Positions 1 to 64,000 of a stretch of 64,000 nt of DNA are shown here, one piece after another. This DNA comes from Streptomyces sp. NRRL F-6676. Lineage in GTDB: Bacteria; Actinomycetota; Actinomycetes; Streptomycetales; Streptomycetaceae. Within the stretch, counting starts at the first letter, position 1. Every line of letters starts with the position of its first letter. The notes beneath the pieces are model-generated. The model ran no database searches, was not told where the DNA came from, and was given only the letters and a program-made list of their open reading frames with translations. The stretch spans positions 62,001-126,000 of the forward strand of contig NZ_JOHS01000009.1 of NCBI RefSeq assembly GCF_000725625.1, written 5' to 3'. Both the position numbers and the translations under genes were made by a program.

Positions 1-1370
1 ACCTGCCGGCGACGTACGCCGACCTCGACGGCGTCGGCGACGCCGCGATCGCGGGCAAGAACGGCGATCCGCGCATCCTCGCGCTCGTCGCCGTGGCCAT
101 CGGCATCGTGCTCGCGGCCCTCATCCAGCAGCTGACCGGCTACTTCACCGAAACCACCCGGCGCCCCGTACGGGACATCGGCAAGACCTCGCTGACCGGC
201 CCGGCCACCGTCGTCCTCGCCGGCATCTCCGTCGGCCTGGAGTCGGCCGTCTACACCGGCCTGCTGATCGCGCTCGGCGTCTACGGGGCGTTCCTGCTCG
301 GCGGCACCTCGATCATGCTGGCGCTGTTCGCGGTGGCGCTGGCCGGCACCGGCCTGCTCACCACGGTCGGTGTGATCGTCGCCATGGACACCTTCGGCCC
401 GGTCTCCGACAACGCGCAGGGCATCGCCGAGATGTCCGGCGACGTCGAGGGCGCGGGCGCCCAGGTGCTCACCAACCTGGACGCGGTCGGCAACACCACC
501 AAGGCCATCACCAAGGGCATCGCCATCGCCACCGCCGTCCTCGCCGCCTCCGCGCTGTTCGGGTCGTACCGCGACGCGATCACCACGGGCGCGCAGGACG
601 TCGGCGAGAAGCTCTCCGGGGAGGGCGCGCCGATGAGCCTGATGATGGACATCTCGCAGCCCAACAACCTCGTCGGGCTCATCGCGGGCGCGGCGGTCGT
701 CTTCCTCTTCTCGGGGCTGGCGATCAACGCGGTCTCGCGGTCGGCGGGTGCCGTGGTGTACGAGGTGCGGCGGCAGTTCCGGGAGAAGCCCGGGATCATG
801 AACCACACGGAGACGCCGGAGTACGGCAAGGTCGTCGACATCTGCACCAAGGACGCCCTGCGGGAACTCGCCACGCCCGGGCTGCTCGCCGTGATGGCGC
901 CCATCTTCATCGGGTTCACGCTCGGCGTCGGCGCGCTCGGCGCGTACCTGGCGGGCGCGATCGGCACCGGCACGCTGATGGCCGTCTTCCTCGCCAACTC
1001 CGGCGGCGCCTGGGACAACGCCAAGAAGCTCGTCGAGGACGGCCACCACGGCGGCAAGGGCAGCGAGGCGCACGCCGCGACGGTCATCGGCGACACCGTC
1101 GGTGACCCGTTCAAGGACACCGCGGGTCCGGCCATCAACCCGCTGCTGAAGGTGATGAACCTGGTGGCGCTGCTCATCGCGCCGGCGGTCATCAAGTTCT
1201 CCTACGGCGACGACAAGAACATCGGCGTACGGGTGGTCATCGCGCTGCTCTCCCTGCTGGTGATCGTCGTCGCGGTCTACGTCTCCAAGCGGCGCGGCAT
1301 CGCGGTCGGGGACGAGGACGAGGGCGCAGAACGGGTGAGCGAAACGGCGGATCCCGCGGTGGTGTCGTAG
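1..1370 (+). CDS. hppA: Membrane H+-translocating pyrophosphatase, C-terminal part (truncated by window edge)
   Basis: Pumps protons using pyrophosphate hydrolysis in the cytoplasmic membrane. The open frame enters from base 3, so about 455 residues are visible of a family usually near 770-800. The protein is a run of hydrophobic helices separated by polar loops carrying family signatures: GGAWDNAKK near base 1002 and DTVGDPFKDTAGPAINPL near base 1090, the conserved phosphate/metal-binding loop. The motif GNTTKAITKG near base 490 has Lys at the position that is Ala in K+-dependent enzymes, so this should be the K+-independent, proton-pumping class (family knowledge). The C-terminal 25 residues are acidic and poorly conserved. 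The ATG at 93 is internal, not the start. Confidence 0.95.
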   Translation, partial: LPATYADLDGVGDAAIAGKNGDPRILALVAVAIGIVLAALIQQLTGYFTETTRRPVRDIGKTSLTGPATVVLAGISVGLESAVYTGLLIALGVYGAFLLGGTSIMLALFAVALAGTGLLTTVGVIVAMDTFGPVSDNAQGIAEMSGDVEGAGAQVLTNLDAVGNTTKAITKGIAIATAVLAASALFGSYRDAITTGAQDVGEKLSGEGAPMSLMMDISQPNNLVGLIAGAAVVFLFSGLAINAVSRSAGAVVYEVRRQFREKPGIMNHTETPEYGKVVDICTKDALRELATPGLLAVMAPIFIGFTLGVGALGAYLAGAIGTGTLMAVFLANSGGAWDNAKKLVEDGHHGGKGSEAHAATVIGDTVGDPFKDTAGPAINPLLKVMNLVALLIAPAVIKFSYGDDKNIGVRVVIALLSLLVIVVAVYVSKRRGIAVGDEDEGAERVSETADPAVVS

Positions 1371-1677
1371 GCGGGACGCACGGACGGCCGCGAGCGGCGG
1401 CCCCAACGGACGGGCGGACGGCGCGCACTGACGTGCCGTCCGCCCGTTGTGCACGGCGCGCACTGACGCGCCGTCCGCCCGTTGTGCACGGCGCGCGCCG
1501 GGGTGCCGCCCGCCCGTCGCACGTGTGCGCGCGCCGGTTCGTGAGCCTTCTCTCGCTCCGCGCGGGCGCCCTGGTGCAAATGGCTTCACCGGGGTACATA
1601 ACGGCGGTCCGGCGTCCGGTCGCATTCCGTCCGGCGTGTATGTTCCGGGGCCGGAAGCCATGGAAGGGACCAATCCG
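1371..1677. other. Intergenic region with a 35-bp tandem repeat
   Basis: 307 bases between hppA and the lipoprotein gene. The first half holds a tandem repeat (listed separately). The second half, from about 1560, is less GC-rich and should contain the lipoprotein promoter, but I cannot assign a convincing -35/-10 pair. Open frames here have no SD and look like noise. Confidence 0.6.
1421..1523. repeat. 35-bp tandem repeat, two near-identical copies plus a decayed third
   Basis: Copies at 1421-1455 and 1456-1490 differ at one base (T/C at offset 14). Bases 1491-1523 are a degenerate third copy. The unit begins GCGCGCACTGAC and ends CCCGTTGTGCACG. Confidence 0.85.
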
Positions 1678-2256
1678 GTGAACAAGAAGCTCGCTGCCGC
1701 ACTGTCCGGCGGTGCGGTACTGGTAGTGGCGCTCACGGGTTGCAGCGCCGGCGACGACAGCAGCAAGGAACTGGACGCCTGGGCCGAGAAGGTGTGCGAC
1801 GGCGTCCAGCCGCAGGCCAAGAAGATCGAGGCCGCCAACACCGCGATCCAGAAGCAGACGTCGGACAACAGCACGCCGGCCGACGTCCAGAAGACGGACT
1901 CCCAGGCCTTCCAGGACATCTCCGACGCCTACAAGGCGATGGCACAGGCCGTGCAGAAGGCGGGCGCGCCGCCCAACGTCGACAAGGGCGACACCAAGAA
2001 GACCAACGCGGTCAAGGAGCTCAACAACCTCTCCTCCGCCTACGCCGACCTCAAGAAGCAGACCGCGGACCTCGACACCAAGGACCAGGCCAAGTTCGCC
2101 GACGGTCTCAAGGACGTGGCGACCCAGCTGGAGAAGCTGAGCAAGAGCGGCAGCGACGCACTGAAGGACCTCGAGGAGGGCGACGTCGGCAAGGCGATGG
2201 CCAAGCAGGAGAGCTGCAAGTCCGCGTCGGCCACGGCGACGGCCTCGGCGGCGTAG
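1678..2256 (+). CDS. Small secreted lipoprotein of unknown function
   Basis: 192 residues. The N-terminus is a lipoprotein signal: basic NKKL, a hydrophobic stretch, then the lipobox LTGC with the acylated Cys near residue 20. The mature part is polar and Lys/Asp/Gln-rich with heptad-like spacing, so it is probably mostly helical or coiled coil on the outer face of the membrane, and it ends in a Ser/Ala-rich tail. I chose GTG 1678 because GAAGGGA lies 7-8 bases upstream. The in-frame ATG at 1660 would destroy that SD. The frame runs open far upstream, but those residues are Arg/Pro noise. No enzymatic motif is visible and I do not recognise the family beyond being a conserved Streptomyces lipoprotein. 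Confidence 0.85.
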   Translation: MNKKLAAALSGGAVLVVALTGCSAGDDSSKELDAWAEKVCDGVQPQAKKIEAANTAIQKQTSDNSTPADVQKTDSQAFQDISDAYKAMAQAVQKAGAPPNVDKGDTKKTNAVKELNNLSSAYADLKKQTADLDTKDQAKFADGLKDVATQLEKLSKSGSDALKDLEEGDVGKAMAKQESCKSASATATASAA

Positions 2257-2424
2257 CACTCACGGTGCCGCGGCCGTGGACTGACCAGGTGCCGGCGAAG
2301 GGCGCGCGGACGGGCGAACGTGGCGTCGGCGGGAGGCGCGCGGGAACGGGCGACGTGGCGTCGGCCGGAGACGCGAGGGCGGCGACGTGCCGTCGGTGAA
2401 GGGCGAGAGGGCGGGCGTGCGGGC

Positions 2425-2430
2425 CACAAT
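2425..2430 (+). promoter_or_regulatory. Candidate -10 (CACAAT) of a leaderless transcript
   Basis: CACAAT ends 6 bases before GTG 2437, which has no SD. This spacing would place transcription start at or beside the start codon. Confidence 0.4.
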
Positions 2431-2436
2431 GGGGGC

Positions 2437-3963
2437 GTGAGCACCTCCAGCCCGGCCCCCCTGGCCCCTTTGCCCTCCGCCGACCGCCCCGACGTCACCG
2501 CCGCGCTGCGGGACGCGCTGCTCTCGGCCTCCTTCACCGCCGACGGGCTGCTCGAACTCCTCGGCGCCCCGGCCTACGCCGCCCTGGCCCGCAGCGAGGT
2601 GGTTCCGGCGCTGCGGGCCACCCGGGGCGACACCCCGCTGGAGGCGCTCGTACGCCTGTTCCTGCTTCAGCAGCCCGTGCCCCACGCGCGCGTGGCCGGC
2701 ATCCTGCCCGCCGACGCCTGCCTGGAGGCCGGCTGGCTGACCCGGGCGGACGACGAGGTCGCCGCCACCGTCGACGTACGGCCGTACGGCGGGGCCGACG
2801 GCGAGGACTGGTTCATCGTCTCCGACCTGGGCTGCGCGGTCGGCGGCGCGGGCGGCATCGGCAGCCGCCAGGAGTCCGTGGTGCTCGGCGTCGGCGGCGC
2901 CTCGACGACACTGGCCGGGCTCACCGTCCGTACGCCCGTGGATTCCGCCCTCGACCTCGGCACCGGCTCCGGCATCCAGGCGCTGCACGCCTCCCGGCAC
3001 GCCACGCGGGTGACCGCGACCGACGTCAACCCGCGTGCGCTGCACATCACGGCGCTCACCCTCGCCCTCTCCGGGGCGCCCGCCGCCGACCTGCGCGAGG
3101 GTTCCCTGTTCGAGCCGGTCGCGGAGGGGGAGACGTACGACCTGATCGTGTCGAACCCGCCGTTCGTGATCTCGCCCGACGCACGGCTCACCTACCGCGA
3201 CGGCGGAATGGCCGGGGACGATCTGTGCCGCTCGCTCGTTCAGCAGGCGGGGGACCGGCTCAACCCGGGCGGGTTCGCCCAGTTCCTGGCCAACTGGCAG
3301 CACGTGGAGGGGGAGGACTGGCAGGAGCGGCTGCGCTCATGGGTGCCGCGCGGCTGCGACGCGTGGATCGTGCAGCGCGAGGTGCAGGACGTCACCCAGT
3401 ACGCCGAACTGTGGCTGCGGGACGCCGGCGACCATCGCGACGACACGGCCCGGTACCAGGCGCGCTACGACGCGTGGCTGGACGCGTTCGAGGCGCGCAA
3501 GGTGAAGGCCGTCGGCTTCGGCTGGATCACCCTGCGCCGGACGGACGCGACGGAACCCTCGGTGACCGTCGAGGAGTGGCCGCATTCCGTCGAACAGCCG
3601 CTCGGTGACGTCGTGCGGGCGCATTTCGACCGGATCGACTTCCTCCGGGCGCACGACGACGCGGCGCTGCTCGCCGGGCACTTCCGGCTGGCCTCCGAGG
3701 TGGTGCAGGAGCAGGTCGGGCTGCCCGGCGCGGAGGACCCCGAGCACGTGGTGCTGCGCCAGTACCGCGGCATGCGCCGGGCCACCACGGTGGACACGGT
3801 CGGCGCGGGCTTCGCCGGGGTGTGCGACGGCTCGCTGAGCGCGGGGCGCATTCTGGACGCCATCGCCCAGCTCGTCGGCGAGGACCCGGTCGCCCTGCGC
3901 GACCGCACGCCCGCGCAGATCCGGCTCCTGGTGGAACAGGGCTTCCTCGAACCGGTGGGCTGA
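2437..3963 (+). CDS. Class I SAM-dependent methyltransferase (HemK/PrmC-like fold)
   Basis: 508 residues. An N-terminal helical domain (about 1-155) precedes a Rossmann methyltransferase domain with motif I DLGTGSGIQAL (near base 2952), an acidic loop ATDVNP, and the catalytic NPPF loop in VSNPPFVISPD (near base 3153). NPPF is typical of enzymes that methylate amide or amino nitrogens (PrmC, RsmC/D-like), so the substrate may be a glutamine or a base in RNA. A C-terminal domain of about 150 residues is specific to actinobacterial members. The start is GTG 2437: the upstream frame is low-complexity and a -10-like hexamer sits 6 bases away, suggesting a leaderless mRNA. The substrate cannot be read from sequence. 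Confidence 0.85.
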   Translation: MSTSSPAPLAPLPSADRPDVTAALRDALLSASFTADGLLELLGAPAYAALARSEVVPALRATRGDTPLEALVRLFLLQQPVPHARVAGILPADACLEAGWLTRADDEVAATVDVRPYGGADGEDWFIVSDLGCAVGGAGGIGSRQESVVLGVGGASTTLAGLTVRTPVDSALDLGTGSGIQALHASRHATRVTATDVNPRALHITALTLALSGAPAADLREGSLFEPVAEGETYDLIVSNPPFVISPDARLTYRDGGMAGDDLCRSLVQQAGDRLNPGGFAQFLANWQHVEGEDWQERLRSWVPRGCDAWIVQREVQDVTQYAELWLRDAGDHRDDTARYQARYDAWLDAFEARKVKAVGFGWITLRRTDATEPSVTVEEWPHSVEQPLGDVVRAHFDRIDFLRAHDDAALLAGHFRLASEVVQEQVGLPGAEDPEHVVLRQYRGMRRATTVDTVGAGFAGVCDGSLSAGRILDAIAQLVGEDPVALRDRTPAQIRLLVEQGFLEPVG

Positions 3964-4210
3964 CGGCCCGGCGGGCTGACGGCCCCGCCTCCGGCCCCTG
4001 CCCACCTGCGGCGGCCCCGGAGCCCCCGGGTCACCTGTTGCTGTGCTGCCCCGCCCCGGCACCCACCCACTCGCGTCCGCCCCCGTTCACCCCGGGTTCG
4101 CCCGGCCGCCGGTCCGCCGTCTCCCCCGCGTGTCAGCCTCCCCTCGCCGGGCCGGGCGGCCCGGCGGACACGCCCCGGTCGCGGCAGCCGGGACGGGAGG
4201 GGAGCGGGGC

Positions 4211-4408
4211 ATGGAGAGCGGACCGGCGATCTTCGCGGGGACGGTGTTCGCCCTGTTCGGCGGCGCGCTGCTGACCTGGACCGCCGTCCGGTGGCGGCAC
4301 CGCGAACCGGTGGCCGACGGTGTGAGTCCCGTCGCATCCGCGACCGTCGCGGCCCTCGCCTCGGCCGCCGCGCTCGTGGCGGCGGCCTACTGCTTCACGC
4401 GCCTGTGA
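4211..4408 (+). CDS. Small two-helix membrane protein
   Basis: 65 residues. Two hydrophobic stretches (about 6-24 and 43-61) flank a basic/polar loop WRHREPVADG, so it is probably a small inner-membrane protein with both ends on the same side. ATG 4211 follows GGAGGGGAGCGGGGC, an SD-like run 5-13 bases upstream. Longer in-frame starts add only Pro/Arg-rich sequence. It stands between the methyltransferase and topA as a probable single gene. Function unknown. Confidence 0.7.
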   Translation: MESGPAIFAGTVFALFGGALLTWTAVRWRHREPVADGVSPVASATVAALASAAALVAAAYCFTRL

Positions 4409-4815
4409 GCGGACCGGCGCACGCCCCCACGGCGAGGCGCGCTCCGACGGCCGCGCCCTCCGTCGCACACCGCACCGCGTACGCCGCCGTACGTACCACC
4501 GCCTACGCCACCGTACGCATCACCGCGCACCCCACCGGCAGGCCCCCTCGTACCGGCGCCGGAAGGCTCCGGACCGGGGGCCCCGGACAAGTGGGGGAGG
4601 CCGCTCCGTTCCGGCCGCGCGGGGCCGTCACCCACTCCGGGCGGCAGGAATAGCACGAGTCGGGTTACCGTTCGAGTGGCCGTTGCGGGCTTTTCCCGTT
4701 TGACACGGGGGCGGGATGTACCGTCACACTCCGCAGCGTCACCATGACGACCCACCCCCTGGGCACAGGCCCGGGAGATGGAGACCCACTGCGCCGACCG
4801 GAGAGAAGAGCGAAG
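4409..4815. other. topA upstream region
   Basis: 407 bases. Bases 4460-4530 hold short imperfect repeats of a CGTACGC/ACCACCGC theme. A possible topA -35 TTGACA lies at 4700-4705, followed by TACCGT (4719-4724, spacing only 13) or CACACT (4725-4730, spacing 19). I cannot choose between them. topA promoters in Streptomyces are known to respond to supercoiling, and suboptimal spacing would fit that, but this is inference. Confidence 0.4.
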
Positions 4816-7659
4816 TTGTCCCCGACCAGCGAGACCGCACAGGGCGGCCGCCGACTCGTCATCGTCGAGTCGCCTGCCAAGGCGAAGACGATCAAGGGCT
4901 ACCTGGGCCCCGGCTACATCGTCGAGGCGAGCGTCGGGCACATCCGCGACCTTCCCAACGGCGCCGCGGAGGTGCCGGAGAAGTACACCGGCGAGGTGCG
5001 CCGCCTCGGTGTGGACGTCGAACACGACTTCCAGCCCGTCTACGTGGTCAACGCGGACAAGAAGCAGCAGGTCAAGAAGCTCAAGGAGCTGCTGCGCGAG
5101 TCCGACGAACTCTTCCTCGCCACGGATGAGGACCGCGAGGGCGAGGCCATCGCGTGGCACCTCCAGGAAGTGCTGAAGCCGAAGATCCCGGTCCACCGGA
5201 TGGTCTTCCACGAGATCACCAAGGACGCGATCCAGCAGGCCGTACGCAGCCCGCGCGAGCTCAACCAGAAGCTGGTCGACGCCCAGGAGACCCGCCGCAT
5301 CCTCGACCGTCTGTACGGTTACGAGGTCTCGCCCGTGCTGTGGAAGAAGGTCATGCCGCGGCTGTCGGCGGGCCGCGTCCAGTCCGTCGCCACCCGGCTC
5401 GTCGTGGAGCGGGAACGCGAGCGGATCGCTTTTCGTTCCGCCGAGTACTGGGACCTGACGGGCACCTTCGCGACGGGCCGCGCCGGTGACCCGTCGGACC
5501 CGTCCTCGCTCGTCGCCCGCCTGGCGAGCGTCGACGGACGCCGGGTCGCGCAGGGCCGTGACTTCGACTCGCTGGGACAGCTCAAGAACGCGCAGGTCCT
5601 GCACCTGGACGAGGCGAACGCCCGCGCCCTGGCCGCCGCCCTGGAGCAGACGCGCTTCGCCGTCCGCTCCGTCGAGTCCAAGCCCTACCGCCGTTCGCCG
5701 TACGCCCCGTTCCGTACGACGACGCTGCAACAGGAGGCGAGCCGCAAGCTCGGCTTCGGCGCGAAGGCCACCATGCAGATCGCGCAGAAGCTGTACGAGA
5801 ACGGCTACATCACGTACATGCGTACGGACTCCACGACGCTGTCGGACACCGCCGTGTCCGCCGCCCGCGCCCAGGTCACCCAGCTCTACGGGGCCGACTA
5901 CCTCCCGGAGCGCCCCCGTACGTACGCCGGCAAGGTCAAGAACGCCCAGGAGGCGCACGAGGCGATCCGCCCGTCGGGCGACCGCTTCCGCACGCCCGCC
6001 GAGACGGGCCTGAGCGGCGACCAGTTCCGGCTCTACGAGCTGATCTGGAAGCGGACCGTCGCTTCCCAGATGAAGGACGCGATCGGCAACAGCGTCACCG
6101 TGCGGATCGGCGGCACGGCCGCCGACGGCCGGGACGCCGAGTTCACCGCCTCCGGCAAGACGATCACGTTCCACGGCTTCCTCAAGGCGTACGTCGAGGG
6201 CGCCGACGACCCGAACGCCGAGCTCGACGACCGCGAGCGCCGGCTGCCGCAGGTCGCCGAGGGCGACGCGCTGGGCGTCGAGGAGATCTCGGTCGACGGG
6301 CACGCCACCAAGCCCCCGGCCCGCTACACCGAGGCGAGCCTGGTCAAGGAGCTCGAAGAGCGCGAGATCGGCCGCCCGTCGACGTACGCGTCGATCATCG
6401 GGACCATCCTCGACCGCGGCTATGTCTTCAAGAAGGGCACGGCCCTGGTGCCGTCCTTCTTGTCCTTCGCCGTCGTCAACCTCCTGGAGAAGCACTTCGG
6501 GCGGCTCGTCGACTACGACTTCACCGCCCGCATGGAGGACGACCTCGACCGCATCGCACGCGGTGAGGCACGGGCCGTGCCGTGGCTGCGGCGGTTCTAC
6601 TTCGGCGAGGGCGAGGACGGCACCGGCAGCGCCGCGGAGGCGGGCAACGGCGACGGTGACCACCTCGGCGGCCTCAAGGAACTGGTGACCGACCTGGGCG
6701 CGATCGACGCGCGCGAGGTGTCGTCGTTCCCCATCGGCGACGGCATCGTGCTGCGGGTCGGCCGCTACGGGCCGTACGTCGAGCGCGGCGAGAAGGAGTC
6801 CGAGGGGTACCAGCACGCGGACGTCCCCGACGACCTCGCGCCCGACGAGCTGAGCGTGGAGTACGCGGAGGAGCTGCTCGCCAAGCCGAGCGGCGACTTC
6901 GAGCTGGGCACCGACCCGTCGACCGGCCGCCCGATCGTGGCCAAGGCCGGCCGTTACGGCCCGTACGTCACCGAGGTGCTCCCCGAGGGCACCCCGAAGA
7001 CCGGCAAGAACGCCGTCAAGCCGCGCACGGCCTCGCTGTTCAAGTCGATGTCCCTGGACACGGTCACGCTGGACGACGCCCTGAAGCTGATGTCGCTGCC
7101 CCGGGTCGTCGGTACCGACGCCGAGGGCCAGGAGATCACCGCGCAGAACGGCCGCTACGGCCCGTATCTGAAGAAGGGCACCGACTCGCGCTCCTTGCAG
7201 GCCGAGGAGCAGCTCTTCACGATCACGCTGGAAGAGGCGCTGGCGATCTACGCCCAGCCCAAGCAGCGGGGCCGGGCCGCGGCCAAGCCGCCGCTGAAGG
7301 AGCTGGGCACCGACCCGGTCAGCGAGAAGCCGGTCGTGGTCAAGGACGGCCGCTTCGGGCCGTACGTCACCGACGGGGAGACCAACGCGACGCTGCGCTC
7401 CGGCGACAGCGTCGAGGAGATCACCCCCGAACGCGGGTTCGAGCTGCTGGCGGAGAAGCGGGCGAAGGGGCCGGCCAAGAAGACCGCCAAGAAGGCGCCT
7501 GCCAAGAAGGCACCCGCCAAGAAGGCGGCCACCGCGAAGAAGACGGCCGCCAAGAAGACGACGACGGCGAAGAAGACCGCGGCGAAGAAGACGACGACGG
7601 CGACGGCGGCGGCGGCGGCCAAGAAGACGGCCGCGAAGAAGACCGCGCCGGCGGAGTAG
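4816..7659 (+). CDS. topA: DNA topoisomerase I (type IA)
   Basis: Relaxes negative supercoils by single-strand passage. 947 residues from TTG 4816, preceded by GGAGAGAAGAG. The TTG start gives MSPTSE, the usual Streptomyces N-terminus, while the ATG at 4744 would add a low-complexity extension. The order is Toprim domain (VIVESPAKAKTI; metal site in ATDEDREGEA), then the central gate domain with catalytic Tyr334 in YITYMRTDS. After this come several GRYGPYV-type repeats (about 630-870) that lack the Cys4 zinc ribbons of E. coli TopA, then a Lys/Ala/Thr tail of about 65 residues (AKKTAKKAP type). That tail is characteristic of actinobacterial TopA and is known to raise processivity. It is probably essential and transcribed alone. 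Confidence 0.97.
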   Translation: MSPTSETAQGGRRLVIVESPAKAKTIKGYLGPGYIVEASVGHIRDLPNGAAEVPEKYTGEVRRLGVDVEHDFQPVYVVNADKKQQVKKLKELLRESDELFLATDEDREGEAIAWHLQEVLKPKIPVHRMVFHEITKDAIQQAVRSPRELNQKLVDAQETRRILDRLYGYEVSPVLWKKVMPRLSAGRVQSVATRLVVERERERIAFRSAEYWDLTGTFATGRAGDPSDPSSLVARLASVDGRRVAQGRDFDSLGQLKNAQVLHLDEANARALAAALEQTRFAVRSVESKPYRRSPYAPFRTTTLQQEASRKLGFGAKATMQIAQKLYENGYITYMRTDSTTLSDTAVSAARAQVTQLYGADYLPERPRTYAGKVKNAQEAHEAIRPSGDRFRTPAETGLSGDQFRLYELIWKRTVASQMKDAIGNSVTVRIGGTAADGRDAEFTASGKTITFHGFLKAYVEGADDPNAELDDRERRLPQVAEGDALGVEEISVDGHATKPPARYTEASLVKELEEREIGRPSTYASIIGTILDRGYVFKKGTALVPSFLSFAVVNLLEKHFGRLVDYDFTARMEDDLDRIARGEARAVPWLRRFYFGEGEDGTGSAAEAGNGDGDHLGGLKELVTDLGAIDAREVSSFPIGDGIVLRVGRYGPYVERGEKESEGYQHADVPDDLAPDELSVEYAEELLAKPSGDFELGTDPSTGRPIVAKAGRYGPYVTEVLPEGTPKTGKNAVKPRTASLFKSMSLDTVTLDDALKLMSLPRVVGTDAEGQEITAQNGRYGPYLKKGTDSRSLQAEEQLFTITLEEALAIYAQPKQRGRAAAKPPLKELGTDPVSEKPVVVKDGRFGPYVTDGETNATLRSGDSVEEITPERGFELLAEKRAKGPAKKTAKKAPAKKAPAKKAATAKKTAAKKTTTAKKTAAKKTTTATAAAAAKKTAAKKTAPAE

Positions 7660-7667
7660 CGCGGCAG

Positions 7668-7696
7668 GGGCCAGGGCCAGGGCCAGGGCCAGGGCC
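7668..7696. repeat. Hexamer array GGCCAG, about 5 copies
   Basis: Consecutive GGCCAG units directly after the topA stop codon; a microsatellite likely to vary between strains. Confidence 0.85.
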
Positions 7697-7731
7697 GGAG
7701 GCCACGGGCCGCCGGGGCAGGGGCCGGGCGC

Positions 7732-7787
7732 CGCGTCCCGGGCGTGTCCGGCCCGGTGTCGCGTCCCGGGCGTGTCCGGCCCGGTGT
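7732..7787. repeat. 28-bp tandem repeat, two perfect copies plus a partial third
   Basis: Units 7732-7759 and 7760-7787 are identical, beginning CGCGTCCCGGGCGTG. A decayed third copy follows from 7788. Confidence 0.85.
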
Positions 7788-8029
7788 CGCGTCCCGGCCG
7801 GGTCGGGCCCGGCCTCACGTTCTGGCAGTGCCCGGCCCGGTGACGGGTTCCGGTCGCGTCCGGCCCCGGCGCCACGCCCGGGCCGGAGCGTCCCGACACG
7901 GTAGGCCGTATGCCTGACACCTCGTCAGAACCCCGTGTTCGGCGAGGTGTTCGGCATATGTGAAGGTATGTAAATGCGAAGGCCGTGCGTACGTTCGGGT
8001 GGTTGCTTCGGGGTGTCGGTGGCTGCGGA

Positions 8030-8035
8030 TAGTCT
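8030..8035 (+). promoter_or_regulatory. -10 box TAGTCT of a leaderless promoter
   Basis: TAGTCT lies exactly 6 bases before ATG 8042. TTCGGG at 8007-8012 is a weak -35 with a 17-base spacer. No SD is present. Confidence 0.55.
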
Positions 8036-8041
8036 GAACGC

Positions 8042-11000
8042 ATGACGCGAGCCGAGCAGCCAACGGCCCCCACCACGGCCCCCGAGGCCCCGGACGACGC
8101 CCTGGTCGCCGACTCCCGCGAGCGCGCCGTACGGGCGCTGCTGCGCAGGCCGCAGCTGAGGCGGCTGTGGAGCGCACAGCTCGTGGACGGAGTCGGGGAC
8201 GCCCTGGGCCTGCTCGTCCTGGTCGTCCTCGCCCTCCAGGCCGCGGTCCTGCACAGCTCCCTCGGCGGCGGCTACCGCGGGGTGGCGTTCGCCGTCGCGT
8301 GCGTCCTGGGCGCGCGGATCCTGGCGACGCTCCTCTTCGGCGCCGTCCTGCTCGGCCCGCTGGCCACGCTCACCGCGCCGGACGGCCCGCTCGACCGCCG
8401 CTGGGCCATGGTCGGCGCGGACGGACTGCGGGCCGCGCTGATGATCGTCGCCCCGCTGTGGATCGACTGGACCCCGGACAACGCGCTGCTGCTGCTCCTG
8501 GTGACCGCCTTCGTCGGCGGCGTCGCCGAGCGGTTGTGGACGGTGTGCAAGGAGAGCGCGGCGCCCGCCCTGCTGCCGCCGCCCCCGCCGGAGGGCGCCT
8601 CCGTGCGCCCGCTGCCCGACCACATGGACGCGCTGCGCCGGCTGTCGCTGCGCACGGGCTTCGTGTCGGTGCCGGTGGCGGCGGCCACGCTGGTCCTCGC
8701 CGGGCTGGTCAACAACCTGCTGGGCGCCGGGATCGAATGGTTCGCCCAGCACCAGGCCGCGCTGGCGTCGTACGTCACCGCGGGCCTGTTCGCCGCCGCC
8801 CTCTCCGTGCTGACGGCCCTGGAACTGCCCGGCACCCGCACCCCGCGCGCGCGGTCGCCGCTTGAGGGGCTGCGCCGCCCGAGGGCGGGCGGCGGTCCGG
8901 ACAAAGGCGTCGTGCCCGACAAGGGCCGCACCGGTGTGCTGCCGCTGCTCGTGCTGGCCTGCGCCTCGGTCGCGGGCGCCATAGCGGCCGCCGTCGCCGT
9001 GAGCGTGCTGCACGCCAGGGACCTCGGCGGCGGCCCCGTGCTGTACGGGCTGCTGGTGCTCGCCGTCACCGGCGGCGTGGTCGTCGGCATCCGTACGGCG
9101 CCCGGGCTGCTGCCCGCGCTGTCCAGGCGCCGGCTCCTCGCGCTGGCGATCGCCTTCACCGGGCTGGCACTGCTGGCCGCCGGGCTCGTCCCGGACGACA
9201 CCACCGTGCTGCTGCTCGTCGCCCTGGCCGGCATCGGCGCCGGCGTCGCCGCCAATACCGGGCACACCCTGCTCGACCAGGAGACCGAGGACCAGCGCCG
9301 GTCCCGTACGACCGAACACCTGCACGCGGTCGTACGGGTGTTCGTCACGCTCGGTGCGCTGCTTGGCCCGCTGGTGGCGGCCGGTATCGGACCGCACCGG
9401 CTGGTCAACGGCAAGTTCGTCTTCGCGCACGGCGGCGCCGCCTTCACCCTGATGCTGGTGGGCGCGCTGCTGCTGCCGGTCGCCGCCCTGGTGCTCGCCA
9501 AGGTCGACGACCGCTCCGGCGTCCCCCTGCGGCTCGACCTGCGGGACGCGCTGCGCGGCGGGGACGACCCGGTGCAGAGTCCCGCGACGAACGGTTTCTT
9601 CCTCGTCCTGGAGGGCGGCGACGGCGCCGGGAAGTCGACGCAGGCGGAGGCGCTCGCCGAGTGGATCCGCGCCAAGGGCCACGAGGTGGTCCTCACCCAT
9701 GAGCCGGGCGCGACCCCGGTCGGCAAGCGGCTGCGCTCGATCCTGCTGGACGTCTCCAGCGCCGGACTCTCGCACCGCGCCGAGGCGCTGCTCTACGCCG
9801 CAGACCGCGCGGAGCACGTGGACACCGTCGTACGGCCCGCCCTGGAACGCGGCGCGGTCGTCATCTCCGACCGGTACATCGACTCCTCCGTCGCCTACCA
9901 GGGGGCGGGCCGCGACCTGTCCCCGACGGAGATCGCCCGCATCTCGCGCTGGGCGACCAACGGCCTCGTACCGCACCTGACGGTGCTGCTCGACCTCGAC
10001 CCGCAGGCCGCCCGCGAGCGGTTCACCGAGGCGCCCGACCGGCTGGAGTCCGAGCCCGCCGAGTTCCACGCGCGCGTGCGGGCCGGTTTCCTCACGCTGG
10101 CCGCCGCCGACCCCGGTCGCTATCTGGTCGTCGACGGCGGCCAGGAGCCCGAGGCAGTTACGACGGCCGTACGGCACCGGCTCGACCGGATGCTGCCGCT
10201 GTCCGAGGCCGAGGTGAAGGCCCAGGAGGAGGCGCGCCGCAAGGCCGAGGAGGAGGCCCGGCGCAAGGCGGAGGAAGAGGCGCGGCGCAAGGCCGAGGAG
10301 GAGCGCAAGGAGCGCGAGCGCCAGGAGGAGCTCGCCAGGCTCCGTGCCGAGGAGGAGGAGCGCAAGCGCCGTGAGCTGGAGGAGGCTCAGCGGCGCGAGG
10401 CCGAGCGGCAGGCCGAGGAGGCCCGGCAGCGGGCGGAGGAGGCGCGCCGCAGGGCCGAGGAGGAGCAGGCCCGGCTGCTCGCGGAGGAGAAGGCGCGCGC
10501 CGAGGAGGAGGCCCGCCGCAAGGCGGAGCAGGACCGGCTGCGCCGGCAGGCCGAGGAGGAGGCGCGGCTGCGCGCCGAGGCCGAGGAACGGCGCCTGGAG
10601 AAGCAGCGCAAGGCCGAGGCCGCGCTGCTGCGGGCGGAGGAGGCCCGCCGGGCGGCGGAGGCGGCGGCAGCGGCCGCCGCGGCCGAGACCGCGGCGCGCA
10701 ACGCGCGGGCCGCGGAGGAGGAGCGCGCCGCGGCGGGTCCGGCGGCCGCGGCGGAGACCGTACCGACGCCGATGGTCACCCCGACCAACGCCACGGGCGG
10801 CCCCGTGGACGAGACGGCGGTCCTGCCCCCGGTGACCCCGGACGGCCCCGACGCCGAGACGACCACACAGCTCCCCCGTCCGACGGGCCCGGAGACACCG
10901 GCGGACGACGAGACGACGGTGCTCCCGGCGGTCACCCCGGGCGCGGCGGACGAGACGGCGGTACTGCCGCCGGTACGGGACGACGGCGACGAGGGTGACT

Positions 11001-11323
11001 ACGGCGACGAGGCGGACGACCGGGGCGAGGACCCGGCGGACCGCGTCCCGCCGGGCTACTTCCGCGACGAGGACGACGGGCGCGACGGGCGCGGCGAAAG
11101 CGATCGCGGCGAACGCACGGAACCGCGCCCCGACGGCCGCGAGGACCGCACCCGCGAACTCCCGCAGGTCCCCGCCGAGGACGCACCCCCACGCCGGGGC
11201 CGCCGCACCCGCCGCCGCCCCGACTGGGCCGAGGAAACCCCGCTGGACGACCTCCCCACCCTGGCCGACGAACTCCTGGGCCCGAGGGACGACGAGGAGA
11301 ACGGTCGGAGGGGCAGGTCGTAG
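8042..11323 (+). CDS. tmk: MFS-like membrane domain fused to thymidylate kinase, with coiled-coil tail
   Basis: 1093 residues in three parts. Residues about 40-490 form a transporter-like domain of some 12 hydrophobic helices with MFS-like layout. Residues about 518-715 are a complete dTMP kinase: P-loop EGGDGAGKST near 524, then DRYIDSSVAYQGAGRDL near 610. It makes dTDP for DNA synthesis, and bacterial Tmk is normally a free protein of about 210 residues. Residues about 722-900 are a long charged coiled coil of EEARRKAEE repeats, followed by an acidic, Pro-rich, disordered end with repeats of the type TAVLPPVTP. The fusion is known from Streptomyces annotation, but the role of the membrane part is not. 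Whether it transports anything or only anchors the kinase is open. The neighbour is the polymerase III delta' gene, as tmk-holB pairs are in many bacteria. Confidence 0.92.
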   Translation: MTRAEQPTAPTTAPEAPDDALVADSRERAVRALLRRPQLRRLWSAQLVDGVGDALGLLVLVVLALQAAVLHSSLGGGYRGVAFAVACVLGARILATLLFGAVLLGPLATLTAPDGPLDRRWAMVGADGLRAALMIVAPLWIDWTPDNALLLLLVTAFVGGVAERLWTVCKESAAPALLPPPPPEGASVRPLPDHMDALRRLSLRTGFVSVPVAAATLVLAGLVNNLLGAGIEWFAQHQAALASYVTAGLFAAALSVLTALELPGTRTPRARSPLEGLRRPRAGGGPDKGVVPDKGRTGVLPLLVLACASVAGAIAAAVAVSVLHARDLGGGPVLYGLLVLAVTGGVVVGIRTAPGLLPALSRRRLLALAIAFTGLALLAAGLVPDDTTVLLLVALAGIGAGVAANTGHTLLDQETEDQRRSRTTEHLHAVVRVFVTLGALLGPLVAAGIGPHRLVNGKFVFAHGGAAFTLMLVGALLLPVAALVLAKVDDRSGVPLRLDLRDALRGGDDPVQSPATNGFFLVLEGGDGAGKSTQAEALAEWIRAKGHEVVLTHEPGATPVGKRLRSILLDVSSAGLSHRAEALLYAADRAEHVDTVVRPALERGAVVISDRYIDSSVAYQGAGRDLSPTEIARISRWATNGLVPHLTVLLDLDPQAARERFTEAPDRLESEPAEFHARVRAGFLTLAAADPGRYLVVDGGQEPEAVTTAVRHRLDRMLPLSEAEVKAQEEARRKAEEEARRKAEEEARRKAEEERKERERQEELARLRAEEEERKRRELEEAQRREAERQAEEARQRAEEARRRAEEEQARLLAEEKARAEEEARRKAEQDRLRRQAEEEARLRAEAEERRLEKQRKAEAALLRAEEARRAAEAAAAAAAAETAARNARAAEEERAAAGPAAAAETVPTPMVTPTNATGGPVDETAVLPPVTPDGPDAETTTQLPRPTGPETPADDETTVLPAVTPGAADETAVLPPVRDDGDEGDYGDEADDRGEDPADRVPPGYFRDEDDGRDGRGESDRGERTEPRPDGREDRTRELPQVPAEDAPPRRGRRTRRRPDWAEETPLDDLPTLADELLGPRDDEENGRRGRS

Positions 11324-11681
11324 CGGCGCGAGGCAGAGGCGGGCCGTGGACGCTCCGTAAGACGCACGGGGCTCTGCCGTTCCGCGGGTCCGCCGTCGGC
11401 TGTACTGTTTCGCGGCCCCGCCGCGTCGCCGCGACCAGCCGCAGCGCCCCCGTCAGGGGCGCGGGGAACTGCGCGACCGGCCACGGCGCACCCGCGGTCG
11501 CCGACGCCCCTCACCCACCCGGGCTCTCAGGCGCTCGACGGGGTCGAAGGGGCAGCGCCCCTGGAGGACGGGAAGGGCAGGGGCGGCGGGGGCGAACGAC
11601 CCCACCCGCACCCCCACTGTCAGTGCCCACCCCCACAATGGGAACCGACACACCTCGCACGAACCCGAAAGGCGGCGGCCC
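11324..11681. other. Intergenic region carrying a dispersed two-module repeat
   Basis: 358 bases between tmk and the delta' gene. Module 1 (11456-11485) has the GGGGCGCGGGGAACTGCGCG sequence common in Streptomyces intergenic DNA. Module 2 (about 11536-11596) is a G-rich block. Both reappear, inverted, at 25868-25990. Confidence 0.75.
11444..11462 (+). terminator. Hairpin downstream of tmk
   Basis: Arms GCGCCCC (11444-11450) and GGGGCGC (11456-11462) with a 5-base loop and no T-tract. A plausible Streptomyces-type terminator that is also part of the dispersed repeat. Confidence 0.5.
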
Positions 11682-12887
11682 ATGCCCGTATGGGACGACC
11701 TCGTCGGCCAGGACCGGCTGAGCGCCCAGCTCACCGCTGCCGCCCGCGACGCCGACGCCTTCGTCACCGCCGCGGCGACCAACGCCCCGCTCCCCGAAGC
11801 GTCGAGCATGACGCACGCCTGGCTGTTCACGGGCCCGCCCGGCGCCGGCCGCACCCAGGCGGCCCGCGCCTTCGCCGCCGCCCTCCAGTGCGTCAGCCCC
11901 GACCGCGCGCTGGGCGGCACCCCCGGCTGCGGCTTCTGCGACGGCTGCCACACCGCCCTGATCGGCACGCACGCCGACGTCACCACCGTCGCCGCCATCG
12001 GCGCCCAGATCCGCGCCGCCGACATGCGCGACACCGTCCGCAAGTCGTTCACCTCGCCCGCGAACGGCCGCTGGCAGGTGATCCTCGTCGAGGACGCCGA
12101 ACGTCTGAACGAACAATCGGCGAACGCGGTCCTGAAGGCCGTCGAGGAGCCCGCCCCCCGCACGGTCTGGCTCCTGTGCGCCCCCTCCGTCGAGGACGTC
12201 CTGCCCACCATCCGCTCCCGCTGCCGCCATGTGAATCTGCGCACACCCCCGGTGGACGCCGTCGCGGATCTGCTGATCCGGCGGGACGGCATCGAGCCGG
12301 AGATCGCGGTCGCCGCCGCTCGCGCCACCCAGGGCCATGTCGACCACGCCCGCCGCCTCGCCACCGACGAGCGGGCCCGTGCCCGCCGGAAGGCCGTGCT
12401 CGCGCTGCCGCTCCGCCTGGACGACGTCGGCGGCTGCCTCAAGGCCGCGCAGACACTGGTCGACGCGGCCGCGGAGGACTCCAAGCAGCTCGCCGAGGAG
12501 CGGGAGGCCAAGGAGACCGAGGAGCTGAAGGCGGCGCTCGGCGCGGTCCAGGGCGGCCGACTGCCGCGCGGCACCGCGGGCGTGATGAAGGAGCTGGAGG
12601 AGGACCAGAAGCGCCGCAGAAGACGCGTCCAGCGCGACAGCCTGGACGTCGCCCTGCTGGACCTGACCGGTTTCTACCGCGACGTCCTCGCCCTCCAGCT
12701 CGGCTCCCGGCTGGCCCTCGCCAACACGGACGCCGAGGACGCGCTGGAGCGGCTGGCCCGCAGCAGCACCCCGGAGGCCACGCTGCGCCGCATCGAGGCG
12801 ATCGCCGCCTGCCGCGAGGCTCTCGACCGCAACGTGGCACCGCTGCTGGCGGTGGAGGCGATGACGATGGCGCTGCGCGCGGGCTGA
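11682..12887 (+). CDS. holB: DNA polymerase III delta' subunit (clamp loader)
   Basis: 401 residues. AAA+ clamp-loader subunit that, with tau/gamma and delta, opens the beta clamp on DNA. Residues 51-58 GPPGAGRT correspond to Walker A with Arg57 replacing the catalytic Lys, consistent with delta' being the stator that does not hydrolyse ATP. A four-Cys zinc site is visible (Cys70, Cys83, Cys86, Cys89; CGFCDGC), and SRC appears in TIRSRCRHVN. After the AAA+ core the protein has an extra charged helical region (EDSKQLAEEREAKETEE) typical of the actinobacterial proteins. ATG 11682 follows GAAAGGCGGCGGCCC, a reasonable SD. The pairing with tmk supports the call. Confidence 0.93.
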   Translation: MPVWDDLVGQDRLSAQLTAAARDADAFVTAAATNAPLPEASSMTHAWLFTGPPGAGRTQAARAFAAALQCVSPDRALGGTPGCGFCDGCHTALIGTHADVTTVAAIGAQIRAADMRDTVRKSFTSPANGRWQVILVEDAERLNEQSANAVLKAVEEPAPRTVWLLCAPSVEDVLPTIRSRCRHVNLRTPPVDAVADLLIRRDGIEPEIAVAAARATQGHVDHARRLATDERARARRKAVLALPLRLDDVGGCLKAAQTLVDAAAEDSKQLAEEREAKETEELKAALGAVQGGRLPRGTAGVMKELEEDQKRRRRRVQRDSLDVALLDLTGFYRDVLALQLGSRLALANTDAEDALERLARSSTPEATLRRIEAIAACREALDRNVAPLLAVEAMTMALRAG

Positions 12888-12895
12888 CACCGGGC

Positions 12896-13076
12896 GGCTG
12901 ACGACGGCGATGCGCAGGGGCCGATACCGTCGGCTGACGACGGCGATGCGCAGGGGCCGATACCGTCGGCTGACGACGGCGATGCGCAGGGGCCGACACC
13001 GCCTGCTGACGACGGCGAGGCGCGCGGGCCGACACCATCGGCCGACGACGGCGTTGCGCGCGGGGCCGGCACCGGG
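12896..13076. repeat. 36-bp tandem array, five copies
   Basis: Starting 9 bases after the holB stop: copies at 12896-12931 and 12932-12967 are identical, 12968-13003 differs at a few bases, and 13004-13039 and 13040-13076 are progressively diverged. The unit begins GGCTGACGACGGCGATGCGC. Divergence increases in one direction, as expected for an array that grows at its left end. There is no spacer/repeat alternation. Confidence 0.93.
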
Positions 13077-13154
13077 CGGCCGACGTACGGGTTGACGTCC
13101 TCACCCGAAAGGGGACCGTGTGCGACATTCGGTGAGCGATCGACGACGCAACGT

Positions 13155-13160
13155 TACGCT
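13155..13160 (+). promoter_or_regulatory. -10 box TACGCT of a leaderless promoter
   Basis: TACGCT ends 6 bases before ATG 13167, and no SD is present. Confidence 0.5.
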
Positions 13161-13166
13161 CGCGGA

Positions 13167-14810
13167 ATGCACCTCAGCCGCCCTCCCGCACCCCGTACCG
13201 CCCGTGCCCCCCTGTCCGGTGGCCCCCGCCCCTCCCGCCGGTTCCTCACCCGCGGCACCCCGCTGGCCGCCGCGCTCGCCCTGCTGCTCTCCGCCGCGTG
13301 CTCCTCGGGGCACTCGGCGACGCCCGCCGCACCCTCCCCGGCGCAGGCGGCGCCGGCCGCCCTGGCCGCACTGCCCCGCTCCACACCCCCCGCGCTGACC
13401 TCTTACTACAGCCAGAAACCGGCGTGGCGCGCGTGCGGTGTCCCCGGCTTCCAGTGCGCCACGGTCAAGGCGCCGCTGGACTACGACAAGCCCTCCGCCG
13501 GCGACGTCCGGCTCGCGGTGGCCCGGAAGAAGGCGACCGGTCCGGGCAAACGCCTCGGCTCGCTGCTGGTCAACCCGGGCGGCCCCGGCGGCTCGGCGAT
13601 CGGCTACCTCCAGCAGTTCGCGGGCATCGGCTACCCGGCCGACGTCCGCGCGCGGTACGACATGGCGGCCGTCGACCCGCGCGGCGTGGCCCGCAGCGAG
13701 CCGGTCGAGTGCCTCACCGACCGTCAGATGGACGCGTACACGCAGACGGACGCCACCCCGGACGACCGCGGGGAGACCACGAAACTCGTCGACGCGTACA
13801 AGAGGTTCGCGGCGGGCTGCGGCAAGCACGACCCGAAACTGCTGCGCCACGTCTCCACGGTCGAGGCGGCGCGCGACATGGACATCGTCCGGGCCGCGCT
13901 GGGCGACAAGAAACTGAACTACGTGGGCGCCTCGTACGGCACGTTCCTCGGCGCCACGTACGCGGGCCTCTTCCCCGACCGCGCCGGACGCCTCGTCCTG
14001 GACGGCGCGATGGACCCCTCGCTGTCCGCGCGCGAGCTGAACGAGGACCAGACCGCGGGGTTCGACACGGCGTTCCAGTCCTTCGCCAAGGACTGCGTAC
14101 GCCGCTCCGGCTGCCCCCTCGGTACCTCGCGCACCACCCCCGCGCAGGCCGGCGACCACCTGGAGGCGTTCTTCCGGCAACTGGACGCGAAGCCCCTGAA
14201 GACGGGTGACGCGGACGGCCGCACGCTCGGCGAGTCCCTGGCCACCACGGGCGTGATCGCCGCGATGTACGACGAGGCGGCCTGGCCCCAGCTGCGCCGG
14301 GCGCTCACCTCCGCGATGAAGGACAAGGACGGCGCCGCGCTCCTCGCCCTCTCGGACAGCTATTACGAACGCGACGCCGACGGCCACTACACCAATCTGA
14401 TGTACGCCAACGCCGCCGTGAACTGCCTCGACCTGCCCCCCGCCGTCCGGTCCCCGAACGAGGTGGACAAGGCGCTCCCGGCGTTCGAGAAGGCCTCCCC
14501 GGTGTTCGGACCGAGCCTTGCCTGGTCCTCACTGACCTGCGCGTACTGGCCGGTCCAGCCGACGGGCAAGCCGCACCGCATCGAGGCGAAGGGCGCGGCG
14601 CCGATCGTGGTCGTCGGCACCACCCGCGACCCGGCCACCCCGTACCGCTGGGCCAAATCCCTCGCCGCCCAGCTCTCCTCCGGCCGCCTCCTCACCTACG
14701 AGGGCGACGGCCACACGGCGTACGGCCGCGGCAGCCGCTGCATCGACACGGCGATCAACACCTACCTGCTCCGCGGCACCGCGCCGGCGAACGGCAAACG
14801 CTGCACCTGA
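13167..14810 (+). CDS. Secreted alpha/beta-hydrolase lipoprotein, tripeptidyl aminopeptidase family
   Basis: 547 residues. Long basic N-region, hydrophobic core and lipobox LSAAC, so it is exported and lipid-anchored. The catalytic domain is an alpha/beta hydrolase with oxyanion region NPGGPGGS, nucleophile Ser256 in GASYG, Asp in TRDPATP and His516 in DGHTAYG. The fold and the C-terminal TAP-like domain match Streptomyces Tap/SlpD/SlpE peptidases, which remove N-terminal tripeptides from secreted proteins. Substrate specificity is inferred from family only. I chose ATG 13167 over 13092 because a -10 hexamer sits 6 bases upstream and the signal peptide begins naturally there. Confidence 0.9.
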   Translation: MHLSRPPAPRTARAPLSGGPRPSRRFLTRGTPLAAALALLLSAACSSGHSATPAAPSPAQAAPAALAALPRSTPPALTSYYSQKPAWRACGVPGFQCATVKAPLDYDKPSAGDVRLAVARKKATGPGKRLGSLLVNPGGPGGSAIGYLQQFAGIGYPADVRARYDMAAVDPRGVARSEPVECLTDRQMDAYTQTDATPDDRGETTKLVDAYKRFAAGCGKHDPKLLRHVSTVEAARDMDIVRAALGDKKLNYVGASYGTFLGATYAGLFPDRAGRLVLDGAMDPSLSARELNEDQTAGFDTAFQSFAKDCVRRSGCPLGTSRTTPAQAGDHLEAFFRQLDAKPLKTGDADGRTLGESLATTGVIAAMYDEAAWPQLRRALTSAMKDKDGAALLALSDSYYERDADGHYTNLMYANAAVNCLDLPPAVRSPNEVDKALPAFEKASPVFGPSLAWSSLTCAYWPVQPTGKPHRIEAKGAAPIVVVGTTRDPATPYRWAKSLAAQLSSGRLLTYEGDGHTAYGRGSRCIDTAINTYLLRGTAPANGKRCT

Positions 14811-14830
14811 CCGCCGAACCCCGCCCGAAT

Positions 14831-14858
14831 CCGCCCCCGCCCTACGCCCCGGGGGCGG
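14831..14858 (+). terminator. GC hairpin after the hydrolase gene
   Basis: Arms CCGCCCCCG and CGGGGGCGG with a 10-base loop, 20 bases after the stop codon. No T-tract. Confidence 0.6.
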
Positions 14859-14888
14859 TTCGGACCACCCCCGGAAACTGTGTAGACT
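14859..14888 (+). promoter_or_regulatory. tRNA-Thr promoter
   Basis: TTCGGA (14859-14864), an 18-base spacer, and TAGACT (14883-14888), a good match to the HrdB -10 consensus, about 43 bases upstream of the mature tRNA. Confidence 0.55.
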
Positions 14889-14931
14889 TACCGTCGTCGC
14901 TGATCGCACCATGGGTGCACACAGCCGACTC

Positions 14932-15005
14932 GCCGCCTTAGCTCAGATGGCCAGAGCAACGCACTCGTAATGCGTAGGTCTCGGGTTCGAATCCCGAAGG
15001 CGGCT
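14932..15005 (+). tRNA. tRNA-Thr (anticodon CGT)
   Basis: A 74-nt cloverleaf: acceptor GCCGCCT/AGGCGGC, D-arm GCTC/GAGC, anticodon arm ACGCA/TGCGT with loop CTCGTAA (anticodon CGT), T-arm TCGGG/CCCGA with loop TTCGAAT, and discriminator T. CCA is not encoded. It reads ACG codons, which are common in this genome. Confidence 0.97.
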
Positions 15006-15088
15006 CCGACTGGGACCAGGTCTTGCGAGACCTGGCCCTTTGTGCTGTGCGCACTCATGTACTCGGCCACCTCGTCCGGGCGACTGTT

Positions 15089-15102
15089 GAGTACGGCTAC
15101 TC
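15089..15102. promoter_or_regulatory. Inverted repeat GAGTA-CGGC-TACTC
   Basis: Perfect 5-bp arms with a 4-base spacer, about 30-40 bases before the start of the next gene. Possibly an operator or part of the promoter. Protein partner unknown. Confidence 0.35.
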
Positions 15103-15130
15103 ATGCCGGCGGGACGGTGCCCGGCGCACG

Positions 15131-15862
15131 ATGCCGTACATGACGCAGTCTCACCCGGCACGGCCCCGCTCGACACAGCCGTACTCCACCCAGCCGTACG
15201 CGGCGGCACCGCCGTACCCGGGGCAGCGGCCCAACCGTCCCGGTCGGCGTCGGAAGGTTCTCGTGGTGGTGGCCGGGGCGCTCGCCGGTGCCGCGGTGGT
15301 GGTGGCGGCTCTGTGCGTCGGGCGGCTCTGGGAGGGCGATGCCTACCCCGTCGAGGATCCGTCCGCCACGGCCCGGCGGCTGGACGCCCACACCCAGACC
15401 GTCTACGACGCGCTCGGTCTGCCGGAAGCCGAACTGGATGCCGAGTGGCCCCGGGACGGCCGGAGGGTCGGCGCCGACTGCGGCTACCGCGGTCTGAAGA
15501 ACCTCGACAAGCAGTGGAACGACACTCCGCCGAGCATGCCGGGAGTGGTCACCGTGAGCAGTGAATGGGCGTTGAAGGGTGTCGCTCCGGATCGGGCGAC
15601 GGCGGCTTTGCGCCGGGTACAGAGGCGGCTGACCGAGCGGGGCTGGGACGTCACCGCGTACGAGAGCGCTGGTCACGCGCTCCGTCTGCGCCTGCGGCCT
15701 CCCGGCACGGAGGACACCGTGTGGGTCAGGGCGGAGCCCCGTGATCGTCTCGACGTCACCGCGCACTCCGGGTGTGCCCGCTACCCGTCGGACACGCCTG
15801 TGAACGAGCGGGGAGAGCCCGCACTTCCCGCGCAGGCGATGCCGGCCCAGTCGCGTGGGTGA
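15131..15862 (+). CDS. Single-pass membrane protein of unknown function
   Basis: 243 residues from ATG 15131. A Pro/Tyr/Ala-rich cytoplasmic head (STQPYSTQPYAAAPPY) and a basic stop GRRRK precede one transmembrane helix (about 45-65). An extracytoplasmic domain of about 175 residues follows, with two Cys (in DCGYRG and SGCARYP) that could form a disulfide. The topology resembles many Streptomyces sensor or anchor proteins, but no known domain is recognisable. ATG 15140 is an equally possible start. It follows the tRNA and is convergent with the efflux gene. Confidence 0.7.
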   Translation: MPYMTQSHPARPRSTQPYSTQPYAAAPPYPGQRPNRPGRRRKVLVVVAGALAGAAVVVAALCVGRLWEGDAYPVEDPSATARRLDAHTQTVYDALGLPEAELDAEWPRDGRRVGADCGYRGLKNLDKQWNDTPPSMPGVVTVSSEWALKGVAPDRATAALRRVQRRLTERGWDVTAYESAGHALRLRLRPPGTEDTVWVRAEPRDRLDVTAHSGCARYPSDTPVNERGEPALPAQAMPAQSRG

Positions 15863-15910
15863 CGCGTGCTGCCCGTAGCGGCGCGGGGCGAGCGGGACGA
15901 CGCCCGGGGG

Positions 15911-17362
15911 TCAGGCGTGGGCGTTCTGGGGGTGTCTTGGCAGGAGGCTCACCAAAGGCAGTGTCAGGAGGTTCAGGGCCGCCGCGACGGCGAACACCAG
16001 TTCTGCTGCGGTGAGGGCGGTGTGGGGGGTCAGGTGGCCGGCACGGATGTAGAAGAGCGTGCCCAGGGCGGCGACGCCGAGGGCGCCGGCGAATTGCTGG
16101 ACGGCGTTGAGGAGGCCCGCTCCGGTGCCGACCTCCTCGGGGGTGGCGTCGCCGATGATGAAGTCGGTGAGCGGGACGAACGCCAGTCCGGAACCGAAGC
16201 CCGTCAGCAGCAGCGCGGGGGTCAGCTTCCAGACCGTGATGCCGGTGTCCCAGTGGGCCACGGACCACCACAGGGCCAGCAGTCCGACGGCGGCCAGGGC
16301 GAGCCCCAGGTGCAGCGTGGCCCGGCCCAGCCGCTCGGCGAGTACGGCGCCCGCGAGCAGGACGGCGACGGCGGTGCCGAGGGCCCAGGGCAGCAGGGTG
16401 AGGCCGGTGCGCAGCGGCGTCCAGTGCATGCCCTGCTGCAACAGCAGGTTGACGACCAGCACGAACGCGCTGAGTGAGGCGTAGAACCCGGCGACGATCG
16501 TCAGGCCGACGACGAAACTGCGTCTGCGCAGCAGCGTCGGCGCGACGACCGGGTGTCTGCTGCGCCGCTGCGAGACGGCGAACAGCGCGAACAGCAGGGC
16601 CCCGGCGGCCATCATGACGTAGGTCCAGGCGGGCCAGCCCAGCTCGCGGCCCTGGATGAGGGGGACGACGAGCAGGGCCGAGGCCGCGGTGAGCAGGCCG
16701 ATGCCGGTGAGGTCGAGGCGGGCGTCCGGGTCCTCGCCGCCGTGGCGGGGCATGACCCGGTGGCCGAGCAGGGCGGCGGCGAGGCCGAACGGCACGTTGA
16801 TCAGGAAGAGGGAGCGCCACTGGCTGCCGAACAGGTCCAGATGGAGCAGCCAGCCGGCCAGGAGGGGGCCGCCCACCATGGTCATGCCCATCAGCGGCCC
16901 GACCGGGGTCAGCGCCTTGCGCAGGTGCCGCGGCGGGAACACCACCTTCACCAGGGCCAGGCCCTGCGGGATCATGACCGACCCGCACAGCCCCTGCAAC
17001 GCCCGGGCGACGATCAGGAAGACCGCGTCCGGGGCGAGGCCGCAGGCCAGTGAGGCCAGCGTGAAGCCGGTCATGCCGAGCAGGAACAGCCGCCGGCGGC
17101 CGAGCAGGTCACCGAGCCGTCCGGAGGTGACCAGGCCGAGGGCGAACGTCGCGGTGTAGGCGCTGAGCACCCACTGCACCGTCACCTGGCCGCCGCCGAG
17201 GTCGGCGTGGATGGACGGACCGGCGAGGTTGGCGATGCTCGAGTCGATCAGATCCATGAGGTCGGCCAGGACCACGACGATCAGGACCAGCCACGCGGTG
17301 CGCGACGGGCGGGGGTCGGAGGGGGTCGGGGGCGCCGGGGAGGAGAGCTGAGAAGTGGACAC
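15911..17362 (-). CDS. DHA2-family drug:H+ antiporter (14 transmembrane segments)
   Basis: 483 residues. I count 14 hydrophobic helices, as in the EmrB/QacA (DHA2) branch of the MFS. Signatures include the loop GRLGDLLGRRRLF (motif A) and an antiporter motif region PVGPLMGMTMVGGPL in helix 5. An acidic residue in helix 1 (DLMDLIDSS) is typical of proton-coupled multidrug exporters. The start is GTG 17362; the longer ATG frame begins inside the operator. It is divergently paired with a TetR regulator across a 94-base gap with three operator copies, so it is presumably repressed by that protein and induced by a toxic ligand. The substrate is unknown. Confidence 0.92.
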   Translation of the reverse strand: MSTSQLSSPAPPTPSDPRPSRTAWLVLIVVVLADLMDLIDSSIANLAGPSIHADLGGGQVTVQWVLSAYTATFALGLVTSGRLGDLLGRRRLFLLGMTGFTLASLACGLAPDAVFLIVARALQGLCGSVMIPQGLALVKVVFPPRHLRKALTPVGPLMGMTMVGGPLLAGWLLHLDLFGSQWRSLFLINVPFGLAAALLGHRVMPRHGGEDPDARLDLTGIGLLTAASALLVVPLIQGRELGWPAWTYVMMAAGALLFALFAVSQRRSRHPVVAPTLLRRRSFVVGLTIVAGFYASLSAFVLVVNLLLQQGMHWTPLRTGLTLLPWALGTAVAVLLAGAVLAERLGRATLHLGLALAAVGLLALWWSVAHWDTGITVWKLTPALLLTGFGSGLAFVPLTDFIIGDATPEEVGTGAGLLNAVQQFAGALGVAALGTLFYIRAGHLTPHTALTAAELVFAVAAALNLLTLPLVSLLPRHPQNAHA

Positions 17363-17393
17363 GAACACTGTTCTACAGAAGAACAGTGTTCGT
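17361..17393. promoter_or_regulatory. Large palindromic operator, two copies of GAACA-N-TGTTC
   Basis: Perfect 14-bp inverted arms (17361-17374 and 17380-17393) around a 5-base centre. Each arm contains an 11-bp palindrome GAACASTGTTC (17363-17373 and 17381-17391). It abuts the efflux gene start codon, so binding should block its transcription. Confidence 0.85.
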
Positions 17394-17423
17394 AGCAACG
17401 CGAGCGGCGTTCTCTGTGGCACG

Positions 17424-17434
17424 GAACACTGTTC
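17424..17434. promoter_or_regulatory. Third operator copy GAACACTGTTC
   Basis: Identical to the core in the main operator. It lies on the expected -35 position of the regulator's own promoter, implying autoregulation. Confidence 0.75.
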
Positions 17435-17444
17435 GCGGGTTCGT

Positions 17445-17450
17445 TAGACT
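17445..17450 (+). promoter_or_regulatory. -10 box TAGACT, leaderless tetR promoter
   Basis: TAGACT ends 6 bases before ATG 17457, and no SD is present. Confidence 0.6.
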
Positions 17451-17456
17451 GCGCCC

Positions 17457-18203
17457 ATGTCACCGACTCCGCAGGAACGGCGCGCGGCGCGGCACCAGCT
17501 CGGCGCCGGCCCGGACGCGCCCGGGGGCCGCCGGGGACCGTCCGGCGGGCGCAAGAAGCCGATCACGGTCGACGCCATCATCGACACCGCGTTCGGCATC
17601 GTGGAGCGGGAGGGCTACGAGGCCCTGACGATGCGGCGCGTGGCCACCGCGCTGGAGACGGGGCCGTCCTCGCTCTACGCCCACGTGGTCAACAAGGACG
17701 ACCTGGACGAGCTGCTCATCGGCCGGCTGTGCGCCGGGATCGACCTCCCCGAACCCGATCCCGCCGACTGGCGGCGGCAGCTCATCGGCGTCTGCACCCA
17801 GCTGCGCGACCAGTATCTGCGCTACCCCGGCATCTCCCGGGCCGCCTTCGCCGCCGCCCCCTCCAACCTCGACACCCTCCGCGTCAGCGAGGGCATGCTC
17901 GCCCTGCTGCTCGCCGGAGGCATAGAGCCGCAGGCCGCCGCCTGGGCCCTCGACGCCCTGGTGCTCTACGTCAACGCGTACAGCTACGAGGTCTCCCTGG
18001 TGAACAGCCGGCTGAGCAGCGGCGACGACCACTGGGTGGTCGGCCGGGACGAACTGCTGCGCCGGTTCGCCGCGCTGCCCGACACCTTCCCGCACACCCG
18101 GCGGTACGCCGCCGAGCTCACCGCCGGGACGGTTCCCGACCGCTTCGACTTCACCCTCGGTCTGATGATCGACGGACTCGGGGGCGCGCGGCGCGGTGCG
18201 TGA
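17457..18203 (+). CDS. TetR/AcrR-family repressor of the divergent efflux pump
   Basis: 248 residues. After a disordered basic N-terminus (1-36), the TetR DNA-binding domain spans about 38-85 (ITVDAIIDTAFGIVEREG, then the recognition helix region TGPSSLYAHVVNKDDL). The C-terminal ligand domain resembles the TetR_C branch used by tetracycline-type and related repressors. The divergent arrangement, the triplicated GAACA-N-TGTTC operator and the overlap of one copy with its own promoter support a local repressor that also controls itself. Confidence 0.9.
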   Translation: MSPTPQERRAARHQLGAGPDAPGGRRGPSGGRKKPITVDAIIDTAFGIVEREGYEALTMRRVATALETGPSSLYAHVVNKDDLDELLIGRLCAGIDLPEPDPADWRRQLIGVCTQLRDQYLRYPGISRAAFAAAPSNLDTLRVSEGMLALLLAGGIEPQAAAWALDALVLYVNAYSYEVSLVNSRLSSGDDHWVVGRDELLRRFAALPDTFPHTRRYAAELTAGTVPDRFDFTLGLMIDGLGGARRGA

Positions 18204-18293
18204 GCCGTGCGGTGGGAGGCGTGAGCCGCGGTGTGTGAGCCGTGCGGCGCGACGGGTGAGCCGCGGTGCGTGAGCCGTGCGGTCGCGGTGCGG
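18204..18293. repeat. Degenerate short tandem array (GTGAGCCG/GTGCGGT)
   Basis: About six imperfect copies of a 13-20 base unit containing GTGAGCCG fill the convergent gap between tetR and the desaturase gene. Confidence 0.7.
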
Positions 18294-19391
18294 TCACTTC
18301 TTCTCGCGCTGCCGCCTGATCGGCTCGCCCACCCGGTGCAGATGGGTCAGGGCCTCGCGGTACGACCGGAGCAGACCCGTCTCGTGGTACGGGACGCCGA
18401 TCTCGGCGCAGTACGCGCGGACGATCGGCTGCGCCCGGCGCAGGTGCGGCGTGGGCATGCTGGGGAACAGGTGGTGCTCGATCTGGTAGTTGAGGCCGCC
18501 GAGCATCAGGTCGGTGAACCGGCCGCCGTGCACATTGCGCGAGGTCAGCACCTGGCGGCGGAGGAAGTCGGGGCGGTCCTCGCCGGTGAGGGTCGGCATG
18601 CCCTTGTGGTTGGGGGCGAAGACGCAGCCGAGGTAGACGCCGAACAGGCACTGGTTCACGGCGAGGAACGCCAGCGCCCGCCCCGGCGACAGCACCAGGA
18701 AGAGGGCGGACAGGAAGGCCGTCAGGTGCAGCAGGAGCAGCGCGGCCTCCAGCGGCCGCTGCTTCATCGACGGTGAGCGCAGCGCCCGCAACCCGGCGAC
18801 GTGCAGGTTGAAGCCCTCCAGCGTGAGCAGCGGGAAGAACAGCAGCGCCTGGTGGCCGCCGACGAAGCGGGCGAGACCCCGGCTGGAGCGGGCCTGATCG
18901 GTGGACCACACCAGGATGTCCGGGGCGACGTCCGGGTCCAGCTCCTCGTGGTTGGGGTTGGCGTGGTGGCGGGTGTGCTTGTTCATCCACCAGCCGTAGC
19001 TCATGCCGACGCCGAGGTTGCCGAACAGTCGGCCCCCTATCTCGCTCGGCCGGCGGCGCCGGAAGATCTGCCGGTGCGCCAGGTCGTGGGCGACCAGGGC
19101 GATCTGGCCGAAGACGAAGGCCAGGAAGGCGGCGACCGCCAGCTGCCACCAGGTGTCGCCGAGCGCGGCGAAGGCGGCCCAGCCCGCTGCCAGGGCCGCG
19201 GTCACCAGGGTCAGGCGCGCGGTGTAGTACCCGGGGCGCCGTTCCATCAGGCCGGCCTCGGCGATGCGGTGGGAGAGGCGGGCGAAGTCACTGCCGGCGC
19301 CTGGTTCGGCGGTTCCGGTTCCGCGTTCGGTTCCGGTACCGGCGCCCAGGGGCGGGCCGTGGGCGGGGCGGCTGTCCGTCGGGATCGTCAT
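18294..19391 (-). CDS. Membrane fatty-acid desaturase
   Basis: 365 residues. The three His boxes of acyl-lipid/acyl-CoA desaturases are present: HDLAH, HTRHH (in KHTRHHANPNH) and QIEHHLFP. They bind the di-iron centre. The QxxHH third box resembles front-end/linoleoyl-type desaturases, but no fused cytochrome b5 domain is present, so electrons must come from a separate ferredoxin or flavoprotein. At least four hydrophobic helices are visible. The N-terminal 35 residues (GTGTERGTGTAEP) are low complexity. ATG 19391 is preceded at 6 bases by TAGAGT, indicating a leaderless mRNA. The likely role is adjusting membrane fluidity; regiospecificity is not predictable. Confidence 0.92.
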   Translation of the reverse strand: MTIPTDSRPAHGPPLGAGTGTERGTGTAEPGAGSDFARLSHRIAEAGLMERRPGYYTARLTLVTAALAAGWAAFAALGDTWWQLAVAAFLAFVFGQIALVAHDLAHRQIFRRRRPSEIGGRLFGNLGVGMSYGWWMNKHTRHHANPNHEELDPDVAPDILVWSTDQARSSRGLARFVGGHQALLFFPLLTLEGFNLHVAGLRALRSPSMKQRPLEAALLLLHLTAFLSALFLVLSPGRALAFLAVNQCLFGVYLGCVFAPNHKGMPTLTGEDRPDFLRRQVLTSRNVHGGRFTDLMLGGLNYQIEHHLFPSMPTPHLRRAQPIVRAYCAEIGVPYHETGLLRSYREALTHLHRVGEPIRRQREKK

Positions 19392-19397
19392 GCGGTG

Positions 19398-19403
19398 ACT
19401 CTA
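19398..19403 (-). promoter_or_regulatory. -10 box TAGAGT, leaderless desaturase promoter
   Basis: On the minus strand TAGAGT ends 6 bases before ATG 19391. Confidence 0.5.
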
Positions 19404-19577
19404 CGGACGGACGGCCGGGCGTGGCAGCCTGCTGGGCCCCGTATCCGAGCGGTGCTGTCCCCCGGAGAGGTGAGGGGGTTTTCACCACCATGGGGCTGCT
19501 GAGCTGCGGGTATGAGTGTCGGAGAGGACGCGGCGGGCTTCCCGGTCGCCGTCCCGCCGCGCGTCCTGCGTGATCAG

Positions 19578-21063
<1,486 letters not shown>

Positions 21064-21112
21064 GGCTTGGCCGCGGCGGGGGACTTCGCCCCCGCCGCCC
21101 CCTGCCGACCCC

Positions 21113-22786
21113 TCACTTCGCGTCCGCGTAGCACTCCACCACCGCCGTCGTGAACGGCACCCGCACCGGTATGTCGCCGAAGGCGAGGCGGGTGGCCAGG
21201 TCGGAAGCCCTCCCGAGCGCGGCCACGACCGTGTCCGCCTCCGCCACCGGGCAGTGCACGATCACCTCGTCGTGCTGGAAGAAGACCAGCTCGGCCGAGA
21301 GGCCGGCGCAGGCGCGACGGAGGGCGGCCAGGAGCAGCAGGGCCCAGTCCGCCGCGCTGCCCTGCACCACGAAGTTGCGCGCGAACCGGCCCCGCGACCG
21401 GGCGTCGCCGGGGACCCGGCGGCCGTCGCCGTCGGGGTCCTCCTGCGGGATACCCGCCTCCTCCTCCGCGTCGCCGGCTCCCGCCGCAGGCGGGCACGTC
21501 CGTCCGAGCCATGTCCGCACCAGCCGCCCCTCCTCGCCCGCGCGGGCCGCCTCGTCGACGTACGCCACGGCCCGGGGGAAACGGCGGCGCAGCGCGGCGA
21601 GGTTCTTCAGGCCGTCCCCCGACGTCTGGCCGTAGATCGCGCCGAGCACGGCGAGCTTGGCCTGGGCGCGGTCGCCGGAGAACGCCCGGTCCGACACCGA
21701 CTGGTACAGGTCGTCCGTACGGCCGGCGACCTCCATCAGCCCCGGATCGCGGGAGATCGCCGCCAGCACCCGCGGTTCCAGCTGCGCGGCGTCGGCCACG
21801 ACCAGGCAGTGGCCGGGGTCGGCGACCACCGCCCGCCGGATGACCTTGGGTATTTGCAGTGCGCCGCCGCCGTTGGTGACCCAGCGGCCGGTGACCGTGC
21901 CGCCCGCGTGGAACTCCGGGCGGAAGCGGCCGTCGCGCACCCAGTCCTGGAGCCAGGACCAGCCGTGGGCGACCCAGACGCGGTACAGCCGCTTGTACTC
22001 GAGCAACGGCCGCACGGCGGGGTGGTCCAGGGACTCGAGTTCCCAGCGCCGGGTGGACCGGACCTTGATCCCGGCCTGCGCGAAGGCCCTGACGACGTCG
22101 GCCGGCAGATCCGGCCGCACCCGGCGGCCGAACGCCGCCGACACCTCCTCCGCGAGCTCCGCCAGCCGCGTCGGCTCGCCGCCGCCGGGGTACCGCTCGC
22201 CGAGCAGTTCCCGCAGCACCTCGCGGTGCACGTCCGCGCGCCAGGGCAGTCCCGCGGCGTTCATCTCGGCGGCGATCAGCATGCCGGCCGACTCCGACGT
22301 GATCAGCAGCCGCATCCGGTCCGGCCGGGCGGTGGCGTCGATACGGCGCTGCTGCGCGGCGTAGACCTCGGCGAAATCCTCCAGGGACACCTCTTCGCGT
22401 GCGGGGCCCGGGTCGAAGAGGGAGGACTGGGTGCCGGGGTCGGCGGGGCGCGCCGGCGGGTCCGGGGGTACGGCGGTCCCGCGCAGTCTGGCCAGTGCGG
22501 CCGCCGCGGACCGGGGCTCGCCGAGCCTGCCCTCGTGGCCGAGCAGAAGCGTCTCGGCGTCCTCCACGTCGTAGCACCGCTCGACGCGCAGGCCGGCGGC
22601 GAGCAGGCGCGGGTAGAGCTCGGGGGTCGAGCGCCACACCCAGCGGGTGACCTCCGGGCGGCCGCGGACCGCCGCCGCGAGGTCCGGCTCCCGCCGCACG
22701 GGGCCGGCGGGCAGCCCGTCCGGACCGAGGGGGGCGAGGTGCGCGCCGCCGTCCTCGGCTGGGACGAGTGCCCAGTGGCCGGTCAT
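21113..22786 (-). CDS. Family A DNA polymerase without a 5' nuclease domain
   Basis: 557 residues. The C-terminal two thirds is a Pol I-type palm/fingers: motif A DAAQLEPRVLAA, motif B region AKLAVLGAIYGQTSGDG, motif C FFQHDEVIVH. The N-terminal 180 residues replace the exonuclease domain and keep little of the 3'-5' exonuclease motifs; databases name such proteins bifunctional exonuclease/polymerase. It is shorter than house-keeping PolA (about 900) and is a second, actinobacterial Pol I paralogue, possibly for repair synthesis. A loop of about 35 residues rich in Glu/Asp/Gly interrupts the fingers region. ATG 22786 is preferred; a TTG at 22816 is also possible. Confidence 0.88.
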   Translation of the reverse strand: MTGHWALVPAEDGGAHLAPLGPDGLPAGPVRREPDLAAAVRGRPEVTRWVWRSTPELYPRLLAAGLRVERCYDVEDAETLLLGHEGRLGEPRSAAAALARLRGTAVPPDPPARPADPGTQSSLFDPGPAREEVSLEDFAEVYAAQQRRIDATARPDRMRLLITSESAGMLIAAEMNAAGLPWRADVHREVLRELLGERYPGGGEPTRLAELAEEVSAAFGRRVRPDLPADVVRAFAQAGIKVRSTRRWELESLDHPAVRPLLEYKRLYRVWVAHGWSWLQDWVRDGRFRPEFHAGGTVTGRWVTNGGGALQIPKVIRRAVVADPGHCLVVADAAQLEPRVLAAISRDPGLMEVAGRTDDLYQSVSDRAFSGDRAQAKLAVLGAIYGQTSGDGLKNLAALRRRFPRAVAYVDEAARAGEEGRLVRTWLGRTCPPAAGAGDAEEEAGIPQEDPDGDGRRVPGDARSRGRFARNFVVQGSAADWALLLLAALRRACAGLSAELVFFQHDEVIVHCPVAEADTVVAALGRASDLATRLAFGDIPVRVPFTTAVVECYADAK

Positions 22787-22830
22787 GGTTCCGAGTCTCG
22801 CAGGAGGGTCTGACAACGACTTCGGCCGCC

Positions 22831-22915
22831 GACTGCCGACCGCCGGCCGCCGGCCGTTGACTGCCGGCCCCCGACCGCCGACCGCCGGCCGCTGACCGCC
22901 GACCGCCGGGGCCCC
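22831..22915. repeat. Degenerate CCGACCGCCG tandem array
   Basis: About eight imperfect copies of a 7-10 base unit (GACCGCC/GGCCG) between the polymerase gene and the pseudogene. Confidence 0.75.
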
Positions 22916-22918
22916 GCC

Positions 22919-23214
22919 CTACGCCTCCTTCGTCAGGGCGGTGAGCTGTCCGGCCACGTACGCCTCCACCGCCGCCTCGCGGACGGCGGCCAGGGTGATG
23001 CCTGCGCTCCGCGCGCGCGTCGTGCAGCGGCTGAACCATGGCTGGGGTCGAGGTCCGGGCCCTCCTTGGGCACGAGGCGCTTCTGGGCCGCCTGCCGGGT
23101 GACGCCCACGCACCGGCCGATGTCGGTCCAGGGCGCTCCGGACCGCCGTGCCTGGTCCACGAGGTGGCCGATCGGATGGTCGGCCACCTCGTCCAGGTGT
23201 TCGGCGGCGAGCAT
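22919..23214 (-). pseudogene. Frameshifted remnant of a Clp-N/HTH-type regulator
   Basis: From ATG 23214 the minus strand encodes LDEVADHPIGHLVDQARR and then a helix-turn-helix WTDIGRCVGVTRQAAQKRLVPK, the N-terminal signature of a Streptomyces family that continues with a Clp-N repeat domain. Near 23038-23040 one base is missing: the frame switches, and the other frame continues WFSRCTTRARS (family: GFSRFTxRAR) and ends AVREAAVEAYVAGQLTALTKEA. The Clp-N repeats between these blocks are absent, so there is an internal deletion as well. Either it is a decaying gene or the indel is a sequencing error in an already shortened one. Confidence 0.7.
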
Positions 23215-23268
23215 CGCGTCGTGGAGCGGGTCGAGTGCGTTGTCGTACCCCCGTGTCACGATCGAGGG

Positions 23269-24411
23269 GTGAGTACGCCGACCACCGTCGAGCGCGCCTT
23301 CGAGGCCGCGCTGTACGCCGAGACCGACGCCGCCCTCGACGCCGGGGCCTCCCTGCTGGCCGCCGACCCCGCCGCCGACGCCGAACTCGCCCGGCGGGGC
23401 GAGGAGTTCGTCGCCGCGGCCTGGCGGCGCGGGTGGCAGCCCGCCGATCTCGTGCGGTACGTCCGCCGCGAGCTGGGCGAGGAGCACATACGGCTGGTGT
23501 CGGCGCTGATCCTCGGCGAGGCGGGGGAGCGGCCGACACCGTATGCGCGCTGGGCGGCGCAGCTGGCCGAGCTGGACGGCAGCCCGCCCCCGCGCACCGA
23601 CCGCTTCTCGCGGGCCACCGCCCTGCTGGAGCTGTACCGGCTGCTGCTCCGGCTGCCCGCCCTGGAGCCGCTGGACCCGCCGCGCCGGGCCGCCGACGCC
23701 TCCTCGTCCGGCTCCCGGATACTCGCCCGGATCCGGGCCCTGCTCGCCAAGGCGGAGGCGACCGGGTATCCGGAGGAGGCGGAGGCGCTCAGCGCCAAGG
23801 CGCAGGAGCTGATGGCCCGGCACAGCATCGACGAGGCCGTGCTCGCGGCCGGCGGCTCCCCCGCGCGTCCCGGCGCCGCGGACGTGCCCGGGGCCTGCCG
23901 CATAGGTGTCGATCCGCCGTACGAGACGGCCAAGGCGGTCCTGCTGGACGCGGTCGCCGCCGCCAACCGCTGCCGTGCGGTGTGGCACGAGCAGTTCGGC
24001 TTCTCCACGGTCGTCGGGTTCGAGGCCGACCTGGAGGCGGTCGAGCTGCTCCACACCTCACTGCTGGTCCAGGCGACGACCGCGATGACCAGGGCGGAGG
24101 CGGCGCAGCGCGCGGGCGGACGGAGGCGGACGAAGACGTTCCGGCAGTCGTTCCTGGCGGCGTACGCGCACCGGGTGGGCGACCGGCTCGCGGCCGCCGT
24201 GCGGGAGCAGACGGCCGCGGCGGCGGGGGAGGGCCGAGAGTTCCTGCCGGTCCTCGCGGCCCGGGACGTGGCGGTGACGGAACACCTTGAACAGATGTTC
24301 CCCGAGACCGTCACCACCCGGCTGCGCGGTGTCTCCGACGAGGCAGGCTGGCACGAGGGCGCGGCGGCGGCCGACCGGGCGAGGGTGGAGCGGCACCGGC
24401 CACTGCGCTGA
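23269..24411 (+). CDS. DUF2786 domain protein
   Basis: 380 residues. The DUF2786 signature is ILARIRALLAKAEATGYPEE followed by AQELMARHSID (near residue 150-190). The N-terminal half is helical and acidic (two AADPAAD-type segments). The C-terminal half includes a basic stretch GGRRRTKTFRQSFLAAYAHR, which could contact nucleic acid. Function is unknown, and no catalytic motif is obvious. GTG 23269 is chosen: GAGGGGTG gives a close SD, and CACGAT at 23257-23262 gives a possible leaderless -10. It is divergent from the pseudogene by 54 bases. Confidence 0.82.
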   Translation: MSTPTTVERAFEAALYAETDAALDAGASLLAADPAADAELARRGEEFVAAAWRRGWQPADLVRYVRRELGEEHIRLVSALILGEAGERPTPYARWAAQLAELDGSPPPRTDRFSRATALLELYRLLLRLPALEPLDPPRRAADASSSGSRILARIRALLAKAEATGYPEEAEALSAKAQELMARHSIDEAVLAAGGSPARPGAADVPGACRIGVDPPYETAKAVLLDAVAAANRCRAVWHEQFGFSTVVGFEADLEAVELLHTSLLVQATTAMTRAEAAQRAGGRRRTKTFRQSFLAAYAHRVGDRLAAAVREQTAAAAGEGREFLPVLAARDVAVTEHLEQMFPETVTTRLRGVSDEAGWHEGAAAADRARVERHRPLR

Positions 24412-24557
24412 CGGCCGACTGGCTGGGCTGACGGCCGACTGCCGCACCCACGGCCGATTGCCGACTGCCGTACCGACGGCCGACTGCTGCACCGACGGCC
24501 GGCCGCTGCGCCGACGGCAGTGTTCCGGCCGTCCGGGACGGTCCACGGTCCCGTCGT
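24412..24557. repeat. Degenerate GACGGCCGACTG tandem array
   Basis: Six or more imperfect copies of a unit CGACGGCCGACTGC with 14-22 base spacing fill the convergent gap between the DUF2786 gene and the lipoprotein gene. Confidence 0.75.
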
Positions 24558-25121
24558 TCAGTCCCCTGCCGTCTGGAAGGGGGTCACCGTGACGTCCAGG
24601 CCCGAGCCCTTCTCGGCGATCACGCCGTAGGTCCACTTCGCCGTCTTGTCGCCGGAGTCGCCGGGCAGCGAGAACCGCAGGGTGTCCGCGGCGCCCTTGC
24701 CGTCCGCCTCGCCCCGTACGTAGGTGAGGGTGAACGTCGCCGACTCGTCCTGGTGCAGGGTCAGCTTCGTGGGCTGCGCCGACTTCTCCTCGGCGACGGT
24801 CCACGAGGTGCTGCCGGCCAGCAGCGTCACCTTGGGGAAGCCGTCGAGTGTGCAGGTGCCGGCCTTGGTGTGGGTCAGGGTGACGGGGAGGTTGCCCGTG
24901 TCGCCCACGGCCGGGGCGGCGTTGGCCGGGCCGACCTCGATGTCGAGCCCGGTCAGGGCGCAGGCCTTCGCGTCGGCGGCGGCCGTGCTGCTGCCGTTCT
25001 TGCCGCCGGTGGCGGTGGCGGTGTCGGTGCCTTTGCCGGTACCCGAGTCGTCGCTGCTGCAAGCGGTCAGGGCGAGGGCCGCCGCGAGGGCGGTGACGGC
25101 GAGGGGGAACGTGGCGCGCAT
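24558..25121 (-). CDS. Secreted lipoprotein, DUF4232-like
   Basis: 187 residues. The signal has lipobox LTACS with the acylated Cys near 22, followed by a Ser/Thr/Gly linker (SGTGKGTDTATATGG). The globular domain contains two Cys (AKACAL and GTCTLDGFP) in the spacing of DUF4232 proteins, where a beta-sandwich is closed by a disulfide. ATG 25121 follows AAGGACCTC, a good SD; longer frames add His/Arg noise. It is the downstream member of a pair with the next lipoprotein, separated by 139 bases. Function unknown. Confidence 0.85.
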   Translation of the reverse strand: MRATFPLAVTALAAALALTACSSDDSGTGKGTDTATATGGKNGSSTAAADAKACALTGLDIEVGPANAAPAVGDTGNLPVTLTHTKAGTCTLDGFPKVTLLAGSTSWTVAEEKSAQPTKLTLHQDESATFTLTYVRGEADGKGAADTLRFSLPGDSGDKTAKWTYGVIAEKGSGLDVTVTPFQTAGD

Positions 25122-25260
25122 GAGGTCCTTCAGCGGTTCGTGACGGTGGCACGGACGTTCGTGCCGGTGCGTCGGGATCACGATCATCGTGCAGGCGCGT
25201 ACGTCGTGCACGCGCGCCCCCGGCGTACGTGCGGGGCCGCGACCCGGGCGGGCCCGAGGG

Positions 25261-25773
25261 CTACGACCCCGGCAGGCCCGATGTCGGGAAGCCGCTGGGC
25301 AGGTGGGTGCCGTCGGACTTCTGGTACGTCTCCGTGCCCGCGTCGCCCTTCCAGGTGACCTTGAGGGTCTTCGAGGTCACGGAGTCCACCGTGCCGGTGC
25401 CGCGGTCGTTGTCGGACGCGCCCTGGCAGTCGGGCAGGTGGATCGTCCAGGTGTCCGACGTCTCGGCGGCCGTGCCGCTGCATACGGTGCCGCCCGTGGC
25501 GAACAGGGCGGCCTGTTTGCCGGTGACGATGAGGACGACCGCCTTGCCGTCGGTGGTGGTCAGCCAGCTGCCGTCCAGCTTTCCGGGTTTTGTGCCGGGG
25601 GAGGGGGAGTCGGTGCCGGAGGCTGCGGTGGAGGTGGAGGTGGTGGGTGTTGCGTCGTCGCCGTCGTTGTCGCTGCTGCAAGCGGTGAGGGTGAGGGCGA
25701 GGGTGAGCGCGGCGGCGAGGGTGGTGGCCGTGGTTGCCGTGGTGAGGCGGGTGGGGCGGGGCGCCGACGTCAC
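25261..25773 (-). CDS. Small secreted lipoprotein
   Basis: 170 residues. Basic Thr-rich n-region, hydrophobic core and lipobox LTACS with Cys near 32, followed by a Ser/Thr/Asp linker of about 30 residues. The folded part has two Cys (GTVCSGTA and LPDCQGA), probably disulfide-bonded, and beta-strand-like alternation. GTG 25773 has GGAGG 6-8 bases upstream. It is similar in architecture to the following lipoprotein, possibly as a distant duplicate, but the sequence identity I can see is limited to the signal and linker. Confidence 0.82.
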   Translation of the reverse strand: MTSAPRPTRLTTATTATTLAAALTLALTLTACSSDNDGDDATPTTSTSTAASGTDSPSPGTKPGKLDGSWLTTTDGKAVVLIVTGKQAALFATGGTVCSGTAAETSDTWTIHLPDCQGASDNDRGTGTVDSVTSKTLKVTWKGDAGTETYQKSDGTHLPSGFPTSGLPGS

Positions 25774-25867
25774 GTGTGCCTCCAGGGGGTTGCCGGTGCC
25801 GGTTTTTGTCGGCGTGGCGGCAAGTTATCAGGAGGGGACGGCGGGGTGGGTGGGGGTGTTGTGGGGG

Positions 25868-25990
25868 TTTTCGCCCCCGCCGCCCCTACCCTTCCCGTCC
25901 CTTCAAGGGGCTCCGCCCCTTGGACCCCGCGGGTTCGTTCTCGGGCGCGGGTGGGTGGGGGCTGGTCGCGCAGTTCCCCGCGCCCCTTGC
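25868..25990. repeat. Two-module dispersed repeat, second copy (inverted)
   Basis: The block with CGCCCCCGCCGCCCCT, then the hairpin-forming AAGGGGCTCCGCCCCTT, then GGTCGCGCAGTTCCCCGCGC, is the reverse complement of 11456-11596 with a few changes. Spacing between modules is also similar. Confidence 0.8.
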
Positions 25991-26216
25991 GGGGCACGGT
26001 GGCAGCTCGCGCCCCTCCCCGCGGCGGAGCCGCGTAGACGGCACAGTCCCGCGCCGCTTCTGGGGAACAGGGGTGGGAATTCGCTCGTCTTTGCTTGTGT
26101 GGGCGGAAAACTGGCCACTCGTGAGGTGGGGTCGCATGGGGGGCGGGGGGCTGGGCAAACGGTGGGGGGAGTGGTCAGTCAAGGGACCGTAAAAGCTGTA
26201 ACCGCAGGAACACCCC

Positions 26217-26265
26217 GCGTGCACGTGCATCTGCTCATGCATCCGCAGGTGAACGGGGCTATGAT
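26217..26265 (+). promoter_or_regulatory. DUF397 promoter with element shared with the ATPase gene
   Basis: An 18-bp element at 26217-26234 (GCGTGCACGTGCATCTGC) is followed by -35 ATGCAT (26237-26242), a 17-base spacer and -10 TATGAT (26260-26265). The same 18 bases, in the same orientation relative to the gene, precede the ATPase gene at 27338-27355. Confidence 0.75.
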
Positions 26266-26328
26266 CCGGGGCAGTTGACCACTGCATCAATGGCCACATC
26301 AGCCAATGCACCACCCGGGGAGCGACCT

Positions 26329-26586
26329 GTGGACCACGACGTGTGCGACGTGGATGACGTGTACAACGGCATGGCTGCGACCGAGTTGTCCGGAGCGGCC
26401 TGGCAGAAGAGCCGGCACAGCAACTCGCAGGGCTCCTGCGTGGAGTTCGCCCGGCTGCCGGGCGGTGACGTGGCCGTACGGAACTCGCGGTTCCCGGACG
26501 GACCCGCGCTCGTCTACACGCGCGCCGAGATCGAGGCCATGCTGCTGGGCGTCAAGGACGGCGAGTTCGACCATCTGATCGTCTGA
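26329..26586 (+). CDS. DUF397 protein, partner of XRE/DUF5753 regulators
   Basis: 85 residues. The DUF397 core is clear: W-x-KSRHSNSQGSCVEFA, then VAVRNSRFPDGPALVYTRAEI. In Streptomyces these small proteins are encoded next to XRE/DUF5753 DNA-binding proteins and RsbW-like ATPases and bind or modulate the regulator (family knowledge from abaA/whiJ-type loci). All three partners are present within 2.2 kb here. GTG 26329 is chosen because GGGGAGCGACC precedes it. ATG 26290 or TTG 26275 would add about 13-18 residues. Confidence 0.87.
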   Translation: MDHDVCDVDDVYNGMAATELSGAAWQKSRHSNSQGSCVEFARLPGGDVAVRNSRFPDGPALVYTRAEIEAMLLGVKDGEFDHLIV

Positions 26587-26742
26587 CACGCGTCGCATCG
26601 TGTGACACGCGTCAAGTGGACGCGAAAAGCGCGGAAACGGAGCGACGGGCTTCGTGAGCCCCGTCGCCCCGTCGCCCCGTTCCACGCCGAAGCGTCGAAG
26701 CGCTTCCGCGCCCCGGTGTCTGCTCGGCCGGACCCCGGCGGA

Positions 26743-27252
26743 TCAGTCCGCCGGCGCCAGCCGGAACATCGCCCACACGACCTTGCCGCCGAGCGTGCCG
26801 GCCAGCGGGTGCCAGCCCCAGCCGTCGGCGAAGGACTCGACGAGGAGCAGTCCCCGGCCGCACTCCGCCGAGAAGTCGTCCACGGCATCCTCCGCGTCCG
26901 GCGCGACGGGGCTCTCCCCGCTGGGATCGCGCACCGCGCAGACCAGTCGCGTCGCCCACCGCATCAGGTGCAGCCGCACCGGAGCCGCCTGTTCGGCGCC
27001 GCGCGGCGGGTCCGCGGGCAGCGCGTGACGCAGCGCGTTGGTGACGAGTTCGGAGACCACCAGGCAGACGTCGTCGAAGAGGTCGCCCCGCTCCCACTGG
27101 TCCAGGGTCCGCCGGGTGAACTGCCGTGCCTCGCGCACCGCTTCGTAACGGGCGGGCAGACCGCAGGAGGCGGCGGTGGACACGGACGCGGGGTCCAGCG
27201 GCGGAAGTCCCTGCCGTAAGGGCTCGAGCATGGTCGATCCATTCGTCCCCAT
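26743..27252 (-). CDS. RsbW-like ATP-binding protein (GHKL fold)
   Basis: 169 residues. GHKL ATPase motifs are visible: N-box ELVTNALRHA, G1-like VRDPSGE, and G2-like ECGRGLLLVESFAD followed by GGKVVW. The family includes anti-sigma factors/serine kinases, but most Streptomyces members of this size have no sigma gene nearby and belong to the XRE/DUF397 regulatory trios. The start is ATG 27252 with GGGAG 8 bases upstream. It lies between the DUF397 gene (convergent, 156 bases) and the XRE gene (divergent, 305 bases). Confidence 0.87.
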   Translation of the reverse strand: MGTNGSTMLEPLRQGLPPLDPASVSTAASCGLPARYEAVREARQFTRRTLDQWERGDLFDDVCLVVSELVTNALRHALPADPPRGAEQAAPVRLHLMRWATRLVCAVRDPSGESPVAPDAEDAVDDFSAECGRGLLLVESFADGWGWHPLAGTLGGKVVWAMFRLAPAD

Positions 27253-27557
27253 GCGAGGCACTCCCGGGTGTTCGCGGTCGTGGCGATGCAGCGGTGGCGC
27301 GGCACCATGGTTTCCGATGCGCACGGCAGATGCAAGGGCAGATGCACGTGCACGCGCCGGAAATGGGCCCCCAAGTACCGCTTGTCACGCATTTCTTCCG
27401 CCACTTTCTTCCCCGGTTCCCCGTGCGGGAGCGCTCCCCGAGCCCTCCGCCGTGGCCGGACGGCCACTCCTTTCCATTTCTGTAACCGCACGAGTACTGC
27501 TCGTCGTGGTTTAGTGGCAGACTGCGCGTCCGGAAGACGTTGGGGAGGGCTGACGAA
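27253..27557. other. Divergent promoter region between ATPase and XRE genes
   Basis: 305 bases with no gene. The left part holds the ATPase promoter (separate entry). At 27480-27490, CTGTAACCGCA repeats 11 bases found at 26196-26206 upstream of the DUF397 gene. TTTAGTGG and CAGACT near 27510-27525 may belong to the XRE promoter. Confidence 0.6.
27307..27355 (-). promoter_or_regulatory. ATPase gene promoter with shared 18-bp element
   Basis: Read on the minus strand: the 18-bp element (27355-27338), then -35 TTGCAT (27335-27330), a 17-base spacer, and -10 AACCAT (27312-27307). Geometry is the same as in the DUF397 promoter. The 5' leader would be about 48 bases. Confidence 0.7.
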
Positions 27558-28424
27558 GTGAGCGCTGGGGAGTCCACTAGCGGCTCGGTGGTGCGGCGCA
27601 TGCTGCTCGGGTCGCATCTCAGGCGTCTGCGGGAGTCGCGGAGCATCACCCGGGAAGCGGCCGGCTACTCGATCCGCGCCTCCGAATCGAAGATCAGCCG
27701 CATGGAGTTGGGGCGCGTGAGCTTCAAGACGCGGGACGTCGAGGACCTGCTGACGCTGTACGGCGTCGCCGACGAGGCGGAGCGGACCTCCCTTCTCTCC
27801 CTGGCGAAGGAGGCGAACGTCGCCGGGTGGTGGCACAGCTACTCGGACGTCCTGCCCAGCTGGTTCCCCACGTACATCGGCCTGGAGGGCTCGGCCCACC
27901 TCATCCGCTCCTACGAGGTGCAGTTCGTGCACGGTCTGCTCCAGACCGAGGCGTACGCCCGCGCCGTCGTCTCCCGCGGCATGGGCGGCGCGAGCGCGGC
28001 CGACATCGACCGGCGGGTGGCGCTGCGCCTGGAGCGGCAGAAGTACCTCGTCTCCGAGAAGGCCCCCGAGTTCCACATCGTCCTGGACGAGGCGGCGCTG
28101 CGCCGCCCCTACGGCGACCGCGAGGTGATGCGCGGCCAGCTCCAGCACCTCATCGACCTCTCCGAGCGCTCCAACGTGCGGTTGCAGGTCATGCCCTTCG
28201 GCTTCGGCGGCCACTCCGGCGAGAGCGGCGCCTTCACCCTGCTCAGCTTCCCCGAGTCCGATCTCTCGGACGTCGTCTACCTCGAGCAGCTCACCAGCGC
28301 CCTCTACCTCGACAAACCCGAGGACGTCGCCCAGTACGAGCAGGCGCTCAAGCAGCTCCAGCAGGACAGCCCCTCCCCCGAGGAGAGCCGCGACCTCCTG
28401 CGCGGGCTGCTCCAGCTCTCCTGA
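27558..28424 (+). CDS. XRE-family regulator with DUF5753 domain
   Basis: 288 residues. The N-terminal helix-turn-helix (about 15-75) reads LGSHLRRLRESRSITREAAG with the recognition segment ASESKISRMELGR. The remainder is DUF5753: WFPTYIGLEGSAHLIRSYEVQFVHGLLQTEAYARAV and NVRLQVMPFGFGGHSGESGAF. Such proteins act with DUF397 partners in development and antibiotic control (WhiJ/AbaA-like). GTG 27558 has GGGAGGG about 11 bases upstream. As the only DNA-binding member of the trio, it is the likely reader of the shared promoter elements. Confidence 0.92.
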   Translation: MSAGESTSGSVVRRMLLGSHLRRLRESRSITREAAGYSIRASESKISRMELGRVSFKTRDVEDLLTLYGVADEAERTSLLSLAKEANVAGWWHSYSDVLPSWFPTYIGLEGSAHLIRSYEVQFVHGLLQTEAYARAVVSRGMGGASAADIDRRVALRLERQKYLVSEKAPEFHIVLDEAALRRPYGDREVMRGQLQHLIDLSERSNVRLQVMPFGFGGHSGESGAFTLLSFPESDLSDVVYLEQLTSALYLDKPEDVAQYEQALKQLQQDSPSPEESRDLLRGLLQLS

Positions 28425-28493
28425 GCGCGCCCGAACCGCTTCCCCGAATGCGCCCGAACCGCTTCTCCGAGCGCGCCCGAACCGCTTCCCCGA
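28425..28493. repeat. 23-bp tandem repeat, three copies
   Basis: Copies 28425-28447, 28448-28470 and 28471-28493 differ at 1-3 positions; the core is GCCCGAACCGCTTCCCCGA. The first copy starts at the base after the XRE stop codon. Confidence 0.9.
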
Positions 28494-28506
28494 GCGTGCC
28501 CGGAGC

Positions 28507-28550
28507 CGCCCCGGTACCCGTTCCCGTGTCGCCCCGGTACCCGTTCCCGT
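28507..28550. repeat. 21-bp direct repeat, two perfect copies
   Basis: CGCCCCGGTACCCGTTCCCG plus T occurs at 28507-28527 and 28530-28550. Confidence 0.9.
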
Positions 28551-28636
28551 CTCTCCTGACTCCTCCCAACTCCCGTCCGTCACACGTACGATGACGTCAT
28601 ATCGAACGTTGATCGGATGATGACTGCGAAGGCTGT

Positions 28637-28676
28637 CACGGCAGCGACAGGGATCGCACGGCAGCGACAGGGATTG
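28637..28676. repeat. 20-bp duplication in the aldehyde dehydrogenase leader
   Basis: CACGGCAGCGACAGGGATYG occurs twice in tandem (28637-28656, 28657-28676), ending 9 bases before the start codon and overlapping the SD region. Confidence 0.85.
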
Positions 28677-28685
28677 AGGGAGCAC

Positions 28686-30146
28686 ATGTCGTCCTACTTC
28701 ACGGACCTGGCTCAGCAGTACATCGACGGCGAGTGGCGTCCGGGCACCGGCGGCTGGGAGATCATCGACTTCAACCCGTACGACGGCGAGAAGCTCGCGG
28801 CGATCACGACAGCCACCGTGGACGAGGTGGACCAGGCCTACCGCGCCGCCGAACGCGCCCAGCGGGAGTGGGCGGCCACCAACGCCTACGCCCGCCGCGC
28901 GGTGTTCGAGAAGGCGCTGCGCCTGCTGGAGGAGCGCGAGGCGGAGATCGCCGAGCTGATCATCGCCGAGCTGGGCGGCACCCGCACCAAGGCCGGCTTC
29001 GAACTGCACCTCGCCAAGGAGTTCCTGCGCGAGGCGGCCCAGCTCACGCTGACCCCCCAGGCCCGCGTCCTCCCCTCGCCGACCGAGGGCAAGGAGAACC
29101 GCCTCTACCGGGTCCCCGTCGGCGTCGTCGGGGTGATCAGCCCCTTCAACTTCCCCTTCCTGCTCTCCTTGAAGTCCGTCGCCCCGGCGCTCGCGCTCGG
29201 CAACGCGGTCGTCCTCAAGCCGCACCAGGACACCCCCGTCACCGGCGGCACCCTGGTCGCGAAGCTCTTCGAGGACGCGGGGCTGCCCGGCGGCGTGCTC
29301 AACGTCGTCGTCACCGACATCTCGGAGATAGGCGACGCCTTCCTGGAGCACCCGGTGCCCAAGGTGATCTCCTTCACCGGCTCCGACAAGGTCGGCCGGC
29401 ACGTCGCCACCGTCTGCGCCTCGTACTTCAAGCGCACGGTCCTGGAGCTCGGCGGCAACAGCGCCCTGGTGGTGCTGGACGACGCCGACATCGACTACGC
29501 CGTCGACGCGGCCGTCTTCAGCCGGTACGTCCACCAGGGCCAGGTCTGCATGGCCGCCAACCGCGTCCTGGTGGACCGCTCGGTGCTGGAGGAGTTCACG
29601 GCCAAGTTCGTCGCCAAGGTGACGTCCCTCAAGACCGGCGACCCGAAGGATCCGGCCACGGTCATCGGCCCCGTCATCAACTCCTCCCAGGCCGACGCCC
29701 TCACCGCCGCCGTCGACCAGGCCGTCGAGGCCGGCGCCACCGCCCTGGTGCGCGGCCGGACCACGGACAACCTGGTCGAGCCGTCGGTCCTCACCGACAT
29801 CCCGGCCGGCTCGCCCCTGCTCAAGCAGGAGCTCTTCGGCCCGGTGGCGCTGCTCCTGCCGTTCGACGGCGAGGAGGAGGCCGTCCGCCTCGTCAACGAC
29901 ACGCCCTACGGCCTCAGCGGCGCCGTCCACACCGGGGACGTCGAGCGCGGCGTCGCCTTCGCCCAGCGGATCGACACCGGCATGTTCCACGTCAACGACG
30001 GCACCGTCCACGACGAGCCGCAGGTCCCCTTCGGCGGCGAGAAGCACTCCGGGGTGGGGAGGCTGAACGGCGAGACGACGGTGGAGGCGTTCACCACGCA
30101 GAAGTGGATCTCGGTGCAGCACGGGCGCAGCCGCTTCCCGTTCTGA
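28686..30146 (+). CDS. Aldehyde dehydrogenase (NAD(P)+-dependent)
   Basis: 486 residues, normal for the family. Catalytic Cys288 in GQVCMAAN and general base Glu254 in LELGGNS are present, as are SPFNFPF and the cofactor/folding motif FTGSDKVG. The sequence most resembles aromatic-aldehyde (vanillin/benzaldehyde-type) members, but substrate cannot be assigned. ATG 28686 follows GAGGGAGCAC, a strong SD; the upstream in-frame ATGs at 28617/28620 have none. A palindromic ATGACGTCAT (28590s) precedes the leader duplication and could be a regulator site. The gene stands alone. Confidence 0.93.
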   Translation: MSSYFTDLAQQYIDGEWRPGTGGWEIIDFNPYDGEKLAAITTATVDEVDQAYRAAERAQREWAATNAYARRAVFEKALRLLEEREAEIAELIIAELGGTRTKAGFELHLAKEFLREAAQLTLTPQARVLPSPTEGKENRLYRVPVGVVGVISPFNFPFLLSLKSVAPALALGNAVVLKPHQDTPVTGGTLVAKLFEDAGLPGGVLNVVVTDISEIGDAFLEHPVPKVISFTGSDKVGRHVATVCASYFKRTVLELGGNSALVVLDDADIDYAVDAAVFSRYVHQGQVCMAANRVLVDRSVLEEFTAKFVAKVTSLKTGDPKDPATVIGPVINSSQADALTAAVDQAVEAGATALVRGRTTDNLVEPSVLTDIPAGSPLLKQELFGPVALLLPFDGEEEAVRLVNDTPYGLSGAVHTGDVERGVAFAQRIDTGMFHVNDGTVHDEPQVPFGGEKHSGVGRLNGETTVEAFTTQKWISVQHGRSRFPF

Positions 30147-30278
30147 CCGGGCGGGCGCGAGCCGCCACGGCGACCGGGCCGCTACGGCGACCCACAGCTT
30201 CGTCCCAGGGGGCGCACAGGGCATCCTGGTGACACCCGTGGAACCTGGCGGGGACACCTTGCGTTGATAGCTTTGACC

Positions 30279-30303
30279 GGCCGTACCTTTCTCGGGTACG
30301 GCC
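30279..30303. promoter_or_regulatory. Inverted repeat GGCCGTACC-N7-GGTACGGCC
   Basis: Perfect 9-bp arms. TTGACC (30273-30278) directly precedes it, so it could be an operator over a promoter for the DedA gene, or a terminator for the upstream gene. Confidence 0.5.
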
Positions 30304-30334
30304 GTACCCCCTCACTCCTCGGGAGCCCGGAACC

Positions 30335-31357
30335 GTGCAGACGCTTGCCCTCGGACCGAGCTGGCTGGATCCGAATCACCTCCTCGACACGTTCGGCATC
30401 TGGGGCCTGCTCCTCGTCGTCTTCGCCGAGTCGGGTCTGCTCATCGGTTTCTTCCTGCCGGGCGACTCGCTGCTGTTCACCTGCGGCCTGCTGATCACCT
30501 CGCACCAGATGGACTTCCCGCTGTGGGCGGCGATCGCGCTGATCTGCCTCGCCGCGGTCCTGGGCGACCAGGCGGGCTACATGTTCGGCAAGAAGGTCGG
30601 CCCCTCGCTCTTCAACCGGCCGGACTCCCGCCTGTTCAAGCAGGAGAACGTCGTCAAGGCGCACGAGTTCTTCGAGAAGTACGGCCCGAAGTCCCTGGTA
30701 CTGGCCCGCTTCGTGCCCGTCGTGCGCACGTTCACCCCGATCATCGCGGGCGTCAGCGGCATGCGGTACCGCTCGTTCGTGGTCTTCAACGTCATCGGCG
30801 GCGTCCTGTGGGGCGCGGGCGTGACGCTGCTCGGCTCCTGGCTGGGCAAGATCGACGCGGTCAAGAACAACATCGAGGCGATCCTCATCCTGATCGTCCT
30901 CGTCTCGGTGATCCCGATCGCCATCGAGTTCCTGCGCGCCCGTTCGAAGGCGAAGAAGAACCCCCCCGAGGCCGCGCCCCGGCCGGTGCCGGCCGGACAG
31001 GCGGCGTACGGCTCCCCTCAGCACCCCCCGATGGACGACGCCACCACCCGTCTGCGCGCCGTCCCCCCGGCCCACCGGGACCAGCACTACGGCAACGGCG
31101 ACGCCGGGCAGCAGCAGCCGTACGGCGACCAGCAGCACTACGGCGACCAGCAGGGGTACGGCGACCAGCAGGGATACGGCGGCCGGCAGGGGTACGACCA
31201 GCAGTACGGCCACCAGGACCCCGGGCACCGGGACTACGGCCAGGGGCAGCAGTACCCCCCGCAGCACCACGACCAGTACCAGGGCCGGCCCCAGCAGCCG
31301 TACGGCTACGACCAGGGCGGCCGTCAGCAGCAGTACCCGTACGACAACCAGGGCTGA
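30335..31357 (+). CDS. DedA-family membrane protein with Gln/Tyr/Gly-rich tail
   Basis: 340 residues. Residues 1-205 are a DedA (SNARE-associated/VTT) domain: FAESGLLIGFFLPGDSLLF, GDQAGYMFGKKVG, and ARFVPVVRTFTPIIAGVSGM, the reentrant-loop signature with conserved Arg and acidic residues. Family members are undecaprenyl-phosphate or phospholipid flippases, or are needed for membrane potential. The last 125 residues are an unusual low-complexity extension with repeated YGDQQ/QGYG motifs, rich in Gln, Tyr, Gly, Pro and His, probably cytoplasmic and disordered. GTG 30335 follows GGGAGCCCGGAACC. Confidence 0.9.
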   Translation: MQTLALGPSWLDPNHLLDTFGIWGLLLVVFAESGLLIGFFLPGDSLLFTCGLLITSHQMDFPLWAAIALICLAAVLGDQAGYMFGKKVGPSLFNRPDSRLFKQENVVKAHEFFEKYGPKSLVLARFVPVVRTFTPIIAGVSGMRYRSFVVFNVIGGVLWGAGVTLLGSWLGKIDAVKNNIEAILILIVLVSVIPIAIEFLRARSKAKKNPPEAAPRPVPAGQAAYGSPQHPPMDDATTRLRAVPPAHRDQHYGNGDAGQQQPYGDQQHYGDQQGYGDQQGYGGRQGYDQQYGHQDPGHRDYGQGQQYPPQHHDQYQGRPQQPYGYDQGGRQQQYPYDNQG

Positions 31358-31377
31358 CGGCCGGGGCGGGGACCTCT

Positions 31378-33183
31378 TCAGAACCCGCGCGTCCGCTTCG
31401 CGGCCCGCCGTCCCTCCGCCGTGCCGACCCGCAGGAACAGCCGGGAGACCTCCGCCCCCAGGTTCACCCCGATCGCGATGGCCATGGACAGCGCCACGGC
31501 CTTGGTGAGCGACACCAGGCCGCCGTCGACGTCGTTCTGGGCGATGCCCAGCAGCCCGAAGTACGTCGCCGAACCGGGCAGCAGCGGACCGATCGCCGCC
31601 GTGGTGTAGGGCAGCGCGGACGCGAACCGGTAGCGGGACAGCAACTGTCCGAAGAGGCCGACCAGGCCGGCCGCCGCGGCCGTGGACGCCACCGGTGACA
31701 GGTTGCCCGCGTCGCGCATGGCCCCGTAGACCGACCAGGCCACCCCGCCGTTGAGGGTGACCAGCAGCACTGTCGACCGCTCCTGCTGGAGCAGCACCGC
31801 GAAGGTCAGCGACAGCAGCATGGAGGCGGCGAGCTGCCACCCCGGCCGGTCGACGCTGCCGAGCGCCGCGTCCGGGTTGAGCTTGGCGCCCAGGGTGACG
31901 CCGAAGTACAGCACCATCAGGACGCCGACGACGATGCCGGTGAAGAAGTACATGACTTCCAGCAGGCGCGCGGAGGCGGTGATGTAGAAGCCGGTCAGCC
32001 CGTCCTGCACGCCCGCCACCAGCGCCCGCCCCGGCAGCAGCGCGAACAGGCCACCGGTGATGACGGCGGACGCCTTCACGTCGACGTGCGCGAGCGTGAG
32101 GGCGACGCCGATCGCGGCCGGGGGCGTGGCGGCCACCGTGAACTGGTAGAACTCGGGCAGTCCGCGCCCGGCGCACAGCCAGGCGAGCCGGTCGCCGAGC
32201 ATCGCGCCCGCCGCCGCGGCGACGAACACGAACAGTCCGCCGCCGACCAGCACCGAGGCCGCGCCCGCGAGGAGCCCGCTCGCCACGGTCAGCGCCCAGC
32301 CGGGGTACGGATGCCGGTTGCGCCGTATCTCCGCGAGCCGCCGGTAGGCCTCCTCCAGGGAGATCTCCGTCTCGTCGTCACTGAGGTCGTCGACGAGGTG
32401 GAAGACGGCGGCCAGCCGGGTGTAGTCGGTGCCGCGGCGGCGCACCACGCGGGAGGCCGAGACCGGGTCGTCGACGAGGGACGGCTGGTAGGAGACCGAC
32501 AGCAGCGTGAAGGTGACGTTGGGCTCGCAGCGGTCCAGGCCGTAGGAGCGGCAGACCGCGAACATCGCCGCCTCGACGTCCTCGGCGCCCTCGCCGCCCG
32601 CGAGCAGCAGTTCGCCGATGCGGAGGGTGAGGTCCAGGACGCGCGGCACGGCCGGGCCCGGCTCGTCGGCGCGCCGTACGGTCTCCAGGGCGGGGCGCTC
32701 GGTGACGGACATGCGCAGCATCGCGCGCATCCGGTCCTGCCAGGGCGCCTCCTTGGTGAGCTTCACCAGGGGCACGCCGGTGGGCGGGGTGAAGGCGTGG
32801 AGGGCGTCCCGGGCGCTGTACGTGCGCGGGGGGCTGAACGCGGAGCCCTCGGGCTCGGCGGGCGGGGCCTGCGGCACGTCGAGGCCGCTCGGCACGGCGA
32901 ACTCGGAGGTGGTCTCCGGCTCGACGGCGGGCGGTTGCGGGACGTCCAGGCCCGCCGGGATCGCGAACTCGGACGTCGTCGACGACTCGTTGTCACCCGG
33001 TGCGCCGTGCGCGCCCGGGGTGCCGTGTGTCCCCGTCACGACCGCCGCCGGGGGAACGAACGCGCTGCGTGCCTCGTCCGACCGCGGCTTGCGGTCGTCC
33101 GCCTCGCCCTCCGCCACCAGCTCGCCCCACCTTCCGCCCGCGGGTCCCGATCCCTGCACCTCCGGTACGAGTACTCCCCGCAC
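31378..33183 (-). CDS. ThrE-like threonine/serine exporter (DUF1212 plus DUF3815)
   Basis: 601 residues. Residues about 170-300 form the cytoplasmic DUF1212 domain (LRIGELLLAGGEGAEDVEAAM, YGLDRCEPNVTFT). About ten hydrophobic helices follow in the ThrE order, including YITASARLLEVMYFFTGIVVG and ending with a basic tail. Corynebacterium ThrE exports threonine and serine by proton antiport; substrate here is inferred. The N-terminal 165 residues are an acidic, Pro-rich extension with a 22-residue tandem repeat (69-90 and 91-112, TTSEFAxPxGLDVPQ). GTG 33183 has CATACT 5 bases upstream, supporting a leaderless start; GTG 33117 is an alternative. Confidence 0.87.
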   Translation of the reverse strand: MRGVLVPEVQGSGPAGGRWGELVAEGEADDRKPRSDEARSAFVPPAAVVTGTHGTPGAHGAPGDNESSTTSEFAIPAGLDVPQPPAVEPETTSEFAVPSGLDVPQAPPAEPEGSAFSPPRTYSARDALHAFTPPTGVPLVKLTKEAPWQDRMRAMLRMSVTERPALETVRRADEPGPAVPRVLDLTLRIGELLLAGGEGAEDVEAAMFAVCRSYGLDRCEPNVTFTLLSVSYQPSLVDDPVSASRVVRRRGTDYTRLAAVFHLVDDLSDDETEISLEEAYRRLAEIRRNRHPYPGWALTVASGLLAGAASVLVGGGLFVFVAAAAGAMLGDRLAWLCAGRGLPEFYQFTVAATPPAAIGVALTLAHVDVKASAVITGGLFALLPGRALVAGVQDGLTGFYITASARLLEVMYFFTGIVVGVLMVLYFGVTLGAKLNPDAALGSVDRPGWQLAASMLLSLTFAVLLQQERSTVLLVTLNGGVAWSVYGAMRDAGNLSPVASTAAAAGLVGLFGQLLSRYRFASALPYTTAAIGPLLPGSATYFGLLGIAQNDVDGGLVSLTKAVALSMAIAIGVNLGAEVSRLFLRVGTAEGRRAAKRTRGF

Positions 33184-33188
33184 GCCTC

Positions 33189-33194
33189 AGTATG
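33189..33194 (-). promoter_or_regulatory. Candidate -10 CATACT, leaderless ThrE-like gene
   Basis: Minus-strand CATACT ends 5 bases before GTG 33183. Confidence 0.35.
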
Positions 33195-33263
33195 CGCACG
33201 ACATGCCAACGGGCCGCGTCACCCGGAAGAGTCACGCGGCCCGTGGAGTACTGCGGGAGAGGG

Positions 33264-33755
33264 TCAGTGACCGCCCTGCTCCTTGAGACGCTTGTACGAC
33301 CGCTCGATCTCGGCCTCGGCGTCCGCGCGGCCGACCCAGTTGGCGCCCTCGACCGACTTGCCGGGCTCCAGGTCCTTGTAGACCTCGAAGAAGTGCTGGA
33401 TCTCCAGGCGGTCGAACTCGGACACGTGGTGGATGTCCCGCAGGTGCTCCACGCGCGGGTCCGAGGCCGGGACGCACAGCAGCTTGTCGTCGCCGCCGGC
33501 CTCGTCGGTCATCCGGAACATGCCGATGGTGCGGCACTTGATGAGGCAGCCGGGGAAGGTCGGCTCCTCCAGCAGGACAAGCGCGTCCAGCGGGTCGCCG
33601 TCCTCGCCGAGGGTGTTCTCGACGAAGCCGTAGTCGGCCGGGTAGCTGGTCGAGGTGAAGAGTCGACGGTCCAGGCGGATCCGACCGGTCTCGTGGTCCA
33701 CCTCGTACTTGTTCCGCGAACCCTTCGGGATCTCGATCGTGACGTCGAACTCCAC
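33264..33755 (-). CDS. ppa: Inorganic pyrophosphatase (family I)
   Basis: 163 residues. Hydrolyses PPi to drive biosynthesis. Family I signatures include [16 protein letters not shown] and the metal site [13 protein letters not shown], with typical YKDLEPGK near the C-terminus. GTG 33755 is chosen because GGAGGAG is 8-13 bases upstream and gives the usual N-terminus [12 protein letters not shown]; the ATG at 33779 would swallow the SD. With the membrane pyrophosphatase at the start of the window this gives two PPi sinks. It is divergent from dacB across 225 bases. Confidence 0.96.
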
Positions 33756-33980
33756 CGGTGGCTCCTCCATGATCAACACATAGTTCTGGTGATTAAGTGT
33801 CCCTCACGCAGGTGTGTGATCGCGAAAGGGGCTGGTGGTCGTGCCGGAGCTGAGGGCCTGGCCGGCCGCGCACCCGCGCCCGGCGCGGTTCGCGGAGGCC
33901 GTGCCGGAACAGAGGGTGGCACGAACCGAGCACACGGTGACACCGCGTGTGGCACGGATCACGAGACAGGGGGCTCGCTC

Positions 33981-35777
33981 GTGACACACATCACAAAACC
34001 CGGCGCACCGGAGTCGAGCGGCGCACCGGAGTCGAACGGCACGACGGAGTCGAGCGGCGCACCCGAGTCGAGCGGCACGCGGGGGAAGGCGGCCACCGAC
34101 ACCGCCTCCCCCGAGCCGCCCCCGGTGCCGGGCCCGGGGCCGACGGCCCCGGCCGCGGCGGACGCGGTTCCCGCGCCCTCAGCGAGGGGAGCCGACGGGG
34201 AAGGCGCTGCCGGGGTGGCCGCGGGCCCGGGCTCCCGGGCCGTCGCGTCGGCTCCGGGGTGGGACGGCGCGGTCGCGCGCGTCGTGCGCGTGGCGCGGGG
34301 TGTGCGGGCCCGCGCCGTGCGCGGCGCGCGGCGCGGGCGCGGGGACCTCGCGAGGGCCCTGCGTTCGCTGCGTGCGCGCTCCGCGCGGCTCACCACCGCG
34401 CAGTTCGTCGCCGTGGCCGTCGTCGTCGGGATGGCGCTCGCCGCCGGGGCGGTGACCGCCGCCGGTCCCTGGAGCGCCGACGGCCGGCGCGTCGCCGAGC
34501 GGGAGCGCGCCGCAACCGGCGCGGACCACGGCTCCGGCAGCCGCGCGGGCGCCCCCCGCCCCGCCCCCAGCGCCGCCGCCGTCCTGGCCGGCCTCGGCCG
34601 CACGCGAGCCACCGGCAAGAGCCTCGCCGACGTCCTCGACCCGCTGCTGGGCGACCCCTCGCTCGGCGACCACCGGGGGGCCGCCGTCGTCGACGTCGCC
34701 ACCGGGAGACGTCTGTACGCCAAGGACGTCGACGCCGGGCTCACCCCCGCCTCCACCACCAAGATCGCCACCGCCGTCGCCGCGCTCTCCGCCCTCGGCC
34801 CCGACCACCGCCTCACCACCCGCACCGTCCTGGAGCCCGGCACCAAGAAGGTCGTCCTCGTCGGCGGCGGCGACCCCACCCTCACCGCACGCGAGAAGGC
34901 CGACGGCTGGGCCAGCCTGCGCACGCTCGCCGACACCACCGCCGCCGCGCTGAAGAAGCGCCACCTGACCTCCGTGACCCTGACGTACGACACCTCGCTC
35001 TACGCCGGCATGTCCCGGCACCCCCTCGGCGTCAACGAGAACCTCGCCGCCGTCACCCCGCTGACGGCCGACGAGGGCCGCCTGGACGACTCCACGAGCG
35101 GCCCCGCCCCCCGCGCCGCCGACCCGGCCGAGGCCGCCGCCCACCGCTTCGCCGCCCTGCTCGGGGACCACGGCGTCAAGGCCACCCCGGCCGGCTCCGC
35201 CGGGGCCACCGACCGCGCGAAGGCCCTGGCCTCCGTCCAGTCCCCGCCGCTCACCGCCGTCGTCGAACGCATGCTCACCCACAGCGACAACGACATCGCC
35301 GAGGCCCTGGCCCGCCAGACCGCCCTCGGCACCGGCGGCAAGGGCAGCTTCGCCGGCGGCGCGGCGGCCGTCGGCGCCCAGGTGAAGAAGCTCGGACTGC
35401 CGGTCGAGGGCGCGGAGTTCCACGACGGCAGCGGCCTCGACCGCCGCGACAAGCTCACCGCCCGCCTGCTGACCTCCCTGCTCGCCCTGGCCGGCTCGAA
35501 GGACCACCCCGAGCTCCGCCCGGTCCTCACCGGCCTGCCCGTCGCCGGCTTCACCGGCACCCTCAGCGACCGCTACGAGTCCACCGACTCCCGCGCCGGC
35601 ACCGGCTTCGTCCGCGCCAAGACCGGCTCCCTCACCGGTGTCAACACCCTCGCCGGCACGGTCGTCGACACGGACGGCCACCTCCTGGCCTTCGCCTTCC
35701 TCACCGAGAACTCCATGGACCAGCCCGCGGCCCGGGCAGCCCTGGACCGCGCGGCGGCCCGCCTGGCGAGCCGATGA
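33981..35777 (+). CDS. dacB: D-Ala-D-Ala carboxypeptidase/endopeptidase (PBP4, S13 family)
   Basis: 598 residues. The penicillin-binding triad is complete: Ser258-x-x-Lys261 in PASTTKIAT, Ser435-Asp-Asn in HSDNDIAEA, and Lys547-Thr-Gly in AKTGSLTG. It trims pentapeptides or cuts cross-links in peptidoglycan. A transmembrane helix at about 137-162 anchors it with the catalytic part outside. The preceding 135 residues are a cytoplasmic, disordered region with an ESSGAPES repeat and a basic Arg-rich patch (GVRARAVRGARRGRG) just before the membrane. GTG 33981 is the likely start (the frame runs open about 1 kb further upstream); its SD is weak (ACAGGGGGC). It could be read as a single gene or with the following metalloprotease. 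Confidence 0.92.
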   Translation: MTHITKPGAPESSGAPESNGTTESSGAPESSGTRGKAATDTASPEPPPVPGPGPTAPAAADAVPAPSARGADGEGAAGVAAGPGSRAVASAPGWDGAVARVVRVARGVRARAVRGARRGRGDLARALRSLRARSARLTTAQFVAVAVVVGMALAAGAVTAAGPWSADGRRVAERERAATGADHGSGSRAGAPRPAPSAAAVLAGLGRTRATGKSLADVLDPLLGDPSLGDHRGAAVVDVATGRRLYAKDVDAGLTPASTTKIATAVAALSALGPDHRLTTRTVLEPGTKKVVLVGGGDPTLTAREKADGWASLRTLADTTAAALKKRHLTSVTLTYDTSLYAGMSRHPLGVNENLAAVTPLTADEGRLDDSTSGPAPRAADPAEAAAHRFAALLGDHGVKATPAGSAGATDRAKALASVQSPPLTAVVERMLTHSDNDIAEALARQTALGTGGKGSFAGGAAAVGAQVKKLGLPVEGAEFHDGSGLDRRDKLTARLLTSLLALAGSKDHPELRPVLTGLPVAGFTGTLSDRYESTDSRAGTGFVRAKTGSLTGVNTLAGTVVDTDGHLLAFAFLTENSMDQPAARAALDRAAARLASR

Positions 35778-35802
35778 CGTCAGGGGCCGGCACCCGTGCC
35801 CC

Positions 35803-35880
35803 AAGGGGGCGCGGGGCTGTGACGTGTGCGGCTCCGCCGCGCGGGCGCGCGCGACCACGAACCGGCCGTCAGCCGCCACG
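35803..35880. repeat. Dispersed GC repeat, family B copy 1
   Basis: Shares GGGGCGCGGGGC, CGGCTCCGCCGCGYGGGCGC, GACCA and CGGCCGTCAGCCG with copies near 45388-45432 and 48498-48560. All are just downstream of genes. Confidence 0.7.
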
Positions 35881-35962
35881 TCACCGCAAGGGCCGGCACA
35901 GAACGCGCCCGGGGTCAGAACGGGCGCCCCTCTTCCACCTGCCCCCAGCGGCAGCGCTCCCG

Positions 35963-35968
35963 TACGGT
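35963..35968 (+). promoter_or_regulatory. -10 box TACGGT of a leaderless promoter
   Basis: TACGGT ends 7 bases before ATG 35976; there is no convincing SD. Confidence 0.45.
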
Positions 35969-35975
35969 TGAAGAC

Positions 35976-37109
35976 ATGACGCGCATCGGTGGTGCAGCAT
36001 CCGGGATGGTCGACTGGAATCTCGCGGTGGCGACCGCGACCCGCTTCGTGCGGCCGGGCCCCGACGTCAGCCGTGACGAGGCCCGGGCCGTCGTCACGGA
36101 ACTGCGCAGGCACGCCAAGGCCTCCGAGGAGCACGTCCGCGGCTTCACCCGGCTCGGCGAGGCGGGCGCGCACGACACCCCCGTCCTGGTCGTCGACCGC
36201 CCCGGCTGGGTCCGGGCCAACGTCGCCGGCTTCCGCGAACTGCTCAAGCCGCTGCTGGACAGGATGCAGGAACGTCGCAGCGGCACCCCCGGCGGCGCCG
36301 TCCTCGGCGCCGTCGGCGGCAAGGTCACCGGCGTGGAGGTCGGCATGCTGCTGTCCTTCATGTCCTCCCGGGTCCTCGGCCAGTACGAGACCTTCGCCCC
36401 GGCCTCCCGCGACCTGCCCGCGGGCGAAAACGGCGGCGGCCGGCTGCTCCTGGTCGCGCCCAACATCGTCCACGTGGAACGCGAACTGGAGGTCGACCCG
36501 CACGACTTCCGGCTCTGGGTCTGCCTGCACGAGGAGACGCACCGCACGCAGTTCACGGCCGTCCCCTGGCTGCGCGACCACCTCCAGGGCGAGATCCAGT
36601 CCTTCCTCGGCGAGACCGAGATGGACCCCATGACGATCCTGGAGCGCATCCGGGAGGCGGCCCAGTCACTGGCCGGCGGCCGCTCCGAGGGCGAACAGGA
36701 CGAGGACGGCGGCCGCTCCCTGGTCGAACTGGTGCAGACACCCGCACAGCGGGAGATCCTCGGACGGCTGACCGCGGTGATGTCCCTCCTCGAGGGCCAC
36801 GCCGACTTCGTGATGGACGGCGTGGGCCCCTCGGTCGTGCCGTCCGTCGCCGAGATCCGGGAGAAGTTCCAGCAGCGCCGCGCCAAGGGCGCCTCCCGCC
36901 TCGACCTCGCCCTGCGCCGGCTGCTCGGTCTTGACGCCAAGCTCCGGCAGTACCGGGACGGCGAACGGTTCGTCCGGGCCGTCGTCGAGGAGGTCGGCAT
37001 GGACGGCTTCAACCGGGTGTGGACCTCACCGAACACCCTGCCCACCAAGGCGGAGATCGCCGCACCGGCGGACTGGATCGCCAGGGTGCACCGCACGTCG
37101 GAATCCTGA
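35976..37109 (+). CDS. Zinc-dependent metalloprotease-like protein (DUF2342)
   Basis: 377 residues. A gluzincin-like pattern is present: H185-EET-H189 in LHEETHRTQF and a downstream EGHADFVMDG that can provide the third ligand. Annotated in actinobacteria as DUF2342 or, misleadingly, as F420-biosynthesis-associated protein. No signal peptide, so it is cytoplasmic. A loop RSEGEQDEDGGRS near 230-242 is disordered. Proteolytic activity has not been shown for the family as far as I know. It precedes tilS by 174 bases in a strand-consistent block with tilS-hpt-ftsH. Confidence 0.87.
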   Translation: MTRIGGAASGMVDWNLAVATATRFVRPGPDVSRDEARAVVTELRRHAKASEEHVRGFTRLGEAGAHDTPVLVVDRPGWVRANVAGFRELLKPLLDRMQERRSGTPGGAVLGAVGGKVTGVEVGMLLSFMSSRVLGQYETFAPASRDLPAGENGGGRLLLVAPNIVHVERELEVDPHDFRLWVCLHEETHRTQFTAVPWLRDHLQGEIQSFLGETEMDPMTILERIREAAQSLAGGRSEGEQDEDGGRSLVELVQTPAQREILGRLTAVMSLLEGHADFVMDGVGPSVVPSVAEIREKFQQRRAKGASRLDLALRRLLGLDAKLRQYRDGERFVRAVVEEVGMDGFNRVWTSPNTLPTKAEIAAPADWIARVHRTSES

Positions 37110-37283
37110 GACGGAGGGCGGTCGACGGCAGGGGAACGCCCCCTCAATCACCCGTCCGAGGGACCGCCGGCCCAGGAAAGGCGTGCAATGCTCGGGAAAC
37201 GCCTCGGTTCTGTCACCATCTACACACTCTGCGTGACCGAACCCGGGGCCAACCCCCCGAAAACTTCATGAAGGGAACCGGAC

Positions 37284-38486
37284 ATGGGTCCCCACCCCGC
37301 GGTCGCGGCGATACGCCTGGCGGTCCGCCGCGTCCTCCACGACATCCTCACCGAACACACCGCCGACGCCCCTGACGGCGCCGGCGCCCCTCGCCGCGCC
37401 CACGCCCCGCTCGCCGGCGCCGGCCGCACCGCGCGGGCGACGACCGCCGCCCACCCCGCGCGGCCCGCGCTCGCGCGCACCGACCACCCCGCGCCGCCCG
37501 CCGAGGCCGCCCGTCCGCCCCGCGCGCCCGGTGCCTTCCCGGCCGTACCCGCCCCGCTCGGCCCCGGCCGTCCCGCGCCGCTCGTGCTCGTGGCCTGCTC
37601 CGGCGGCGCCGACTCGATGGCGCTCGCCTCCGCCCTCGCCTTCGAGGCCCCCCGGCTCGGTGTCCGGGCCGGCGGCATCACCGTCGACCACGGTCTACAG
37701 GCCGGCTCCGACCGGCGCGCCGAGGAGGTCGTCGAACGCCTGCGCGAGCTCGGTCTCGACCCCGTCGACGCGGTCGCCGTCTCCGTCGGCCGTGACGGAG
37801 GCCCCGAGGCCGCCGCCCGCGACGCCCGCTACGCCGCGCTCGACGCCGCCGCGGAGCGTCACGACGCCGCCGCCGTCCTGCTCGGCCACACCCGCGACGA
37901 CCAGGCCGAGACGGTCCTGCTCGGCCTCGCCCGTGGCTCCGGCATCCGCTCCCTGTCCGGAATGGCCGCGGTCTCGGGGGCCGCCGGCCGTTACCGGCGC
38001 CCCTTCCTGCGGCTCGACCGGCAGACCGCCCGCAAGGCCTGCATGGTCCAGTCCCTGCCCGTCTGGGACGACCCGCACAACACCGACCCCGCCTACACCC
38101 GCTCCCGGCTGCGCCACGAGGGACTGCCCGCCCTGGAGAAGGCGCTCGGCAAGGGCGTCGTCGAGGCGCTCGCCCGCACCGCCCAGCTCTCCCGCGACGA
38201 CGCCGACGCCCTCGACGCCTGGGCCCGCGAGGCCGAGCGGGGCGTACGGGACGACGCCGGACGGCTGGAATGCGCCAAACTCGACGCACTCCCTCCGGCC
38301 GTCCGCCGCCGCATCCTGCGCCGCGCCGCCCTCGCGGCCGGGGCCCCGGGCGGCTCCCTCTTCGCCCGCCACATCGAGGAGGTCGACCGGCTGGTCACCG
38401 CCTGGCGAGGTCAGGGAGCCATCAATCTCCCGGGCCGAGTCGTGGTCCGTCGGCAGGGTGGCAGACTGGTGATTCGGCAAGGCTGA
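37284..38486 (+). CDS. tilS: tRNA(Ile)-lysidine synthase
   Basis: 400 residues. Converts C34 of tRNA-Ile(CAU) to lysidine so that it reads AUA. The PP-loop is SGGADS at about 106-111, followed by VDHGLQ and [14 protein letters not shown], the N-type ATPase signatures. The C-terminal part is short, as in actinobacteria. Between the first helix and the catalytic domain there is an unusual Ala/Pro/Arg-rich insertion of about 70 residues (25-95). ATG 37284 follows GAAGGGAACCGGAC. Next genes: hpt and ftsH, the classic tilS-hpt-ftsH order. Confidence 0.94.
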
Positions 38487-38562
38487 ATCCGGGCCCCTCC
38501 CATCGGACCCTCCGCAGGGGTCGCGCGGTGGCCCGGAACGGCCGGTGGGACGACCGAAAGTG

Positions 38563-39123
38563 ATGCGGGTGGACGCGAAAGACATGGGCACCGACCTCAA
38601 AGAGGTGCTCATCACCAAGGAAGAGATCGACGCGAAGCTGGCCGAGCTGGCCGCGAAGATCGACGCGGAGTACGCGGACAAGGACCTGCTGATCGTCGGC
38701 GTCCTCAAGGGCGCGGTGATGGTCATGGCCGACCTCGCCCGCGCGCTGTCCACCCCCGTCACGATGGACTGGATGGCGGTCTCCTCCTACGGGGCCGGCA
38801 CCCAGTCCTCCGGCGTGGTGCGGATCCTCAAGGACCTCGACACCGACATCAAGGGGCGGCATGTCCTGATCGTCGAGGACATCATCGACTCCGGACTGAC
38901 CCTGTCCTGGCTGATCTCCAACCTCGGCTCCCGGGAGCCCGCCTCCCTCAAGGTGTGCACGCTGCTGCGCAAGCCGGAGGCGGCGAAGGTCGCGATCGAC
39001 GTGGAGTGGGTCGGCTTCGACATCGCCAACGAGTTCGTCGTGGGGTACGGCCTCGACTACGCCGAGAAGTACCGCAACCTCCCGTTCGTCGGTACGCTCG
39101 CGCCCCACGTCTACGGCGGCTGA
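38563..39123 (+). CDS. hpt: Hypoxanthine phosphoribosyltransferase
   Basis: 186 residues. Purine salvage: converts hypoxanthine (and guanine) with PRPP to IMP/GMP. The PRPP loop [12 protein letters not shown] and the flexible-loop region [12 protein letters not shown] are typical, as is [14 protein letters not shown] for pyrophosphate binding. Three starts are possible: GTG 38545, ATG 38563 (MRVDAKDMG, chosen) and ATG 38581 (MGTDLK). It lies between tilS and ftsH, 76 bases after tilS. Confidence 0.94.
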
Positions 39124-39323
39124 ACCCCGCTCGGCAGGACCCCCGCGGCTTCCGCCGGGACGGCCGGGAACCCCGGCGGGGTCCGCGCCGTTGAAGCATG
39201 CGAGGACGGGATCGCGGGAACTCCCCTGCGGCGTCGGGTGACAATCCTGGGGTACCGTCCGAAGAACAGTCTTTTATCAAACTCACTATGGCAGGAGGGA
39301 CGGGGCGGCACCGCTCCGTATGG

Positions 39324-41360
39324 ATGGACGTGAAGCGATACTTCCGTGGGCCGGTCATGTGGATCGTGCTGGCCGTCCTTGCCGTGGTCGTGTTGATGCA
39401 GGTCGTCGGCTCCTCCGGCGGCTACAAGACGGTGGACACCGGCCAGGTCGTCCAGGCGATCAACCAGAACAAGGTCGAGTCGGCCAAGGTCACCACCGGC
39501 GACGAGCAGGTCATCAAGGTCCAGCTCAAGGACGGCGTCAAGGTCGAGGGCAGCTCGAAGATCCAGGCGAGCTACATCGGCGACCAGGGCGTCAATGTGG
39601 CCAACACCCTTCAGGACAAGTACCAGAACAAGCAGATCCCGGACGGCTACACGGTCTCGCCGTCCAAGCAGAACCCGTTCCTCGGGATCCTGCTCTCGCT
39701 GCTGCCCTTCGTCCTGATCGTGGTCGTCTTCCTGTTCCTGATGAACCAGATGCAGGGCGGCGGCTCCCGGGTCATGAACTTCGGGAAGTCCAAGGCGAAG
39801 CTCATCACCAAGGACACCCCGAAGACGACGTTCTCGGACGTCGCCGGTTCGGACGAGGCGGTCGAGGAGCTCCAGGAGATCAAGGAGTTCCTCCAGGAGC
39901 CCGCCAAGTTCCAGGCCGTCGGCGCCAAGATCCCCAAGGGCGTGCTGCTGTACGGCCCGCCCGGAACCGGCAAGACCCTGCTCGCGCGGGCCGTCGCCGG
40001 TGAGGCCGGGGTCCCCTTCTACTCGATCTCCGGTTCCGACTTCGTCGAGATGTTCGTCGGTGTCGGTGCCTCCCGGGTCCGTGACCTGTTCGAGCAGGCC
40101 AAGGCGAACGCCCCGGCCATCGTCTTCGTCGACGAGATCGACGCGGTCGGCCGCCACCGCGGCGCCGGCCTCGGCGGCGGTCACGACGAGCGCGAGCAGA
40201 CGCTGAACCAGCTGCTCGTCGAGATGGACGGCTTCGACGTCAAGGGCGGCGTCATCCTCATCGCGGCCACCAACCGGCCCGACATCCTGGACCCGGCGCT
40301 GCTGCGTCCCGGCCGCTTCGACCGGCAGATCGCCGTCGACCGTCCGGATATGCAGGGCCGCCTCGAGATCCTCAAGGTCCACCAGAAGGGCAAGCCGGTC
40401 GCCCCGGACGTCGACCTGTCGGCCGTCGCCCGCCGCACCCCCGGCTTCACCGGTGCCGATCTGGCCAACGTGCTGAACGAGGCCGCGCTGCTCACGGCCC
40501 GCAGCGACCGCAAGCTGGTCGACAACCAGATGCTGGACGAGGCGATCGACCGCGTGGTCGCGGGCCCGCAGAAGCGGACCCGGATCATGTCGGACAAGGA
40601 GAAGAAGATCACCGCGTACCACGAGGGCGGTCACGCCCTGGTCGCGGCGGCCTCCCCGAACTCCGACCCGGTCCACAAGATCACAATCCTGTCCAGGGGC
40701 CGGGCCCTCGGCTACACGATGGTCCTGCCCGACGAGGACAAGTACTCGACCACGCGCAACGAGATGCTGGACCAGCTCGCCTACATGCTGGGCGGCCGCG
40801 CGGCCGAGGAGCTCGTCTTCCACGACCCGACCACGGGCGCGGCCAACGACATCGAGAAGGCCACGTCCACGGCGCGCGCCATGGTCACCCAGTACGGCAT
40901 GACCGAGCGTCTCGGCGCCATCAAGTTCGGCGGCGACAACACCGAGCCGTTCCTCGGCCGTGAGATGGCCCACCAGCGTGACTACTCGGAAGAGGTCGCC
41001 GCGCTGGTGGACGAGGAAGTCAAGAAGCTGATCGAGAACGCGCACAACGAGGCCTGGGAGATCCTGGTCGAGAACCGCGACGTGCTCGACAACCTGGTGC
41101 TGGCCCTGCTGGAGAAGGAGACGCTGGGCAAGGAGCAGATCGCCGAGATCTTCGCCCCCATCCACAAGCGTCCCCCGCGGCCCGCGTGGACCGGTTCCTC
41201 GCGCCGCACGCCGTCCACCCGCCCGCCGGTGCTCTCCCCCAAGGAGCTCGCACTGACCAACGGGGCCAACGGCACTCCGGCGATCAGCACGGCCAAGTCC
41301 ACGGCGAGCGAGTCCGCCCCGGCGGCCGAGCCCGCCCCGGAGGACCGCCGGGACAGCTGA
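39324..41360 (+). CDS. ftsH: ATP-dependent zinc metalloprotease FtsH
   Basis: 678 residues. Membrane AAA+ protease that removes misassembled membrane proteins and some regulators. Order: a transmembrane helix at about 9-27, an extracytoplasmic domain, a second helix at about 118-140, the AAA domain with Walker A GPPGTGKT at about 211-218, Walker [10 protein letters not shown] and second region of homology RPGRFDRQI, then the protease domain with zinc motif H433-E-x-x-H437. The last 55 residues are Pro/Ser/Ala-rich. ATG 39324 (MDVKRYFRG) is chosen by homology to actinobacterial FtsH; AGGAGGGACGG at 39293-39303 is too far for it, and an alternative start at ATG 39288 cannot be excluded. Confidence 0.95.
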
Positions 41361-41410
41361 GCCCACGGCTCCGGCCGGCCCCGCCGGCCGCCCGCCGGGC
41401 CCGGAACAAA

Positions 41411-41448
41411 TGCCGCGCCTCCCAGGTTCTAGCCTGGGAGGCGCGGCA
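41411..41448 (+). terminator. Strong hairpin after ftsH
   Basis: Perfect 16-bp arms (41411-41426, 41433-41448) with a 6-base loop TTCTAG, followed by TT. It separates ftsH from folE. Confidence 0.85.
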
Positions 41449-41548
41449 TTCGTCGTATGCCCGCACGTATGTCCGTACGTATGCGCGGCCCCTACGCACG
41501 ACGCGTGACAGACCCGAACGCGTCACAGGCTCAGGAACGAGGCACCAC

Positions 41549-42154
41549 ATGACCGACCCGGTGACGCTGGACGGTGAGAACACGATCGGCGAGTTCGACG
41601 AGAAGCGCGCCGAGAACGCCGTGCGCGAGCTCCTCCTCGCCATCGGAGAGGACCCCGACCGCGAGGGCCTCCGGGACACCCCGGGCCGGGTGGCGCGGGC
41701 GTACCAGGAGATATTCGCGGGGCTGTGGCAGCGTCCCGAGGACGTGCTGACCACGACCTTCGACCTCGGCCACGACGAGATGGTCCTGGTGAAGGACATC
41801 GAGGTGTTCTCGACCTGCGAGCACCACCTGGTGCCGTTCCGCGGTGTGGCGCACGTCGGGTACATCCCGTCGGCCAACGGCAAGATCACCGGTCTGTCGA
41901 AGCTGGCCCGGCTCGTGGACGTCTACGCCCGCCGCCCCCAGGTGCAGGAGCGGCTCACCACCCAGGTCGCCGACTCGCTCATGGAGATCCTCGAACCGCG
42001 CGGCGTGATCGTCGTGGTCGAGTGCGAGCACATGTGCATGTCGATGCGGGGCATCCGCAAGCCCGGCGCCAAGACGATCACCTCGGCGGTGCGCGGCCAG
42101 CTGCGCGACGCCGCCACCCGCAACGAGGCCATGAGCCTGATCATGGCGCGCTGA
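41549..42154 (+). CDS. folE: GTP cyclohydrolase I
   Basis: 201 residues. First step of folate synthesis, GTP to 7,8-dihydroneopterin triphosphate. The zinc/active-site motifs are [11 protein letters not shown] (Cys90, His92/93) and [13 protein letters not shown], with [23 protein letters not shown] between. ATG 41549 has AGGAACGAGG 5-15 bases upstream. It has its own promoter region after the ftsH terminator, where a short CGTATGTCCGTACGTATG repeat is present, and is convergent with the folB-folK-DUF3180 transcript. Confidence 0.97.
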
Positions 42155-42181
42155 GCCCCCGGCGCGACACGGGGGCGGCGG

Positions 42182-42679
42182 TCAGGCGGCGGCCGCGGTG
42201 CCGTCGTTGTCGCTGTTGTCGTCGTCCCCGTCCTCCGGGAGCTTGCAGACGCGCTCCAGGAAGAGGGCGGCCGCTATGACCGCGATGCCGCCCACGACCG
42301 AGAACCCGGCGTAGATCGCCTGGTCCCGGCGGGCGGGGAAGTCGAGGTACTCGAGCAGGAGGGCGCCCGTGCCGCCGTACATGCCGGCGACGAGCGCGGC
42401 GACCAGGGCGCTGGCCTGGCCGAAGACGACCGCGCGGGCGGCCATCAGGGGGTCCACGCCCTTCGCCCCGGGGCGGCGCTCGCGCTGGGCCCGCAGCCGG
42501 GCGCGCAGCGACAGCGCGGTGGCCAGCAGGACCACGGCGATCAGCGCCAGCACGATCGGCGCGGCCAGCGGGACACTCGGCAGTGTCCCCACCGCCATCC
42601 ACAGGCGGGCGCCCGACCAGGACAGCACTCCGGCCACCACGAACACCGCCGCCAGCGTCCTGATGCGCAGCTCTTCCAC
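42182..42679 (-). CDS. DUF3180 membrane protein
   Basis: 165 residues. Four hydrophobic helices (about 8-30, 37-58, 85-105, 118-140), a basic loop RARLRAQRERRPGAKG, and an acidic C-terminus (EDGDDDNSDNDG). Matches DUF3180, which in actinobacteria is regularly the last gene of the folK cluster. It lies 53 bases after folK on the same strand, so it is probably in the folB-folK transcript. GTG 42679 is the start. Function unknown; the persistent linkage hints at a role connected with folate or pterin metabolism, but that is inference only. Confidence 0.88.
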   Translation of the reverse strand: MEELRIRTLAAVFVVAGVLSWSGARLWMAVGTLPSVPLAAPIVLALIAVVLLATALSLRARLRAQRERRPGAKGVDPLMAARAVVFGQASALVAALVAGMYGGTGALLLEYLDFPARRDQAIYAGFSVVGGIAVIAAALFLERVCKLPEDGDDDNSDNDGTAAAA

Positions 42680-42732
42680 GGTGCCCCTTCGTCGGTGTCG
42701 AGCGGTCGTTCCGGCTCGGTAGACCTTAACGA

Positions 42733-43341
42733 CTACTCGGGCAGCCGGAGTTCCAGGTCGGCGCGCGGCGCCACGCCTTCACGGGTGATCCCGTCGAGCA
42801 GTTCGGCCACGGGACCGCGCCCGGGCAGCGCCGCCGCGGGGTCCACGTCGTGCCAGGGCGCCAGGACGAAGGCCCGCTCGTGCGCGCGGGGGTGGGGGAG
42901 GGTGAGCACGGGGTCGTCGGAGACGACGTCGTCGTAGGACACGATGTCCACGTCGAGGGTGCGCGGCCCCCAGCGTTCGTCCCGGACCCGGTGGAAGGCC
43001 TCCTCCACCGCGTGCGCCCGCTCCAGGAGCGAGGACGGCGGCAGGGTGGTCTTCAGCACGGCCACCGCGTTGAAGTACGACGGCTGGCTGCCGGGCTCGA
43101 CGCCCCACGGCTCCGTCTCGTAGACGGGGGAGACCGCCTTGACGCGGACGCCGGGCGTGTCCTCCAGGGCGTCGACGGCGCCCTGGAGCGTCTCCAGGCG
43201 GTTGCCGAGGTTGGAGCCCAGGGAGAGCACCGCGCGCCGGGGGTTCTGAAGGGTGCTGTCGGCGGCGTCCACGCGCGCGGTCACCGCGGCGGGCACGGGC
43301 TGGACCACCGGGTCGCCGGGACCGGGGGGGAAGGCTGTCAT
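42733..43341 (-). CDS. folK: HPPK, dihydropterin pyrophosphokinase
   Basis: 202 residues. Transfers pyrophosphate from ATP to 6-hydroxymethyl-dihydropterin. Signatures are LSLGSNLGNRLETLQGA, PVYETEPWG and WGPRTLDVDIVSYDD with PHPRAHERAFVLAPW. The N-terminal 35 residues before LSLGSNLG are an extension. ATG 43341 overlaps the folB stop codon by 4 bases (ATGA), so the two are translationally coupled. Confidence 0.95.
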   Translation of the reverse strand: MTAFPPGPGDPVVQPVPAAVTARVDAADSTLQNPRRAVLSLGSNLGNRLETLQGAVDALEDTPGVRVKAVSPVYETEPWGVEPGSQPSYFNAVAVLKTTLPPSSLLERAHAVEEAFHRVRDERWGPRTLDVDIVSYDDVVSDDPVLTLPHPRAHERAFVLAPWHDVDPAAALPGRGPVAELLDGITREGVAPRADLELRLPE

Positions 43342-43697
43342 ACGCGGCTCCGGGTGAGGGTGACGGTCACGTCGTCGAACGGCACGGTGATGGGGGCCTC
43401 GGGCTTGTGCACGCACACCTCGACCTCCTGGACCGGCTCGTGCCGCAGGCAGGCGTCGGCGATGCGCTGGGCGAGGGTCTCGATGAGGTCGACGGGGTCG
43501 CCCGCGACGATCGCGGCGATCTCCTCGGCGACGATGCCGTAGTGCACCGTCTTCGTCAGGTCGTCGTCCGCCGCGGCGGGGCGGGTGTCCAGGCCGAGGA
43601 CCACGTCCACCACGAAGGTCTGGCCCCGCTCGCGTTCCTCGGGGAACACGCCGTGGTGCCCGCGGGCCCTCAGGCCGCGCAACGCGACACGATCCAC
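43338..43697 (-). CDS. folB: Dihydroneopterin aldolase
   Basis: 119 residues. Converts dihydroneopterin to 6-hydroxymethyl-dihydropterin. Typical motifs: VALRGLRARGHHGVFPEERERGQ with the active-site Glu, a central HYGIVAEEIAAIV, LIETLAQRIAD, and VHKPEAPI near the end. GTG 43697 is the start; the frame runs open for 1.4 kb more upstream as antisense noise. First gene of the folB-folK-DUF3180 unit. Confidence 0.95.
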   Translation of the reverse strand: MDRVALRGLRARGHHGVFPEERERGQTFVVDVVLGLDTRPAAADDDLTKTVHYGIVAEEIAAIVAGDPVDLIETLAQRIADACLRHEPVQEVEVCVHKPEAPITVPFDDVTVTLTRSRV

Positions 43698-43779
43698 GCG
43701 CCTCACTCCTGCGTCTCGTACGGGACGGCCGGGCAGCGGCCGTCGGGGCCATATGCGGGCGGCATAACGGCCACGAACG

Positions 43780-43785
43780 AATCTA
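43780..43785 (-). promoter_or_regulatory. Candidate -10 TAGATT for folB
   Basis: Minus-strand TAGATT about 82 bases before the folB start codon, in the least GC-rich part of this gap; predicted leader about 75 bases. No clear -35. Confidence 0.35.
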
Positions 43786-43920
43786 CCCGCGCCCACCGAC
43801 AGCACCCCCGCGCGGGGGCACGCGTCCCCTTCCCGGGCGGGACGGCCGGAACGGGCCGCTCCGGCCGCGCCACCTGGGCGAAGGGCGCCGCCGGGCAGGC
43901 CGCCGCCCGGCGGCCGTGAT

Positions 43921-43947
43921 TCCCCCCACGTCCCGCGTGCGGGGGGA
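43921..43947 (-). terminator. Hairpin after the folP/NTF2 transcript
   Basis: Arms TCCCCCC (43921-43927) and GGGGGGA (43941-43947) with an inner ACG/CGT pairing, about 47 bases beyond the NTF2-like stop. Confidence 0.6.
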
Positions 43948-43993
43948 CGTTCCGGGGCGTTCCCGCCCGTACCGGCCGGGCGAACGGGTCCGC

Positions 43994-44503
43994 TCAGGCC
44001 GTCGCGTCCGGCGTGCCGTCCGGCTCCCCGCCGTCGGATTCGGCCAGCACCGGGGAGGCGTGGTGGGACCACAGCCGCCAGCCGTCCGCCGTGCGGCGGA
44101 AGACGTTGGTGGCGACCACCAGCTGGCCGACGAGCGGACCCGGCTCGTCGCCGTCCTCGGCGGGCCCGCCGCTGAGGATGTTCTCCGTGCACGTGACCAG
44201 CGCGGTGTCGCCGGTCACCGAGACGTGCACGTCGGTCAGGAAGAACTGGATGTACTCCGTGTTCGCCATGATCAGCGCATACGACCGCAGCACCTCGCCG
44301 CGCCCGGTCAGCACCGGCCAGCCGGGATGGACGCAGGAGATCACGCCGGCCTCCGCGGGGTCGTGGTACTCCTCGTCGACGCCCACGTCGGACGGCGTCA
44401 GCCACATCGACGACAGCTCCTCGAAGTCGCCGCGCTCCATCGCCTCGTAGAAGGCGGTGTTGGCCTGTTCGACCTGTTCGACGTCGAGGTGGGGAGCGGT
44501 CAC
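43994..44503 (-). CDS. NTF2-like (SnoaL-like) protein
   Basis: 169 residues. NTF2-like cone fold: N-terminal helix VEQANTAFYEAMERGDFEEL, then SSMWLTP, HPGWPVLTGRGEVLRSYALI, and strands ending WRLWSHHASPVL. Such domains bind small hydrophobic molecules or act as isomerases or association domains. GTG 44503 has GGAAGGAG upstream and overlaps the folP stop by 4 bases (GTGA), so it is co-translated with folP. The persistent linkage with folP suggests a folate-related or house-keeping role, but nothing more specific can be read. Confidence 0.87.
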   Translation of the reverse strand: MTAPHLDVEQVEQANTAFYEAMERGDFEELSSMWLTPSDVGVDEEYHDPAEAGVISCVHPGWPVLTGRGEVLRSYALIMANTEYIQFFLTDVHVSVTGDTALVTCTENILSGGPAEDGDEPGPLVGQLVVATNVFRRTADGWRLWSHHASPVLAESDGGEPDGTPDATA

Positions 44504-45360
44504 CGGGCTCCTTCCACGGCACGGGCGACGCGCACGGCGTCGGCGGTCGCGCGCACCTCGTGCACCCGGACCGCCCAGGCGCCCGCCCCCGCGGCCAGCG
44601 CGGAGACGGCCGCCGTGGCGGCGTCCCGCTCCCGCGCGGGCGGCGGGGCGCCGTCCGGACCGGCCAGTACCCGGCCCAGGAACCGTTTGCGGGAGGCGGC
44701 GACCAGCAGCGGGTGGCCGAGGCCGAGCACCCGGTCCAGGCGGGCCAGCAGGGCGAGGTCGTGGTCGACGTCCTTGGAGAAGCCGAGCCCCGGGTCGACG
44801 ACGACGCGGTCGGCCGCGACGCCGCCGGCCAGCACGGCCTCCACGCGCGCGTGGAGCTCGTCGACGACCTCGGTGACGACGTCCTCGTAGACCCCCCTGA
44901 CGTTGCCGCCCGCCAGGAAGCCGCGCCAGTGCATGACGACGAAGGGGGCGCCCGAGGCGGCGACGACGGGGACCATCGCCGGGTCGGCCAGTCCGCCGCT
45001 GACATCGTTGACGAGGACGGCACCGGCGGCGAGCGCCTGCTCGGCGACCCGCGCGCGCATGGTGTCGACGGAGACGACGACCCCCTCGGAGGCGAGGCCC
45101 CGCACGACGGGGACGACACGGCGCAGCTCCTCCGCCTCGTCGACGCGGGTGGCGCCGGGCCGGGTGGACTCGCCGCCGACGTCGACGAGGTCGGCGCCCT
45201 CCGCGACGAGGTCCAGGCCGTGCTTGACGGCGACGGTGGTGTCGAACCAGCGGCCCCCGTCGGAGAAGGAGTCGGGCGTCACGTTGACGACGCCCATGAC
45301 CGCACAGCGGTCCCATCTCGGCAGTCCACCCACGGGGCTCCGCCCGGTCTTGTCGCGCAT
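44500..45360 (-). CDS. folP: Dihydropteroate synthase
   Basis: 286 residues. Joins dihydropterin pyrophosphate and p-aminobenzoate; target of sulfonamides. Signatures: MGVVNVTPDSFSDGG, DVGGESTRPGA, VLVNDVSGG, DPGLGFSKD, and SRKRFLG. All pterin- and pABA-binding positions that I can recognise look normal. ATG 45360 has TAGGCT 6 bases upstream and no SD: a leaderless mRNA. Downstream partner: the overlapping NTF2-like gene. Confidence 0.96.
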   Translation of the reverse strand: MRDKTGRSPVGGLPRWDRCAVMGVVNVTPDSFSDGGRWFDTTVAVKHGLDLVAEGADLVDVGGESTRPGATRVDEAEELRRVVPVVRGLASEGVVVSVDTMRARVAEQALAAGAVLVNDVSGGLADPAMVPVVAASGAPFVVMHWRGFLAGGNVRGVYEDVVTEVVDELHARVEAVLAGGVAADRVVVDPGLGFSKDVDHDLALLARLDRVLGLGHPLLVAASRKRFLGRVLAGPDGAPPPARERDAATAAVSALAAGAGAWAVRVHEVRATADAVRVARAVEGAR

Positions 45361-45366
45361 GTGTTC

Positions 45367-45372
45367 AGCCTA
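45367..45372 (-). promoter_or_regulatory. -10 box TAGGCT, leaderless folP promoter
   Basis: Minus-strand TAGGCT ends 6 bases before ATG 45360. Confidence 0.55.
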
Positions 45373-45387
45373 GGCGGCGCACGTACG

Positions 45388-45486
45388 GTAGGAGGCGCGG
45401 GCTGTGCCGGATCCGCGGCTCCGCCGCGTGGGCGCGACCAGCCACACAGCGCACCTGCACCTGCACCTGCACCTGCACCCGCACCC
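45388..45486. repeat. Family B dispersed repeat (copy 2) and GCACCT hexamer array
   Basis: Bases 45388-45432 carry GATCCGCGGCTCCGCCGCG and GGGCGCGACCAGCC, as at 48510-48542. They are followed at 45451-45486 by GCACCT repeated five times and then variants GCACCC. Confidence 0.8.
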
Positions 45487-45607
45487 GCCGACGCACCGCA
45501 CCGCACCGTCCGCGCTCCACCGCGCTTGCGCCCGCGCCCTCCCCCGCCCCCTATAACCTGTTTCCTCCCGGCCCGCCGGGACCCCCGCACAGGCGAAGGG
45601 ACGCCCC

Positions 45608-46720
45608 GTGGGCCTCACCAGCACCCCCACCCTCCTCACGACCACGCTGTGCGCCGCCGCGCTGCTCACCGGCACCGTCTGGTGCTGGCCCCGCCTCGCC
45701 CGCACCAGTTGGCGGACCGTCGGCGGCCGCGTGGGCCTTCTGCTGGCCGCCCAGCTCGCCCTCTTCGCCTGCGTCGCCCTGGCCGCCAACCGCAGCTTCG
45801 GCTTCTACGCGAGCTGGGCGGACCTCTTCGGCCGGGAACGGGGAGAGGGCGTGGTCGTCGACCACACTCCGTACGGCACGGACGGCGCGGGCGGACCGCT
45901 CCGTGTCGTCGGCCTCCACAGCGCGGACGGGACCGGTGGGCGGATCCAGCGCGTCCGTATCGTCGGCCGTACGACCCGGATCGCCACGCCCGCGCTGGTC
46001 TATCTGCCGCCGGAGTACTTCCAGCCCCGCTACCGCACCCGCACGTTCCCCGTCGCCGTGGTGCTCACCGGCTACCCGGGGACGGCCGAGGCGCTCGTCC
46101 GGGGGCTGCGCTACCCGCAGACGGCCCACCGGCTGGTCGCGGCGGGACGGATGCGTCCCATGGTGCTCGTGATGCTGCGGCCCACCGTGGCGCCGCCGCG
46201 CGACACGGAGTGCGCGGACGTCCCGGGCGGCCCGCGCACCGAGTCGTTCTTCGCCGAGGACCTGCCCGAGGCGGTCCGCACGCACTACCGGGTGGACCGC
46301 GCCCCCGCCGGCTGGGGCGTCGTCGGCGACTCCACGGGCGGCTACTGCGCACTGAAACTGGCCATGCGTCACCCGGAGGCCTACGCGGCCGGGGCGGGGC
46401 TGTCGCCGTACTACCGGGCGCCGGTCGACCGCACCACCGGCGACCTCTACGGCGGCGACCAGAACCTGCGCGACCGCGCCGACCTGTGGTGGTGCCTCGC
46501 CCATCTGCCCGCGCCGGACACCTCACTGCTCGTCAGCAGCAGCCGCACGGGCGAGAACAACTACAAGGACACACTGGAGTTCATAAGGCGGGTGAAGGCC
46601 AAGGGGGTCACCCGGATCTCGTCGATCATCCTGGACAGCGGCGGCCACAACTTCAACACCTGGCGGCGGGAGATCCCGGCGACGCTGCGGTGGATGAGCG
46701 ACCGGCTCGGCGCGCGGTAA
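45608..46720 (+). CDS. Membrane-anchored esterase of the alpha/beta-hydrolase fold
   Basis: 370 residues. Two N-terminal hydrophobic helices (about 8-28 and 42-62) precede a catalytic domain exported to the cell surface. Nucleophile Ser242 in GDSTGGY and His347 in SGGHNFN are visible; the overall pattern (VVLTGYPG, SFFAEDLPEAVRTHYRV, LSPYYRAP) matches the putative-esterase/antigen-85 family. In mycolic-acid-free Streptomyces such enzymes are general esterases or acyltransferases of unknown substrate. GTG 45608 has AAGGGA 8 bases upstream. Divergent from folP. Confidence 0.88.
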   Translation: MGLTSTPTLLTTTLCAAALLTGTVWCWPRLARTSWRTVGGRVGLLLAAQLALFACVALAANRSFGFYASWADLFGRERGEGVVVDHTPYGTDGAGGPLRVVGLHSADGTGGRIQRVRIVGRTTRIATPALVYLPPEYFQPRYRTRTFPVAVVLTGYPGTAEALVRGLRYPQTAHRLVAAGRMRPMVLVMLRPTVAPPRDTECADVPGGPRTESFFAEDLPEAVRTHYRVDRAPAGWGVVGDSTGGYCALKLAMRHPEAYAAGAGLSPYYRAPVDRTTGDLYGGDQNLRDRADLWWCLAHLPAPDTSLLVSSSRTGENNYKDTLEFIRRVKAKGVTRISSIILDSGGHNFNTWRREIPATLRWMSDRLGAR

Positions 46721-46975
46721 TTCGCGGTGCAATGGTCGACGGTGATGTACGCGCAGGTCAGGTGGCGTGTGCGGCACCGGAATTCCGCGCTGCCCGTCAC
46801 CCCGCGCCCCGGCCATAAACGATCTTGAAAGTGCGATGCCGGAACTCCCGCGCACCGCTCCCGCACTTCCCGTCCGTGCCCTTGGTACGGCTGATGCGGG
46901 GCGAAGCTTTCGGCGTGGCCGTGTTTTTACCGGGCGGGGCACCATCATTCGCCTACGCGCGGTAAGTTTCTGGCC
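46721..46975. other. Intergenic region, relatively AT-rich
   Basis: 255 bases without a gene. It contains several short AT-rich stretches (CATAAACGATCTTGAAAG, GTGTTTTTACC) unusual for this window, consistent with regulatory DNA for the next gene, but no defined operator is recognisable. Confidence 0.5.
46963..46968 (+). promoter_or_regulatory. Candidate -10 TAAGTT, leaderless
   Basis: TAAGTT ends 7 bases before ATG 46976. No SD. Confidence 0.4.
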
Positions 46976-48373
46976 ATGCCACGTGGACGTCACCGTCATT
47001 CCCCGCCCCTGCACCGGCTGTTGCCTCCCTCGGTGATCGCAGGCGTCTCGGTCGTCTGCGCCGTGGGGCCCTGGTTGTTCACGGAAGCCGCGCTGCTCCG
47101 TGGGCTGGCGGCGGGTGCCGCGGTGACAACTGTCGTCGGCACGTTCGTCATGCGCCGCTGGGACGTCGCGGCGGGCAAGCGCGTCGCCGACCTCACGCGC
47201 GCGCGGGCGAGCGACGAGTGGCGGCACGAGGAGCGGGTCGCGGAACTCGAGACCGACCTCGAGGAGTCGCGCGAGCTGCGCCAGAAGCTGGAGCAGAAGC
47301 TGCGCGGCAAGCGCACGGAGCTGGCCCGGCTGCGCAACGAGCACGCCGCGCTGCTGCGCCGGTACGCCACGGCGGAGACGGAGCGGGCGAGCGCCCTGGA
47401 GGGCCGCCGCCTGCTGGAGATAGAGGCGGCACCGGAGACGGAGGAGTCCGCATCCGAGGACACGGCGGCGTCGGACGTGGCGACGACGGCCGCCACGGCG
47501 GGCAAGGCCGGTACGACGACGGCCGCCACGGCGGCCAAGGCCGGTACGGCCACGGCGGGCGGGAGCGGCGCCGACGCGTCGGCACTGGCGGCCTCCGGGG
47601 TGCCCCGGGCGTTCTCCCCGGCCGGCGGGAAGCTCTTCCAGCAGGCCGGCTCCGCGCTGGAGCGCCTGGTGCGCGAGGGCGCCGCCGACAAGGCCGCCCG
47701 CGCCGAAGAGGAGACGGACGCCGCGGAGCCCGTCTCCGTCGCCGAGGACGCGTCGGCCACCGGGGCGGAGGCGCCCGAGGCGGCCGCGGAGGGCGACGCC
47801 CTTCCCGAGCCGGCCGCCGCCGGGGCCGCCCCGCGCGGGCAGGAGCCCGAGCCGAAGCAGGACGGCGAGGGCGGCTCGCCCGACGACCGGGGCCCGCAGG
47901 ACGACCCGCCGACCCGCGCTCCCCGGCAGCGCTCCGCCGAGGACGCGGCCGCCGCGGCCGACGCCCCGGCGCAGGACACCACCGCCCATGGGCCGACGGA
48001 CTCGGCGGCGGCCCCCGCCCCCGAGCACGCCGCACCCGCCTCCCCGGGCCGGCCGGCCGGACCCGGGCACTTCACCGTGCCGACGGCGGTCGCCGTCGTA
48101 CCGGCCGAGGCCCCCCGGCGCCCCTTCGTCCAGGGCGGTTTCGACTTCTTCGGCACCCAGAAGACGGCTCCCGAGCGCACGGCGGACTCCGTGCACAACG
48201 AGGACCTCGCGGACGTCGTCGGCCAGGAGGCGCTCGCGCTGCACAAGGCGGAGGCCGAGTCCGGCTTCAAGCCGGCCGGCCCCGAGGTGCGGGCCGGACA
48301 GGTCATCGACCTGACCGAGCACGACGAGACCGAACAGATCGACATCGAGGGCCTCCGCACGGCGGCGTCGTAA
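46976..48373 (+). CDS. Membrane-anchored coiled-coil protein with disordered tail
   Basis: 465 residues. Two hydrophobic segments near the N-terminus (about 19-38 and 42-60), then a charged coiled coil (about 70-145; VAELETDLEESRELRQKLEQ, RTELARLRNEHAALLRRY). About 240 residues rich in Ala, Glu, Pro and Thr follow with no fold, and then a more conserved C-terminal block (FVQGGFDFFGTQK, VHNEDLADVVGQEALALHKAEAE). The architecture suggests a cytoplasmic scaffold tethered to the membrane. Conserved ends joined by a variable middle are typical of such proteins in Streptomyces. Function unknown. Confidence 0.8.
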   Translation: MPRGRHRHSPPLHRLLPPSVIAGVSVVCAVGPWLFTEAALLRGLAAGAAVTTVVGTFVMRRWDVAAGKRVADLTRARASDEWRHEERVAELETDLEESRELRQKLEQKLRGKRTELARLRNEHAALLRRYATAETERASALEGRRLLEIEAAPETEESASEDTAASDVATTAATAGKAGTTTAATAAKAGTATAGGSGADASALAASGVPRAFSPAGGKLFQQAGSALERLVREGAADKAARAEEETDAAEPVSVAEDASATGAEAPEAAAEGDALPEPAAAGAAPRGQEPEPKQDGEGGSPDDRGPQDDPPTRAPRQRSAEDAAAAADAPAQDTTAHGPTDSAAAPAPEHAAPASPGRPAGPGHFTVPTAVAVVPAEAPRRPFVQGGFDFFGTQKTAPERTADSVHNEDLADVVGQEALALHKAEAESGFKPAGPEVRAGQVIDLTEHDETEQIDIEGLRTAAS

Positions 48374-48957
48374 CCACGCGCGGCCGACCGGGGTGCCCCC
48401 GGCTCCCGGCCGCGTCGGTTCCCCGGCGGCCCGGGCCCGCTCTCGCGCGGCTCCGCAGCGGGGAAGGCGAGCACGCACCGCGCCGCGCGAGGGGCGCGGG
48501 GCCGTATCCGATCCGCGGCTCCGCCGCGTGGGCGCGACCAGCCCCACCGGCCGTCAGCCGACAACGGGCCTCCGGGTTCCCGGCGCTTTGGGCACCTTCG
48601 CGCGCCTCCGGCGCGGTGGCGCGGTCGGCTCCCGTCGGCCGTCGGCCGACAACGGGCCTCCGGGTTCCCGCAGCGCTTCGGGCACCTTCGCGTGCCTCCG
48701 GCGCGGTGGCGCGGTCGGCTCCCGTCGGCCGACGGGCCGACAACGCGCCTCCGGGTTCCCGGCGCTCCGGGCACCGCGCGCCTCCGGCGCGGTGGCGCGA
48801 CCAGCCCCCACCGGCCGTCACCCGACAACGCGCCTCCGGGTTTCCGCAGCGCTTCGGGCATCTCCGCGCGCCTCCGGCGCGGTGGCGCGGTCGGCCCCCG
48901 CCGGTGTCGGCGGCCGACAGCGCGCTCCCAAGGGCCGCTCACGCGCTCAAGGGTCGC
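48374..48957. other. 584-base gene-free region filled by repeats
   Basis: Family B repeat copy 3 (48498-48560) continues into a tandem array of 85-91-bp units to about 48930. Open frames across it are 100% repeat-derived (for example repeated RREPTAPPRRRHAKVP-type peptides) and have no SD or codon bias, so I call no gene. Confidence 0.8.
48557..48930. repeat. Tandem array of 85-91-bp units, four copies plus a partial
   Basis: Units begin at GCCGACAACG (48557, 48645, 48736) or CCCGACAACG (48821); a partial starts near 48912. Each contains CCTCCGGGTT, GGGCA and the hairpin-prone CGCGCCTCCGGCGCGGTGGC. Units differ by small indels (CAGC present or absent), so length is polymorphic even within the array. 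Confidence 0.92.
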
Positions 48958-50280
48958 TCACGCCATCCAGCGGTCCGGCCTCGCCGCCCGGCGTCCCGTG
49001 CGGGAGCGGTCCGCCTGGGCGCGGAGGAGGGCCGCCGCCTCGCCCGCGTCCCGCAGCCGGGCCGTGACCGTGCCGCCCGCGCCGTTGTCCACATGCACCG
49101 AGGCCAGCCCGTGCAGCCGCGCCCACGGCCCCTGCGTCAGCCGTACGCTCTGCACCTTCGCGTGCGGGACCAGGGCGAGCCGGCGGCGCAGCAGTCCGTG
49201 CCCGGCGGCGAACACCGTGTCCGTCACCGCGAGCCCGTGGCCGCGCCACCACAGCGGCAGACAGCGGCCCGCCCGGCGCGGCGGACGGGACAGACCCGCC
49301 GGCACGGTGACGCCGGGCAGTATCCGCGCCACGACCGCCTCGGCGACCTCGCGCGGGGCGACCGGCACGAGCAGCGAGTTGGACGACCCGGCGACGTCCA
49401 GCTCCACCCGCACCCAGTCGCGCCGCCGCCACAGCACCGGCTGCACGATCCGCACGGTCTGCACCCGTCCCGGCGGCACGGTCTCGTGCGCGCGGTCGAG
49501 CAGTCCGCGGTCGATGCGCAGCCCGTCGGGCGACTCGCCCACCGTCCAGTCGTACTCGGTGGCGAACCGGCCCACGCTGCCCGCGCCGGCCGCGCCGAGC
49601 AGCGGCAGCGCGGTCGCCAGCACTGTCCACAGGTTGTGGGTGGCGAGCCACAGCAGCGCCGGGACGACGAGCGCGCCGGCCGGCGCGGCCCAGTTGGTGA
49701 CGGTCAGGAGCAGCGAGACGGCGAGCCTGCCGGGCGGCACGCGCAGCAGTCGGCGGGCCGGTGCCTCGCCCACTTGGTGCGCGGTCTCGGGCGCGAACCC
49801 GGCCGCGCGGGCGAGGAGTTCGGCGCGCAGGGAGCGGGCCTCGGACTGGCCCAGATAGGCCAGTTCGTCCTTCTTGTCGACGCCTATGACGTCCAGCCGC
49901 AGCTTGGCCACGCCCGCGACCCGGGCGAGCAGCGGCTGGGTGACGTCGACCGCCTGGAGCCGTTCGAGCCGGATGTGCGCGGTGCGGCGGAACAGCAGTC
50001 CGGTGCGGATGCGCAGCTCGCTGTCGGTGACCGAGAAGTGGGTGAACCACCAGCTCAGGAAGCCGTACAGGGCGGCGGCCGGGACGAGGACGGCGAGGGC
50101 GACCAGCAGGGTGGTGGTGGTCAGCCGGTCCAGCTGGCGCTGGGTCTGGTCGGGGTCGTGCACGGCCCAGCCGAAGACGACGGCGACCGGCGCCCAGGCG
50201 CGCCGGAACGGCGTGACGGGGTGCAGCCGCCGCTCACCGGGCCGGGTTCCCGCGCCGGTGTGCGCCTCCTCGCCCGTCAC
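48958..50280 (-). CDS. PH-domain membrane protein, YdbT-like (bPH2)
   Basis: 440 residues. Pairs of hydrophobic helices (about 45-75 and 190-235) alternate with bacterial PH domains (bPH2/DUF304): SWWFTHFSVTDSELRIRTGLLFRRTAHIRLERLQAVDV, a second beginning DWTVGESPDGLRIDRGLLDRAHETVPPGRVQTVRIVQP, and a third near the C-terminus (LALVPHAKVQSVRLTQG). This is the YdbT arrangement. GTG 50280 overlaps the upstream stop by 4 bases (GTGA). Bacillus YdbS/YdbT confer resistance to some bacteriocins; the molecular role is unclear. Its 5' partner is the next entry. Confidence 0.87.
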   Translation of the reverse strand: MTGEEAHTGAGTRPGERRLHPVTPFRRAWAPVAVVFGWAVHDPDQTQRQLDRLTTTTLLVALAVLVPAAALYGFLSWWFTHFSVTDSELRIRTGLLFRRTAHIRLERLQAVDVTQPLLARVAGVAKLRLDVIGVDKKDELAYLGQSEARSLRAELLARAAGFAPETAHQVGEAPARRLLRVPPGRLAVSLLLTVTNWAAPAGALVVPALLWLATHNLWTVLATALPLLGAAGAGSVGRFATEYDWTVGESPDGLRIDRGLLDRAHETVPPGRVQTVRIVQPVLWRRRDWVRVELDVAGSSNSLLVPVAPREVAEAVVARILPGVTVPAGLSRPPRRAGRCLPLWWRGHGLAVTDTVFAAGHGLLRRRLALVPHAKVQSVRLTQGPWARLHGLASVHVDNGAGGTVTARLRDAGEAAALLRAQADRSRTGRRAARPDRWMA

Positions 50281-50819
50281 AGCCCGGCCGATCGGGCCTC
50301 GCCGAGCCGGGTGAGGTGGTCGCGCAGGCGTTCGGCCTCGGCGGGGGCGAGGCCCGGGATCGTGGCGTCCGTCGCCGCGGCCGCCGTGTGCAGCTGCACG
50401 GTCGCCAGCCCGAACCGCCGTTCGACGGGGCCGGAGGAGACCTCCACCAGCTGCATCCTGCCGTAGGGCACCACGGTCTCCTCGCGCCACAGCACGCCCC
50501 GGCTGATCAGCAGCTCGTCCGCGCGCTCGGCGTACCGCCAGGAGCGCCAGTTGCGGCCGAGCAGCACCCAGCCCCAGGCAAGGGCGACGAGCGGCAGCAG
50601 CGCGCACAGCGCCCAGCCGGGCCCGGCCAGCAGCCCCGGCAGCAGCCCGGCGGCGAGGGCCGCGGGCACGAGCCACAGCACCAGCAGCAGCCGCCGCATC
50701 CGCAGCAGCCCGGGCGGCAGCCCCCGCCACACGGGCTCGCCGCCGGCGTCACCGCCGTCGGCCGCGCCCCCGTCCCCGCCGTCCGCCGCGGTACCGGCCG
50801 CGGTGCTCCCCTGCTCCAT
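50277..50819 (-). CDS. PH-domain membrane protein, YdbS-like
   Basis: 180 residues. An acidic/Gly-rich head ([16 protein letters not shown]) is followed by two hydrophobic helices (about 44-62 and 64-85) and one bPH2 domain ([50 protein letters not shown]). It is translationally coupled to the YdbT-like gene. ATG 50819 has TACGCT 6 bases upstream, giving a leaderless start only 31 bases from the divergent nuoD-like start. Confidence 0.87.
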
Positions 50820-50825
50820 GCCGCA

Positions 50826-50844
50826 AGCGTACGTACGAGAGACT
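50826..50844. promoter_or_regulatory. Overlapping divergent -10 elements in a 31-bp gap
   Basis: Minus-strand TACGCT (50831-50826) serves the YdbS-like gene (6 bases to ATG); plus-strand GAGACT (50839-50844) lies 6 bases before ATG 50851. Between them is the palindrome CGTACGTACG. Both -35 regions must lie inside the opposite coding sequence. Confidence 0.5.
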
Positions 50845-50850
50845 GGTGCC

Positions 50851-52002
50851 ATGACTCCCACGACGGAGACCACGGTCGGTGTCGGCGGCGCCGCGGAGAG
50901 CACCGACATGGTGCTCAACATCGGCCCCCAGCACCCCTCCACGCACGGCGTGCTGCGGCTGCGCCTCGTACTGGACGGCGAGCGGATCCTGAGCGCCGAG
51001 CCGGTGATCGGCTATATGCACCGGGGCGCCGAGAAGCTGTTCGAGGCGCGCGACTACCGCCAGATCATCGTGCTCGCCAACCGCCACGACTGGCTGTCGG
51101 CCTTCGCCAACGAACTGGGCGTCGTCCTCGCCGTCGAACGGATGCTCGGCATGGAGGTCCCCGGCCGCGCGGTCTGGATCCGCACGCTGCTCGCGGAGCT
51201 GAACCGGGTGCTCAACCACCTGATGTTCCTCGGTTCCTACCCGCTGGAGCTCGGCGGCATCACGCCGATGTTCTACGCGTTCCGGGAGCGCGAGGAGATC
51301 CAGCACGTCATGGAGGAGGTCTCCGGCGGCCGGCTGCACTACATGTTCAACCGGGTCGGCGGCCTCAAGGAGGACCTGCCCGCCGGATGGACCACGCGCG
51401 CGCGTGCCGCCGTCGCCGCCGTCCGCTCCCGCATGGACGTCTACGACGACCTGGTCCTCGGCAACGAGATCTTCCGCGGCCGTACGCGCGGGGTCGGCGT
51501 CCTGGCGCCCGAGGCCGTGCACGCCTACGGGGTGAGCGGCCCCATCGCGCGCGCGTCCGGGGTCGACTTCGACCTGCGGCGGGACGAGCCCTACCTGGCG
51601 TACGGGGAGCTCCAGGACGTCCTGAAGGTCGTCACCCGGGACGAGGGCGACTGCCTGGCCCGCTTCGAGTGCCTGCTGGAGCAGACCCACAACGCCCTCG
51701 GCCTCGCCGACGCCTGCCTGGACCGGCTCGCCGAGCTGCCGCCCGGCCCGGTCAACCAGCGCCTGCCCAAGGTGCTCAAGGCCCCCGAGGGCCACACCTA
51801 CGCCTGGACCGAGAACCCGCTCGGGATCAACGGCTACTACCTGGTCAGCAAGGGCGACAAGACGCCGTACCGGCTCAAGCTGCGCTCGGCCTCGTACAAC
51901 AACATCCAGGCGCTCACCGAACTGCTCCCGGGGACGCTGGTCGCGGACATGGTGGCCATCCTGGGGTCGATGTTCTTCGTGGTCGGCGACATCGACAAGT
52001 AG
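50851..52002 (+). CDS. Orphan NuoD-like protein (complex I 49-kDa family)
   Basis: 383 residues. Clear homologue of the quinone-site subunit Nuo[19 protein letters not shown], then [16 protein letters not shown] with Arg58, [19 protein letters not shown], and [17 protein letters not shown]. It is shorter than the operon-encoded NuoD (about 440 residues) and stands alone, with no other nuo genes in the window. Convergent with it is a MidA/NDUFAF7-family methyltransferase. In mitochondria NDUFAF7 dimethylates the Arg of HRGTEKL in NDUFS2; the same Arg is present here. It could be a spare complex I subunit, a partner in a reduced hydrogenase-like complex, or an assembly factor. Confidence 0.9.
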
Positions 52003-52026
52003 GGCGGTACGCGGAAACCGTGCTCC

Positions 52027-53109
52027 TTAAAGGGGCACGTCCGCGATTCCGGCCGGCTGGAGCAGCCACCCGAAGTCGCCGAGACCGCCCGGGGCCGTCA
52101 GCTCGGCGGCCTCGCCGGCCGACGCCAGGGCGCGTACGTACGCCGCCGGGTCGGTGGTGGCCAGGGCGAGCGGGGGACGGGCGCCGGTGACGCCCAGGGC
52201 GCGCAGTGCCTCCCGCTGGGGCAGCAGCCGGGCGCCGGGGCCCGCGCAGGCGTCCAGGGCGACGTGCGCGGTGAGGTCGTGGCCGCCGTCGGGCACGGGG
52301 CGCGTCTCGCGGCCCGCCCGGAACCCGGTGAGGGTCCCGAAGGGCGGACGGGCGTCCCTGGTGTGCGCGTAGTCGACGGCGACGGCCAGCCCCCGGCCGA
52401 GCGAGGCGACGGCCGAGGCCCAGGCGGCGTCCCGGGGCAGCCCGATCTCGGCACGCAGACCCGCCTCCACGCGTGGCCCCGCCTCGTCGAGCGCGTCCGC
52501 CTCGGCGGGCAGCCCTCCACGCGCGCGTGGGCCCTCGCCCGCCGGCAGCGGCCACCACCGCTCCAGCCACTCCGCCTCCGGGCCGGTGACGGGTTCCCCG
52601 AGCCGTTCGGTGCCGTCCCGCCGTACGAGGACCCGGCGCCGTACCCCCGCCGCGTCCGTCTCCGCCACGTCCACGGGCACGTTGTCGAGCCACTCGTTGG
52701 CGAACAGCAGCCCGGTGACGCCCTCGGGGGGCGCGGTCAGCCATGTGACGCGGGGGTCGAGCCCCCCGGGACGGCCGGCGATCTCGACGGCGTACACGCG
52801 CGTGCGGGTCGCGAGCTCCCCGGGGAGCGCGGCGAGGACACCGGCGGCCAGTTCCCCGCGGCCGGCCGCCATGTCGACGAAGGCCAGTTCGGCGGGGCGG
52901 CCCAGCGCCGTGTCGACCCGGGCGAGCAGCCGGGCCACGGCGGCCGCGTAGAGCGGCGAGGCGTGTACGGACGTACGGAAGTGTCCGGCGGGCCCCTCGG
53001 GCCCCTGGCGCCGGTAGAAGCCCTCCGGCCCGTACAGGGCCTCCTGGGCGGCTTCCCGCCACCCCTGCCACTCGGGCCCGGGTCCCTCGTCCGCCGCTTC
53101 CTCGCTCAC
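52027..53109 (-). CDS. MidA/NDUFAF7-family SAM-dependent methyltransferase
   Basis: 360 residues. The COG1565 pattern is clear: [20 protein letters not shown] near the N-terminus, SAM motif [14 protein letters not shown] at about 77-90, and the diagnostic [12 protein letters not shown] at about 136-145 (family: ANEFFDALP). Eukaryotic members methylate an arginine in the NuoD-type subunit and are needed for complex I assembly. The neighbour on the other side is an orphan NuoD, convergent by 24 bases. TAGCCT (53116-53121) lies 6 bases before GTG 53109, which I therefore prefer to GTG 53115. Confidence 0.85.
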
Positions 53110-53150
53110 CCGCACAGGCTATGTGCCTCCGCGTGCGCGGCCGGGGCCGG

Positions 53151-53783
53151 TCAGTCGAAGCGGATGTGCCGGAGCCCGACCCGTACCTGGCGCGCCCGGG
53201 TGCGCAGCCGGCCCTCGTGGTTCGGGCGGAGCGTCAGGCCGGCCAGGACGGCGATGCGGTCGGCGGTCTTCGGCACGGTCGAGTGGTCCGTCCACAGGTG
53301 CTCGGCGAACTCCGGCTCGCGCAGCCGTTCGAGGCAGTGGTCGAGCCGCTGGACCGCCCAGCTCTCCCGGCGCGGCCCGGTGCGCCGGGAGACGGCGCGC
53401 CCGACCAGTTCGCCGGGGCCGCGCTCGCGCAGCCGCCGCAGGACGGTCTCGCGCTCCGCGAGCAGCGAGAAGTGCCGTACGTCGTGGCCGAGTTCGCGCA
53501 GCCTGCCGACGGTGTCGGCGAAGTACCCGGGGTCGGTGACCGTCATCGGGACGATCACCACGCCGTCGTGCTTTCCCAGGGCGAGGTCGAGGACCTCCAC
53601 CACGCCCTGCCGCCAGGAGACGAGGTCCTGGAAGTCGCCCCGCAGCTCGGGCGGCAGCATCCGGCGCAGCCCGAAACCGGCGTGCTCGGGGTCGCAGACG
53701 ACGCTGCCGGGCAGCCGCCGCCGTATCTCGTACGCGGTTTGCGTCTTGCCGCCCCCGAAGGGCCCGTTGATCCACAGGAGCAT
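53151..53783 (-). CDS. TmrB-like P-loop ATPase
   Basis: 210 residues. The start MLLWINGPFGGGKTQTAYE holds the P-loop (7-14). The following RRLPGSVVCDPEHAGFGLR, LVSWRQGV, VIVPMTVTDPGYF and WAVQRLDHCLERL match Bacillus TmrB, an ATP-binding protein that confers tunicamycin resistance. It has the size of a nucleoside-kinase-fold protein. Whether this one gives resistance is unknown; many actinomycetes carry such genes without a tunicamycin cluster. ATG 53783 has TAGGGT 6 bases upstream: leaderless. Confidence 0.85.
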   Translation of the reverse strand: MLLWINGPFGGGKTQTAYEIRRRLPGSVVCDPEHAGFGLRRMLPPELRGDFQDLVSWRQGVVEVLDLALGKHDGVVIVPMTVTDPGYFADTVGRLRELGHDVRHFSLLAERETVLRRLRERGPGELVGRAVSRRTGPRRESWAVQRLDHCLERLREPEFAEHLWTDHSTVPKTADRIAVLAGLTLRPNHEGRLRTRARQVRVGLRHIRFD

Positions 53784-53789
53784 GCGCAG

Positions 53790-53795
53790 ACCCTA
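53790..53795 (-). promoter_or_regulatory. -10 box TAGGGT, leaderless tmrB-like promoter
   Basis: Minus-strand TAGGGT ends 6 bases before ATG 53783. Confidence 0.55.
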
Positions 53796-53854
53796 GTGGT
53801 ACGGCGCCGGGCGGACGGCCACGTCCGGCCGATCCGCCGTAGCGGTCGCTTCGG

Positions 53855-54526
53855 TCAGCCGTTGCCGCCCGCGCGGACCAGGCCCGTCTCGTACGCCAGG
53901 ACCACCACCTGCACCCGGTCGCGCAGCCCCAGCTTGGTGAGTATGCGGCCCACATGGGTCTTCACCGTGGCCTCGGAGAGCACCAGCCGGGCCGCGATCT
54001 CGCCGTTCGACAGGCCCTGCGCGACCAGCACCATCACCTCGCGCTCGCGTTCGGTGAGCCGCTCCAGACCCTCGTGGCGGGGCCGTGCCGTCGTCTCCGG
54101 CAGCATCGGCGCGAAGCGGTCGAGCAGCCGGCGCGTGGTCGACGGGGCGACCACCGCGTCCCCGCTGTGCACGGAGCGGATCGCGGCGAGGAGCTCGCCG
54201 GGCGGCACGTCCTTGAGCATGAAGCCGGAGGCCCCCGCCTTGAGCCCGGAGAACGCGTACTCGTCGAGGTCGAACGTGGTCAGGATCAGCACCTTGGGCG
54301 GATCGGGCTGGGCGCAGATCCGGCGGGTGGTCTCCACGCCGTCCAGCTTCGGCATGCGGACGTCCATCAGGACGACGTCGACCGCGGTCGCGCGCAGCGC
54401 CGCAAGCGCCGCGACACCGTCGCCCGCCTCCGCGACGACCTCCATGTCCGGCTGGGCGGCGAGCACCATGCGGAAGCCGGTGCGCAGCAGCTCCTGGTCG
54501 TCGACGAGCATCACGCGGATCGACAT
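53855..54526 (-). CDS. NarL/FixJ-family response regulator
   Basis: 223 residues. Receiver domain 1-120: acidic pair DD (9-10), phospho-acceptor Asp55 in LMDVRMPKLDG, Lys in MLKD. LuxR-type HTH near the C-terminus: LTEREREVMVLVAQGLSNGEIAARLVLSEATVKTHVGRIL. Encoded 62 bases after its cognate kinase on the same strand. The regulon cannot be inferred; no obvious target transporter adjoins. Confidence 0.95.
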   Translation of the reverse strand: MSIRVMLVDDQELLRTGFRMVLAAQPDMEVVAEAGDGVAALAALRATAVDVVLMDVRMPKLDGVETTRRICAQPDPPKVLILTTFDLDEYAFSGLKAGASGFMLKDVPPGELLAAIRSVHSGDAVVAPSTTRRLLDRFAPMLPETTARPRHEGLERLTEREREVMVLVAQGLSNGEIAARLVLSEATVKTHVGRILTKLGLRDRVQVVVLAYETGLVRAGGNG

Positions 54527-54588
54527 GGCGGTGTCCTCACATCGTCTGGCGGGTTTTCACAGGTGCGGTTGGCCGAAACGTGCACGTG

Positions 54589-55794
54589 TCAGTGGACCGG
54601 CTTGAGCGGCAGCAGCGCGCTGATGCGGAACCCGCCGCCCGGGCGCGGGCCCGCGTCGAGCGTCCCGCCGACCATACCGACCCGCTCGCGCATGCCGATC
54701 AGCCCGTGCCCATGTCCGTCGAAGCCGCCCTCCTCGTACAGCTCGTGGGGGGCGCCCTTGCCGTCGTCCTCGATGAGCAGCCCGAGGCCGTCGTCGAAGT
54801 ACACCAGGCGCACGCTGGCGCCCGTGTTGGGGCCGCCGTGCTTGCGCGTGTTGGTGAGCGCCTCCTGCACGATCCGGTACGCCGTCAGCTCCACGCCGCT
54901 GGGCAGCGGGCGCGGGGTGCCCTCGACCTTGAAGTCGACGGGCAGTCCGGAGGCGCGGCACTGCTCTATCAGCTCGTCTATCTGTTCGACGTCCGGCTGC
55001 GGCACGTACTCGCCGCCCTCCATGTGCTCGCCGGTGCGCAGCACGCCCAGCAGGCGGCGCATCTCGGCGAGGGCCTGGCGGCCGGTGGAGGAGATCGTCT
55101 CCAGCGCGTTCTTCGCCTGGTCGGGGGCGGCGTCCAGGACGTAGGCGGCGCCGTCGGCCTGGACGACCATCACGGAGACGTTGTGCGCGACGACATCGTG
55201 CAGCTCGCGGGCGATGCGGGCGCGTTCGGCGGCGACCGCGACCTTGGCCTGCGCCTCGCGCTCCTTCTCCAGGCGGGCGGCGCGCTCCTCCAGCTGCGCG
55301 AAGTACGCGCGGCGGGTGCGCAGGGAGTCGCCGAGCACCCAGGCGAGGGCGAAGGGCACGGTCATGAAGACGACGAGGGCGACGTGCGTCAGCGCCCTCG
55401 TGTCCGGCTCGGGCCAGCGGATCTCGCCGACGGCCGCCGCGCACAGGCCGACGGCCAGGGCGAACCGTGAGGCCCAGCGGGCGCCGTTGGCGGCGACCGT
55501 GTAGACGATCACCAGCATGGCGAAGTCGGCGGCCGTCGGCTCCACGTCGAGCACGAGCTGGGCCAGCCCGACGGCGGTGGCCAGCAGGAGCATCCGCTCC
55601 GGCACCCGGCGGCGCAGGGCCACGACGAGGCACAGGACGGCGGACAGGACCAGGGACTCGGCGTAACCGCCGTGGTGCCCCCGGACCCCGTCGGTGCTCT
55701 CCACGCTCACACCGGCCAGGCCGAGGAGAACGACGGCCCAGAAGCTGTCGACCCAGGTCGGGTGCCGGCGGAGGAAGTCGTAGAGGCGCTGCAC
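54589..55794 (-). CDS. Sensor histidine kinase (HisKA_3)
   Basis: 401 residues. About five to six N-terminal membrane helices (25-160) with almost no extracytoplasmic loop, suggesting sensing within or at the membrane. A coiled linker RRAYFAQLEERAARLEKERE leads to HisKA_3 with His199 in ARELHDVVAHNVS and a HATPase_c domain (N-box EALTNTRKHG, G-box EDDGKG and GLIGMRERV). Partner of the downstream NarL-type regulator. GTG 55794 has TACGCT 7 bases upstream (leaderless). Confidence 0.94.
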   Translation of the reverse strand: MQRLYDFLRRHPTWVDSFWAVVLLGLAGVSVESTDGVRGHHGGYAESLVLSAVLCLVVALRRRVPERMLLLATAVGLAQLVLDVEPTAADFAMLVIVYTVAANGARWASRFALAVGLCAAAVGEIRWPEPDTRALTHVALVVFMTVPFALAWVLGDSLRTRRAYFAQLEERAARLEKEREAQAKVAVAAERARIARELHDVVAHNVSVMVVQADGAAYVLDAAPDQAKNALETISSTGRQALAEMRRLLGVLRTGEHMEGGEYVPQPDVEQIDELIEQCRASGLPVDFKVEGTPRPLPSGVELTAYRIVQEALTNTRKHGGPNTGASVRLVYFDDGLGLLIEDDGKGAPHELYEEGGFDGHGHGLIGMRERVGMVGGTLDAGPRPGGGFRISALLPLKPVH

Positions 55795-55801
55795 GTAACC
55801 C

Positions 55802-55807
55802 AGCGTA
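55802..55807 (-). promoter_or_regulatory. -10 box TACGCT, leaderless kinase promoter
   Basis: Minus-strand TACGCT ends 7 bases before GTG 55794. Confidence 0.5.
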
Positions 55808-56042
55808 AAGAACCGTGCGGTATGCAGGAGTCAACCGGAGGGTCGATCCGGGAACCCGGCGCGTACTCCCCAAGGTGGATGCCGCAGTGCCCCGAGTGGC
55901 CGGGGAGACTGCCCGGGAGGGGCCCCGGGGGACCGCCCTTCGGGCAACGACGGGGGAGCGGAGCCCCGGCCCGGGGATCGCGTTAGCATGACGAGAAATC
56001 GTCCGGTACCCCTCGCGGACTGGAACGGGAAGGCCACCTCGC

Positions 56043-57089
56043 GTGAGTACAGTCCAGCAGCCAGACCCCCGGGACCGCCCCGCCCGACTCACCGTCGGCG
56101 TCATCGGCACCGGCCGCGTCGGCCCGCCCCTCGCCGCCTCCCTGGAGCTCGCAGGGCACCGCCCGGTGGCCGCGTCCGGCGTCTCCGACGCCTCCCGGCG
56201 CCGGGCCGAGGCGCTCCTGCCCGGCGTCCCCCTCGTCGCCCCCGAGGAGGTCCTGCGGCGCGCCGAACTCGTCCTGCTCACGGTCCCCGACGACGCCCTC
56301 CCCCCGCTGGTGGCCGGCCTCGCCGAGACCGGCGCCGTGCGTCCGGGCCAGCTCCTCGTGCACACCTCCGGCCGCTACGGCACCAAGGTGCTCGACCCCG
56401 CCCGCCGCGCCGGCGCGCTCCCCCTCGCCCTGCACCCGGCGATGACGTTCACGGGCACCCCCGTGGACGTCCAGCGGCTGGCCGGCTGCTCCTTCGGCGT
56501 CACCGCCCCCGAGGAGCTGCGGCTGGCCGCCGAGGCCCTGGTGATCGAGATGGGCGGCGAGCCCGAGTGGATCGCCGAGAAGAGCCGGCCGCTCTACCAC
56601 GCGGCCCTCGCGCTCGGCGCCAACCACCTGGTCACCCTCGTCGCCCAGTCGATGGAACTGCTGCGCACGGCCGGCGTCGGGGCGCCCGACCGGATGCTCG
56701 GCCCGCTCCTCGGCGCCGCTCTCGACAACGCCCTGCGCTCCGGCGACGCGGCCCTGACCGGCCCCGTCGCGCGCGGGGACGCGGGCACGGTCGCCGCGCA
56801 CGTCGCCGAGTTGCGCCGGCACGCCCCGGCGGTCGTCCCGGGCTACCTCGCGATGGCCCGCGCCACCGCCGACCGGGCGCTCGCCCACGGACTGCTCAGG
56901 CCGGAGCCGGCCGAGGACCTGCTCGGGGTGCTCGCGGGCGCGGCGGACCTCCCCGGGCCTCCCGGCAGCCCCGGAACCCCCGGGTCCCCCGGGCCGCTCG
57001 GAAACCCCGGCACAGGCCCCCACGACGACCCCGACGACCCCGAGAATCCCGAGAACCCCGAGAACCCCGGAAGTGGGCACACCCGATGA
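56043..57089 (+). CDS. Rossmann/DUF2520 oxidoreductase with collagen-like tail
   Basis: 348 residues. NAD(P)-binding motif [17 protein letters not shown], then a 6-phosphogluconate-dehydrogenase-like helical domain (DUF2520) containing [11 protein letters not shown] and [17 protein letters not shown]. Its place directly upstream of panC, with an ATGA overlap, suggests a reductase in pantothenate synthesis, perhaps supplying pantoate like PanE, but this is unproven. Residues 305-323 are six Gly-X-Y triplets ([13 protein letters not shown]), followed by [12 protein letters not shown] repeats. GTG 56043 has GGAAGG 11 bases upstream. Confidence 0.87.
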
Positions 57090-58126
57090 GCTCCCGCCAC
57101 GGCTTCGCCCTCGCCCCCACCCTCCGCGACCTCGAACAGCTGCGCGCCCAGCACGCGGGGAGCGGCACCACCGGCGTCGTCATGACGATGGGCGCCCTCC
57201 ATGAGGGCCACGCCACCCTCATCAGGGCCGCCCGCGCGCACGTCGGCGCGGCGGGCCTCGTCGTCGTCACCGTCTTCGTCAACCCGCTGCAATTCGGCGC
57301 GGGCGAGGACCTCGACCGCTACCCGCGCACCCTGGACGCCGACCTGGAGGTCGCCGAGGCGGCCGGCGCGGACCTCGTGTTCGCGCCTTCCGCCGACGAG
57401 GTCTACCCCGGCGGCGAGCCCCAGGTGCGGCTGAGCGCCGGCCCCATGGGCGAGCGGTTGGAGGGCGCCGTCCGCCCCGGGCACTTCGACGGCATGCTCA
57501 CCGTCGTCGCCAAGCTGCTCCACCTCACCCGTCCCGACGTGGCCTTCTACGGGCAGAAGGACGCCCAGCAGCTCGCCCTGATCCGCCGCATGGTGCGCGA
57601 CCTGAACTTCGGCGTGGAGATCGTCGGCGTGCCCACCGTGCGCGAGGAGGACGGCCTGGCGCTGTCCAGCCGCAACCGCTACCTGTCCGCCACCGAGCGG
57701 CGCACGGCGCTCGCCCTGTCGCGCGCCCTGTTCGCGGGCCGCGACCGGCACGCGGCGCAGGAGGCGCTGCGCGCGCGGGCGCGCGAGGTCCCCGCCACGC
57801 CGGCGCGCGCGCAGGCGCTCGACGCGCTGGGCGAGTCCCGGGCCGCCGCCGACGCGCACGCCGTCGCCCGCGCGACCCCCTGTGGCCCGGCCGCCGTCCG
57901 CGCCGCCGCCCGCGCCGTCCTGGACGACGCGGCCCGTCTGGACCCGCCGCTCGCCCTGGACTACCTGGCCCTGGTCGACCCGTCCGACTTCTCCGAGGTG
58001 CCGGACGACTTCACCGGCGAGGCCGTCCTCGCCGTCGCCGCCCGGGTCGGCGCCACCCGGCTGATCGACAACCTTCCGCTCACCTTCGAAGCCCTGCCCA
58101 CCGAAACTCCCGGAGCCGTCTCGTGA
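57086..58126 (+). CDS. panC: Pantothenate synthetase (pantoate-beta-alanine ligase)
   Basis: 346 residues, longer than E. coli PanC (about 283). Joins pantoate and beta-alanine with ATP. Signatures: TMGALHEGH (nucleotidyltransferase HxGH), [32 protein letters not shown] and SSRNRYLSA. An Ala/Arg-rich insert of about 60 residues (about 225-285) accounts for the extra length. ATG 57086 overlaps the upstream stop by 4 bases; its own stop overlaps nadB. Confidence 0.96.
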
Positions 58127-59898
58127 CCAGCACAGGCATACGACTGCACGCGCCCGCCCCGGGCTGGTCCCTCACCGCGGACGTGGTGGTCGTCGGCTCC
58201 GGTGTGGCCGGGCTGACCGCCGCGCTGCGCTGCGAGGCCGCCGGCCTGGACACGGTCGTCGTCACCAAGGCACGGCTCGACGACGGCTCCACCCGCTGGG
58301 CGCAGGGCGGCATCGCCGCGGCCCTCGGCGAGGGCGACACCCCCGAGCAGCACCTGGACGACACCCTGGTCGCCGGCGCCGGGCTGTGCGACGAGGAGGC
58401 GGTGCGGATCCTCGTCACCGAGGGACCGGACGCCGTACGGCGGCTGATCGGGACCGGGGCGCACTTCGACGAGTCCGAGCGCGGCGGCCTGGCGCTGACC
58501 CGCGAGGGCGGCCACCACCGGCGCCGCATCGCGCACGCGGGCGGCGACGCGACCGGCGCCGAGATCTCCCGGGCGCTCGTCGAGGCGGTACGCGCGCGCG
58601 GGCTCCGTACGGTCGAGAACGCGCTCGTCCTGGACCTGCTGACCGACGCCGAGGGCCGCACGGCCGGTGTCACCCTGCACGTGATGGGGGAGGGCCAGCA
58701 CGACGGCGTCGGCGCCGTCCACGCGCCCGCCGTGGTCCTCGCCACTGGCGGCATGGGGCAGGTCTTCTCGGCCACCACCAACCCGTCCGTCTCGACGGGC
58801 GACGGCGTCGCCCTCGCGCTCCGCGCGGGAGCCGAGGTCTCCGACCTCGAGTTCGTCCAGTTCCACCCGACCGTGCTCTTCCTGGGGGCCGGCGCGGAGG
58901 GCCAGCAGCCGCTGGTCTCCGAGGCGGTGCGCGGCGAGGGCGCCCACCTGGTGGACGCCGACGGCACGCGCTTCATGGTGGGGCAGCACGAGCTGGCGGA
59001 GCTCGCGCCCCGGGACATCGTCGCCAAGGGGATCACGCGGCGGATGCAGGAGCAGGGCGCCGCACACATGTTCCTGGACGCCCGGCACTTCGGCGCGGAC
59101 ATGTGGGAACGCCGCTTCCCCACCATCCTCGCCGCCTGCCGCGCCCACGGCATCGACCCGGTCACCGAGCCGATCCCGGTCTCCCCGGCCGCCCACTACG
59201 CCTCCGGCGGCGTCCGCACCGACCGTCACGGCCGGACGACCGTGCCCGGCCTGTACGCGTGCGGGGAGGTCGCGTGCACCGGCGTGCACGGCGCCAACCG
59301 GCTCGCCTCGAACTCGCTCCTGGAGGGCCTCGTCTACGCCGAGCGGATCGCGGCCGACATCGCGGTCCTCCGGGACGGCGACGGCGCCGACGGCCACCAC
59401 GCGCGCGTGCCCGTCGCCGTACCGCCGCCGGAGCGGCCCGGGGCGGCCGAGCAGCCCGGTCACCCGCTGCTCGCGCCCGAGGCGCGTCCCGCCATCCAGC
59501 GGATCATGAGCGAGGGCGCCGGCGTGCTCCGCTCCGCCGTCTCCCTGCGCACGGCCGCCGACCGCCTCGAACAGCTGCACGCCGACGCCCTGGCCGCGCG
59601 CGACGAACACGGCAAGACGGCCGAGCCCGGCGTCGACAGCTGGGAGGCCACCAACCTGCTGTGCGTGGCCCGCGCCCTGGTCGCCGCCGCGCTGCTGCGT
59701 GAGGAGACCCGCGGCTGCCACTGGCGCGAGGACCACGCCGAGCGCGACGACACCGCCTGGCGGCGCCATGTCGTCGTCACCCTGGCCCCCGGCCGTACCC
59801 TCGCCGTCCGCACCACCGACACCGCGGACTTCCCGCCGACCCTGGGCCCCGCCCGGGCCGCCGGGAGCCCCGTGACCCCCGAGCCCCAGGAGCAGTGA
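58123..59898 (+). CDS. nadB: L-aspartate oxidase
   Basis: 591 residues. FAD enzyme making iminoaspartate for NAD synthesis. FAD-binding [15 protein letters not shown], flavin loop [13 protein letters not shown], and active-site region FHPTVL, then [15 protein letters not shown] and [22 protein letters not shown] 58123 overlaps the panC stop (GTGA). nadA is not in this window, so quinolinate synthase must be encoded elsewhere. Confidence 0.97.
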
Positions 59899-60911
59899 CC
59901 GACGTGAGCGAGACCCCCGACATCTCCGAGCTTCCCCTCGCCGGCGGCGGCGGCTGCGGCGCCGGCTGCGCGTGCGGCGCCGACGGCGGACACGGCGACC
60001 CCGACGAGCACGAGTACGCCGAGTGCGGGCTCGACCCCGCCCTCGCCCAGCTCCTGACCGACGCCGGGCTCGACCCCGTCGAGGTCGAGGACCTGGCGGG
60101 CGTCGCCCTCATGGAGGACCTCGACGGCGGCGTCGACGTCACCACGGTGGCGACCATCCCCGAGGACGACCGGGCCACCGGCGACTTCACCGCGCGCGAG
60201 GACGGCGTCGTGGCCGGGCTGCGCGTCGCCGAGGCCGTCCTGTCCGTCGTCTGCACCGACGAGTTCGAGGTCGAACGGCACGTCGAGGACGGCGACCGCG
60301 TGACGGCCGGGCAGAAGCTGCTCACCGTCACCACCCGCACCCGGGACCTGCTCACCGCCGAGCGCAGCGCGCTCAACCTGCTCTGCCGGCTGTCGGGCAT
60401 CGCGAGCGCCACGCGCGCGTGGGCGGACGCGCTGGAGGGTACGAAGACCCGCGTGCGCGACACCCGCAAGACCACGCCGGGGCTGCGGTCCCTGGAGAAG
60501 TTCGCCGTACGCTGCGGCGGCGGCGTCAACCACCGGATGTCCCTCTCCGACGCGGCCCTGGTGAAGGACAACCACGTGGTCGCCGCGGGCGGCGTCGCCC
60601 AGGCGTTCCGGGCGGTGCGCGAGACGTTCCCCGAGGTGCCGATCGAGGTCGAGGTCGACACCCTGCACCAGCTGCGCGAGGTGGTGGACGCGGGCGCCGA
60701 CCTCATCCTGCTGGACAACTTCACCCCCGAGGAGTGCGCCGAGGCGGTCGGTATCGTGCGGGGGCGCGCCCTCCTGGAGGCGTCCGGCCGGCTCACCCTG
60801 GGCAACGCCAAGGCGTACGCGGAGACCGGCGTGGACTTTCTGGCGGTGGGCGCGCTGACGCACTCCTCGCCGATCCTCGACATCGGCCTCGACCTGCGCG
60901 CGGCGGAGTAG
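59895..60911 (+). CDS. nadC: Nicotinate-nucleotide pyrophosphorylase
   Basis: 338 residues. Converts quinolinate and PRPP to nicotinate mononucleotide. Family motifs: DTRKTTPGLR, KFAVRCGGGVNHRM, LVKDNHV, and VEVDTLHQLREVVDAGADLILLDNF. The N-terminal 45 residues are a Gly/Cys-rich addition with Cys21, Cys25, Cys27, His33, His39 and Cys44, absent from enterobacterial NadC and possibly a metal site. GTG 59895 overlaps the nadB stop (GTGA). Confidence 0.96.
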   Translation: MTDVSETPDISELPLAGGGGCGAGCACGADGGHGDPDEHEYAECGLDPALAQLLTDAGLDPVEVEDLAGVALMEDLDGGVDVTTVATIPEDDRATGDFTAREDGVVAGLRVAEAVLSVVCTDEFEVERHVEDGDRVTAGQKLLTVTTRTRDLLTAERSALNLLCRLSGIASATRAWADALEGTKTRVRDTRKTTPGLRSLEKFAVRCGGGVNHRMSLSDAALVKDNHVVAAGGVAQAFRAVRETFPEVPIEVEVDTLHQLREVVDAGADLILLDNFTPEECAEAVGIVRGRALLEASGRLTLGNAKAYAETGVDFLAVGALTHSSPILDIGLDLRAAE

Positions 60912-60965
60912 GGAACCCGGAGAGACCGGGGAGCGAGAAGACTAGGGAAACAGGTTTTCGACGCC

Positions 60966-61763
60966 ATGCTGCTGACCATCGACGTGGGCAACACGCACAC
61001 CGTGCTCGGACTGTTCGACGGCGACGAGATCGTCGAACACTGGCGCATCTCCACGGACGCGCGCCGGACCGCCGACGAACTCGCCGTCCTCCTCCAGGGC
61101 CTGATGGGCATGCACCCGCTGCTCGGCGACGAACTGGGCGACGGCATCGACGGCATCGCCATCTGCGCCACCGTGCCGTCCGTCCTGCACGAGCTGCGCG
61201 AGGTGACCCGCCGCTACTACGGCGACGTCCCCGCCGTCCTCGTCGAACCGGGCGTCAAGACGGGCGTGCCGATCCTCATGGACAACCCCAAGGAGGTCGG
61301 CGCGGACCGCATCGTCAACGCGGTCGCGGCGGTCGAGCTGTACGGGGGACCGGCGATCGTCGTCGACTTCGGGACGGCGACGACGTTCGACGCGGTGTCC
61401 GCACGCGGGGAGTACGTGGGGGGCGTGATCGCCCCGGGCATCGAGATCTCGGTGGAGGCGCTGGGCGTGCGGGGGGCCCAGCTGCGCAAGATCGAGCTGG
61501 CGCGGCCGCGGGCGGTGATCGGCAAGAACACGGTGGAGGCGATGCAGGCGGGCATCGTCTTCGGCTTCGCGGGGCAGGTCGACGGGGTCGTGGGCCGCAT
61601 GGCCCGCGAGCTGGCCGACGACCCCGACGACGTCACGGTCATCGCCACGGGCGGCCTCGCTCCGATGGTCCTCGGCGAGGCCACGGAGATCGACGCGCAC
61701 GAGCCCTGGCTGACCCTGATAGGGCTGCGCCTGGTCCACGCCCGCAACACGCCGCGCGTATAG
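60966..61763 (+). CDS. coaX: Type III pantothenate kinase
   Basis: 265 residues. First step of CoA synthesis. ASKHA-fold motifs: IDVGNTHTVLGLF (phosphate 1), DFGTATTFD (phosphate 2), and IATGGLAPMV. K+-dependent and insensitive to CoA feedback, as known for the family. ATG 60966 is 54 bases after nadC; AGGGAAACAGG provides the SD. Closes the cofactor operon that begins with the DUF2520 gene. Confidence 0.96.
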   Translation: MLLTIDVGNTHTVLGLFDGDEIVEHWRISTDARRTADELAVLLQGLMGMHPLLGDELGDGIDGIAICATVPSVLHELREVTRRYYGDVPAVLVEPGVKTGVPILMDNPKEVGADRIVNAVAAVELYGGPAIVVDFGTATTFDAVSARGEYVGGVIAPGIEISVEALGVRGAQLRKIELARPRAVIGKNTVEAMQAGIVFGFAGQVDGVVGRMARELADDPDDVTVIATGGLAPMVLGEATEIDAHEPWLTLIGLRLVHARNTPRV

Positions 61764-61880
61764 CCCCCACCGCCATGCCTGCCCCGCCGCCACGCGTGGG
61801 GGAGGCGGGCCGGTGCGCCTTCGGCGGGGACGTGGCGGCACGCCGGTATCCCCTTCTGTCGGTTTTGTCTGATTAGCGCG

Positions 61881-61886
61881 TACCGT
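61881..61886 (+). promoter_or_regulatory. -10 box TACCGT, leaderless
   Basis: TACCGT ends 6 bases before ATG 61893. No acceptable -35. Confidence 0.4.
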
Positions 61887-61892
61887 CACCTC

Positions 61893-62537
61893 ATGCCCAC
61901 GCCACACGGTCACCGCGGCATGGCGTTCGGCGCGGAGGAGCTGCGCGTTCTCCGCCGCGCCCTGGCCCTCGCCCTCCACCCCCATCACCCCACCGTCCCC
62001 CCGAAGGACGCACACGACTGCCGCCACCTCGCCGCGTCCCTCGACGAGGCGACCCGCGAGGCCGCCCGGCAGCACGCCTTCCTCCTCGCCGACCTCGCCC
62101 GCCACCGCGCCGCCCTCCCCGCCACGGCCACCGCCTATCTGGACCTCCTCCGGGACGCCCTGCGCACCGGCCACCGCCCCTGCCGCGACGACCTCGCCGC
62201 ACTCGGCGCCCTCCGCGGCAACCCCACCGCCGCCGCCCTCCTGGCCCGCTGCCGGTTCCCCGCCGCCCGCACCCCCGAGGACTCCGCGCCCGAGGACCCC
62301 GCCCCCGAGGAGCGCCCGGCCCCCCACGAGCCGGCCCCCGGCGAGCCCGCCCCCGACAAGCCCGGCCCCGACAAGCCCGGCCCGGTCAAGAAGCCCGCGC
62401 CCGCGCCTCCGGGCCCTGGCGGGGCGCCCCGTCCGCAGCGCCCCGTCCCCACCCCCAGCGAGGTCTTCCCGCCGAAGCGCAGACCGGCCCCGCCCCCCTC
62501 GGGCCGGCTCGCACCCGCGCTCGTCGCCGCGGGCTGA
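61893..62537 (+). CDS. Hypothetical protein, helical domain plus Pro-rich tail
   Basis: 214 residues. Residues 1-128 are predicted mostly helical (FGAEELRVLRRALALALHP, TREAARQHAFLLADLARHR, ATAYLDLLRDALRTG), with two isolated Cys (DCRHL, PCRDD). Residues 129-214 are a disordered Pro/Ala/Glu/Lys tail with the repeat EPAPGEPAPDKPGPDKPG. Codon third positions are strongly G/C-biased, supporting a real gene. I do not recognise a named family. Confidence 0.75.
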   Translation: MPTPHGHRGMAFGAEELRVLRRALALALHPHHPTVPPKDAHDCRHLAASLDEATREAARQHAFLLADLARHRAALPATATAYLDLLRDALRTGHRPCRDDLAALGALRGNPTAAALLARCRFPAARTPEDSAPEDPAPEERPAPHEPAPGEPAPDKPGPDKPGPVKKPAPAPPGPGGAPRPQRPVPTPSEVFPPKRRPAPPPSGRLAPALVAAG

Positions 62538-62571
62538 CCGCACCCGCCCGGATCCGCGCCGCCCCCGGGGC

Positions 62572-62577
62572 TACCCT
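62572..62577 (+). promoter_or_regulatory. -10 box TACCCT, leaderless
   Basis: TACCCT ends 6 bases before ATG 62584. Confidence 0.45.
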
Positions 62578-62583
62578 GGATCC

Positions 62584-62763
62584 ATGGACTACCTCTCCGC
62601 GCTCGTGCCCCCCATCGTGATGGCGGTCTTCTTCATCGGTGTGATCGTCACGATCGTCAAGAGCCAGGGCGGCGCCAACAAGTACAAGGAGGACGCGGCC
62701 GTCGACGCCGCGCTCGCGCGCGCGGAGAACGCCCCGTCCGCGAAGAACACCGACGGCGCCTGA
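62584..62763 (+). CDS. 59-residue single-helix membrane protein
   Basis: The peptide starts MDYLSALVPPIVMAVFFIGVI, forming one transmembrane helix (about 5-26), then a polar cytoplasmic part ending SAKNTDGA. It is too short for most length cut-offs. Support: codon bias, a well-placed -10 hexamer for a leaderless start, and a strong terminator 40 bases after the stop. Function unknown; conserved small membrane proteins of this type are common in Streptomyces. Confidence 0.8.
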   Translation: MDYLSALVPPIVMAVFFIGVIVTIVKSQGGANKYKEDAAVDAALARAENAPSAKNTDGA

Positions 62764-62803
62764 CGCACCGCGCCGCACCACCCGAACAGGGCCCCGCACC
62801 CCT

Positions 62804-62849
62804 GGGCGCACGACTCGAATCTCATCCTTTCGAGTCGTGTGCCCTTTTT
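62804..62849 (+). terminator. Intrinsic terminator with T-tract
   Basis: 16-bp stem (62804-62819 with 62829-62844, one G-U pair), a 9-base loop and TTTTT at 62845-62849. The only textbook Rho-independent terminator in the window. Confidence 0.95.
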
Positions 62850-62875
62850 GTCACGCGGATTCCGGAAAGTCCTAC

Positions 62876-62881
62876 TAGGGT
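62876..62881 (+). promoter_or_regulatory. -10 box TAGGGT, leaderless blaI-like promoter
   Basis: TAGGGT ends 7 bases before GTG 62889; an overlapping TACTAG (62873-62878) with TTGTCA (62848-62853) is an alternative. Confidence 0.45.
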
Positions 62882-62888
62882 GCGGCGT

Positions 62889-63407
62889 GTGCCTCGTCCC
62901 TTGGGAGAACTCGAAGACGCCGTCATGACACGGGTGTGGAAGTGGAACCGCCCGGTGACCGTCCGGGAAGTTCTGGAAGATCTCCAGCAGGAACGGACCA
63001 TCGCCTACACCACGGTGATGACCGTTTTGGACAATCTCCATCAGAAGGGCTGGGTGCGCCGCGAGGCGGAAGGCCGGGCCTATCGATATGAGGCGGTCTC
63101 CACCCGCGCCGCCTACGCCGCCGCGCTGATGAACGACGCGTGGTCGCAGAGCGACAACCCGGCGGCCGCCCTGGTCGCGTTCTTCGGGATGATGAGCGAG
63201 GAACAGCGGCTCGCGCTCCAGGACGCCGTCCGCATCGTCCAGGGGCCGCGGACCCGGGAATCCGAATCGCCGCCGCCTTCGGAAACGGCGGATTCACCAC
63301 CGGCGGATGAGAGACGCGCGGAGAGGCCCGCGGAGAGGCCCGCGGCGGAACCCGATGAGAGCCGGGACGAGAGCCCCGGCGCGGAGCGTCGGGCCGGCGG
63401 GCGATAA
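62889..63407 (+). CDS. BlaI/MecI-family transcriptional repressor
   Basis: 172 residues. Winged-helix domain of BlaI type: LGELEDAVMTRVWKWNRPVTVREV, then TIAYTTVMTVLDNLHQKGWVRREAEGRAYRYEAV. BlaI proteins repress beta-lactamase or other genes, often with a BlaR-type M56 protease; none is in the window, so the sensor may be elsewhere or absent. The C-terminal 50 residues are a disordered Glu/Arg/Pro-rich tail. GTG 62889 gives the usual start MPRPLGELED. Confidence 0.92.
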   Translation: MPRPLGELEDAVMTRVWKWNRPVTVREVLEDLQQERTIAYTTVMTVLDNLHQKGWVRREAEGRAYRYEAVSTRAAYAAALMNDAWSQSDNPAAALVAFFGMMSEEQRLALQDAVRIVQGPRTRESESPPPSETADSPPADERRAERPAERPAAEPDESRDESPGAERRAGGR

Positions 63408-63410
63408 CGT
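63405..63410 (+). promoter_or_regulatory. -10 box TAACGT, leaderless
   Basis: TAACGT (in GATAACGT) ends 6 bases before ATG 63417, 3' of the blaI-like stop codon's TAA-containing region. Confidence 0.45.
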
Positions 63411-63416
63411 CCGTTC

Positions 63417-63962
63417 ATGCCAGCGAAGAGCCCAGCAGGAACCCCCGAAGGCGCGCATAAAGCCGTCACCGTCCGCAGGGCGAGGACCAGTGATGTCCCG
63501 GCGGTGCGCCGACTCCTCGACTCCTACGTGCGGCGCGGCATCCTGCTCGACAAAGCGACCGTGACGCTTTACGAGGACATCCAGGAGTTCTGGGTCGCGG
63601 AACGCGACGACAACGCCGAGGTCGTCGGCTGCGGCGCACTGCACGTGATGTGGGAAGACCTCGCGGAAGTCCGTACGCTCGCGGTCGGCCCGCAGGCCCG
63701 CGGCCTCGGCGTCGGCCATCAACTCCTGGAGAAGTTGCTTCAGACCGCCCGCTGGCTCGGTGTGCGCCGTGTTTTCTGTCTGACCTTCGAGGTCGAGTTC
63801 TTCGGCAGGCACGGCTTCGTCGAGATCGGCGAGACACCCGTCGACTCCGATGTCTACGCGGAGCTGTCGCGTTCCTATGACGAGGGCGTCGCGGAGTTCC
63901 TCGGTCTCGAACGAGTGAAACCGAACACCTTGGGCAACAGCCGGATGCTTCTGCATCTGTGA
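63417..63962 (+). CDS. argA: GNAT amino-acid N-acetyltransferase, ArgA-like
   Basis: 181 residues. GNAT fold with acetyl-CoA loop VGPQARGLGVGHQLLEKLL and preceding strand DLAEVRTLAV; then VFCLTFEVEFFGRHGFVEIG. The pattern matches the short actinobacterial N-acetylglutamate synthase (the Mycobacterium tuberculosis Rv2747 type), which lacks the amino-acid kinase domain of E. coli ArgA. If so, it begins arginine synthesis. The symbol is by family similarity; other small-acceptor acetyltransferases cannot be excluded. Gap to the blaI-like gene is 9 bases. Confidence 0.8.
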   Translation: MPAKSPAGTPEGAHKAVTVRRARTSDVPAVRRLLDSYVRRGILLDKATVTLYEDIQEFWVAERDDNAEVVGCGALHVMWEDLAEVRTLAVGPQARGLGVGHQLLEKLLQTARWLGVRRVFCLTFEVEFFGRHGFVEIGETPVDSDVYAELSRSYDEGVAEFLGLERVKPNTLGNSRMLLHL

Positions 63963-64000
63963 TCGCTCTCCGGGTTCTTCCGGTCACTCGCTTCCGCACC

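Follow-up and report, generated by a model that had tools for sequence, protein, structure and literature searches.

The window analyzed here is a stretch of 64,000 nucleotides from the genome of Streptomyces sp. NRRL F-6676. It contains two neighboring genes, nuoD2 and a midA-like gene, and it is probable that NuoD2 is the displaced NuoD subunit of a second, 11-subunit-type complex I (the nuo2 complex) and that its MidA neighbor is the maturation enzyme that would dimethylate it at Arg58. The evidence comprises the homology of the two products, the co-occurrence and proximity of their genes, a reciprocal residue switch, and relatives of NuoD2 and MidA that lie in operons.

The convergent gene pair and NuoD2

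The original prediction, made from the DNA letters of the window, was of a convergent NuoD/MidA pair 24 bases apart in which the NuoD has an arginine at position 58. The coordinates (Table 1) and the Pfam scores of both products confirmed it. NuoD2 gave 237 bits with Complex1_49kDa (PF00346; cut-off 24), and the product of the midA-like gene gave 58.1 bits with Methyltransf_28 (PF02636; cut-off 23.3). An alternative start of the midA-like gene is possible at an in-frame GTG at 53109, which matches the end given originally.

Table 1. Positions of the genes and residues discussed in the text (window coordinates, except for the nuo2 cluster)
Feature	Position	Strand	Description
nuoD2	50851..52002	+	ATG start 50851, stop 52002, 383 aa; probable Q-module subunit of nuo2 complex I
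His32 codon	50944..50946	+	Counterpart of Thermus Nqo4 His38, which binds quinone (aligned to 2fug chain 4)
Arg58 codon cgg, HRG motif	51022..51024	+	Corresponds to NDUFS2 Arg85, Yarrowia R121, Thermus Nqo4 Thr64 (sequence, alignments)
Trp81 codon	51091..51093	+	Replaces quinone-binding Tyr87 of Thermus Nqo4 (alignment)
Intergenic gap	52003..52026	.	24 bases between convergent nuoD2 and midA-like gene (sequence)
midA-like gene	52027..53115	-	GTG start 53115, 362 aa; MidA/NDUFAF7-family SAM-dependent methyltransferase
MidA motif ANEWLDNVP	52675..52701	-	Translation
SAM-binding loop, 14 residues	52840..52881	-	Translation
nuo2 cluster A2 B2 C2 H2 I2 J2 K2 L2 M2 N2	contig C10, ~93-103 kb		NADH module and NuoD missing

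With more specific models, NuoD2 exceeded the cut-off of NCBIfam NF004739 (378.3 bits; cut-off 360) and fell under those of TIGR01962 (389.5; 459.35) and NF008974 (397.2; 522). It also fell below the cut-off of the model for FpoD of F420H2 dehydrogenase, NF040602 (318.3; 600). The best-matching solved structures were complex I NuoD/Nqo4/NDUFS2 chains. NuoD2 is 37% identical to NuoD1, the NuoD of the nuo operon in the same genome. In a tree, the 48 detached NuoD2 rows from the class lay on one side of a branch with support of 100/100, and the NuoD1 rows fell on another branch; several detached NuoD2 rows had long branches. When NuoD2 was examined for the quinone-binding pair of Thermus (H38 and Y87), the His was present (H32) and the Tyr was exchanged for Trp81. 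Because Trp stands in place of the quinone Tyr, the electron acceptor of NuoD2 or its binding mode may differ. Across the NuoD2 alignment the quinone His is mostly kept.

Co-occurrence and proximity in the Actinomycetes

Among the matches listed for 148 Actinomycetes genomes, NuoD2 and MidA were both present in 59, NuoD2 only in 8, MidA only in 5, and neither in 76 (Fisher p 4.9e-26); this and the other co-occurrence tables count genomes as independent although they are not. The two lay on the same contig in 52 of the 59 genomes with both, and the gap between the matches ranged from 151 to 10,987 bases with a median of 2.2 kb. The original prediction depended on adjacency reaching beyond close relatives, and the pairing did indeed hold across many families. 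Orientation was codirectional with MidA upstream in 42 of these 52, convergent in 9 (all from the genus of the window), and divergent in 1. Up to 20 kb of sequence was read in 40 of the 64 genomes with MidA; NuoD2 was included in 39 of these stretches, and in G064 it lay 11 kb away. A test within the families that vary gave a weaker association (both 19, NuoD2 only 5, MidA only 2, neither 10; p 8e-4). One such family, f17, had five genomes with both genes and five with neither.

The 13 exceptions to the class table were examined one by one. The MidA of G128 had been missed by the first search; it scored 345 bits with a profile of its relatives (A1, described below), of which it is itself a row. 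G020 has a piece of MidA at a contig edge, and G023 and G076 have pieces of NuoD2 beside MidA. The contig stops within ~3 kb of MidA in G014, G069, and G108, and ~5 kb from NuoD2 in G015. In G097 (locus L153) NuoD2 is broken, with an internal stop and pieces in several frames; this genome is 77% complete, and neither MidA nor NuoB was found in it. In the remaining four (G083, G116, G127, and G137) panC lies ~1.1 kb away from NuoD2, and no MidA was found in the stretch with the A1 profile at E <= 10.

A contig scan yielded 80 Streptomyces-type loci, all Streptomyces by name except one Streptantibioticus and one "Actinobacteria bacterium". MidA was near NuoD2, at 4.2 kb or less, in 76 of them, and the remaining four were cut by a contig edge just behind nuoD2. 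The 76 pairs were convergent in 64 cases, codirectional in 11, and otherwise arranged in 1. In L077, L080, L108, and L160 the stop and start of midA and nuoD2 overlap when the starts chosen by script are used. The conserved block around the pair includes panC and nadB. Since the pair lies in this generally conserved block, part of the closeness of NuoD2 and MidA reflects inherited gene order.

Co-occurrence in the rest of the phylum

In a sample of 198 genomes from the phylum, the analyst delimited the NuoD2 clade by an E value of about 1e-99 or lower, and the Arg and Trp positions were read in fetched loci only. Among the matches listed, both proteins were present in 57 genomes, NuoD2 only in 22, MidA only in 9, and neither in 110 (p 6e-22). 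Removing the 17 class members named among the matches listed left 47, 22, 9, and 103. The two genes were on the same contig in 28 of the 47 non-class genomes with both, within 15 kb in 26. Of these 28 pairs, 14 were convergent, 13 had MidA downstream of NuoD2, and 1 was divergent.

A PF02636 protein was not found, among the matches listed, in 22 of the 79 NuoD2-clade genomes of the sample. Because these are 22 of the 69 NuoD2-bearing genomes outside the class, the link between NuoD2 and MidA is looser there. Seven of them (G156, G194, G226, G236, G276, G286, and G296) were read, and all seven keep the Arg; we conclude that Arg in NuoD2 does not require MidA. A strict rule of "no MidA, no Arg" was thereby ruled out. 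Conversely, nine genomes had MidA without a NuoD2 of the clade; NuoD was read in seven of them and had HR in six and HT in one (G232). The original idea of a dedicated pair thus stands in so far as the two proteins co-occur and NuoD2 is the only NuoD found in the genome of the window that could be methylated at the site, and it is qualified by the 22 clade genomes in which the enzyme family was not found.

In other classes of the phylum, NuoD2 was located within an A2 B2 C2 D2 H2-N2 run in 16 of 20 stretches containing NuoD; one of these runs was cut by the contig edge, and many were located behind nuo1. In 4 of the 16 runs midA followed nuoN2. Three of the other stretches contained a Tyr-type NuoD in a different nuo cluster. 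G193 had nuoD2 without a nuo2 cluster, with midA ~7 kb off. In this genome (L324) and in G275 (L374), both from another class, NuoD2 and MidA were near each other with no other nuo2 genes in the stretch; in G275 they are convergent with ~60 bases between the aligned ends. This arrangement is possibly a second, independent detachment of the two genes as a pair.

An alternative explanation is that the genes are adjacent through inherited gene order and that the MidA homolog acts on something else, either a metabolite or a protein other than NuoD2. The conservation of the panC/nadB block nearby, the four class genomes that have panC beside NuoD2 and no MidA, the 22 clade genomes of the phylum sample without MidA, and the divergence of actinomycete MidA (see below) would all fit it. 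We nevertheless consider this explanation unlikely. MidA is missing where NuoD2 is missing, as in family f17, and the two genes stay together while their relative orientation flips. In other classes, moreover, midA follows nuoN2 in four loci, half of the same-contig pairs are convergent, and six of the seven NuoD proteins read from MidA genomes without a clade NuoD2 bear the Arg.

The midA-like methyltransferase

The translation of the midA-like gene contains both marks on which the original family assignment was based, the SAM loop and ANEWLDNVP. Its product is the sole PF02636 protein found in the genome of the window. A profile of 30 relatives (A1) searched against all solved structures matched 4f3n (5e-30), 1zkd (2.1e-24), and 5ztz, the Dictyostelium NDUFAF7 homolog (6e-19); the first structure outside the MidA family was Hen1, at only 0.059. 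An AlphaFold2 model of the protein was of moderate quality (pLDDT 79.9). With this model, the top six Foldseek matches were MidA chains (E 1.5e-16 to 7.8e-14; TM normalized to the query 0.56-0.63). Judged by profile and by predicted fold, the methyltransferase of the window belongs to the MidA family.

Actinomycete members of the family are divergent, with PF02636 E values of 3.6e-22 at best and 2.0e-14 for the window protein, vs. up to 1.1e-60 in other classes. In the SAM loop, G87 is conserved in at least 90% of the 30 A1 rows, and the loop glycines vary in some members. This variation and the sequence divergence would suit a purely non-catalytic assembly chaperone for NuoD2, a role that we regard as quite improbable for the MidA homolog: D81, G85, and G87 are invariant in 24 of 24 rows of an alignment of nearer relatives (A3), and E141, L143, and D144 of the ANEWLDNVP region are invariant in all 30 A1 rows.

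The second complex I

The genome of the window (G000; 8.1 Mb in 166 contigs) has two NuoD homologs and two NuoB homologs. Of the two NuoB genes, one belongs to the ordinary nuo operon and the other to the second cluster on contig C10 (Table 1). The A2 B2 C2 H2-N2 genes on C10 and NuoD2 in the window make up the set of an 11-subunit complex I, from which E, F, and G are absent. In this genome a gene for an M48-family peptidase lies directly after nuoN2 (L010, 17407-18270). The original description of NuoD2 as "stand-alone" is therefore accurate at the locus and does not extend to the genome, where two NuoD, two NuoB, and a nuo2 cluster without NuoD are present. The candidate reading of NuoD2 as a stand-alone enzyme was dropped when this cluster was found. 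We read NuoD2 as a displaced subunit of the nuo2 complex and not as an independent protein.

No NuoD was found in twenty further stretches around second NuoB genes; the complete ten-gene order was present in nine of them, and the others were contig-cut, incomplete, or reduced. The tandem Cys is kept in the NuoB2 of 21 of 21 clusters, and both four-cysteine motifs are kept in the 19 of 19 NuoI2 proteins read there. A second NuoB tracks NuoD2 among the 148 class genomes (both 65, NuoD2 only 2, second NuoB only 7, neither 74), where a second NuoB means at least two NuoB matches or, in G128, a single NuoB of the NuoB2 type. G128 (L146, L282) is rated 100% complete and has nuo2 and NuoD2; NuoD1 and NuoB1 were not found in it, and its only complex I may be the second one.

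The residue switch

Excerpts of a study of Yarrowia complex I describe an inter-subunit switch: Yarrowia has Arg in NDUFS2 and Thr in NDUFS7, Thermus has Thr in Nqo4 and Arg83 in Nqo6, and the two arginines occupy the same space (PMC8042128). From this switch we drew the expectation of Arg in NuoB1 and Thr in NuoB2, which was written down alongside the first tests. NuoD2 has Arg at the HRG site and Trp at the quinone position in 52 of 52 loci. Housekeeping NuoD1 has Thr and Tyr, respectively, in 30 of 30 loci, from 30 genomes of which six are without NuoD2. On the NuoB side, all 21 NuoB1 loci have Arg. Every NuoB2 read has Thr, both in the 51 loci of the class, which come from 43 genomes and of which two were assigned by visual inspection, and in the 16 operon loci from elsewhere in the phylum. 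Outside the class, the three clusters with a Tyr-type NuoD likewise have Thr in NuoB, and HR in that NuoD. Thus, in the sequence of every locus read, the switch is reciprocal, with NuoD2 Arg and NuoB2 Thr vs. NuoD1 Thr and NuoB1 Arg.

Despite the location of their genes on different contigs, NuoD2 and NuoB2 are linked by the switch. Because the housekeeping NuoD has Thr, NuoD2 is the only NuoD found in the genome of the window that is methylatable at this position, and the absence from NuoD1 of an arginine to methylate would explain why MidA accompanies NuoD2 alone. A rival reading is that NuoD2 substitutes for NuoD1 in the housekeeping enzyme. In its favor, all other subunits are available from nuo1, and an antiporter-subunit exchange between sets is proposed for Streptomyces NuoL2/NuoM2 in excerpts of PMC3765725 and PMC8388888. 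This reading is very improbable, because an Arg of NuoD2 facing the Arg of NuoB1 would break the reciprocal switch, NuoD2 lies inside the nuo2 operon in other classes, and a second NuoB tracks NuoD2.

Genomes in which NuoH2 was not found

Twenty-two genomes picked from the NuoD2 set were searched for a second NuoH and a second NuoI. Seven had a second NuoH, with 71-94% identity to the query, and in the other 15 none was found; a second NuoI was present in 21. Fourteen genomes from seven families (f5, f12, f14, f27, f28, f32, and f38) have a second NuoI and NuoB, NuoD2, and MidA, with no NuoH2 found. In the fifteenth genome without NuoH2, G070, a second NuoI was not found either. The NuoI2 match begins at residue 1 in all seven genomes with NuoH2; in the 14 without it, it begins at residue 19-28 in 13 and at residue 9 in G047.

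In five f14 genomes (L283, L284, L291, L292, and L293) only B2 C2 I2 are left of the nuo2 cluster. A gene for a CorA-like Mg2+ transporter lies behind these genes, identified by Pfam in three of the genomes and by similarity in all five. On the basis of gene content, with NuoH as the membrane subunit searched genome-wide and C2 read in the five f14 genomes of the 14, the genomes without NuoH2 suggest a Q-module freed from its membrane arm.

Discussion

We propose that MidA meets newly made NuoD2 and, by analogy with mitochondria and Paracoccus, would dimethylate its Arg58, next to Fe-S cluster N2. The marked NuoD2 would then join NuoB2, NuoC2, and NuoI2 to form the Q-module around cluster N2, and the dimethylation would help to assemble the nuo2 Q-module. 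The housekeeping complex I would need no such enzyme, since its arginine comes from NuoB1, as in Thermus, and the NuoD1 residue is Thr.

Among the closest known systems is the dimethylation of NDUFS2 Arg85 by NDUFAF7, which excerpts of PMC3829151 describe as required for assembly. The present pair resembles it, and Dictyostelium MidA, in the enzyme family as judged by profile and fold, and in the target Arg, which in both cases lies in the HRG motif of a NuoD/NDUFS2-family subunit. It differs from NDUFAF7-NDUFS2 in being bacterial and specific to a second complex I, in the location of the enzyme gene beside nuoD2 or behind nuoN2, and in its divergent sequence; methylation is here putative. According to the parts of PMC3750175 available, Nqo4 of Paracoccus denitrificans carries symmetric dimethylation at this arginine, and the E. 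coli protein has the Arg in unmodified form. Like Paracoccus Nqo4, NuoD2 is a bacterial NuoD with arginine at the methylated site, as seen from sequence; unlike the Paracoccus case, the genome has two NuoD proteins, one with the Arg and one with Thr at the site. An excerpt of a review states that alpha-proteobacterial homologs are thought to methylate NuoD also (PMC9006661), and the arginine is described as stabilizing cluster N2 in the available parts of PMC8042128.

The gene content, A-D and H-N without NuoE/F/G, is like that of the 11-subunit complex I described in excerpts of PMC11238625. The differences are that NuoD2 is detached and paired with MidA, that Trp replaces the quinone Tyr, and that in some families there is apparently no membrane arm. 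The originally claimed novelty of the pair holds in part. Neither a midA gene next to nuoD2 nor a MidA-NuoD link in actinobacteria was described in the papers found by a search of the open-licence literature; the position of Streptomyces nuoD2 apart from the nuo2 genes (PMC3765725, PMC8388888) and the Paracoccus methylation were already published. These two Streptomyces papers deal with the genes discussed here, in the genus of the window; in the parts of them that were available, the methyltransferase and the residue switch are not mentioned.

More tentatively, and as a picture that may well not hold, actinobacteria with two complex I types would differ between these types at N2, the housekeeping enzyme being of the Thermus type and the second Q-module, in need of its own MidA, of the mitochondrial type. 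In genomes of seven families the membrane arm would have been shed, leaving NuoB2C2D2I2-MidA as a free redox module with a function other than proton pumping. The genomes without NuoH2 point to such a Q-module without a membrane arm.

A bacterium with two complexes I and a methylatable arginine in only one of them is a tractable system. Because of this difference, a single midA deletion could separate the effects of methylation from those of complex I itself; the role of the methylation in its own right is still an open question for the mitochondrial enzyme, as stated in an excerpt of PMC8042128. The presence of NuoD2 with an adjacent midA in Streptomyces and many other actinobacteria makes this proposed bacterial maturation step easy to test. 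If it is confirmed, the NDUFAF7-type maturation step would reach beyond Proteobacteria and mitochondria.
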